Source: an uncultured Ruminococcus sp. (GTDB taxonomy: Bacteria > Bacillota > Clostridia > UBA1212). From it: a stretch of DNA of 35,724 bases. The notes under the pieces were generated by a model. The model did no database searches and had not been told where the DNA came from. It saw nothing but the letters and a program-made list of their open reading frames with translations. Shown in pieces: positions 1 to 35,724 of the stretch; position 1 is the first letter of the stretch; every line of letters begins with the position of its first letter. Position numbers and translations under genes: made by a program. The stretch covers positions 1-35,724 of the forward strand of contig CACZNV010000131.1 of assembly GCA_902782645.1 (NCBI GenBank), in the 5' to 3' direction.

Positions 1-762
1 TATTTTTGCGGAAAATCTGTTGGTGCCTGCAGCCCTTCCGGCAATTTCCACCTCGCCTGCATTGGCGGCTTCGGAGCGTCTGTCGTAGCCGAACGTTTCG
101 AGAGTCTCACCGTAGGCGGTTTCCTTTTCGTAGCGGACGCTCACCTCTTTGACGGTGTTCTGCATGAGGAACTCGCGGCCGAGGAGGTTTTCGGAGAGCT
201 CGACGTACCTTGCCGTGTTCATGTGGCCGTTGTAGTCCAGGTCGCTGCAGACCACCTCTTTGGTTAGTTTAAAATCCGCAGAGGCCTCGTCGATCTCAAA
301 CCTTGAAGTGAAACGCGGACGCTTGATTGAGACTTCCCTTGGGGGTGTCTCGTCCTCAAACAGGTCAAGGCCGTACTTAACCGCGTTGGTGAGCGACCTC
401 GTCTTGACGTCAATCAGGACGCAGTTCATCATCGACTCCGCCACCCTCTCGCCTGCACTGTTTTCAATCACAAACCAGCGCATGAGCATGGGGTAGGTCC
501 TCCCGGCGGTCCATGTGATGAGGTTCATCTTCTCACCGAGCTTCATTGGCTTCAGGACTTTTACCGCTACCTCGATGAGCACGAGCGCGACGCCGAAGTC
601 CTTGTAGAGGTGTTCCCACGACCAGTTCAAAAGGTCAAGGTGATTGTTAGCCGCAAGAAGCATGCGTTCCACGAGCCTTGACGGTTTGGGGTTTCCGGCA
701 ACGTCGATGTCGTAGAGTCCCGCCGTGAACTGTTCCTGATATGATGCTTTTACTTCAGCCAT
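1..762 (-). CDS. Acyl-ACP thioesterase (FatA/FatB-like), C-terminus cut by window edge
   Basis: The frame is open from an ATG at 762 down to base 1, giving 254 codons without a stop, so the last residues lie outside the window. The protein opens MAEVKASYQEQFTAG and reads as a double hot-dog thioesterase: the first hot-dog contains LLNWSWEHLYKDFGV and the second contains DLDYNGHMNTARYVEL, the Asn-x-His active-site region typical of plant-like bacterial acyl-ACP thioesterases. Such enzymes hydrolyse acyl-ACP to free fatty acid in the cytoplasm. A GGAGG ribosome site precedes the ATG. The start lies 21 nt after the stop of the acyl-CoA synthetase upstream, so the two form an operon under the same T-box leader. 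Family assignment is firm; chain length or branched-chain preference cannot be read from the sequence. Confidence 0.9.
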   Translation of the reverse strand, partial: MAEVKASYQEQFTAGLYDIDVAGNPKPSRLVERMLLAANNHLDLLNWSWEHLYKDFGVALVLIEVAVKVLKPMKLGEKMNLITWTAGRTYPMLMRWFVIENSAGERVAESMMNCVLIDVKTRSLTNAVKYGLDLFEDETPPREVSIKRPRFTSRFEIDEASADFKLTKEVVCSDLDYNGHMNTARYVELSENLLGREFLMQNTVKEVSVRYEKETAYGETLETFGYDRRSEAANAGEVEIAGRAAGTNRFSAKI

Positions 763-783
763 TTCAACCTCCGCCGGGCCGCC

Positions 784-2496
784 TCACGCGGTCTCAATCT
801 TTGCCGCATCGCCAAGATTAAAGTGCGTGACAGCCATTTCCCTCATCTTGTACTTCTGAATCTTGCCGCTTGCCGTCATGGGGAACTCGTCCATGAACCA
901 GATGTATTTCGGTTTTTTGTGGCGGGCAATGTTTTTCAGCGCAAAATCCATCAGTTCCTTGCTGAGGTCTTCTTCGCTCTCCGCCGCCTTGACCTCATCC
1001 TTCAGAACGATGCAAGCGCAGACTTCTTCGCCGTAGCTGGCGTCGGGGACGCCTATTACCTGAACATCCTGCACCTTGGGATGAGTGTAGAAAAACTCCT
1101 CCAGCTCTTTCGGATATATGTTTTCACCGCCGCGGATGATCATGTCCTTGATTCTGCCCGTAATGTGGAAGTAGCCCTCCTCGTCAACGCTGGCAAGGTC
1201 TCCGGAGTGGTACCAGCCGTCCGCGTCGATGGCATTGGCGGTTGCTTCGGGCATGTTGTAATAGCCCTTCATGACTGAATAGCCCCTCACAACCACCTCT
1301 CCGGGGGTATTGGGAGGCAGATCCTCGTTTGTCTCAGGATTTACAACCTTGACCTCCACAAAAGGCATTCCCCTTCCGACCGTGGCAACGCGCTTCTCGA
1401 TACTGTCCTCCGTGTTTGTCATCGTGCACACAGGCGACGTCTCCGTCATACCGTAGGGGATCGTGATCTCGGTCATGTGCATGAGCTCAACGACCTGCTG
1501 CATAACCTTAATGGGGCAAGGCGACCCGGACATGATGCCGGTGCGCATGTTGGAAAAGTCGTATTTCGGGAAATCCGGATGTTCGAGCATTGCGATGTAC
1601 ATTGTGGGAACGCCGTACGTTGCGGTGCAGCGGCCGTCGCGGATCGCATTCATGGTTCTCACCGGATGGTAGCGTTCGACAGGCACAATCGTTGAACCGT
1701 GGGTCACGCAGGCCATGATGCCCAGTACGCAGCCGAAGCAGTGGAAGAAAGGCACCGGCAGACAGACCCTGTCCTTTTCGGAAAGCTTCTGGTTATCGCC
1801 AATGCATTTCCCGTTGTTCAAAATACCCCTGTGGGTGAGCATAACGCCCTTGGGGAACCCTGTGGTGCCGGATGTGTACTGCATGTTGACAACATCGTTC
1901 GGCTGAACCTTCCTCTGAATAGCCCTGCGCTCCTCTTCGGAAACCTTCTCTGCCTCTTTTTCCAGCTGGGACCAGTGATACATGCCCGCAGGCGTATCCT
2001 CGAGCCTGTCAATGTAAATGACCCTCTTCAACATAGGAAGGTCCTCGGACACAAGCTCTCCGGGCTTGCTGTCCTTAAGGGTCGGGCAGAGTTCATTGAT
2101 GATATCCGTGTAGCACGTGTCCTTGAGTCCGTGCATGAGCACAAGGGTGTCCGTATCGGATTGGCGGAGCAGATATTCCGCCTCAAATATCTTGTAGTTT
2201 GTATTAACGGTGACCAGTGTGGCGCCTATCTTTGCAGTGGCAAACATGAGCAGTATCCACTCGGGATAGTTTGTAGCCCAAATGGCAACATGGCTCCCCG
2301 CTTTCACGCCAATGGCAAGAAGCCCCCTTGCAATAACGTTACAGGTGTCCCTGAACTCAGCGTAAGTCTTCTGAAAAGGCCTGTCATTGTAGAAGATAGC
2401 CTCCACGTCAGGAAAGACTTCCGAAGTACGGTCCAATAGGTCGCCCAGAGTCATGTCATGTATTCTTTTATCGTTTTCACCAAAAATTTTGCTCAT
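784..2496 (-). CDS. AMP-forming acyl-CoA synthetase (FadD-like)
   Basis: The 570-residue protein has the full ANL adenylating-enzyme layout. The P-loop-like A3 motif YTSGTTGFPKG is at about residues 207-217, the A5 motif YGMTET and the hinge motif GRIKDMIIRGGENIYP follow, and the catalytic lysine motif TASGKIQK lies near residue 545. These enzymes activate a carboxylic acid with ATP to acyl-AMP and then to acyl-CoA. Length and motifs fit medium- or long-chain acyl-CoA ligases; the substrate is not decidable. The ATG at 2496 follows AGGAGGG at normal spacing and sits 28 nt after a T-box terminator, so expression is under tRNA-responsive attenuation. The acyl-ACP thioesterase follows 21 nt after the stop. 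The T-box makes a short or branched-chain acid linked to leucine metabolism a plausible substrate (inference). Confidence 0.93.
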   Translation of the reverse strand: MSKIFGENDKRIHDMTLGDLLDRTSEVFPDVEAIFYNDRPFQKTYAEFRDTCNVIARGLLAIGVKAGSHVAIWATNYPEWILLMFATAKIGATLVTVNTNYKIFEAEYLLRQSDTDTLVLMHGLKDTCYTDIINELCPTLKDSKPGELVSEDLPMLKRVIYIDRLEDTPAGMYHWSQLEKEAEKVSEEERRAIQRKVQPNDVVNMQYTSGTTGFPKGVMLTHRGILNNGKCIGDNQKLSEKDRVCLPVPFFHCFGCVLGIMACVTHGSTIVPVERYHPVRTMNAIRDGRCTATYGVPTMYIAMLEHPDFPKYDFSNMRTGIMSGSPCPIKVMQQVVELMHMTEITIPYGMTETSPVCTMTNTEDSIEKRVATVGRGMPFVEVKVVNPETNEDLPPNTPGEVVVRGYSVMKGYYNMPEATANAIDADGWYHSGDLASVDEEGYFHITGRIKDMIIRGGENIYPKELEEFFYTHPKVQDVQVIGVPDASYGEEVCACIVLKDEVKAAESEEDLSKELMDFALKNIARHKKPKYIWFMDEFPMTASGKIQKYKMREMAVTHFNLGDAAKIETA

Positions 2497-2523
2497 TTGT
2501 TAAGGCGCCCTCCTTTGTCTGAT

Positions 2524-2562
2524 AAAAAAATCGTCTCTATTGTCAATCATGACATAGAGACG
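2524..2562 (-). terminator. T-box intrinsic terminator
   Basis: On the minus strand the arms CGTCTCTATGTC and GACAATAGAGACG (plus 2551-2562 and 2532-2544) form a stem of about 12 bp with a six-base loop, followed directly by a run of seven U (2524-2530). It lies between the T-box sequence and the acyl-CoA synthetase ribosome site. This is the position of the attenuator hairpin that the antiterminator would replace when uncharged tRNA binds. Confidence 0.9.
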
Positions 2563-2809
2563 AGGATTATCCACGCGGTGCCACTCTACTTAGCCGGGCT
2601 TAGGCTCCGGCTCGCTTTTTTCACAGTTAACGCCTGCTTACGTCCCGTTCTACACAAGGCATGCTCGCTTTTTAAAAGCTTTGCCTCTTCGCGCGGGAAG
2701 CTCGGGAATGAGTTTCACGGGTAAAACGCCGCCTGCTTTCACCATCCGCAGGCTCTCTGCCGGCCGTTTTAAGCGCTACTTTTTTCCGTCACCGCTTTTG
2801 ACGATATAC
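2524..2809 (-). promoter_or_regulatory. T-box riboswitch leader, probable Leu (CUC) specifier
   Basis: On the minus strand the leader contains the hallmark T-box sequence AGAGTGGCACCGCG (plus coordinates 2574-2587), matching the UGGNACC antiterminator bulge that pairs with the tRNA CCA end. Upstream are the stem I landmarks AGAGAGCC and GGATGGTGAAAGC (about 2736-2759), flanked by CCTGC/GCAGG and AAAACG/CGTTTT helices. The specifier loop reads GTGAAACTCATTCCCGAG; by the usual rule that a purine follows the specifier, the codon is CUC (2710-2712), leucine. The alternative register ACU (Thr, 2711-2713) is followed by C and fits less well. The 3' end is a strong terminator, then the acyl-CoA synthetase start. 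T-box identity is near certain; the specifier is an inference from alignment by eye. Confidence 0.93.
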
Positions 2810-2815
2810 GGGCGG

Positions 2816-2844
2816 ATTTTACCATAGCCAAAATAACATTGCAA
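2816..2844 (-). promoter_or_regulatory. Sigma-A promoter of the T-box operon
   Basis: On the minus strand TTGCAA (2839-2844) and TAAAAT (2816-2821) are separated by exactly 17 bp. Transcription would start near 2809, just upstream of stem I of the T-box. Confidence 0.7.
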
Positions 2845-2858
2845 GCGTTTTTTTGCGC

Positions 2859-2910
2859 AACCGCCACCCAACCGCCACCCAAGGCCACCCAACGCCACCC
2901 AACCGCCACG
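2859..2910. repeat. Short GC-rich tandem repeat, five units of 10-11 bp
   Basis: Five consecutive units based on AACCGCCACCC (11, 11, 10, 10 and 10 bp) lie between the terminator at 2921-2949 and the T-box promoter. Read on the minus strand, the G-rich form GGGTGGCGGTT recurs. There is no coding potential. It may be slipped-strand expansion or a G-rich structured element. Confidence 0.8.
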
Positions 2911-2920
2911 GATTTCATCT

Positions 2921-2949
2921 AAAAAAGAAAGCCGCGGTTTCCCGCGGCT
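2921..2949 (-). terminator. Intrinsic terminator after the duplicated membrane-protein genes
   Basis: On the minus strand GCCGCGG and CCGCGGC form a perfect 7-bp GC stem with a GAAA tetraloop (2931-2948), followed by TTTCTTTTTT. It begins seven bases after the stop of the gene ending at 2956. Confidence 0.92.
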
Positions 2950-2955
2950 CCTGGT

Positions 2956-3729
2956 TTATTCCGGCTGCGTCTCGTAACTTTCCTTCCAATTTTCGGGCCA
3001 GCCGAGCACATTCTGAGCGTAGAAGTCATTAAAATCGTCGTAAAATGATATCACGTAGTCACGATAGGACTGATAATAGGTTCCCTCAGGTTCCTTTTCA
3101 CCGTTCTCCGCAGGAATCAGGAACGGGCATGACTCTTTTTCCGCGTCGGTAATAACCGTAATCCTTGCCCGAGTCATGTTCACGGGGCAGAGTTCGCAGC
3201 CGCATACTACAATGACGATCCTGTCGTCAAAATAGTAATAAGCTATTCTCCTGACATCAAGCCTATTTTGGGCCATATTGCCGGGAAAATAATCTGCATA
3301 CACCCGTCTCCATCTCAACATATGAACCAGACACTCCGACTGAAAATAGCTTATCTCCGAAATATCGGGGGCTGTAAGGAGCTCGCGAGATTGCTCCTCT
3401 GTGAGTATAAGCATGGCATTTAAACCGCCAACCATATTTGCGGTATATCCAAAGTAATAATCATGCCCCATATAATTGATGATCCTATCGGAGCCCGCTT
3501 TTCCGATACTTTCCGGAAGTTCGGATAAAGGAATAATAACGTCATCCCTGCTTAAAAATTCAACTGCAGAAGTGATATGCTCTTCCTCCCTTACCTGCTG
3601 ACTTTCTTTTTTCTCCGTTTTATTTGATGCATTTTGAGCAGCTGCATTTTTCACCGTGAAGAACACCGCGGTGCCTATCAGGGCAGCGGCGACAAAAACC
3701 GCCAAAACAATTATGGCTCGTTTTTTCAT
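2956..3729 (-). CDS. Membrane-anchored hypothetical protein, copy 2 of a tandem pair
   Basis: The 257-residue product has a short positive N-terminus (MKKRAII), one membrane segment at about residues 5-27, a charged linker rich in Lys/Glu/Gln (about 30-52) and an extracytoplasmic domain of about 200 residues. The domain family is not recognised. It carries EEQSRELLTAPDISEISYFQ, and its only cysteines are in the extracytoplasmic part. AGGAGG precedes the ATG. It is a paralogue of the gene at 3767-4483 and lies 37 nt behind it. Both are probably cotranscribed with the ricin-like protein upstream and end at the terminator at 2921-2949. Function unknown. Confidence 0.85.
   Translation of the reverse strand: MKKRAIIVLAVFVAAALIGTAVFFTVKNAAAQNASNKTEKKESQQVREEEHITSAVEFLSRDDVIIPLSELPESIGKAGSDRIINYMGHDYYFGYTANMVGGLNAMLILTEEQSRELLTAPDISEISYFQSECLVHMLRWRRVYADYFPGNMAQNRLDVRRIAYYYFDDRIVIVVCGCELCPVNMTRARITVITDAEKESCPFLIPAENGEKEPEGTYYQSYRDYVISFYDDFNDFYAQNVLGWPENWKESYETQPE
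3561..3729. repeat. Near-identical 5' end shared with 4315-4483
   Basis: This 169-bp segment aligns without gaps to 4315-4483 at an offset of 754 bp. Only about three differences occur in the first 120 bp or so; more accumulate towards the start codons. It encodes the anchor and linker of the duplicated membrane proteins. Confidence 0.85.
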
Positions 3730-3766
3730 TGTAGACCTCCTTTGAACGTGCGGACATTCTCCCCGG

Positions 3767-4483
3767 TTACGGATTGTCTGTTTGATAACTCCCGCGTCGG
3801 TTTTCCAGGTTCACGATATATTCAAAGTATGAGTCGTAATACGTCCCCTGTTCGGCTTTTTCCGCCCCCTCTTCGGGAATAAGAAAATCCGGATTGCTGC
3901 CGTTGGCAATGACCTCAATTCTCGCACCGTCTCCGTTCAGTGGTCCGAGTCCGAACAGGTCGTTAGCTACAACAACGGTTCTGTCATCGAAGAAATAGTA
4001 AAATATCCTCCTGATTTCATATATGTTCCTATAGATGTCTCCGGGGTGATAATCAGTGTAAACTCGCCTCCATTTTACCATATAGGGGAGACATTCCGAC
4101 TGAAAATAGCTAATCTCCGCTATGTCAGGAGCCGTCAGCAGTTCCCTGGATTGGTCCTCCGTAAGTATAAGCATTGCGCCGGTGGAAAAATTCGGGACAG
4201 TTCCGAAGTAGTATTTCTGACCTTTGTATGTAACAATCTTATCGGTGCCCTGCTTTCTGATACTATCGGGAATTTCGGAAAGCGGGATGAACACATCCGG
4301 TCTGCCAAAGAACTCAACTGCGGAAGTGATATGCTCTTCCTCCCTTACCTGCTGACTTTCTTTTTTCTCCGTTTTATTTGATGCGTTTTGAGCTGCTGCA
4401 TTTTTCACCGTGAAGAACACCGCGGTGCCTATCAGGGCGGCAGCGACAAAAATCGCCAATGTAATAATAATGCGTTTTTTCAT
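3767..4483 (-). CDS. Membrane-anchored hypothetical protein, copy 1 of a tandem pair
   Basis: The 238-residue product has the same architecture as its downstream neighbour: MKKR start, one N-terminal membrane segment, charged linker, extracytoplasmic domain. Residues 10-57 are almost identical between the two (shared FVAAALIGTAVFFTVKNAAA and the QQVREEEHITSAVEF stretch). The remainder is homologous but clearly diverged, with conserved blocks such as LLTAPDI.EISYFQSECL and RRVY.DY.PG. AGGAGG precedes the ATG. The family is not recognised. The N-terminal identity set against a diverged C-terminus suggests recent gene conversion or selection on the anchor. Confidence 0.85.
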   Translation of the reverse strand: MKKRIIITLAIFVAAALIGTAVFFTVKNAAAQNASNKTEKKESQQVREEEHITSAVEFFGRPDVFIPLSEIPDSIRKQGTDKIVTYKGQKYYFGTVPNFSTGAMLILTEDQSRELLTAPDIAEISYFQSECLPYMVKWRRVYTDYHPGDIYRNIYEIRRIFYYFFDDRTVVVANDLFGLGPLNGDGARIEVIANGSNPDFLIPEEGAEKAEQGTYYDSYFEYIVNLENRRGSYQTDNP

Positions 4484-4535
4484 AGTTGACCTCCTTAAAA
4501 GCAGAGAACAAAAGATGGTCGTTTAACAGTGTTTG

Positions 4536-6233
4536 TCAATAAAAACAAACCACGTAGTCGCCATATCCTGTTCCGTCTGAATAACCGCTTACGCACAGTC
4601 TGTACAATACACCCGGCGTGAGATAAACGGTCAAATGGAAATCGTGGTTGTTTCCCGAATCGTTATCTGTCGCTATAAGCGTATCGCCGCTGTAAAGCGA
4701 AGCAAAGAGGTCGTCATCACTCTCCGAGAATATGTGATATGTTGCGGAAGTGTAAACCATAAATTCAAACCATTCGGCATCCCCGCTCCATGAAAAATCC
4801 GTCGCGGGTCCGGAGTCCGGCAGGTCATCGTCCGCAAAAACAGTTTCAAAAGCAGAAACGTGTTCTATTTTTCCGGGTTTAACCTCAGCAGAGAAAGAAT
4901 ACGCAGGATAAATCGTGCCAATGTTGCAAGCCATTGCAGGAATCTCGCCATAGTTGTCTACATTTCTGAATATATCGCTGTTGTCGTAAATGTAATTGGG
5001 AACCGAATCCATTTTGATCTTGAAATACCCTACGAAACAGTCGTAGTTTAAGGCTCCGTATGATCTGCCGGCAGTCTGAGGATCTTGAATCAACAGACCG
5101 TTTGAGTCAACAATCTGAGTATCAGTGAGACCCCGTTTGTGAGACCAGTATCCGTCATCATGCTCTATATAGAAATGATAATCAACGCGAAGGGAAAACT
5201 CCGGACTCCATGTAGTTGAAAGAACTAACGCTATCTTTTTCCATGGGCCGCTCATTTTTTCATTGAGCGAAGACGGTCTTATACGGTCGCTTGCCTGCTG
5301 TCCGTCACGGTAAAAACAATGTAAATCTTCGCCGATAGAGTCAACAATCGAGTTCGCCCAATACTCTATTCCTTCAGCACTCAATTCTTTTCGATTCATT
5401 TCGCTGTTGTACAGAACATACGGAAGTAAAGACGAGTACTCAAAAGGTGTCATTGAAATATAGCCGGGCTGCAGCTTTAAATAGTTGCTGTCCAGAGTGT
5501 TGGTTGACGAGTCTGAATACATGCCGAGAGAATATGAATAACAGTTCATTTTTGAAACAAGCCCGTCAGGACCCGTTGTGTTGTATTTGTTGACGGAAAA
5601 TGATCCGTCGGATATGCCGGGAAGAACATACGGATTCCCGCACGGTATCAGCGACCATTTGGCAAAGTCCGTCTCAGCACCAAGGACCGCCACTGAAAGA
5701 AGCACGGAATCGGCGGCAAGATAGCTGAAAAAGTACTCCCTATTCATAAAGGTCGTATAACCGCCTGTCGTACCCATGAAAAATCCCTGTTCGTATTGAT
5801 AAATAGGATTAATAGTTGAAGCAGCAGCACGCACATTCAGTTCAACTGCCGAAGAAGAAACTGCTTCGACCGCATAGCAATCGATTCCGTATCCCGGAGT
5901 GTTCTGCGAGAGGTTAATCAGCGAAACTGTTGAATTCGGGTTCTCGACTATTTGCCATTTTTGTTCATCGGATCCATTGTAAGCATTCAACAGAATGTCG
6001 GAATCATTGGCGAGAGAAAGGAATAGACCGGTGGCCTTATTTTGGAGGAAAAATGTATTCGAATAGTATGATTGGTCCCTGTTGTTTTCGAGAACGTCAG
6101 TAACAGCCGCAGCATCATTTTCCGGATTTGACTCAACGGAAGCAGCCGCAAACACGAGAACTCTGATTGCAGTCGGAGCAACCATAGTTACCAGTATCAA
6201 CAAAACGATTAACTTCCTAAATAATCGTCTCAT
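4536..6233 (-). CDS. Secreted multidomain protein: ricin-like lectin, Cys/His domain, PPC-like C-terminus
   Basis: The 565-residue protein starts with a signal peptide or anchor (MRRLFRKLIVLLILVTMVAP). Residues about 55-200 look like a ricin-type beta-trefoil: FFLQNKATGLFLSL, DEQKWQIV and FAKWSLIP are Q-x-W-like repeats. The middle holds a Cys/His module with MNCYSYSLGMY, VDYHFYIEHDDGYWSHKRG and ALNYDCFVGYF; this pattern recalls papain/NlpC-like folds with a Cys...His dyad, but that is inference. Residues about 470-565 (DFSWSGDAEWFEF, SLYSGDTLIATDND, LTPGVLYRLCVSG) resemble bacterial pre-peptidase C-terminal beta-sandwich domains. A GAGGTG site precedes the ATG. It is expressed from the consensus promoter at 6297-6325 and leads the operon with the duplicated membrane proteins. 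A cell-surface glycan or peptide hydrolase is plausible but unproven. Confidence 0.8.
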   Translation of the reverse strand: MRRLFRKLIVLLILVTMVAPTAIRVLVFAAASVESNPENDAAAVTDVLENNRDQSYYSNTFFLQNKATGLFLSLANDSDILLNAYNGSDEQKWQIVENPNSTVSLINLSQNTPGYGIDCYAVEAVSSSAVELNVRAAASTINPIYQYEQGFFMGTTGGYTTFMNREYFFSYLAADSVLLSVAVLGAETDFAKWSLIPCGNPYVLPGISDGSFSVNKYNTTGPDGLVSKMNCYSYSLGMYSDSSTNTLDSNYLKLQPGYISMTPFEYSSLLPYVLYNSEMNRKELSAEGIEYWANSIVDSIGEDLHCFYRDGQQASDRIRPSSLNEKMSGPWKKIALVLSTTWSPEFSLRVDYHFYIEHDDGYWSHKRGLTDTQIVDSNGLLIQDPQTAGRSYGALNYDCFVGYFKIKMDSVPNYIYDNSDIFRNVDNYGEIPAMACNIGTIYPAYSFSAEVKPGKIEHVSAFETVFADDDLPDSGPATDFSWSGDAEWFEFMVYTSATYHIFSESDDDLFASLYSGDTLIATDNDSGNNHDFHLTVYLTPGVLYRLCVSGYSDGTGYGDYVVCFY

Positions 6234-6296
6234 TTTTACACCTCGTCAATAAGTGGAGACCGAAAGTCTTCAATCGAAAACAGTTACTACGAAAAT

Positions 6297-6325
6297 ATTA
6301 TAATTGGGGCAACAACCTTTGTCAA
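6297..6325 (-). promoter_or_regulatory. Perfect-consensus sigma-A promoter
   Basis: On the minus strand TTGACA (6320-6325), a 17-bp spacer and TATAAT (6297-6302) form an exact consensus promoter, starting transcription about 55 nt before the gene at 6233. Upstream (6326-6425) there is no gene, only two hairpins: one with GGCGTGC/GCACGCC arms near 6384-6411 and one with CGTAT/ATACG arms near 6340-6362. Confidence 0.88.
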
Positions 6326-6425
6326 CAGGGTTCCATCGTATTTTTAGGGAAAATATACGATTAATGCAACGATTGTATATGAGGCGTGCGCACATGTTGT
6401 GCTGCACGCCCGGCATATTATCTTA

Positions 6426-7064
6426 CTACTGCTGTTCCATACTCTCAGTTGTCTCTGTAGCCGGCATCCCAACAGGGATAATAACGATTTTTCCGAGTTT
6501 TTCCAGTATTTCCAGTAAGATAGTTAAGTTCCCGTGATAATATTCAAATTGTTTATGGCTTAACCACGGAAAACAAAAAACCTCTTTGTTATAGGAAAGC
6601 CCAATAGCAGCCATAGCCCTGAAAATTTCATTTCCGACCTTGTTAAGGGAGCGCTCAACTCGTTGACTGTCTAACTCGAATATATTCTTTATATCGTCAT
6701 AAGAATAGTCCAATTTGCTGTGAGCCAATCCTTGTTTAATCTGTTTTTTTACAGATTTGGTAGAGGAAAACAAAGGATCTGTTTTATCCATATAGCAAGA
6801 TGCCTTTGAGAACTCCTTTAGGGAAATCATTTTGTCGTTTACAGCAACTTTGGGTTGCTCAAACAAGACAAAATCCTTCGGGCGATGTCGATACATAGAC
6901 AGCAAGTAGCTAATAGCCCAGTTTCCGGAGTCAATTTCACCGATCAGCATGTTTATACCTTCTGAGAAAGTATAACTCTCGGACAAAAAATCATGAGCGG
7001 AATAACGACAAGACTTGCAGTAAACGTACCCGTCGTTTTTTATACTAATGTTGTAGGTTTTCAT
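6426..7064 (-). CDS. Hypothetical protein with degenerate P-loop-like segment
   Basis: The ATG at 7064 (MKTYNISIKNDGY) is preferred because a G7 run lies just upstream; an alternative ATG at 7100 would add 12 residues. The product is about 212 residues. It contains INMLIGEIDSGNWAISYLLS, which has the spacing of a Walker A loop but lacks the Lys-Thr/Ser. It also has NIFELDSQRVERSLNKVGN and a FCFPWLS segment. The arrangement recalls degenerate ABC-type ATPase folds, but I do not recognise a named family. It is AT-richer than the metabolic genes and lies in a cluster of immunity-like genes. Likely accessory; function unknown. Confidence 0.7.
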   Translation of the reverse strand: MKTYNISIKNDGYVYCKSCRYSAHDFLSESYTFSEGINMLIGEIDSGNWAISYLLSMYRHRPKDFVLFEQPKVAVNDKMISLKEFSKASCYMDKTDPLFSSTKSVKKQIKQGLAHSKLDYSYDDIKNIFELDSQRVERSLNKVGNEIFRAMAAIGLSYNKEVFCFPWLSHKQFEYYHGNLTILLEILEKLGKIVIIPVGMPATETTESMEQQ

Positions 7065-7114
7065 TTTTTTCCCCCCCAATTCTTTTCCACACCATTCCAA
7101 GCCTAAGTAACTTA

Positions 7115-7519
7115 CTAATCAAAAATAATTCTCCACCTACAGCGCTCTGCACAAACAGAATTAATAATAGTTTGTCCTATCTCGTCGGAGATCAAACAGC
7201 TATCATGTTCAAAATAGATGAGTTCATCTTTAAAATACATATTTACAGATTCGATTTCACATGTATATAAAGGGTCAGTCGGAACATAATAAAGCGATTT
7301 CAATCCACTGAATTCCATTTCAAAATTGGTAAAATCTTCAAATTGCCTCTGAAAAACCATACATAGCGTTCTCTTATCATTTATTGGATGCATCGCTAAG
7401 CGTGAATCTACGTAAGCTCCAGAAACAAAAGAGAAGCTTTGTAGACAGCTGTCGTGAAAATATGCAACTCTTTCTAGAAAAACCTTCAAGGATTCTTCGT
7501 TGTTCAATGTATTCCACAT
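7115..7519 (-). CDS. Small hypothetical protein, probable immunity-type
   Basis: The product is 134 residues, mixed alpha/beta, with no signal peptide or membrane segment. Notable segments are VAYFHDSCLQSFSFVSGAYV, HPINDKRTLCMVFQRQF and EFSGLKSLYYVP. I know this pattern from small Firmicute proteins found near Rhs or polymorphic toxins, but I cannot name the family with certainty. AGGAGG stands ahead of the ATG with a spacer of about 9 nt. It precedes the gene at 6426 with a gap of about 50 nt and follows the DUF5071-like pseudogene. An immunity role is inferred from neighbourhood only. Confidence 0.7.
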   Translation of the reverse strand: MWNTLNNEESLKVFLERVAYFHDSCLQSFSFVSGAYVDSRLAMHPINDKRTLCMVFQRQFEDFTNFEMEFSGLKSLYYVPTDPLYTCEIESVNMYFKDELIYFEHDSCLISDEIGQTIINSVCAERCRWRIIFD

Positions 7520-7566
7520 GTTAATTTACCTCCTTAACGGTCAACCATAAGATAACCTTAATCGAA

Positions 7567-7659
7567 TTAGTTAGCCTTAAACAGAAAAGCTTTGTTAATT
7601 CTATAATTTAGCTTATGACGAGCCCAACTGTATAGAAAGGCTTTACCATGGATTTTCAT
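7567..7659 (-). CDS. Possible 30-residue ORF in an otherwise empty gap
   Basis: A GAGGAG site precedes an ATG at 7659 that opens a short basic peptide (MKIHGKAFLYSWARHKLNYR...) ending at TAA 7567. The surrounding gap 7520-7723 holds no other gene. A second frame, 7656 to about 7727, reads KEEHAVLLQLHALCEEIIKE and then a stop. It could be the tail of a lost immunity gene. Support for either is weak. Confidence 0.25.
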   Translation of the reverse strand: MKIHGKAFLYSWARHKLNYRINKAFLFKAN

Positions 7660-7723
7660 TCTTTAATAATCTCCTCACAAAGGGCATGCAGTTGTAATAA
7701 GACCGCATGTTCTTCTTTTCCTC

Positions 7724-8589
7724 TCACCCTTTATCAATCAGGCGGTTCTCTTCAGCTAAATAAACTGTCAAAAGTTGCTTAAGGGAAAAGCCCCAGATAG
7801 AGTCATTCTGTTTTTCAGCCTCTTCTAACGATTCATTTATCGCCTTTTTCAAAAGTTCTCTGTCTTTGAAACTCAGCAGCCTTTTATAAATCTGAACAGA
7901 CCCGGGCCAGTTCATATCCTGTAGCCACTCCAGTAACTTCGGGATATACGGAATCAGTTCTTCATCTGTTTTTGAGGAAAGAACAAGGCTGCAATTATCC
8001 CAGACATTTTTATTGACTGTCTCACCCCAAGCAGGCTGTATCAGAACGTTTAAATCCTCCATTTTTGACGCCAATAATCTTCCTTCAGACTGAACATCAC
8101 AGGGTTTATTCCAATCAAGCATTTCGTAGATTTTGCTTAATTCGTCCATTTGTTCGTCGCCTCCCTGTGAAAGGTATGCGGGCGTTTTATGACCGCATGC
8201 CTTTTTTCTCAGTTGAGTTATCTCAATAGATACTTCTTTTGACACGATGTGGAGTTCACCACCGAAAAACTCAAACATCATACAGAGAGAATCCTTGTCG
8301 TATTCGCAATTATTCTGAGGAAGATTGTTAAGGGCTGTGAAGTTCTCTTCCAAATACAGTCCCATTGCCGTATCCCGGTCTGTCGGCCATCTGCTGTTAG
8401 TTGCAAGTATAATATCAATATTCTTAAAGACAACCACTATTTCTTCGGCCGTAAACGGATTGTGCAGTTCGAGCTCCAACCTTTCTTCACGACGTTGTAA
8501 TTTACACTTTTAAGTTGGGCATCATGAACATTGCCCAAATGTAAAAGCTCTTTCAATTTGTCTTTGTTGTTATGGTTAAATAGTTGCAT
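7724..8589 (-). pseudogene. DUF5071-like immunity gene with a 5' frameshift
   Basis: The main frame (7724-8479, 251 codons from a TTG) gives LELELHNPFTAEEIVVVF... and a C-terminal DUF5071-like part (IYEMLDWNKPCDVQSEGRLL, LEWLQDMNWPGSVQIYKRLL). The credible start is ATG 8589, with GGAGGATACT in front, which reads MQLFNHNNKDKLKELLHLGN and on to AQLKSVNYN. The two frames meet cleanly near 8495-8500: adding one base at TACAACGTCG would read SVNY(K)RREERLELELHNPF. This is a one-base deletion or sequencing error rather than a true TTG start. DUF5071 proteins are found as immunity partners of polymorphic toxins. No cognate toxin is beside it, so this looks like an orphan immunity gene. The last codons (IDKG stop) are shared with fragments at 17.77 and 19.10 kb. 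Confidence 0.7.
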
Positions 8590-8711
8590 AGTATCCTCCA
8601 AATCACCTGAAAGATTGCCGTTTTGTCTCTTTACTGTGCCGGAAACAGCAGTTTATTCAGTTTTCCGCACAAGCATCATCCATTTGCAGTCTGTATAATC
8701 TCTGCAGGTTC

Positions 8712-10367
8712 TTATTTGCCGAAATGGTCAAGGAAGGCGCCTGCAGGCACGCCCGATGAGTTTGTAAGGTTGATTTCATCGCCAAACACGCACGTTGTGA
8801 TTGCATTGTAGGCAACACCTACGAAAGGCATGTCGCAGGTGACGGTGACGGTGTCCTTGGCGGTGATCTTGGCGGTGACGTTGTAAGAGGGTGCAAGCAC
8901 AAAGGAGCCTGCAAGAACAGTGAAGCCCTTCACGTTCGTTCCGCCGTCTGAAGTTTTAAGGCCGCTGCCCACGTTTCTGAACTTGATTGTAGCTTTTTTG
9001 AGGTCCTTGGAGTAGGTGACCTTGTCGACAATTGGGCCGGAAGCTTCGGAGAGGGTGATGCCGGCACAGTTATTGACGGCGCAGGCAATCCTTGCGGCTC
9101 TCTCGCCCTGCTCGTATTTGCAGTTCGGATGGAGGCTGTTCCAGTAGGTTTTGTCGGTCCAGAGGTCTGAGGACTGAATCTGGTAGAAGTTGGCGCCCAT
9201 GTTGACAAGGCTGCCCATAGTGGCGCGGATCTTTCCTACGTCAAGGAAGGCCCAGTTGTCGGTGCCGGTGTAGTTGTGATCCGGGAGGAAGATTGCGGGG
9301 AACTCGATGAAGTACACGGGGAAATCTCTGTTGACGAGGTTGTGCGTGCTTCTCATGTGTTCGATCATGCCGACGAAGGCATCATCGTAGCGCTTGGTGG
9401 TCTCCTCAAGCAGATCGCTCTCCCCCTGATACCAGATGAAACCGTTGATGGCCATCCTGGCGAAGGGGTGGAAATACTCGTTGAACATGAACCGTCCCCA
9501 TTCGGCGTTGATGCCTTCGGTGACATAGTAGCCCTTTTCTTCGCTGAAAATGTCGGTACCGTACTTCTCGGCAACCTCGTTGGGCACAAAGCATCCGAGG
9601 GGGCGACCGCTGCCGTCAAGCTCTACAAGGCCTACGGGAATCTTTCCGTCGGTCAGTTTTACGAAGTGGTACGCGAAGAGATAGCCAATGGCGGAGAAGC
9701 CTTCAAGGTTCGCAGCTGTCGCAAAAGTCCAGCCGCCGAGACCGTCGTCGATGTCCTTGGCGACTTCTTCGGAACCCCTCACTTTGACGCCGTTGACGTA
9801 GCCCTGGCCCTTGTAGTTCAGCCTGATTGGGAGATTGGGATTGATTTGGTCCTTCGGGCAGCGGTCGTCGTTCTCCCCCAGGAACATCCAGTGTATGCCC
9901 ATCGGGTACTCCGCGTTCGACTGGCCCGAGACGATATAGACGTCGCCAACGAGCACATTCTTAAACACAACCTCTTTTTTGTCGGTGTATATTCTGAGGT
10001 CAGCGCCCACCGGATCGGCATCGAGCCTTGCCCCGAAAGTGAGCTCCCACTCGCCGTTTTCGACAAGCGCCTCGCACGTCACGCCCTTAAACTCGCCGCA
10101 AACCTTCTTTCCGTTCTGCGACTCATCCGCAAAACCCCAAACGCGAAAATGCTCGTTTCTCTGGAGAACCATGTTGTCCGAGAACACGTTCGAAACCTTA
10201 AAATTGTCGCAAAATTCCGCATTTAATACTTCGCCGTTAACCACATCCGTTACCCCCTTTTGTACGTCACGCCAGCCTTGCTGCTTCTGCGAGCACCCGG
10301 CAAGCATTGTAAAGCTCATTATAACCGCCACGGCCGCGGCAACAACTTTCCCGTATCCTTTTTTCAT
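8712..10367 (-). CDS. SASA-type acetylesterase lipoprotein (sialate O-acetylesterase family)
   Basis: The ATG at 10367 is chosen because GGGGGTG lies about 6 nt upstream. An upstream in-frame GTG at 10376 would overlap the preceding stop. The product has a lipoprotein signal with lipobox MLAGC, so it should be anchored outside the membrane. The SGNH/SASA hydrolase motifs are visible: nucleophile block SGQSNAEYPM, then WYQGESD, and the catalytic His in SLHPNCKYEQG. The C-terminal part (from about residue 430) is a beta-rich accessory domain. Family members remove acetyl groups from sialic acids or plant/mucin polysaccharides; the actual glycan is unknown. It follows the acyl-CoA ligase by 5 nt and is certainly cotranscribed with it. 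The region 8590-8711 downstream holds no gene. Confidence 0.88.
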   Translation of the reverse strand: MKKGYGKVVAAAVAVIMSFTMLAGCSQKQQGWRDVQKGVTDVVNGEVLNAEFCDNFKVSNVFSDNMVLQRNEHFRVWGFADESQNGKKVCGEFKGVTCEALVENGEWELTFGARLDADPVGADLRIYTDKKEVVFKNVLVGDVYIVSGQSNAEYPMGIHWMFLGENDDRCPKDQINPNLPIRLNYKGQGYVNGVKVRGSEEVAKDIDDGLGGWTFATAANLEGFSAIGYLFAYHFVKLTDGKIPVGLVELDGSGRPLGCFVPNEVAEKYGTDIFSEEKGYYVTEGINAEWGRFMFNEYFHPFARMAINGFIWYQGESDLLEETTKRYDDAFVGMIEHMRSTHNLVNRDFPVYFIEFPAIFLPDHNYTGTDNWAFLDVGKIRATMGSLVNMGANFYQIQSSDLWTDKTYWNSLHPNCKYEQGERAARIACAVNNCAGITLSEASGPIVDKVTYSKDLKKATIKFRNVGSGLKTSDGGTNVKGFTVLAGSFVLAPSYNVTAKITAKDTVTVTCDMPFVGVAYNAITTCVFGDEINLTNSSGVPAGAFLDHFGK

Positions 10368-10372
10368 AACAG

Positions 10373-12157
10373 TCACCCCCGGTTTTCCTCTTCCAGTTTC
10401 CGGTAGTCGACCTTGCCGACAAGCGTTCTCGGCAGGTCCTCTCTGAATTCGATCTCTTTGGGCACGGCGACCTTTATCATCTTCTCACGGCAGTAGTTTT
10501 TGATTTCCTCCGCCAGGGCGTCGCCTGCCTCATAGCCCTTTCTCACAACCACAAAGGCCTTCACCCGCTCCATTTTGTAGCTGTCCCTGACGCCGATAAC
10601 ACAGCAGATATGCACCGCCGGGTGTTCGGAAATGACCTTCTCTACATGAGTCGGATAAATGTTGTAGCCCGACGAGACTATAAGCCTCTTGAGCCTCTGT
10701 TTGAAGTATATAAAGCCGTCCCCGTCTATGACGCCAATGTCGCCCGTGTGCAGCCAGATCAGACCGTCGCTGTGAAGTCTTAGCGCATTGGCGGTTTCTT
10801 CCTCATTATCAATGTATCCTTTCATGACCGTCGGGCCTCTCAGACAGATCTCGCCTTCAGCGTCCGTTCCCGCGTCCTCTGTCGTACCGGTCTTTGCGAT
10901 CATGTAATAAGTGTCCGGGAAAGGAATGCCGATGCTTCCCCGCCTGTTGTAGCTGCAGGGTGTGAGGCAGGAAGCCGTCACGCACTCGGTGGTGCCGTAG
11001 CCTTCGCGGATCTGAACCTTGGCGCCACGTTCCTTGAGGAACCCGTCAACGCGATCCTTAAGCTCCGGAGGCAGGGTGTCCCCGCCGCTGAAAACGCCCT
11101 TCAGGAACGAAAGGTCTGCTTTTTTAAGGGACTCGGAGCGGAGAAGAGCCTCGAAAAGAGTGGGGACGCCGGGTATGAAATTCGGTTTTTTCTTTTTGAG
11201 TATTTTTGCGTAGCCCTCCACCGAAAAACGGGGCATGAGAACGCACTCAACACCGTATATAAGGGGCATGTGGATGCCTATTCCCAGCCCGAAGCCGTGA
11301 AAAAGAGGCATCACGGAGAGCATTTTCAGCCCCGGCTCCCTCGTTTCACCGCTCGCGGCAAGCGTCTGTATCGCCAATGCATTTATGTTCAAATCCGTCA
11401 GCATGATTCCCTTCGGAGTGCCCGTCGTTCCGCCGCTATAAAGGATCACCGCGGTTTCATCCTCGCGCTTCCCGTTTGCAAAGCCGAAAGTCTCAGTCTC
11501 AGTGCCCCTGCCGGCTGCAATAAACTGCTTCCAAGTCAGGGCATTCTCCGGAAGGTCACTGCTTCTGACCTTCTTTTTATTGGCGGCTTCGTATACGGTT
11601 CTTTTGATGAAGGAGAGCTCATCGCCGACGGAAGTGACCACGACTTTTATCGCGCGCCCCGTCTTTTTCGAGCATTCGTTTGCGGCGGCAAGATTCTTCG
11701 CGAAAAACAGATCGACCGTAAGAAGCATCACGCTCTTTGAAATGGAAAGATACTGCGAAATCTCGTCAGCCGAAGAAAGCGGATGGATCATGCTCGGTAC
11801 CGCACCTATTTTACTGAGTGCGTAGAAGCAGTAAAGAGCCTGGGGTATGTTGGGCATCGATACGGTCACGGCGTCGCCCCGGTTTATGCCTGCGGCCACA
11901 AAGGCCGCCGCTGTATCATCGATTTTTTTGAAAAATGATCTAAAGTCTATGATTCTTCCTTCAAAATCCACAGCAGGTTCCCGCATCCACTTCCCTGCGC
12001 TGTGAACAAGAAGCTCATAAATAGTTTTTTTCGGATATTTAAGGAAAAATTTGTCATTGCCGTAGTACTTTTTCCAAACGCCCGCAGCGGCCTCTTTAAC
12101 CGCCTGTGTCCCGCCGCAAATATCAAAATATTCGTCTTCGAAAGCTTTTTCCGCCAT
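10373..12157 (-). CDS. AMP-forming acyl-CoA synthetase / ligase
   Basis: The 594-residue protein is an ANL-superfamily ligase. It carries A3 motif LYSGGTTGTPKGIM, A5 motif EGYGTTECV, A7 motif WLHTGDIG, hinge LKRLIVSSGYNIYP and C-terminal lysine motif LPRTLVGKVDY. It differs from the synthetase at 784-2496 in carrying an extra N-terminal stretch of about 40 residues and in poor similarity outside motifs, so it is a separate subfamily. The ATG is preceded by GGGGATAG. It is transcribed from the promoter at 12208-12236 and overlaps the ribosome site of the SASA esterase. That operon partner is unusual. Substrate not decidable. Confidence 0.9.
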   Translation of the reverse strand: MAEKAFEDEYFDICGGTQAVKEAAAGVWKKYYGNDKFFLKYPKKTIYELLVHSAGKWMREPAVDFEGRIIDFRSFFKKIDDTAAAFVAAGINRGDAVTVSMPNIPQALYCFYALSKIGAVPSMIHPLSSADEISQYLSISKSVMLLTVDLFFAKNLAAANECSKKTGRAIKVVVTSVGDELSFIKRTVYEAANKKKVRSSDLPENALTWKQFIAAGRGTETETFGFANGKREDETAVILYSGGTTGTPKGIMLTDLNINALAIQTLAASGETREPGLKMLSVMPLFHGFGLGIGIHMPLIYGVECVLMPRFSVEGYAKILKKKKPNFIPGVPTLFEALLRSESLKKADLSFLKGVFSGGDTLPPELKDRVDGFLKERGAKVQIREGYGTTECVTASCLTPCSYNRRGSIGIPFPDTYYMIAKTGTTEDAGTDAEGEICLRGPTVMKGYIDNEEETANALRLHSDGLIWLHTGDIGVIDGDGFIYFKQRLKRLIVSSGYNIYPTHVEKVISEHPAVHICCVIGVRDSYKMERVKAFVVVRKGYEAGDALAEEIKNYCREKMIKVAVPKEIEFREDLPRTLVGKVDYRKLEEENRG

Positions 12158-12207
12158 AATGCTATCCCCGGATTAATTTGTGAAAACCGCACTGCGCCAC
12201 GCATTGA

Positions 12208-12236
12208 ATTATACACCGCGGCAGGCAAAAAGACAA
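12208..12236 (-). promoter_or_regulatory. Promoter of the ligase-esterase operon
   Basis: On the minus strand TTGTCT (12231-12236), a 17-bp spacer and an extended TGTATAAT (-10 at 12208-12213) stand about 50 nt before the ATG at 12157. The rest of the gap, 12237-12434, shows no gene. Confidence 0.65.
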
Positions 12237-12434
12237 ACAAAAAGCCGCTAGAGATTGTCTCAGGTAATTGTTTGTAGCTTTGATAGTAGCTTCATAAATA
12301 TTAGCACTCCGCTTCTTGATGTTATTGGAGAGTAAAGCTCTTTCTCTACTAGGGTCTTTTCACAAAAGACACGGAATCATCTAATTGCAGGTTTACGGAT
12401 TTATTGAATTCACCACCCATTCGATTATTCGGTA

Positions 12435-13085
12435 TTACAATCCAAATACCATTTTCTTCGTGCTGTCTATTATAGTACGAAAATATTCAATACGCTTCTC
12501 TTCATTAATGAATGTAATCGAAATAAGTGCATTAATATCGGCTTCAAACTTGTACTTGATTGAGTCGGATATCTGCGATTTGTTGATTTCATTAATTGCT
12601 TTGTTAACTAAAAAAGTCAAGTCTCTTGGCGGGTTTCCCAGCATAACACATAGATAAATAAGTAATTTGTATTTACTTAAAACAGATCCCTTGAATTCTT
12701 CGGGAAATTTATGAATCAACATAGATTGGAGATTATAAGGGTTACTTATCTTAGAGAAGAATGGTAAAATGCGGCAGTCTACCGTTTTCTTTACCAGATC
12801 AACCCATTTGTTTATTGACACGTCTGTTTCATATGGCATACACAAAGATGTATTGCCCGAAACTATCTGTTCTAAACGGCCTCCATATGCATAGTGAAAG
12901 TGATCTTCTGGAATAAAAAGCGGGAAATATGCGTACCTAAAATAAACACTATTTGTGTTTGTGCATTCAAATGAGAAAGCAAAAACCGAACTATTGTTCG
13001 TTTTGATGATATAGCGTCCATGTTTTTTGAATCCGCGTTTCTCAAAAAAATCTCCGAACCAGTTATATACTTCTTTGTTTTTCAT
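12435..13085 (-). CDS. Hypothetical protein, probable immunity partner of the toxin remnant
   Basis: The 216-residue soluble protein begins MKNKEVYNWFGDFFEKRGFKK. It has no signal peptide and is AT-rich compared with its flanks. The first 40 residues (FEKRGFKKHGRYIIKTNNSSVFAFSF) resemble the start of DUF4304-like proteins, but I am not sure of the family. Its ATG lies two bases after the stop of a toxin C-terminal fragment (13087-13266), with GAGGG as ribosome site. That is the tight toxin-immunity coupling expected in polymorphic toxin cassettes. Immunity function is inferred from position. Confidence 0.7.
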   Translation of the reverse strand: MKNKEVYNWFGDFFEKRGFKKHGRYIIKTNNSSVFAFSFECTNTNSVYFRYAYFPLFIPEDHFHYAYGGRLEQIVSGNTSLCMPYETDVSINKWVDLVKKTVDCRILPFFSKISNPYNLQSMLIHKFPEEFKGSVLSKYKLLIYLCVMLGNPPRDLTFLVNKAINEINKSQISDSIKYKFEADINALISITFINEEKRIEYFRTIIDSTKKMVFGL

Positions 13086-13086
13086 A

Positions 13087-13266
13087 TTACCCTCTTATTT
13101 CGAAAATCTCAAAAAAACCTTTTCCAGAAATATCGATAATTGTTTTAATTCTTTCTGTTGTAAGCCTGGCAGAACCAGTTTTTAAATCCCACGCACATAG
13201 AATTCTTTTGTTTTCATCGAATAGGACCACATCTAGACGGATACTTCCAGAAAAAGAGTTTGCGAC
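13087..13266 (-). pseudogene. C-terminal remnant of a PD-(D/E)XK polymorphic toxin
   Basis: A 59-codon frame ends at TAA 13087-13089. A stop lies immediately upstream of its first codon and there is no start codon with a ribosome site. It reads SIRLDVVLFDENKRILCAWD, then LKTGSARLTTERIKTII. The spacing L-D-x13-D-L-K, the following TG, and the LT.ERI tail match the active-site strand of PD-(D/E)XK nuclease toxins seen at the C-terminus of Rhs or Hint proteins. The rest of the toxin is gone. The immunity-like gene follows after two bases. Called a remnant with good confidence; exact toxin family not named. Confidence 0.7.
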
Positions 13267-13623
13267 CTATCTGGCTTTGATTGTAGCATTTGCGCCTTTA
13301 AAAAACAATCTCTTCATCTGCGTTATTTTGCGCTTAATAACTCGTGGCTAAGGCGAAAATATCGTACTGTTCTATAATATCTACATTCTTCCTTCGAATC
13401 TCATTTCCTTTGAAACGCGCCTTAAACAGATGCAAGCGGTCGCTATGCCTACGACCGCTTGACCTAAGGGGAAAAAGGGTTTAGATAATTACGGATCATG
13501 AAAAAGAAAGGAGTTTTTTTGTGCCACAACAAAAGGAGGATTTGGCCGTAATTATCGTTTTTGCCTTTGGGGGCTTTCGCCCTTCGAGCAGTTCTAATTA
13601 TACTCGCGTATATTGAAAAAAGC
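13267..13623. other. Gene-free gap with two inverted repeats, possible small RNA
   Basis: No gene is supported here. There are two clear inverted repeats: CAAGCGGTCG / CGACCGCTTG (13433-13442 and 13452-13461, perfect 10 bp, 9-base loop) and GATAATTACGG / CCGTAATTATC (13484-13494 and 13546-13556, perfect 11 bp). On the minus strand the second hairpin loop carries CCTCCTTTTG and CTCCTTTC, which are complementary to Shine-Dalgarno sites. A TATAAT (13597-13602) lies upstream on the same strand, but without a good -35. Confidence 0.45.
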
Positions 13624-15627
13624 TTAACGGTCGCTGACCTTAAAGATTTCAATACCGCTGTCGTTATAAACCCTCTCGTAGTTTTCCCGCAGATACGGTG
13701 TAATCAGATTTGACAGGTTGCCCCTCTCGTAATCGCCAATGTAAACATAGTCGATATTCGCAGCCACCCTGTTTGCCTCAAACACGGTCTCGTCCGTAAG
13801 CATGCTCTTCATCAGAGCCTCCCGGTCTCTGTAGTTAACACCGTGGAAGTAGAGGAACGTGCCTGCACCGACATATATGTTTCTGCCGGTGAGAGAAGAA
13901 ATGGTGTTGTTGTGATTGTTCCAGCACAGGAACACCGATTTCGGATCGGTGTTCTGTTCAATCCATTCGGCGGCTTTTACATTGGCGGAGTTGTAGAGCT
14001 GATAAGCCTCGCCCTTATTGGTTTCCTTGTCGCGCCTTGCCGATACAAGCTCCCGGCCTATAGTGAGCGTGCCTGAAATTGTCATGACTATCACTATGAG
14101 CACCGCGATATACTTGATGCCTCTTATCCCTTTCAGCTTCTGATAGCAGCTGCCGAGGAAGTCGGCAATCATGATGGCCATGTAGAGGTACCAGACGAAG
14201 AACAGCTTAATGTTGTCGTACAGGTTGGGCTGGAATACGATAAGTTCTGCAACGGTGAAGATGAGGAACGGACCGATATAGAGCAGTTTTTTCTTTCCCT
14301 CTGCAGAGAGGAAAGCGGCGGGGATCAGCAGGAAAGTCAAACCCACATTTTTGACCCAGAACCAGGTCCAGCTGTCCTTCGGGGATGCGCTGCTGTTGGA
14401 CCAGTTGAATATGAACCTCACAAAGTGCTCGCCGCCAACCGCATTGAAGGTCCACATCACCAGCTGCGGCACGGAAAGAATGAGGGCGGGGACACCGAAC
14501 ATCAGCCAGCAGAGAAGGATCCTTGGCCTGAATTTATCCCTTACGCAGCTCACGATTATCCACGCAAAGGCGATGATTCCGGCGGCGAGGTAAGAGTGGG
14601 TGTGAATCATTGGCAATAAGCCGGCAAGGACACCCGCAACAAGGTAATAGCTCATTTTCTGCTCAAACACAGCCCTGTAAAGGATGTAGAGCACTATGAA
14701 CAGGCACATCCAGCCGAACAAAGTCGCCCTCTGAGGCAGAAGCATGTCCGCTATAACGTTTGTCCAGCGCACGTTCTTGTCCACCAGGTTTGTCGGCGTT
14801 TCGTAGAAGGCCGTGAATATCCTTGTGAAATTGGTTTTGTTTGAAGCTGTACCGTCAAGGAAATAGATGAGTCCGAAGCCGCCGTCAAGGCAGAAGAACG
14901 AGAACGCGAGGGATGTCCTGCCGATGCTCTTCAGGATGGCTTCCGCAATGTACCAGACGCCCATGAAAACGAACCAGAACGCAAAGAACATCGGCACCAT
15001 GTAGGCTGTTCTGAGAGACGATCCGAAGAGAAGCATTGACGATGAGACCGAATCGCACATGAAGGGGTAGTTCAGCGGCTCCACACCGCCAAGGAGCGAA
15101 TATGTGGGCGGGAAAGTGTGCTGCCTTGCAATGCTCGTAATAAAACCAAGGTGCATATTCATGTCGCCGTAGGTCGCCTGCCCCGTGTAGTAAGCCCCGT
15201 CGTCGTAGTTCAGCGTGTGCGTCACCACAAGGACGACAGCGACCGCCAAAAACGTGAGCGTAAAGCCCAGCATGAACGCGTCTTTTTTCGTAAATTTAGT
15301 GAAATAATGTCTGAATGGATCAAAGAGCGCCTGCTTGTAATCGCCAATGATCTCGCCGTTATTTCTCCCCCGCTTCAAAAGCCAGAGCGGCTTCAGGAAA
15401 ACTATCCCGCAAACGATGATCACCGACAGGATGATTCCAAAGACATGGGACAGCACCGTAAATCCGAACAGGAACGAGAAAGGCACATGGGACCACATGA
15501 GGAGCATTATGCCTATGACACCGCCAAGCCAGAGTTTCTTAAACCAGGTCTTTTCAGAGGAGAAAAGCGCCGCTCCGGCAGCGATGCCGAGAATAATATA
15601 GCTTATCAGAAGCAGTATGCCTACCAT
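13624..15627 (-). CDS. Multi-pass membrane protein, GT-C glycosyltransferase-like
   Basis: The 667-residue protein has about a dozen hydrophobic segments, beginning MVGILLLISYIILGIAAGAA. A large extracytoplasmic loop after the fourth segment contains LNYDDGAYYTGQATYGDMNM and HLGFITSIARQHTFPP. A soluble C-terminal domain (from about residue 540, SANVKAAEWIEQNTDPKSVF) holds the NHNN and NIYVGAG segments. Acidic residues in the first big loop plus a C-terminal periplasmic domain are typical of GT-C enzymes using polyprenyl-phosphate sugars. Donor and acceptor unknown. It follows the lyxose isomerase-like gene by about 50 nt in the same direction, with AAGGAAAC before the ATG. Confidence 0.75.
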   Translation of the reverse strand: MVGILLLISYIILGIAAGAALFSSEKTWFKKLWLGGVIGIMLLMWSHVPFSFLFGFTVLSHVFGIILSVIIVCGIVFLKPLWLLKRGRNNGEIIGDYKQALFDPFRHYFTKFTKKDAFMLGFTLTFLAVAVVLVVTHTLNYDDGAYYTGQATYGDMNMHLGFITSIARQHTFPPTYSLLGGVEPLNYPFMCDSVSSSMLLFGSSLRTAYMVPMFFAFWFVFMGVWYIAEAILKSIGRTSLAFSFFCLDGGFGLIYFLDGTASNKTNFTRIFTAFYETPTNLVDKNVRWTNVIADMLLPQRATLFGWMCLFIVLYILYRAVFEQKMSYYLVAGVLAGLLPMIHTHSYLAAGIIAFAWIIVSCVRDKFRPRILLCWLMFGVPALILSVPQLVMWTFNAVGGEHFVRFIFNWSNSSASPKDSWTWFWVKNVGLTFLLIPAAFLSAEGKKKLLYIGPFLIFTVAELIVFQPNLYDNIKLFFVWYLYMAIMIADFLGSCYQKLKGIRGIKYIAVLIVIVMTISGTLTIGRELVSARRDKETNKGEAYQLYNSANVKAAEWIEQNTDPKSVFLCWNNHNNTISSLTGRNIYVGAGTFLYFHGVNYRDREALMKSMLTDETVFEANRVAANIDYVYIGDYERGNLSNLITPYLRENYERVYNDSGIEIFKVSDR

Positions 15628-15679
15628 CCGAACCGTTTCCTTCCGTTTAATTCAAACTAACCGAAGCGTCTTTTAAAAA

Positions 15680-16369
15680 TCAGTCTTTTGCCTTCGGGTA
15701 TTCGTTGCAGAGGAGCCTGTAAGGAGCCTCGTCCTCTTCGATTGCCGGGAATCTTCCTGCCGGGGGATCGAAGTGGTTGTCGTTGTTGTCGTCGTTGCAC
15801 TGGCTGACCTCGCCAAGGAGAACGTTGCCGGTGCCCGGCTCAACGGAGAAATCATGGTAGAGCCTCTGCGTGATGTGGATGCTCTCGCCGGGAGTCAGCC
15901 TCACCTGAGTTCCTGCCGGAACCGTATATGTTCTGCCGTCGGTGTGGACGGTTACGTCGCTCTCATAGTCGATAGTCTCATCCTCGTGGGAGTTGTAAAC
16001 GCGGATCAGGACATTGCCGCCTCCGCGGTTTATAATGTCCTCTGTCTTGTACCAATGGAAATGATTCAGCGCATACTGGCCCTCTTTGAGATAGAGTATC
16101 TTCTCGGCGTAAACCTTTGGATACTTTTCGGGCATGAGACGGTTGCCGTTTCTTATTGTGATGAGGGAAAATCCCACCTCGTCAAACTTTCCCATGCCGT
16201 AGTCGGTGATATCCCAGCCCAGCATACACTCCCGCACCTCGTCGTATTCGTGGCCGAGGGTCTCCCACTGCTCCGGCGTAAAGCCGCAGAACGGCGGAAG
16301 CTTGAATCCGCATTTTTGGCACATCGCCTCAAGTTCCTTGAGCGCCTTGTTTATTTCAGACCTTTTCAT
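15680..16369 (-). CDS. D-lyxose ketol-isomerase family cupin
   Basis: The 229-residue protein matches the D-lyxose isomerase family in length and motifs: metal-binding NHFHWYKTEDIINRGGG (two His and a Glu) and the second cupin motif with LYHDF near residue 170. The family interconverts D-lyxose with D-xylulose, and D-mannose with D-fructose, using Mn or another divalent metal in the cytoplasm. GGAGG precedes the ATG. It lies 54 nt behind the aminotransferase and ahead of the GT-C-like gene, so it could supply a nucleotide-sugar precursor; that is inference. Confidence 0.85.
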   Translation of the reverse strand: MKRSEINKALKELEAMCQKCGFKLPPFCGFTPEQWETLGHEYDEVRECMLGWDITDYGMGKFDEVGFSLITIRNGNRLMPEKYPKVYAEKILYLKEGQYALNHFHWYKTEDIINRGGGNVLIRVYNSHEDETIDYESDVTVHTDGRTYTVPAGTQVRLTPGESIHITQRLYHDFSVEPGTGNVLLGEVSQCNDDNNDNHFDPPAGRFPAIEEDEAPYRLLCNEYPKAKD

Positions 16370-16423
16370 AATGATTTCCTCCGGATGACATTGGTTATTT
16401 GTTTCCGCAATTCCTTTGCGTGT

Positions 16424-17617
16424 TTATTTTCTGTAACTCTCTGCAAGCTGTCTGAACTTTTCGAGAGACCTTTCGACCTTCTCTTTGGGCTGGCAGAAAG
16501 CAATTCTGAAGTGTCCGGGGCAGCCGAAGCCGTTGCCGGGTACGAGGACCAGCTCGAACTTTTTGGCTCTTTCGCAAAAAGCCACCGCGTCCGGCTCCAG
16601 AGACCTGGGGAATGCATAGAAGGTTCCGCCCGGTTCAACGCACGTATAGCCGGCGTCGATGAGCCCCTTGTAGAGAATGTCCTTGTTTTCCTGGTAAATT
16701 GAAAGATCGGAGGTCTGTCCCACCGATTTTCCGACAACCATCTGGTAGAGCGCAGGCACACCCACATAGGCAAGGTCTCTTGCGGCGCCGGCAAGCACTT
16801 TCAGCAATATATCCGCGTCCTCACACCTGTCCGTGAATGCAACGTAACCGATTCTCTCTCCCGGGATCGACATGGCCTTGCTGTAGGAATAGCAGACGAG
16901 GGTATTGGCGTATATTCCCGCAACATAGGGCACCTTGAAGCCCCTGAAAACAATTTCCCTGTAAGGTTCGTCGGAAATAATGTAAATGCTGCGTCCGAAC
17001 TCTTTCTGTTTTGCTTCAAGAAGCTTTCCCAGTTTTCTGATTGTCTCCTCGCTGTAGACAGCGCCGCTGGGGTTGTTTGGCGAGTTGATCAATATCGCTC
17101 TTGTATCCCGGTCTATCGCCTTCTCAAGAGCGTCAAAATTGATCTGGAACTGCTCAATGTCCGCCTCAATGACCTCAAGCTTTATTCCCGCGCTTTTCGC
17201 ATAAACCATGTACTCCGGGAAATAGGGAGCGAAGGTGATTATTTTGTCATTTGTCCCGAAGTCGCTGACAGCTCTGACACAGCAGGTCACAGCCGCCGCA
17301 GCTCCTATCGTCATGAATATGTTCTCCTCCGTGTAGCTCTCGCCAAACCGTTTGTTGAGGTCATCGGCAATGGCTTTCCTGACCCACGGTATGCCCTCCG
17401 CACTGGGATAGCCGTGCACGGCAACCGGATCTTCACCGCCAAGAATCTCCATAGCAACCTTAGTGACACACTCCGGCGGCTGCACACTCGGATTGCCGAT
17501 ACTGAAGTCAAACACATTGTCGGCGCCTATCTCAGCTGCACGCGCCTTGCTGTATTCAAATAGATCCCTTATTACAGATCTCGCGTTAACGTTTTTGCTG
17601 TATTTTTCGGATAGCAT
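16424..17617 (-). CDS. PLP-dependent aminotransferase, class I/II
   Basis: The ATG at 17617 is preferred because GGGAG lies just upstream; a TTG at 17632 is a false extension. The protein is about 397 residues, with DFSIGNPSVQPPE near the N-terminus, INSPNNPSGAVY, IISDEPYREI and the PLP-lysine block CYSYSKAMSIPGERIGY, then GHFRIAFC with the substrate-binding Arg. This is an aspartate/aromatic-type fold-type I aminotransferase; the substrate cannot be decided. It is led by the promoter at 17695-17723 and heads the operon with the lyxose isomerase. Confidence 0.92.
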   Translation of the reverse strand: MLSEKYSKNVNARSVIRDLFEYSKARAAEIGADNVFDFSIGNPSVQPPECVTKVAMEILGGEDPVAVHGYPSAEGIPWVRKAIADDLNKRFGESYTEENIFMTIGAAAAVTCCVRAVSDFGTNDKIITFAPYFPEYMVYAKSAGIKLEVIEADIEQFQINFDALEKAIDRDTRAILINSPNNPSGAVYSEETIRKLGKLLEAKQKEFGRSIYIISDEPYREIVFRGFKVPYVAGIYANTLVCYSYSKAMSIPGERIGYVAFTDRCEDADILLKVLAGAARDLAYVGVPALYQMVVGKSVGQTSDLSIYQENKDILYKGLIDAGYTCVEPGGTFYAFPRSLEPDAVAFCERAKKFELVLVPGNGFGCPGHFRIAFCQPKEKVERSLEKFRQLAESYRK

Positions 17618-17694
17618 TCTTTCATCTCCCAACGGCCGCCCCGCGGCTCTCTTTAAAGTTTCATAAAAAAAGGCAGAGTATCTGAACCCCGCCC

Positions 17695-17723
17695 ATTATA
17701 CAACTTTCCGTTTGGCATTGAAA
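17695..17723 (-). promoter_or_regulatory. Promoter of the aminotransferase operon
   Basis: On the minus strand an extended TGTATAAT (-10 at 17695-17700) has TTTCAA (17718-17723) 17 bp upstream as a weak -35. Transcription would start near 17688, about 70 nt before the ATG. Confidence 0.6.
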
Positions 17724-17769
17724 GACACCAGAATCAATTGAACAGTGTCATGTTTTCGCAGGCTCCCGG

Positions 17770-17795
17770 TCACCCTTTATCAATTATGCTAAATG
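17770..17795. repeat. 26-bp direct repeat, partner at 19098-19123
   Basis: The two copies differ at one base (TTATCAATT versus TTATCGATT) and flank the gene at 17879-19078. A shorter version (15 bp) closes the gene at 7724. They encode the ...SIIDKG-stop tail on the minus strand and mark ends of duplicated cassettes. Confidence 0.8.
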
Positions 17796-17865
17796 TCCGG
17801 GATGAGTCAACCCCTAATACTGTTCCATGCCAGTCCAACTCGTAGATTTTGGTAATTCTGTCCAT
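17770..17865 (-). pseudogene. 31-codon deletion remnant, DUF5071-like ends joined
   Basis: The frame MDRITKIYELDWHGTV... SRTFSIIDKG stop shares its start with the internal MDELSKIYEMLDWNK of the DUF5071-like gene at 7724 and its last codons (IDKG stop) with the same gene. This looks like an immunity gene that lost its middle. It lacks a good ribosome site. The tail is repeated at 19098-19123. Confidence 0.45.
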
Positions 17866-17878
17866 TGTTTTTCCACGT

Positions 17879-19078
17879 TTATTCCGCCTTATAAAATTGG
17901 TTTCTGCAATACTCGTCAAAATGGTCCGAGCCGCTGCCAGTCAGTATCTTAGCCTTGGTTTTCCCGTTGTAATCCAAAACGGCAATGTCTTTTGAGTATG
18001 AGCATGCAATTATTCCGTCTTCGCCATATGCAATCAGCGAACTGTACATGGTGCCGGAGATTTTTTCCCTTTCGCCGGTCCGGATATTGATTTTCCAGAA
18101 TCCCTCTTCCGAATCGTTCTTGAACCTTCGAACATCCAGCTTGTTATACACTTTATACCGCCTGACTGAAAGATACATGTACTCCCCGTAAAAACAGACG
18201 GAATTCATAATCTTTTCTCCCTGCAGAACATGAAACAATTCCTTCACAGTGCCGTCCTTGGCGATTGACCAGAATCCTGACGTGCCCGTTCTTTGAACTA
18301 TAAGGAATTCTCCGTTCGCCGTTTCAAAAACCCGTCCCGGGCAGAACGCGCCAATCCTGTTTTCCGTCTCAGAGTCTGACTGATACATAAAAACGTCATC
18401 TTGGCGGTACTCATAATCGCCAAAGGAAAACGAATCGCCCGCATATGGATCCGGAGCTTCTAACTTGTCATGGAAGGCAATATCGCTGCCCGAAATCGTA
18501 AAATACGGTCCAAGGCTTTCCGTATATGTTCGCGTCTGAAAGACTACAGAACAGTTCGCAGCATCTTCTTTTACCGGAGAATAGTACTCCGTTTCGTAAA
18601 CCAAATCAGATACTCTCTCGCCCTTGAGAATGTCCTTTTGAATCCCGGTTTCTAGATCAAACGACCTGATTGCATCATTTTCCCGGGAGTCAAATAATGA
18701 ATAGTAAATGAGGTGGCCGTCGATAAAACAGAGAGGACGCTCTACGCAAGATTCTGCGCCGCGCTTTTCACTTTGTGAGAGGCTCAATATTCTGACAGCC
18801 CGGTCCCCTTTTACCTTGTAAAGTCCTTCATCCAAACCATCCTGCTTGTTTTTGGTCGCATAGAAGTACAATGTTCCGCCGTACGGATAAAGCGTATAAG
18901 GCTCCGCACTCCATCTGTCAATCTGAACCGCACCGCCAATATCACTTTCCGCAGCAGAGAACTTATACTCTCTGACAATTCGCAGCTTTTTGATTAATAT
19001 GATTGCCGTCACAGCAGCTATTGCCAAAACAACGACCGCTATAACCGCAATAATCACTTTCTTAGAAATCTTTTTCAT
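17879..19078 (-). CDS. Membrane-anchored beta-propeller-like protein
   Basis: The 399-residue protein has an N-terminal membrane anchor (KKVIIAVIAVVVLAIAAVTA). Repeating strands follow, such as LYPYGGTLYFYATKN, RPLCFIDGHLIYYSLF, SVCFYGEYMYLSVRRY and SSLIAYGEDGIIACSY. They recur about every 45-50 residues, as in the DUF5050-type or six-bladed propeller proteins common in Clostridia. AGAGGACTC precedes the ATG. It sits between two copies of the 26-bp repeat, inside a zone of Rhs and immunity debris. A membrane-bound immunity role is possible; function unproven. Confidence 0.75.
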   Translation of the reverse strand: MKKISKKVIIAVIAVVVLAIAAVTAIILIKKLRIVREYKFSAAESDIGGAVQIDRWSAEPYTLYPYGGTLYFYATKNKQDGLDEGLYKVKGDRAVRILSLSQSEKRGAESCVERPLCFIDGHLIYYSLFDSRENDAIRSFDLETGIQKDILKGERVSDLVYETEYYSPVKEDAANCSVVFQTRTYTESLGPYFTISGSDIAFHDKLEAPDPYAGDSFSFGDYEYRQDDVFMYQSDSETENRIGAFCPGRVFETANGEFLIVQRTGTSGFWSIAKDGTVKELFHVLQGEKIMNSVCFYGEYMYLSVRRYKVYNKLDVRRFKNDSEEGFWKINIRTGEREKISGTMYSSLIAYGEDGIIACSYSKDIAVLDYNGKTKAKILTGSGSDHFDEYCRNQFYKAE

Positions 19079-19097
19079 TATGAGTCCTCTTTTTTGT

Positions 19098-19262
19098 TCA
19101 CCCTTTATCGATTATGCTAAATGATCTTGATGTCCATACCAGTCCATTCTGCCAGGTGAATGTATACCTTTGGCCGTTGAAGTATGACAGAGTGTTCTCG
19201 TTGACGTCGTATATGATAGCCTCTGTGTTTGAAATGGGTATTCTATTCTTGGGCTGGTGCTT
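19098..19262 (-). pseudogene. Rhs/YD-repeat fragment
   Basis: The frame reads EAIIYDVNENTLSYFNGQRY, then TFTWQNGLVW..., and ends ...FSIIDKG stop. The pattern YD..N.....NG...FTWQNG is the YD repeat of Rhs proteins. There is no start codon or ribosome site, so this is a broken piece. Its tail is the 26-bp repeat, so a recombination fused Rhs sequence to an immunity-gene end. Confidence 0.65.
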
Positions 19263-19683
19263 AGCTTTTATCCAAGGGTTCTAGGCAGTAGCCTAAAGGT
19301 CTCGCAGGATCAAAGTCAAACAAGTATCTCTGTGCTCTATACGGAACAAGCAAATAAAGTCCAAGCTTTTCACACCTTAGAAGAATAAATGGTAAATCAT
19401 TATTTGCACGACCATACTCGACGCACCACCGGCCTTCAGAATCTGTTATAATATGTACTTCTTCACTTACGACTATTGAAGTCTCGAGATCCTCCCTTGC
19501 AATAGCATGAATATCAACAGCATGATACAATCTTTCATCAATCACAAACACACTATTCGATTGAGTATTCCAATCAAAGTACTGTCCGGTTATCAACTCA
19601 ATTGCGCTTGTTTCTTTATTGCGGCATGCAGGCACGACAATAATCAGTGCAATCAATACGACAATAATCAATTTCTTTTTCAT
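19261..19683 (-). CDS. Small lipoprotein, probable immunity protein
   Basis: The 140-residue product has a lipoprotein signal: MKKKLIIVVLIALIIVVPAC, the Cys being the lipidated residue. The mature part of about 120 residues has no recognised family. AGGAGGATAATACCCT leads the ATG, which lies 16 nt behind the stop of the broken Rhs gene. That is the position of an immunity gene. Lipoprotein immunity proteins exist for toxins acting outside the membrane; that is analogy only. Confidence 0.75.
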   Translation of the reverse strand: MKKKLIIVVLIALIIVVPACRNKETSAIELITGQYFDWNTQSNSVFVIDERLYHAVDIHAIAREDLETSIVVSEEVHIITDSEGRWCVEYGRANNDLPFILLRCEKLGLYLLVPYRAQRYLFDFDPARPLGYCLEPLDKS

Positions 19684-19699
19684 AGGGTATTATCCTCCT

Positions 19700-20369
19700 T
19701 CAACGATACGGATTGCCAGCACACCATGTGGATGGGTCTGTAATTTTTATTATCTGATTCGAGCCGTCACATCGTTCATACGGGACAACATACATTTCAT
19801 CATAGCCAAAAAGATTCATGGCAATTCGATCTCCGCCGTATATGTTGTTGTATATTCAGATTGGCAATGTGCGTCTGAGATGTTATCGCATTTCCGCTTC
19901 CGTCTTTTACAGATGCAAGCTTTCCCCAGCCGTCATAAATGTATGTTGCGACAAGCGTATTTGCGGTATTTCTCAACTCAAGTATATCACCTTCGGCATT
20001 CTTTACAAAGTTATTTTTTGCATATGATGTGCCATTGAAGTATCTCAGAGCATAAGGGCTGCCCGATGCGTCGTAGAAGTACTCTATATACTCATTGCCC
20101 CATTTGTCGCAAAGAAGCATTGAGCCGTCGTTAAAACGGAGGGTTTTAGAATTAGAAGAGCGCGAATCAGAAACCTCGAAAAGTGCGTCCGGGACGGATT
20201 CCGCTTCAGTTTCAATATATGACAAATCAGGAACCGCTTCGTTTCCCACCGTAGGTACATAATCTTCAAAGGCAATTACGTTAAACCTAACCGAAATTAA
20301 TGCAGCTGCAATTGCAAAAACAAGGATAAAAGCAACTGCTTTAAATCCAATACGGCTTCTGAGTTTCAT
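19700..20369 (-). pseudogene. Truncated Rhs/YD-repeat protein, out-of-frame C-terminus
   Basis: The ATG at 20369 follows GGAGGG. The product has an N-terminal membrane anchor (VAFILVFAIAAALISV) and YD repeats (YFYDASGSPYALRYFNG, TYIYDGWGKLASVKDGSGN). After SQTHIANLN the frame runs into IQQHIRRRSNCHESFWL and stops at 19800. Another frame over the same DNA (about 19855-19700) reads IYGGDRIAMNLFGYDEMYVV and ends ...WCAGNPYR stop. In intact Rhs proteins the ANLN position is followed by NPYRYRGYYYD. Here the core end is deleted and a toxin-like tail joined out of frame. Probably inactive. Confidence 0.7.
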
Positions 20370-20458
20370 ACATATCCCTCCGTCTGTTTCTTTGTTTTCA
20401 CCTATGCTGATATTGTATTCGAAGTAATCCGGCAAATATACAACCTATTTTGCCGAAA

Positions 20459-20474
20459 AGAGTTGCATAACTCT
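20459..20474. promoter_or_regulatory. Candidate operator: AGAGTT-GCAT-AACTCT inverted repeat
   Basis: Perfect 6-bp arms around GCAT lie between the divergent broken Rhs gene and the TetR gene, the usual place for an autoregulatory TetR operator. TTGCA/TGCAA overlaps it. No experimental support. Confidence 0.35.
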
Positions 20475-20531
20475 GCAAAACAATGTTATTGCCGCCGAAA
20501 CGCCTGAGACTGGCTTATTGGCGGCTTTCGG

Positions 20532-20559
20532 TTGAAAAGGATGAATCAATATATAAAAT
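20532..20559 (+). promoter_or_regulatory. Promoter of the TetR gene
   Basis: TTGAAA (20532-20537), 16 bp, TAAAAT (20554-20559), ahead of the TetR start at 20612. Confidence 0.45.
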
Positions 20560-20611
20560 TGGTGATAAGAAAGAATTCATTAATACAGACTTTACCGGAG
20601 GGAGGATACGC

Positions 20612-21241
20612 ATGCACTACACCAAAAAGGACGATTTTCGTATTGCTAAAAGCAAAGAAAAAATCATAAATGCATACCTGTCGCTGCTCTCAGAAAAAGC
20701 ACGATTCAAGATAACAGTTAAAGATATTTACACAAGAGCAGATGTAGACAAATCTACCTTATACAGGCATTTTAGAAGCATTAATGAAATTGAATCGGGA
20801 ATTGAGGAATCTGTTCTTAAAAAGCTGAACCACCTTATTGACAATTCCGATTTGAACGACTTTTTAATGGGCCGCAAATCTTTTTTGCGCGCTCTGAGCG
20901 AAATGATTAATAACGACATGCTCTTCTTCTCAAAAGTCCTGTTTGTGAATCAACGCATAGAATTTGTTGAAAAAATAGATACGCGGATTTCAAATAAACT
21001 AAAAGATGCCCTGAGAGCGCATACGGGGCTCCCGGAAAAACACATGGATATTGTATTCACATTCGCTGTTGCAGGGAGAGTCGCAGTGTACAGAAAATGG
21101 ATTATGGGAGGCTGCAAGGAAGATATAATCACTATCTCCGAGGTTCTTGAAAAAATATCTTCCTCAGGTTTTGACTCTTTTTTGTCGAATAAAAACAAAG
21201 AGGCTCAACAGTCCTTTAATCAATTGCCGAGTTTGGGATAG
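20612..21241 (+). CDS. TetR/AcrR-family transcriptional regulator
   Basis: The ATG at 20612 is chosen because GGAGGGAGGATACGC lies just before it; an upstream in-frame start at 20483 has no ribosome site. The product has about 209 residues. The N-terminal helix-turn-helix reads FKITVKDIYTRADVDKSTLY, then RHFRSI, the classic TetR recognition helix. The C-terminal two thirds are helical (ligand/dimer domain; KDALRAHTGLPEKHMDIVF). Ligand unknown. It is one of only two plus-strand genes. Its target could be its own promoter, the phosphatase downstream or the divergent Rhs remnant. Confidence 0.88.
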   Translation: MHYTKKDDFRIAKSKEKIINAYLSLLSEKARFKITVKDIYTRADVDKSTLYRHFRSINEIESGIEESVLKKLNHLIDNSDLNDFLMGRKSFLRALSEMINNDMLFFSKVLFVNQRIEFVEKIDTRISNKLKDALRAHTGLPEKHMDIVFTFAVAGRVAVYRKWIMGGCKEDIITISEVLEKISSSGFDSFLSNKNKEAQQSFNQLPSLG

Positions 21242-21252
21242 TATGGTATAAT
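21224..21252 (+). promoter_or_regulatory. Promoter of the histidine phosphatase gene
   Basis: TTGCCG (21224-21229), 17 bp, extended TGGTATAAT (-10 at 21247-21252). The -35 lies inside the 3' end of the TetR gene, so the phosphatase has its own promoter. Confidence 0.7.
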
Positions 21253-21297
21253 CGCATTGGCGGTAAACCACTACATCAATATTATCAGGAGAACTGT

Positions 21298-22017
21298 ATG
21301 CTTCTATACGTAATTCGTCACGGTGACCCCGACTATCCGAACAACACTTTGACGCCCCAGGGCTTTAAGCAGGCTGATGCGCTTGCAAAAAGGCTTTCCG
21401 TTTTCGGGCTTGACGAGATATATACTTCGAGCCTGCCTCGCGCCTATCTCACAGCACAGCCTACAGCGGAGGCCCTCGGGATCGAACCCGTGATGTGCGA
21501 CTGGGCAATGGAGGACGTTGCTTGGCGATATTTTACGGTTCCATACGATGAGGTCAATGTCACCTGGGCTTTTTTCACCGCCAAGTACAACAGGCTTTTT
21601 AACAGGCCTGAGGTTTTGGCCCTTGGGCGGGACTGGGCAAGTTCGCCGCTGTTTGAGGACCGCAAATTCAAGGAAGGCGTTGAAGCGGTGCAGAAAAGCG
21701 TTGACGATTTCCTTTTGAGTCTGGGGTACAAACACGACCCCGCCAATGGCATTTACACGCCTGTCAGCCACAACGACAAGCGGATCGCCCTCTTCTGCCA
21801 CCAGGGCTTCGGGATCGCTTTTCTGAGCATGCTGCTGGACATTCCTTATCCGCTCTATGCGAGCCATTTTGACATAGGCCACAGCGGCATGACCGTTGTG
21901 GAGTTTTCGCTGAACAGCGAAGGCCTTGTTATCCCCAAAACGCTCCAGCACTCAAACGACAGCCACCTCTATAAAGAGGGGCTGCCCACAAAATACCAAA
22001 ATTGCATAAACATCTGA
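21298..22017 (+). CDS. Histidine phosphatase family protein
   Basis: The 239-residue protein opens MLLYVIRHGDPDYPNNTLTP; RHG is the phosphohistidine motif. The second catalytic region is FCHQGFG with the second His, and the typical TSSLPRAYLTAQPTA is at about residues 42-56. The superfamily covers phosphoglycerate mutases and broad phosphatases; the exact substrate is unknown. An AGGAGAACTGT ribosome site precedes the ATG. It is a single-gene unit closed by the terminator at 22036-22074. Confidence 0.88.
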   Translation: MLLYVIRHGDPDYPNNTLTPQGFKQADALAKRLSVFGLDEIYTSSLPRAYLTAQPTAEALGIEPVMCDWAMEDVAWRYFTVPYDEVNVTWAFFTAKYNRLFNRPEVLALGRDWASSPLFEDRKFKEGVEAVQKSVDDFLLSLGYKHDPANGIYTPVSHNDKRIALFCHQGFGIAFLSMLLDIPYPLYASHFDIGHSGMTVVEFSLNSEGLVIPKTLQHSNDSHLYKEGLPTKYQNCINI

Positions 22018-22035
22018 TTTCGCCGTAAAAAACAG

Positions 22036-22074
22036 CAGCCGCCGGCGCAATTCGAAGTGATGCGCCGGCGGCTG
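22036..22074. terminator. Bidirectional intrinsic terminator between convergent genes
   Basis: A perfect 14-bp GC-rich stem, CAGCCGCCGGCGCA / TGCGCCGGCGGCTG, with an 11-base loop. On the minus strand it is followed shortly by TTTTTT, on the plus strand by TTTCATATAC. It separates the phosphatase from the minus-strand operon. Confidence 0.9.
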
Positions 22075-22101
22075 TTTCATATACTGTTTCCTACTGCAGA
22101 G

Positions 22102-23544
22102 TTAATCTGTTTCGCCGGTAATGTTCAAAGCGAAGTCGACAATGTACCAGGTGCCGTCAATTCTGACATACCAGAACGTTACGGAGTTTTGGAGGACCTT
22201 GGTGTTGTCGGTCTGGTGGTTGAAGCCTTTGATCCAGTAGTCAAATTCCACCGTGGCTACAAAGAAATCTTCATGGTAGAAGGTGATGTCCGCCAGTTTT
22301 TCGTTCTCAGTCCAGAAACTGTTGTGGGAAGTGAATGTGATCCAGAGGCTCTGGAAATTTACATAGGCCCTGGAATCGGGCAGACAATAGTTTTTGAGCT
22401 CCGTTTTCTCGAACTTCTCATCGTCGTCATCGTTTACGAATTTTGCGTAGCTGAGAGCTCTCTTGAAAAGAAAATCAAAATCGATTCCGTACTTTGAGGT
22501 GTCTTCCGGAGTGATTCCGGCGGTCGCGATGTATTCCTCTTCGTACTCGTCAAATTCAGGTGTGAACCGTCTGCCGTCAAAGTCCTCGTAAACCACATCG
22601 ATTTCATTCTTGTAGCGCAACCCCGAAACGTGGTAGGAGACCATGGTCACGTCCTTGTCAAGGTACTGCTTCACGTCGCTGACCTCGTCAATGGTCCCGG
22701 TTTTCTTGGCGGTAAACCTGCCGTCCCCGGAGATGGCCGTTCCGTTGACAAAGACCTTGTAATTTGAGGGCGCCGTTGCAGCCACATCGTACTTTCTTGT
22801 GGTCCAGACGTTGAGCTTTCCGTCCCAGATCATATCCGCGTCCCTTCCCGTGTCGCGGTAAACGATTTTAAACTCGGGCTCTACCATCAATCCGTCAACC
22901 CGGTAATAGTAGGCTTTCTGCTCGCCGCTTTTTTCAAAGTCATCTTCAGCTGCGGTTGTAACCACAGGGTCGCCCACTCTGAACTTATCGCCAATGACAT
23001 CCCCGTTCAGCAGGAAGTCGCAATCCTCCGGAACAAGGAGTTCCACCGCATACGAGCCCTCATAAAAAGGCGTAATTGACAGGAACCTGTAGGTGTCAAA
23101 ACCGAACTTTGTCTTTTCCACCACTTTTTCATAGACCACCGTGGCAATCTTTCTGTCGCCGGCACTTATCAAAAAAGTCGGATTCTCGACGGCGTTGGGT
23201 GAGAAGGCTCTCATTACGTCGCAGCCGCCGTTCTTCTCGATAGCCTCCCTGATGCGCCTTTCGTACTCCTCCCGCTCCAGCGTCATGGAATTCGGCAATG
23301 TCTCACGGTCATAGAGCATATCGTAGTTTCCGCTCTCAATGACCGACGCAATCCTGACCGTTTCCTCGTAAGGAAACTTCTGGGAGTTGTCGTAGTCCAT
23401 CATCACGTTGTATCCGTAGATGAGCACGCCAACGCATATCGCCGCCAGCACAACGAGCCACACGGCGAAAATCTTCCAGAACAGGCTGCCTCTTTTCCTG
23501 ATCTTTTCTTTTTTCTCTGTTTTTTTATCTGCTTTCTCTGCCAT
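22102..23544 (-). CDS. Membrane-anchored hypothetical protein with repeated VNG beta modules
   Basis: The ATG at 23544 (MAEKADKKTEKKEKIRKRGS) follows AGAGGCAAA. An upstream start at 23571 overlaps the glycosidase stop. The product of about 480 residues has a Lys-rich cytoplasmic start, one membrane segment (FAVWLVVLAAICVGVLIYGY) and an extracytoplasmic region. Two related modules are visible, around LVPEDCDFLLNGDVIG and APSNYKVFVNGTAISG. This arrangement recalls TcaA-like cell-envelope proteins, but no family is assigned. It is the last gene of the long operon and is cotranscribed with the phosphodiester glycosidase. Confidence 0.78.
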   Translation of the reverse strand: MAEKADKKTEKKEKIRKRGSLFWKIFAVWLVVLAAICVGVLIYGYNVMMDYDNSQKFPYEETVRIASVIESGNYDMLYDRETLPNSMTLEREEYERRIREAIEKNGGCDVMRAFSPNAVENPTFLISAGDRKIATVVYEKVVEKTKFGFDTYRFLSITPFYEGSYAVELLVPEDCDFLLNGDVIGDKFRVGDPVVTTAAEDDFEKSGEQKAYYYRVDGLMVEPEFKIVYRDTGRDADMIWDGKLNVWTTRKYDVAATAPSNYKVFVNGTAISGDGRFTAKKTGTIDEVSDVKQYLDKDVTMVSYHVSGLRYKNEIDVVYEDFDGRRFTPEFDEYEEEYIATAGITPEDTSKYGIDFDFLFKRALSYAKFVNDDDDEKFEKTELKNYCLPDSRAYVNFQSLWITFTSHNSFWTENEKLADITFYHEDFFVATVEFDYWIKGFNHQTDNTKVLQNSVTFWYVRIDGTWYIVDFALNITGETD

Positions 23545-23567
23545 TTTGCCTCTTGCAATAATAAATG

Positions 23568-24695
23568 TCACTCGCCAAGCTTCGTAACAATGATGCTTGT
23601 CGCAATAGTACGTTTTCCGTTGAAATAGAGCATGTACGGGCTCGTGATGACCTCGTCCTTGTAGTACATGTATGACGACATGCCGCCGTCAAGGTTTGCA
23701 GCGTTGACAGCGCCGAGGCGCATAAACACTTCAATCAGGTCCGTGTAGGACGCGCCGAGGCTGTGAGACTGTCTGCCGTCAATGACAAGCAGTATAACCG
23801 AGCCGTCTTCGCGCTGGCCTATTGCCGTCCTGGGGTGGAAACCGACGTTTGTACCCGTTGTCGGCACGACGCAGGGCTCGCCGTTTTTGACTAGTATCGG
23901 GCCCCAGTTGACGGCGTCACGTATACCGAGCTCTCTGGCCCTGGCGGCAGTCATATTGTCAACGTGCAGGATGTTGTTGCTGTCAAAACCGATTACTTCA
24001 TACTCCACGTTCTCTCGGCCCCACAGAAGCTTTCCGTTGATGATGACGAAGCCGCTTTCGTTGCGCCCTTCGGGTATGCCGCCCGTCCTGTAGTCGCTTC
24101 TCTCGCTGTAGCCGCCGGCGTTAACCGCGGCAAGTGCATTGGCGTCTTTTGCCATCTGCTCGGTTGTTTTACCGACTATTCCGTCGCCGTACTTTTCAAG
24201 GCCTGCGACTTTGACCCTCGAGGGGTCTTTGATGATGAGCGCCTTGCCCACGTAGGTTCTGCCCTTGATGTCCATCAGGCAGACGCCATCCTCGTCGTAA
24301 ACTATGCCGCGCTCCTTGTCTTCTTCTTCTTTCTTCTTTTTGCGCTCGGGATCCTCTTCCTCAACACCCACGACGATCTTGCTTGTGTCCGTGGCGCCCT
24401 CAGGAACAATTATTTCGTTTCTGGCAAGGATATTGCTCACTTCCTCATCGGAAATGAACATTCTGGCGCAGAAGTCAAGGGCTCCCGTGTCTATCATTGT
24501 CGTCACAAAAAGATCCTTCACGACCTTGGTGTCGCTCTTGGAGATAATGTAAATGGACGAAATAAGAACCATCATGACGGCAATTACAACCGAAAGAATT
24601 ACCGCAAAAATGCGGATAAAAACCTTTCCCGTCATGATTGCGGCCCGCTTCGCCGCCTTCTTTTTGTTCGCTTCTGTACTTTTTTCTTTTTTCAT
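23568..24695 (-). CDS. Phosphodiester glycosidase (NAGPA-like) membrane protein
   Basis: The ATG at 24695 (MKKEKSTEANKKK) is chosen as the first ATG after the rsmE stop; the ribosome site is weak. The protein has a cytoplasmic Lys-rich start, a membrane segment (FAVILSVVIAVMMVLISSIY) and a charged linker with a KKKKEEEDK run. A C-terminal NAGPA-type domain follows: AAVNAGGY, NWGPILVKNG, HPRTAIGQ, LLVIDGR and NLDGGMSS. Such enzymes cut phosphodiester-linked sugars, for example N-acetylglucosamine-1-phosphodiester alpha-N-acetylglucosaminidase, and occur in bacterial exopolysaccharide and cell-wall metabolism. Substrate unknown. Confidence 0.87.
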   Translation of the reverse strand: MKKEKSTEANKKKAAKRAAIMTGKVFIRIFAVILSVVIAVMMVLISSIYIISKSDTKVVKDLFVTTMIDTGALDFCARMFISDEEVSNILARNEIIVPEGATDTSKIVVGVEEEDPERKKKKEEEDKERGIVYDEDGVCLMDIKGRTYVGKALIIKDPSRVKVAGLEKYGDGIVGKTTEQMAKDANALAAVNAGGYSERSDYRTGGIPEGRNESGFVIINGKLLWGRENVEYEVIGFDSNNILHVDNMTAARARELGIRDAVNWGPILVKNGEPCVVPTTGTNVGFHPRTAIGQREDGSVILLVIDGRQSHSLGASYTDLIEVFMRLGAVNAANLDGGMSSYMYYKDEVITSPYMLYFNGKRTIATSIIVTKLGE

Positions 24696-24744
24696 TTTCT
24701 TCAGTCTTTGTCCGCTCCGAACCGGCAATACCAATCCGCCGCTA

Positions 24745-25482
24745 TCAATCACCTATCTCATATCTTATTGCCGCCAGGGTTGCCATGCCTGCGGTCTCCG
24801 TCCTGAGTATTCTGGTGCCCAGCGTCACCGGGGTGAACCCTTCGCTAACCGAGGTTTCAACTTCCTGCATTGAAAATCCGCCCTCGGGCCCGATGAATAA
24901 GTAAATCTTATCCGCGGGGAGTCTCTCCCGCAGAACATCTTTGAGCGTTTTTTCGTGCTCGTTTTCGTAGGGGATTATCCGGAGGCCCCCGTCAATGACG
25001 TTGAAAACATCTTTAAATTTCACCACATCGCCAATGAAAGGAACTATCCCCCTCCCCGATTGTTTCGACGCCTCGGCAGCTATTTTCTGCCACCTGGCAA
25101 CTTTTTTTGCTGCGTCCTGCTTTGTGTCAAACTTCACGACAGTCCTTTCGGTGACCACCGGAATGATGCCGTTTACGCCAAGCTCAACGCATTTCTGAAT
25201 TATAAACTCCATCTTCTCGCCCTTGGGTACGCCCTGGAGAAGAATCACAGGAACCTTAGGCTCTGAAGGACATTCCTCGCTGCCGGTGATTCCGCAGGTG
25301 ATGCAGTCCTTCGAAATATCTTTTATTACGCAGGAATAGACGGTACCCGCAGTGTCGCAAAGAGTGAGAGCGTCGCCGGGTTCAGCTCTGAGCACAGTTC
25401 TCAGGTGGCTCACGTCGGAGCCTGTGATGAAAGCCTTGGCGGCTTCCCTGTCGATATTGGTGTCCGGGACAAAAAACCTCAT
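24745..25482 (-). CDS. rsmE: 16S rRNA (uracil-1498-N3)-methyltransferase RsmE
   Basis: The 245-residue protein has RsmE hallmarks: MRFFVPD start, SHLRTVLR, the LLQGVPKGEKMEFIIQKCVE block, FIGPEGGF and LGTRILRTETA at the SPOUT trefoil knot. It methylates U1498 of 16S rRNA using S-adenosylmethionine. Length is normal. A weak AGGG site precedes the ATG, and a TATAAT lies about 20 nt upstream. The glycosidase start follows 50 nt after its stop. Confidence 0.95.
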   Translation of the reverse strand: MRFFVPDTNIDREAAKAFITGSDVSHLRTVLRAEPGDALTLCDTAGTVYSCVIKDISKDCITCGITGSEECPSEPKVPVILLQGVPKGEKMEFIIQKCVELGVNGIIPVVTERTVVKFDTKQDAAKKVARWQKIAAEASKQSGRGIVPFIGDVVKFKDVFNVIDGGLRIIPYENEHEKTLKDVLRERLPADKIYLFIGPEGGFSMQEVETSVSEGFTPVTLGTRILRTETAGMATLAAIRYEIGD

Positions 25483-25502
25483 AGTGCAATCCCTGCTGAT
25501 TA

Positions 25503-25508
25503 ATTATA
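25503..25508 (-). promoter_or_regulatory. Candidate -10 element before rsmE
   Basis: TATAAT on the minus strand lies about 20 nt before the rsmE ATG. No convincing -35 is seen at 16-18 bp. If real, it makes rsmE and its two followers a transcription unit separate from the coaD group, which ends at a hairpin just upstream. Confidence 0.4.
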
Positions 25509-25573
25509 CCGTTTCTTCTTTAAACGAAGTTTATAATATTTCCGGAAAATAAAGGCTTCTTTGAGAAACACAA

Positions 25574-25606
25574 GGAAGCAACCGCATTTTCAGGCGTATT
25601 GCTTCC
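25574..25606 (-). terminator. Probable terminator after the coiled-coil gene
   Basis: GGAAGCAA and TTGCTTCC arms with inner CGC/GCG pairs form a hairpin about 33 nt after the stop of the coiled-coil gene. On the minus strand it is followed by TTGTGTTTCTC, a mediocre U-tract. Confidence 0.6.
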
Positions 25607-25638
25607 CTGTAAACCGCTGAATCAAACGATTGCGAGAG

Positions 25639-26436
25639 TTACTTTTTGTTTGCGTATTTCTCGAGGAACATTGCGTGGTCAGAGCTTATCGTCTTGTAGT
25701 TTGCCTTGATGTCGTTCTCCATCTTCGTGTAGACGGTCTCGATCATCTGGAGGTTTGTATTGACAACTTCCCTGAGCTTCTGGTAAGCCTTCTCCTGGTC
25801 GTTTTCAACCTTTTTGCGAACTGCGTCTGCATAGGCATCGGCGTCGGCGCGAACGTTTGCAGAGTAGTTGTCCGCATCGTCCTTGACGGTCTTCATGTAA
25901 ACCGCGGCGTCTTCTTTAGCTTTCGCTGTGATGGCGTGCTCTTCGACGAGCCCTGCGGCTCTCTTTTTAGCTGTTTCCACGATAACGGCAGCTTCGTCTT
26001 CAGCATCGGCAACAATCTTTTCGGCTTCTTTTTTGCCCTGTGCATTGGCGGCTTCGATGGCATCCGAGCATGTTCTGTCGCAGTCTTCCTTGCGCTTCTG
26101 GATATCAGCGTCAAGCTTTGCGGACTGTTCATCGAGTGTCTTCTTCATTTTGTTTGCGCTGTTGACAATGGTCATTGCGTTGTCAAGCACGTTGTGAGCC
26201 CTGTCGATTGCTTCCGGAAGGTTGTCGTTCAGCAAAGCTACAATCTCTCTGAGCCTTGCGGGATCCTCTATCGTACCTTTCTTGCGGGTAAAGCCTCCCT
26301 CTTTCATGGAATCGACGATTCCGGTCAATTCTTCGAGTGCCGATTTGTACTCGGCAAGTTTTTTCTTTTCAGCGCCCACAGAAAAATTTCCGGAATCTCC
26401 ACCTGCCGGTCTGTCGTCTTCGTAATACTCTGCCAT
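25639..26436 (-). CDS. Long coiled-coil protein in the coaD cluster
   Basis: The ATG at 26436 (MAEYYEDDRPAGGD) follows CGGAGGAT. The upstream start at 26478 has no such site. The 265 residues comprise an acidic, Gly-rich N-terminal tail and then an almost unbroken helical region rich in Ala, Lys and Glu. An example is KKEAEKIVADAEDEAAVIVE, which has ATP-synthase-b-subunit or DivIVA-like character. There is no membrane segment. Two Cys (EDCDRTCSD) lie mid-helix. Its place beside coaD and rsmD in Clostridia suggests a cell-envelope or division scaffold, but that is inference. Function unknown. Confidence 0.8.
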   Translation of the reverse strand: MAEYYEDDRPAGGDSGNFSVGAEKKKLAEYKSALEELTGIVDSMKEGGFTRKKGTIEDPARLREIVALLNDNLPEAIDRAHNVLDNAMTIVNSANKMKKTLDEQSAKLDADIQKRKEDCDRTCSDAIEAANAQGKKEAEKIVADAEDEAAVIVETAKKRAAGLVEEHAITAKAKEDAAVYMKTVKDDADNYSANVRADADAYADAVRKKVENDQEKAYQKLREVVNTNLQMIETVYTKMENDIKANYKTISSDHAMFLEKYANKK

Positions 26437-26511
26437 TTTTTTATCCTCCGTTTGTATCGTCTTGCCCGGACCGGGCACCCCTCTCTTTTTTGAACACCCG
26501 AGGCGTTCCTT

Positions 26512-27009
26512 CTATTTCGTCTTCACTTTATCGTAAATGTCGCCAATGACGTTCTCAGGCACAAGGCCGCGGATGTTTCCGCCGTGCATCGCCACATCCT
26601 TAACCACGCTTGAACTCAGATATGAGTTGTTAATATCGGTCATGAGGAATATGGTTTCCACGTCCGGACTCATGTGTTTGTTGAGCATAGCCATCTGAAG
26701 CTCGTACTCATAATCCGATACGGCACGAAGACCTCTCACGATTGCGTCCGCTTTTTTTTCGTGCACAAAATCCACCAGCAGGCCTTCGAACATTTCTACC
26801 TTCACGTTTGGTATGTCCGCTGTGCACTTCCTGATGATAGCTACCCGCTCCTCCATCGTAAACAGTGTCTTTTTAGCGTCGTTTCGCAGGACTCCGACGA
26901 TGAGCGAGTCGAACAATCTGGATGCTCTAATTATAATATCCAAATGTCCGTTCGTCAACGGGTCAAAGCTTCCGGGATAGATTCCAATCCTCTTTTTTTT
27001 CGTCTCCAT
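26512..27009 (-). CDS. coaD: Phosphopantetheine adenylyltransferase
   Basis: CoaD makes dephospho-CoA from 4'-phosphopantetheine and ATP in coenzyme A synthesis. Its motifs are clear: [20 protein letters not shown] with the nucleotidyltransferase [19 protein letters not shown], and [11 protein letters not shown] near the C-terminus. The ATG at 27009 gives about 165 residues, the family norm. A start at 27039 would overlap rsmD by 20 nt and lacks a ribosome site. GGAGAG lies 13-14 nt ahead of the ATG and could also serve a TTG at 27015. It follows rsmD in the usual Firmicute order. Confidence 0.95.
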
Positions 27010-27019
27010 AGGCAAATTT

Positions 27020-27607
27020 TTACTCTCCACGGTATTCATAAAGTGTCACGGCGACGGTGCCGTAGCTTCTTGTTTTGATTTTCTCAAATCCGCCGATAAC
27101 ATCCGGGAACTCCTCTTCCCTGGCATGCTCGCAGACCGCCACAGTTCTCTTCGGAGGAAAAATGTCCTCATTTACTCCGCGGCAGATTCTTTCGATGCCC
27201 TTGGCGGTGAGGGCCTTCTCCACATACCCTTTTCTGTAGGGAGGATCGAGCAGGAGCAGGTCCGCATGCAGGTCTTTTCTGACCATGGCCTGCAGGGCCT
27301 CCTTGTAGTCGCCCTTTACGACCTCTGACATGCCGCCAAGGTCAAGGGCTGCAACATTCTCCCGTATTATCTTCACGCAGTCGGCGGAGATGTCGCAGAA
27401 AACGCAATGCTTTGCACCCCTGCTCAGGGCCTCGATTCCGAGGCTGCCGTTGCCGGAGAACATGTCGAAAACCGTTGCCCCGGGAATCTCCTCCATAATC
27501 ATACTGAACATGGCCTCTTTCACCCTGTCAAGGGTAGGCTTTGTCCCGTCGCTGTCAAGCGTCTTCAGTTTGCGTCCGCGGCAGGTCCCCGCGATAACCC
27601 TTACCAT
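27020..27607 (-). CDS. rsmD: 16S rRNA (guanine-966-N2)-methyltransferase RsmD
   Basis: The 195-residue protein begins [18 protein letters not shown] and has the SAM-binding [18 protein letters not shown] and the catalytic [10 protein letters not shown] (the DPPY motif of N-methyltransferases). It methylates G966 of 16S rRNA. A GAGGCAG site precedes the ATG. It follows the M24 peptidase by 9 nt and runs straight into coaD. Confidence 0.95.
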
Positions 27608-27616
27608 TCCGCTGCC

Positions 27617-28699
27617 TCAAAAGATCAGCAGATCTCTCACAGGCGCCTTTGTGATCATCCTGAGTTTGCCGTTGTCGCCAATGGTAACAAGGTCCTCGAT
27701 TCTCACACCGCCAAGGCCAGGAACATAGATTCCCGGCTCGACGCTGAATATCATGCCTTTTTCAAGCACCAGCTCGCTTCCGGGCGACACCGAAACGCCT
27801 TCGTGGACATCGATCCCCACGCCGTGGCCAAGGCTGTGGCCGAAATACTCGCCGTAGCCGTAGCCGGCAATCACATCCCTTGCCAGCTTGTCCAGATCCT
27901 TGCCCTTCATTCCGGGTTTGTATCCGTCAATAGCGGTCTGCTGGGCCTCTTTTACCACCTCGTAGATTTTGCGCATCTCCGCAGAGGGCTCCCCCGCAAA
28001 AACAGTTCTCGTCATATCCGAGCACATACCGTTGTAGAAGGCGCCGAAGTCTATGGTGATGCCGTCGCCCTTCCCGATGACCTTCCCGCTGGCGGTTCCG
28101 TGGGGCATGCTGCCTCTCACGCCTGACGCGATAATAGTGTCGAAAGAGGGTTTGTCCGCGCCCGCCGTTCTCATCTCATACTCAAGCCTTGCGGCGAGCT
28201 CAATCTCGGTGATGCCTGTCTTGATGTACTTGAAGGTTCTCTCAAGGGCTGCGGAGGCAAGGTCGCAGGCGGCCTCTACCTTGGCGATTTCTTCGGGGGT
28301 CTTGATGATTCTTGAGTCAAGGAAGAGATTTCCAACACCGAAGAGCTCCACGCCAAGCTTTTCAAAGTAGTTCACATACATGGTGTGAAGCACCGCAAGG
28401 TCCTCATAGCCCACCTTTTTAATGCCTTCCTGCATGACAAGATCTGCCATCGTTTTAAGGTTCCATGCGCCGCTCTTGACCAGCTCGTAGTCGCCGGACT
28501 GATTTCCGGCCTGCACATAGTAGCGGGAGTCCGTTATGATGAACTTCTTGTCCTTCGTTATCAAAAGCAGTGCGTCGCCGTAGCCTGTGAAGCTGCTGCA
28601 GTAGTAGACGTTCTGCCACGAACTGACGATTATAGCGTCGTATTCCTTTTCATCGAGGAACTTTCTGACGGCTTTTACAACTCTTCTCTCTTCTTCCAA
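27617..28699 (-). CDS. M24 family aminopeptidase (Xaa-Pro type)
   Basis: The start is set at TTG 28699 because AAGGTGAT stands five bases before it; an upstream TTG at 28720 has no such site. The 360-residue protein has the creatinase/prolidase N-terminal domain (EYDAIIVSSWQNVYYCSSFTG) and the pita-bread metallopeptidase domain. Metal ligands are seen in ITIDFGAFYNGMCSDMTRTV (two Asp), GHSLGHGVGIDVHE (His), FSVEPGIYVP (Glu) and GVRIEDL (Glu). It removes N-terminal residues next to proline in cytosolic peptides. It is linked tightly with rsmD. Confidence 0.92.
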   Translation of the reverse strand: MEEERRVVKAVRKFLDEKEYDAIIVSSWQNVYYCSSFTGYGDALLLITKDKKFIITDSRYYVQAGNQSGDYELVKSGAWNLKTMADLVMQEGIKKVGYEDLAVLHTMYVNYFEKLGVELFGVGNLFLDSRIIKTPEEIAKVEAACDLASAALERTFKYIKTGITEIELAARLEYEMRTAGADKPSFDTIIASGVRGSMPHGTASGKVIGKGDGITIDFGAFYNGMCSDMTRTVFAGEPSAEMRKIYEVVKEAQQTAIDGYKPGMKGKDLDKLARDVIAGYGYGEYFGHSLGHGVGIDVHEGVSVSPGSELVLEKGMIFSVEPGIYVPGLGGVRIEDLVTIGDNGKLRMITKAPVRDLLIF

Positions 28700-28751
28700 A
28701 ATAATCACCTTCCGTTGCAATTCTTTCCGGGTTTCACGTCTCCGGCGCCTT

Positions 28752-29069
28752 TCAGACGTCGTCTACGACCTCGTCGGCGGTCTCGCCCTCTTTTGCGGGC
28801 TCTTTGTCCTTATCCTTGTCTTTGTCCTTTACCACCTTTTTTGCAGTGCTTGAAATCGCCTTGCCGATGGCTTTGCCTGCGTCGCCGAAGCTGTGGCCGA
28901 CGCCGCTCCAGTCCTTTCTCAGGTCGGGATCCTCCTCGCCCTCCTTGGGCTCTTCTTCAGTCGCCTTGTTGAAACCTTTCTTCACAGATTTTGCAAGAGC
29001 CTTGCCAAAGCCTTTAAAAGCCCGTCCTGTGTCTCCGCCAAACTCTTTCCAATCGTCCTTAACTGCCAT
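28752..29069 (-). CDS. Small two-repeat amphipathic protein with KD tail
   Basis: The 105-residue protein consists of two copies of one module of about 25 residues: DWKEFGGDTGRAFKGFGKAL then AKSVKKG, and DWSGVGHSFGDAGKAIGKAI then SSTAKK. They are joined by an acidic Glu/Pro linker. It ends in a four-fold Lys-Asp run and an acidic tail. There is no signal peptide or membrane segment. The Trp plus Gly/Ala/Lys pattern predicts amphipathic helices that may bind membrane or nucleic acid. I know similar short Clostridial proteins but no assigned function. It lies between the YfhO gene and the M24 peptidase. Confidence 0.8.
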   Translation of the reverse strand: MAVKDDWKEFGGDTGRAFKGFGKALAKSVKKGFNKATEEEPKEGEEDPDLRKDWSGVGHSFGDAGKAIGKAISSTAKKVVKDKDKDKDKEPAKEGETADEVVDDV

Positions 29070-29079
29070 TTTTTATGCC

Positions 29080-29095
29080 CCGGGGAAAGCCCCGG
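29080..29095 (-). promoter_or_regulatory. GC hairpin covering the ribosome site of the small repeat protein
   Basis: On the minus strand CCGGGG-CTTT-CCCCGG forms a perfect 6-bp GC stem ending 10 nt before the ATG at 29069. The purine-rich GGGG that could serve as ribosome site sits in and just after the stem. It could tune translation, or act as a weak transcript barrier after the YfhO stop. No U-tract follows. Confidence 0.35.
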
Positions 29096-29107
29096 ACCGT
29101 CCTTTCT

Positions 29108-31570
29108 TTATTTATCTGTCTGATTATATTCCAAACCCGAACCGTTGTTAATAGCCGAGTTCTCTTTAAGGTTTCTTTTTCTCTTCTTTTGGAAAAGAAT
29201 CACTGCTATCATCTCTGCAGAGCCCACAACGATTCCGCAGCCCGTCAATATCAATCCCGTGTTCTCTCCCGGAGTGTTGTAGACCGCCTCCACGCTGCTG
29301 ACACCCGCCTCAAGGGGTATCGCAATAAGGCCCGCAGATTCATATGCGCTTACGGTCTTGCCGTTGACCTTCACCGTGAAACCCGTCGAATAAGGCGCGC
29401 TAACAAAGGCGACGCAGGGCTCGCCGGCCTCGAAAACAGCCTTAAAACCGTCGTCAGTCATTTCAAAAGTCTTTGCCGCCAAAAGTTTTCTTTCCGCGGC
29501 AGCGTCGGAGAGGCTCTTCAACCCGCCAATGTCGCCGTGGCTGACACCTGCCGCCTTGGCGTCTTTTTCGTCAAGGACCACATAGGAAAGCATAGCGAGG
29601 GCCCTTTGGTCCTTCGGAAGCGCCTTTATTTCCTCCGGGGTCACATAACTTGTGTAGGCAAAGCCCATGGGAATAAAGTTTTCGTACTCGAAAATGTATA
29701 CGACGCTGCCGTCGGGGTACTTATACTCGGCGTATTTTTTGCCTCCCGCGGGACCTCCATTCGGGTTTGAAGTGAGGTAGAACCTTGCCGACAGTAGGGC
29801 CATTTCCGCCTCTGAAAAACTGCCTGTGGTGGTGACGTTTCTCGGCTCGCCAATGAGCTCGTAGAACTTAAACAGGCTGCCGTCCACTGTGCTGATGAAG
29901 GAGTTGACGGAGGGTATGCCCGTAAGCATTGATACGTTGTCGAATGAATCTGCGAAGTAGGTCTTGCCCTCTTCATGCCAGTCGCAGCGCATCCTGTAGT
30001 TTTTATCTGCGGGGAGCAGTTTTGCGATACCGCCGGATGAGGTCAGAATCGCCTTGGCTTTGTCCGCACCCATTGCCCCCTCTGTATTGGCAATGCCTTC
30101 TTCGTAGTAGTTTTCGGCAACATGGGTGCCCAAAGAGTATCTCAGGGCTGCCGCTCCCGTCGTCAAAACACCTGCTGCAAGAACACATACGGTGAGAGTT
30201 TTTGCGAATTTTTTCGGATCCGTTTTGATCGCCAGCGCCAGCATGCCGAAGGCGAAAGCCTGGCCCGCAAAGCCGTAGATCACCAGCATGGCCACATTGA
30301 CGTTTTCGGTCATCGACGTTACGCCCCTCAGCTTGTACCAGAGGACGGCCGCCAGCTCTATTAGCATTGTGAGAACCACACAGACAAGGTTGATCAATGC
30401 GCCGGAAACTATGTCTTTTTTGGTGAACGATTCCGTGTCATTGGCGTCTTCCGCCGTGTACCTGTCAACGGCAACGCAGGAGAGCATTGCGAAAACAAGG
30501 GCGGGCATGAAGAACCAGCGGGCGTAATAGTGGGTGTTGAAAAACGAGAAGGCTCCGTTCAGAACGGGGACCAGCGAGATTATCGCCAATGTCACAGGGA
30601 GGTAAGCTTTTGCCTTCCTGAAATTCTTCTTTATATAGGGAAAAACCAGGGCCATAGCGGCAAAGGGAAGAGCCATTGCGCAGGAGCTGCAGCCCTGCTG
30701 GAACAGATAGTTTCCGGAGCCCATCACATCCGCGGGCATGAAGTATGCCTGAAGGATGGTGACATACTGCGTGAAGTGGTAGAAGAGGCTGAAATCGTGG
30801 GAGCCCACCCGGGGGTTCGAGGCCACCGCCAAGATCGAAGGCAGTAACACAACACCCGCCAAGGCAACACCCAGCGCACCCTCGAAAAGCACCTTGCCGA
30901 AGTCAAACAGCTTGGCCTTTGCACTCCCCTTCACGAGAAGCACCCTGAACACAAACCATATCACAAGGAATATGACCTCGCCGAAGAACAGGTAGAAGTT
31001 TGTCATTGCCGACAACGCAACCGCCGCGGCAAACACAAGAGGTTTGCCTTCGAGGAGCTTTTCAAACGCCGCCAGCAGCCACGGAAAAAGAGCCATCGAG
31101 TCGTGGAACGGGAAAAGAAGGCTGACCGTCTGAATGCCGGAGAATGCGTAAAACAGGCCGCAAAGCATTGCCGCGTTTTTGCTTTTAACGAATTTTTTCG
31201 CAAAAACCGCGGCGCCGACAGCAGCTGTGACATACTTCAGCACCAGCATTGGCGCAGTCAGATACGGCGCCGCAGCCGCAGGAAAGATTGCAATTATCAG
31301 CGTAAACGGGCTGTTCAAATTGTAGAAACTGAGAGCCGTAGAGGGGTCGGAGCCCAGGTCTATGAGCCAGCTCCAGTTTGCCGGCGAGCGGATCAGCGAG
31401 ACATTGTAAATGTTGAATATCTGCTGCTGCCATGTGAAGTCATCCGATAAAAGAAGCATCCCCCTGCCGGCAATGAGGGCAGGCAGAACAGCCAAAAAGG
31501 CCGCAACGGCCGCAAGCAGCGCCGTCCGGCCGATATAGCCGTATCTTTTTTCTTTCCTCAGATCGTTCAT
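29108..31570 (-). CDS. YfhO-family membrane protein
   Basis: The 820-residue protein has about 12-13 membrane segments in the first 500 residues, then an extracytoplasmic beta-rich C-terminal domain, then a final membrane segment (GLILTGCGIVVGSAEMIAVI) and a basic tail. The N-terminal DFTWQQQIFNIYN, LGSDPSTALSFYNLNSPF and CGLFYAFSGIQ are the YfhO signature. YfhO-family proteins are GT-C-like glycosyltransferases, reported to act in lipoteichoic-acid or lipid glycosylation in Gram-positives. The donor here is unknown. The ribosome site is weak. An extended -10 lies about 75 nt upstream. Confidence 0.88.
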   Translation of the reverse strand: MNDLRKEKRYGYIGRTALLAAVAAFLAVLPALIAGRGMLLLSDDFTWQQQIFNIYNVSLIRSPANWSWLIDLGSDPSTALSFYNLNSPFTLIIAIFPAAAAPYLTAPMLVLKYVTAAVGAAVFAKKFVKSKNAAMLCGLFYAFSGIQTVSLLFPFHDSMALFPWLLAAFEKLLEGKPLVFAAAVALSAMTNFYLFFGEVIFLVIWFVFRVLLVKGSAKAKLFDFGKVLFEGALGVALAGVVLLPSILAVASNPRVGSHDFSLFYHFTQYVTILQAYFMPADVMGSGNYLFQQGCSSCAMALPFAAMALVFPYIKKNFRKAKAYLPVTLAIISLVPVLNGAFSFFNTHYYARWFFMPALVFAMLSCVAVDRYTAEDANDTESFTKKDIVSGALINLVCVVLTMLIELAAVLWYKLRGVTSMTENVNVAMLVIYGFAGQAFAFGMLALAIKTDPKKFAKTLTVCVLAAGVLTTGAAALRYSLGTHVAENYYEEGIANTEGAMGADKAKAILTSSGGIAKLLPADKNYRMRCDWHEEGKTYFADSFDNVSMLTGIPSVNSFISTVDGSLFKFYELIGEPRNVTTTGSFSEAEMALLSARFYLTSNPNGGPAGGKKYAEYKYPDGSVVYIFEYENFIPMGFAYTSYVTPEEIKALPKDQRALAMLSYVVLDEKDAKAAGVSHGDIGGLKSLSDAAAERKLLAAKTFEMTDDGFKAVFEAGEPCVAFVSAPYSTGFTVKVNGKTVSAYESAGLIAIPLEAGVSSVEAVYNTPGENTGLILTGCGIVVGSAEMIAVILFQKKRKRNLKENSAINNGSGLEYNQTDK

Positions 31571-31643
31571 CGTTTTTACATTGGCGGTCCTTTGCCCGCC
31601 TTTTAGCCTCTCAGAAGCTCTCAGTCACAAGTTTTCACCTGTT

Positions 31644-31649
31644 ATTGTA
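31644..31649 (-). promoter_or_regulatory. Candidate extended -10 before the YfhO gene
   Basis: TGGTACAAT on the minus strand (-10 TACAAT), with no good -35, about 75 nt before the ATG. Confidence 0.35.
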
Positions 31650-31672
31650 CCATCAAAAACCGCTAAAGTCTT

Positions 31673-31849
31673 TCACATTTTGCAGGCAACTTCCGCCTGC
31701 TTTTTGTAGAAGGCTATGCCGAGTTTCAAAATGCTCAGCCCCCGTTCCTCAAGAGGAAGCGCATATTCTTTTTCATCGATCTGCAGCAGTGCGTCCCGGG
31801 ACAGGGCCTGAAGCTGCTCTGTTATCGTATCTGCATTGGCGGCGGCATG
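31673..31849 (-). pseudogene. C-terminal remnant of an AAA-ATPase / PD-(D/E)XK (DUF1703-like) protein
   Basis: A 58-codon frame without start or ribosome site reads ITEQLQALSRDALLQIDEKE, YALPLEERGLSILKLGIAFY and ends KKQAEVACKM stop. The block ALxQIxxKxYALPLE..G..ILKxGIxF is the C-terminal end of the AAA-ATPase-like proteins with a DUF1703 nuclease domain, common in anaerobes. The rest of the gene is missing; its 5' side is replaced by the repeat array. Confidence 0.7.
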
Positions 31850-31970
31850 TCAAGTTACATGTCAAATTACAAGCGAAGAATGTCAAATTACAAGCGTTTA
31901 ATGTCAAATTGCATGTCAAATTACAACCAATGAATGTCAAATTACAAGTGTTGAATGTCAAAATACAAAT
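31846..31970. repeat. ATGTCAAATTACAA array with 12-21-21 spacing
   Basis: Seven copies of ATGTCAAATTACAA (some truncated) start at 31847, 31859, 31880, 31901, 31913, 31934 and 31955. The intervals are 12, 21, 21, 12, 21 and 21 bp, i.e. a 54-bp higher-order unit present twice plus a part. On the minus strand each copy carries TTTGACAT. Frames through it give repeated short peptides, but no ribosome site supports translation. Confidence 0.85.
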
Positions 31971-31971
31971 C

Positions 31972-32016
31972 AAAAAACGGTCCGGATTTTATCATGCGAC
32001 TCGCCCGAGACCGTTT
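31972..32016 (-). terminator. Terminator after the radical SAM operon
   Basis: AACGGTC and GACCGTT (32009-32015 and 31976-31982) form the outer stem of a hairpin with inner CGG/CCG pairs. It is followed on the minus strand by TTTTTG. It begins about 40 nt after the radical SAM stop. Confidence 0.65.
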
Positions 32017-32054
32017 GTCGGTGTTTTTTGAAGACCAAACCGTGTGCTTTTACT

Positions 32055-33092
32055 TCACAGAAACTCTTTGTGAATGCAGTCGCCCTCAAGGTCCTCAAGC
32101 ACCGTGTTGAAGCTGTCGTTTCTGCAGTACGGAGGACACCTCTTAAGATTGATACTTTCGTAAACCTGCCATTTTCTGTAGGAGTTCCAGACCTCTTCAA
32201 AAGTCTTGCCCTCTCCTCTCATATCGCCAATGAGAAAATCCGGATCCTGTCTGTGGTGCAAGCAGGCGAAGACCTTGGCGTCAGCGGTGACAACTGTCGA
32301 GAAGAACATTCCCCGGCAGCGGCTGTAATCCCTTTCAGGACCCTTTTCAAACCTTGCATATTTCTGAAGCGAGGCTCTGACTTTAAAATCTTCGGTCTCA
32401 TATTTTTCTTTGAGCCTGAGATATTCTCCGGAAATATCCGTGCTGTCGCCCGTGAAGGGTCTGAACTGTGCCGCACCCACGCCGCAGTCCCTGCAGAGGA
32501 CCACAAATTTTTCCATGTCGCACACGGTCGATTCCCCGGTAAGGAAGCCTGCGGTAAAGGACACAGCCGAGCCGGTCTCTTCTTTCACATTGGCCATAAG
32601 CCGCATGTTTTCGCACACCTTGAGGAAGCTTTTTTCAGGCATCCCGTGGGTTTTTTTATACATTTCCGCAGTTCCCGCGTCGAGGCTGATTCTGAAGTAT
32701 GAGCAGTACTTGGCGATTGCAAGCGCCTTTTCCCTGTCAAGGGCAAGACCGTTGCTGTTGAGCCCGATTTCCATCCCCGTGTTCTTAATCAGTTCGAGGG
32801 TCCTCACAAAGTCTTTGTGAAGCAGAGGCTCGCCGCCCCCGCTGATTATAACGCCCTGATTGCCCATCTTTTTCAGGCCCGAAACAATCATTTTTATCTC
32901 GTCCCAGGTGAGCTCGCTGCCGTTTTCTTTCACGCCAACGCATAGAGGGCAGTTGTTGTTGCACTTGTTGGTCAGATCAAATTCAGTCACTATCAGCGTC
33001 TTTCCTGCGTCAAAAAAGCGGGCCAGTTTGTCCTGATAATGAAGTATTTTCTTTCCTGAGTTGAACTCGTTAAAAATTGTTTTTTCCATCAT
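32055..33092 (-). CDS. Radical SAM protein with SPASM-like C-terminus
   Basis: The 345-residue protein has the canonical CxxxCxxC cluster, CNNNCPLC at Cys44/48/51, followed by ISGGGEPLLH (GGEP motif for SAM binding) and IGLNSNGL. The C-terminal third carries more Cys: SRCRGMFF, KVFACLHHR, KRCPPYCRND and EGDC. This is the spacing of SPASM/twitch auxiliary Fe-S clusters. AGAGGCAAA precedes the ATG. Its partner 18 nt upstream is a TIM-barrel epimerase-like protein. No RiPP precursor peptide was found beside it. A sugar or peptide modification role is possible; the substrate is unknown. Confidence 0.88.
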   Translation of the reverse strand: MMEKTIFNEFNSGKKILHYQDKLARFFDAGKTLIVTEFDLTNKCNNNCPLCVGVKENGSELTWDEIKMIVSGLKKMGNQGVIISGGGEPLLHKDFVRTLELIKNTGMEIGLNSNGLALDREKALAIAKYCSYFRISLDAGTAEMYKKTHGMPEKSFLKVCENMRLMANVKEETGSAVSFTAGFLTGESTVCDMEKFVVLCRDCGVGAAQFRPFTGDSTDISGEYLRLKEKYETEDFKVRASLQKYARFEKGPERDYSRCRGMFFSTVVTADAKVFACLHHRQDPDFLIGDMRGEGKTFEEVWNSYRKWQVYESINLKRCPPYCRNDSFNTVLEDLEGDCIHKEFL

Positions 33093-33110
33093 TTTGCCTC
33101 TGATCTGCGG

Positions 33111-33896
33111 TCAGTTAAAACCCGCGCTCCTGACTGCCGCCACAGCCTCTTTCAGCGTTTCAAAAAAGTCGCCGGGTATAACTCCTTCAAATGTGGCGGC
33201 GCCGTCGTACCCCGCCCTGTCAAGAGCCGCTTTTAAAGCTTTCATCTCCTCAATATCGTCAGCTTTCGGGAACTCCCTGAAATGCTTCAGACTCGACAGA
33301 TGGACATGGGCAATGCTGCTGCCGTACCCTGCTATCTCGTCAAGAGTCCCTCCTCCGAGAATTGTGTGAAAATAGTCAATGTGAAGCTTCAAGGCCCCGT
33401 CTCCGACCCTCTTCACGATGTCCATTGCCTCTTTGGCGGAATTTATAAAGTTGCACTCCTCTTTGCGAAGTTCCTCCAGCGCAATTGCAATACCGTATTC
33501 TTTTGCCGCAGGAAGCACAATTTCCCGCAGAACATCGCAAAACCTCTCTTCCGCAGTCTCCTTACTCATTCCCTCCGGGATGCGTCTCTGAGCTCCGCAG
33601 CCGAGCACAACGATTTTGCCGCCAAGGATCGATGCCTTGGCGAATGCGTCTTTCAAATAGTTTTCAAGGGGCCCGTAGCAATCCCTGCCGCCAAGGAGAG
33701 GCATATCGCCCGTAAGCATCCCGTTCAGCGAAACGCACCGGATGCCCGCCTCATCGCAAATCTCGCGGGTTCTTTTCAGACTGTCAAAACCGGACCCGGC
33801 AACAAGGAAAAGCGGCGGCTCAAAACAGTCGCAGCCGTATTCTTTGACTTTTACAATCTTGTCGTCGCCCCAAACTCCGCAGGAGCCGATCATCAT
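33111..33896 (-). CDS. Xylose-isomerase-like TIM-barrel protein (sugar phosphate isomerase/epimerase)
   Basis: The ATG at 33896 follows GGGGGTG at 6 nt; an upstream GTG at 33905 is less likely. The 261-residue protein has the family's strand-end metal ligands: ALEELRKEECNFI (Glu), LHIDYFHTI (Asp and His), HVHLSS (His) and ATFEG (Glu). These bind a divalent metal in isomerases and epimerases of the AP-endonuclease-2 superfamily. No signal peptide. It heads the two-gene operon with the radical SAM gene, driven by the promoter at 33930-33958. Substrate not decidable. Confidence 0.85.
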   Translation of the reverse strand: MMIGSCGVWGDDKIVKVKEYGCDCFEPPLFLVAGSGFDSLKRTREICDEAGIRCVSLNGMLTGDMPLLGGRDCYGPLENYLKDAFAKASILGGKIVVLGCGAQRRIPEGMSKETAEERFCDVLREIVLPAAKEYGIAIALEELRKEECNFINSAKEAMDIVKRVGDGALKLHIDYFHTILGGGTLDEIAGYGSSIAHVHLSSLKHFREFPKADDIEEMKALKAALDRAGYDGAATFEGVIPGDFFETLKEAVAAVRSAGFN

Positions 33897-33929
33897 GTTA
33901 AGCACCCCCGTTTTTTGAACTGCCCTATA

Positions 33930-33958
33930 ATTTTATCTCAAAACGGGAATTTCGGCAA
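33930..33958 (-). promoter_or_regulatory. Promoter of the TIM-barrel / radical SAM operon
   Basis: On the minus strand TTGCCG (33953-33958), 17 bp, TAAAAT (33930-33935), about 35 nt before the ATG. The remaining gap to 34111 shows no gene. Confidence 0.65.
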
Positions 33959-34111
33959 CAGTTTCAGGCTACCTTTGACGACACATGCAGGTATGTTAGG
34001 CAAGCAAATACAGAATAACGACATGTGCGCAAAAACCAGGCAGTAGACTGTACGCCCAAGCCGAGAAACCATATTCTCAAGGAATGCTCTAATCCAATCT
34101 AAACTTGCTAA

Positions 34112-34954
34112 CTACAATTTGATTACAGATATAACAGGAACATATTCCCGTATGTGTTTCTGTTTTATGCATTCTCTCCTTTTAACACGAAGAAACGAAA
34201 GCGTTAAAGCTTCTCCGTTTTGAACCAATAACGGGCAGTCTATAGTTATTCGGTTTAATTCAATTTGGTCTATTATGCTCCCTGTGTTCATATCAAACGA
34301 AATGAATTTTCCTTTTTCTCCCAGAACGTATGTATATAGCATGTTGTCAACAATACAGATTTTATTGGTTCCTTTCGTAAGTATTACATTCTTTATGATA
34401 CCTGTGTTGGCATCCAGCAAATAGACTCCGCCTCCATGCTCAGCGGTGCAAATAATGAATGTATCGTCCTTCAATATGATGTTGTGATATAGGTATCCCC
34501 TCAGTGTTTGTTTCCAAAGCAAAACACCCGAATCCAAACGGTAACATTCGTATTTTTCTGCTGATGGGTTTTTGATTAGATACGGACCGACTACATACTG
34601 GTCTTTCGCAAATTTATACATACGATCGTTGATAATCGTCTCGAATGACTGCTCAGAGCGTTCCATTTTCAATGTGTTTAAGTTTAAATAGTCTTTATTA
34701 GAGACTATCAGCCGGTCTTTCTTTTCGTCATGAATCCACTGTGACGGTATTAAGAAATCTTCGACCTCTAACTGCAAATGATTTATTTGCTGTCCTTCGG
34801 CGTTAAAACAATCTATAGCTAAAGTATCATGCTTAAAACGGCTTGAATAGCAAAAAAGATAGCAATCATCTAATTTTTTGAATAGTCCATTATATTCAAA
34901 AAAACTTGCAGTTCTGTAGGAATCGCCATATTGAAAATCGAGTTGTTTTATCAT
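34112..34954 (-). CDS. Probable immunity protein, beta-propeller-like
   Basis: The 280-residue soluble protein begins MIKQLDFQYGDSYRTASFFE. Blade-like repeats follow, with KLDDCYLFCYSS, DRLIVSNKDYLNL, YRLDSGVLLWKQTL, VYLLDANTGIIKNVI and ISFDMNTGSIIDQI. This YRLD.G..LW / .D..TG pattern is that of PQQ/WD-type propellers. Its ATG stands 24 nt after the stop of the toxin gene, preceded by AGAAAGGAAGC. Position directly behind an Rhs/Hint toxin is that of an immunity gene; binding is inferred, not seen. AT-rich relative to the metabolic genes. Confidence 0.72.
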   Translation of the reverse strand: MIKQLDFQYGDSYRTASFFEYNGLFKKLDDCYLFCYSSRFKHDTLAIDCFNAEGQQINHLQLEVEDFLIPSQWIHDEKKDRLIVSNKDYLNLNTLKMERSEQSFETIINDRMYKFAKDQYVVGPYLIKNPSAEKYECYRLDSGVLLWKQTLRGYLYHNIILKDDTFIICTAEHGGGVYLLDANTGIIKNVILTKGTNKICIVDNMLYTYVLGEKGKFISFDMNTGSIIDQIELNRITIDCPLLVQNGEALTLSFLRVKRRECIKQKHIREYVPVISVIKL

Positions 34955-34978
34955 GATAGATGCTTCCTTTCTTTAACT

Positions 34979-35724
34979 TCAATTCCAAGGAATTAATTCC
35001 TCGACAATAGCCAAGGGATTATTCTTTTGCATTATTTTCATCTTAAGCTTCAAAACAGCCAAACCAACTCCTGAAGCTTGAGATTTACTTGCAAATTCCC
35101 AAATATGGTATATGCCGTCTTTGCCAAGAGCAATAACATCAGGCCTTTGGCTACCGACCAACCCTGCTGTTTTCAAAGCTCTGTTGCCGTATATTTCTGT
35201 GTAATTATCAGATTTCTCCAATGCCTCTATGAAACGATCTATGCGTTCCTTATGAATATCGCGGCCGTGTCCACCGCCAAGCCTCTTGCATTCATTATGT
35301 ACCAGCACTCCCTCATCGCCGACATAGTACGTGTGGTACCCTTCGACCTCAAAGTTGTAAACCTTTACAGGACTCTCGAGTATCTCGTGCTGGATCTTCT
35401 CGACGACTACATATTCCCCGTTTACCGTTACAAGAATGTCTCCCGCCCGCAGCTTGCAGGCTGCTGTCCATCCTTTAACCGGAGAGTAAAACGGGTGCTC
35501 GTTTGTACAGACCGTTTCCTTTCCCTTAATCGTTACGTGTATAAGTTCATCGGCTTCCTTGACAAATGTCCGGACTACTTTCCTTAGTCCCACATTCCCG
35601 CTTGTCTCATTATAATCTCTTGAAAAGGCATTGGCAAGTTCAGTCCTCTGATAGCTGACATCAGAGCGCCTGTACGGATTGATGTTTTCAACGGTCGCAG
35701 GTTTTCCGAGTTTTTCCAGCGCAA
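34979..35724 (-). CDS. Rhs/Hint-type toxin C-terminal part (5' end outside window)
   Basis: The frame is open from the right window edge to a stop at 34979. It starts ...KLGKPATVENINPYR (the end of an Rhs core), then RSDVSYQRTELANAFSRDYN, then a pretoxin Hint C-half: VRTFVKEADELIHVTIKGKE, CTNEHPFYSPVKGW and YNFEVEGYHTYYVGDEGVLV, then HNEC. The C-terminal toxin domain has SQRPDVIALGKDGIYHIWEF followed by ASKSQASG. That is an R-P-D-V ... E-F-x-S/K array compatible with PD-(D/E)XK nucleases. The Hint N-half with its catalytic Cys (CFxAGT) is missing, so autoprocessing is doubtful. The stop is 24 nt before the propeller immunity gene. Confidence 0.78.
   Translation of the reverse strand, partial: ALEKLGKPATVENINPYRRSDVSYQRTELANAFSRDYNETSGNVGLRKVVRTFVKEADELIHVTIKGKETVCTNEHPFYSPVKGWTAACKLRAGDILVTVNGEYVVVEKIQHEILESPVKVYNFEVEGYHTYYVGDEGVLVHNECKRLGGGHGRDIHKERIDRFIEALEKSDNYTEIYGNRALKTAGLVGSQRPDVIALGKDGIYHIWEFASKSQASGVGLAVLKLKMKIMQKNNPLAIVEELIPWN

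Follow-up and report, generated by a model that had tools for sequence, protein, structure and literature searches.

A shared gene end and mobile-element terminal repeats at the junctions of a probable immunity-gene hotspot in an uncultured Ruminococcus

Introduction

Why should one short sequence close gene fragments that otherwise have little in common? This question arises in a 35,724-nt stretch of DNA (hereafter the window) from an uncultured Ruminococcus sp., in which pieces of an Rhs toxin gene and of putative immunity genes lie among open reading frames. A sequence-only reading of positions 17770-20369 proposed that the repeated tail is a recombination point used to swap immunity cassettes. 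Rhs loci offer a precedent for such debris, as tip displacement that leaves strings of fragments is known in Enterobacteriaceae, where exchange of C-termini by homologous recombination has been proposed (Jackson et al. 2009, PMC2935791). We therefore traced the tail, the sequences that adjoin it and the same locus in congeners, referring to the window genome as G000 and to the congeners as G001 to G005.

Results

The tail, CATTTAGCATAATYGATAAAGGGTGA, lies on the minus strand and ends two short fragments, at 17770 and 19098. The two 26-nt copies (17770-17795 and 19098-19123) have 25 of 26 bp in common, with a single mismatch, and a 17-nt form at 7724-7740 closes the gene at 7724, as the sequence-only reading had noticed. 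These are the three matches in the window, compared to none in 100 shuffles. Searching the genome, a check which that reading had proposed, raised the number to five by adding one match each on contigs C140 and C141, so the tail is not confined to the locus. In both additional matches the tail encodes the C-terminus of an intact protein (357 and 339 aa), which ends VIGVDSSRTFSIIDKG or ...INKG, and congener G001 carries two further intact genes with the tail, at C48 and C9. Because it closes intact genes in all four places, the tail is the native C-terminal end of a lipoprotein-like family of about 339-357 aa, which we call the tail-donor family, and not a free-standing sequence. A 24-nt form with up to 3 mismatches occurs in 2 of 9 genomes of the bacterial family. 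One more match, in G002 (L010), was read as chance, being the GC-rich end of an unrelated gene with 1 mismatch.

The tail-donor alleles are mosaic. Their middles share roughly 50-60% nucleotide identity and their ends are near-identical, reaching 120/120 nt between the C48 and C9 genes of G001, where the donor gene contains masked stretches. Of the 16-17 fourfold sites within the final 45 codons, 12-15 are identical, compared to about 60% in mid-gene for divergent pairs; this contrast is modest, and the ends are not always clearly above the middle.

We then asked what each tail remnant is joined to. The first (17770-17814, minus strand) is what remains of a tail-donor lipoprotein gene, its final 45 nt (GVDSSRTFSIIDKG-stop). 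Positions 17766-17816 match G000:C141 and G001:C48 over 51 bp at 96-98% identity, and the remnant matches G000:C140 over 48 bp at 96%. Abutting it on the same strand is a 24-nt terminal inverted repeat of an IS3-like element or miniature element (MITE) at 17814-17837, with an alignment score of 41 (maximum 21 in 500 shuffles) and a score of 35.2 against a profile built from 37 copies (shuffle maxima of at most 6.0). The repeat in turn cuts the head of a DUF5071 gene (MDRITKIYE; 17840-17865, minus strand), which aligns with the 7724 gene where its DUF5071 part begins (score 38, against at most 28 in 500 shuffles) and bears out the earlier identification of a DUF5071 remnant. The second tail remnant (19098-19132, minus strand), in which about 35 nt resemble the end of the donor, matches G000:C140 over 35 bp at 91%. 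It is followed at 19133-19146, again on the minus strand, by the outer 14-nt piece of the same repeat (score 28, maximum 21 in 500 shuffles). A piece of the repeat TGGACTGGTAYGGAAAAGTATTAG is thus found upstream of each tail remnant, between fragment and tail: the tails that were said to close two fragments are present, but they are not joined to those fragments directly.

The two joins also differ from each other. At 17814-17816 there is micro-homology only, a short likeness seen by eye between TATTAGTGG in the repeat and TTATAGGGG in the donor. The other join falls at 19123-19132, and the tail lengths retained are unequal. Because the two remnants keep different lengths, no fixed crossover point of the kind that marks a site-specific recombination cassette is reused across the two tail junctions. 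No recombinase gene was found in cis, with PF00589 matches confined to other contigs (G000 C29, C180 and C119). The tail at 17770 is closer to the C141 and C48 donors, a likeness that extends 4 nt beyond the stop, than to the donor that occupies this locus in G001; it is therefore not certain to be an in-place remnant of that donor. Beyond those 4 nt, the 17770 copy has no further donor similarity (371 of 500 shuffles scored as well).

Two intact genes lie amid this debris, as had been claimed, with both reading frames open. One (17879-19078, minus strand) encodes a membrane-anchored, beta-rich protein of 399 aa that is a distant relative of the tail donors, sharing 32% identity with the C140 protein over 109 residues (E 4.2e-12). 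A beta-propeller fold would be a guess and is not claimed, as the single-sequence model was of low confidence (pLDDT 46). The other (19261-19683, minus strand) is a lipoprotein-like ORF of 140 aa that had no Pfam match and is, judging from its position, a probable immunity gene. Between the second repeat piece and this ORF, at 19147-19265 on the minus strand, is a fragment that ends at the terminal repeat and translates like an Rhs YD repeat. The description of a lone YD fragment fits that translation, but the best match to a full Rhs is weak (E 0.49).

The Rhs remnant itself (19800-20369, minus strand) consists of an N-terminal signal region joined to a core end. It matches residues of about 1801-1885 of a 2148-aa congener Rhs (E 1e-12), and its N-terminus is similar to the G002 Rhs (E 0.002). 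A tip remnant lies out of frame at about 19700-19855 on the minus strand. The truncated gene and its out-of-frame tip are therefore both real, but truncation is not the whole of it, since about 1,700 residues from the middle of the protein are absent. The core fragments attached to tips amount to one core end with an out-of-frame tip and one weakly matching YD piece, and no intact full-length Rhs lies upstream of the debris at this locus, which holds the 19800-20369 remnant only.

Other Rhs-related pieces were encountered along the way. A second Rhs end occupies 34979-35724 of the window, where N-terminal Rhs residues (104-146, 70% identity) are followed directly by a HINT pretoxin domain and what may be a NERD-like nuclease; its core is missing, or the assembly dropped it where the contig ends. 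On C140, locus L013 (6007-6523) contains an orphan tip-like ORF of 164 aa. Over 32 bp this ORF is 91% identical to the region where the window Rhs starts, and directly downstream of it come a 306-aa gene and the tail-donor gene. Locus L056 (G000:C159) contains an Rhs end with a HINT-like stretch, recognized by eye, followed by a 153-aa gene; 1 nt past the stop of that gene comes a copy of the terminal repeat. Elsewhere in the window, 2956-4483 encodes two tandem, closely similar membrane-anchored proteins (257 and 238 aa), neither of which matched a Pfam family.

To compare the locus between genomes, we used a flanking aminotransferase-like gene (16424-17632, minus strand) as an anchor; its best matches are 79-98% identical in 5/5 congeners, the G005 copy being cut at a contig end, so that the spot itself was compared in G001 to G004. 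The other flank is a gene that by eye is phosphatase/mutase-like (21298-22017, plus strand) and that adjoins the aminotransferase in G003. Contig C9 of G001 is colinear with the window and diverges from it at window positions 21189 and 17816, the latter inside the tail. Between these points G001 has 1,465 bp that include the end of an IS3-type ORF (PF13333, E 2.7e-10) and the right end of an element, which reads TACCAGTCCA; just downstream of that right end is an intact donor, at the same locus as the window tail remnant. In G003 the site is nearly empty, the two flanking genes standing about 240 bp apart, and in G002 it is occupied by two unrelated ORFs. In the stretch of G004 that was compared, the second flank did not turn up next to the first. 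Given the intact donor in G001, the divergence inside the tail and the nearly empty site in G003, alleles did change at this locus, with one boundary inside the tail. Congeners stand in here for the comparison between strains that had been proposed as a search for cassette replacement: G001 differs with a breakpoint in the tail and G003 lacks the whole segment; against such replacement, both remnant junctions sit at an element end. We read the interval bounded by the 17632 and 21298 genes as variable, with Rhs tips, immunity-type genes and tail-donor lipoproteins arriving there time and again.

Across the six genomes of the genus we counted 13 copies of the terminal repeat TGGACTGGTAYGGAAAAGTATTAG, spread over five of them, the window genome included. 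There were none in three family genomes of other genera, and a reversed control pattern gave none. An exact scan of a collection of genome contigs found it in 22 stretches, which belong to 16 MAG assemblies. By title these are Lachnospiraceae (8), Clostridia (5), Erysipelotrichaceae (1), Bacillota (1) and Mageeibacillus (1), and many of the record titles mention rumen or omasum. The repeat occurs in many rumen Bacillota. The base ahead of GGACTGG is T in 38/38 listed copies, and the upstream sequence is otherwise variable; this comparison used 18 of the 22 collection stretches, leaving out four that duplicate the congeners.

Several features place the repeat at the ends of IS3-type elements. 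Some copies stand at the start of an IS3-type OrfA (PF01527, HTH_Tnp_1, 6.2e-07 in L106), and an OrfB end has an rve-type domain (PF13333, rve_2, 2.7e-10 in L041). The two domains come from different element copies, and a complete IS was not read. As in the IS3 family, the ends are inverted and of the TG...CA type (TGGACT...AGTCCA). A 280-bp element in L107 (5109-5388) has two inward ends, no transposase and the 3' half of a tRNA-Leu inside, which makes it the one clear complete case of a MITE. It differs from described IS3 elements and MITEs in carrying this tRNA-Leu(CAG) half; further differences are the lack of target-site duplications (0/3 measured elements with both ends) and the partial state of the window footprints. 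Similar MITE-like elements, in which the tRNA-Leu(CAG) half runs from the anticodon loop on, lie in L048 (about 340-615) and L042 (508-633 and 3841-3977) as well as in L107, and a query combining element end and tRNA gave 2-10 matches in each of the 6 genus genomes and none in the 3 other family genomes.

Some copies of the repeat are close to gene ends. In the genus, 4 of 13 begin 1-5 nt past a stop codon, compared to 55 of 4000 random positions; outside it, 4 of 25 copies are near stops. With many copies beside a tRNA-Leu(CAG) 3' half, we initially favored a tRNA-Leu-targeted integrative cassette with the repeat as its cargo boundary. That reading was dropped: the same repeat ends IS3-type elements and the 280-bp MITE holding the tRNA half, integrases were on other contigs, and Rfam returned full tRNAs only. 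A degenerate terminal repeat ahead of the tail in the donor genes was likewise not supported (score 13; 250 of 500 shuffles as good).

The gene at 7724 (7724-8479, minus strand) shows a different kind of junction. It encodes a DUF5071 protein (PF16804, E 5.6e-12, above the curated cut-off) with an RLIDKG ending, and its N-terminal part is frameshifted relative to the 301-aa G001 ortholog through one base lost near 8490. DUF5071 is present in 3 of 31 genomes of the order, and the one other member, in G020, is without the extra RLIDKG stretch. The gene end and a downstream inverted-repeat stretch (7681-7740, minus strand) align with the G001:C48 donor gene end and its downstream sequence (score 41, against at most 26 in 500 shuffles). 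Taken by itself, the downstream part gives a weaker signal in the window (6/500 shuffles) and a clear one in the G001 ortholog (0/500). Because the tail and the terminator-like stretch after it are shared with a donor gene, this gene end was probably exchanged too. No clear terminal repeat adjoins the shared end. In G001, the DUF5071 gene is preceded by an Rhs piece that is 90% identical to window 19963-20050.

A third, degenerate repeat footprint lies nearby at 7071-7099 (minus strand), 15 nt past the stop of a 134-aa gene. Its profile score is 18.2, compared to maxima of at most 6.0 in 12 shuffles, and it sits at a second indel relative to G001. The 134-aa gene (window 7070-7650) is absent in G001; an imperfect direct repeat of roughly 14 bp and a degenerate IS end flank it.

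Discussion

The idea that the tail is a recombination point for swapping immunity cassettes survives in part: a breakpoint does fall in the tail, the donors are mosaic and the 7724 end is shared, but the tail is a native gene end and no single crossover is reused. With some confidence, although well short of certainty, we read the locus as an immunity-gene hotspot eroded by IS/MITE-associated deletion and by mosaic recombination in conserved donor 3' ends, and we judge it fairly probable that the tail is not a dedicated or recognized recombination site. Both junctions are located within or beside a terminal repeat of the IS/MITE family and the tail lengths are unequal, which argues for deletions anchored in mobile-element ends. 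On this view, immunity and Rhs genes would have taken insertions of the element, within them or alongside. Deletions that began inside an element end and reached a tail-donor gene, in some cases at micro-homology, would have produced the fragment-repeat-tail order that both junctions display. Separately, the conserved ends of the donor family may recombine homologously and swap their middles. The tail would look reused as the downstream survivor of such deletions. Against this reading stand the 19098 footprint, which is only 14 nt long, and the missing target-site duplications in all three elements. The closer likeness of the 17770 tail to the C141 and C48 donors, its end 4 nt past the stop, the 7724 end with no clear repeat beside it, the modest fourfold contrast and the masked stretches in the G001 donor also count against it.

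A purer version of the original idea makes the tail, with its downstream terminator, a short homology arm for immunity-cassette swaps, and pieces of the Rhs core the other arm. The G001 breakpoint, the 7724 gene's share in both tail and downstream stretch, the near-identical ends of donors with divergent middles and the Rhs piece ahead of the G001 DUF5071 gene all speak for it. We nonetheless consider it unlikely, as the retained tail lengths differ, an element end occupies both remnant junctions, the tail is found in so few genomes of the family, and 14-47 nt is short for RecA-type exchange. The portable downstream arm could instead be the element end itself, placed just after immunity genes and used for exchanging Rhs tips together with them. 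The excess of copies just past stop codons fits this proposal, as do two of the four near-stop copies (L042 and L056), which immediately follow a small gene after an Rhs end, and the third footprint, which follows the 134-aa gene where an indel lies. Yet copies outside the genus are near stops too, which may reflect an insertion preference, many copies have no Rhs nearby and no direct exchange was seen, and we regard this arm as decidedly improbable. That the shared ends are short coincidences or metagenome mis-joins hardly seems credible. The genome is a draft of 180 contigs, and several Rhs pieces end at contig ends, but the shuffles never produced the tail, the congener contig is colinear, and the repeat is near-exact, with its invariant T ahead.

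Returning to deletion at element ends within an immunity-gene hotspot, the locus resembles the arrays outlined by Jackson et al. (PMC2935791) in its dissociated tips and its core fragments of variable length beside small downstream genes. It differs in that its fragments are degraded and in that element ends, rather than identical core sequence, mark the two junctions; these element ends at the joins are what sets it apart from the Rhs displacement described there. Our literature searches found nothing on DUF5071 and nothing joining IS3, MITE and rumen, and a search on polymorphic toxins, IS3 and Firmicutes returned a sole match, which concerned a Pseudomonas T6SS. It is a rather remote prospect, if a broader one, that an IS3-derived repeat spread by MITEs with a tRNA-Leu half might be a common downstream boundary of Rhs toxin-immunity cassettes in rumen Clostridia, with exchange and deletion occurring at mobile-element ends and not in conserved coding sequence.

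As a caution, a repeated gene end need not mean a recombination site. The TGGACTGGTAYGGAAAAGTATTAG end provides a concrete marker for searching strain collections for immunity-gene turnover, and the locus shows the decay and turnover of polymorphic-toxin loci in uncultured rumen Bacillota.
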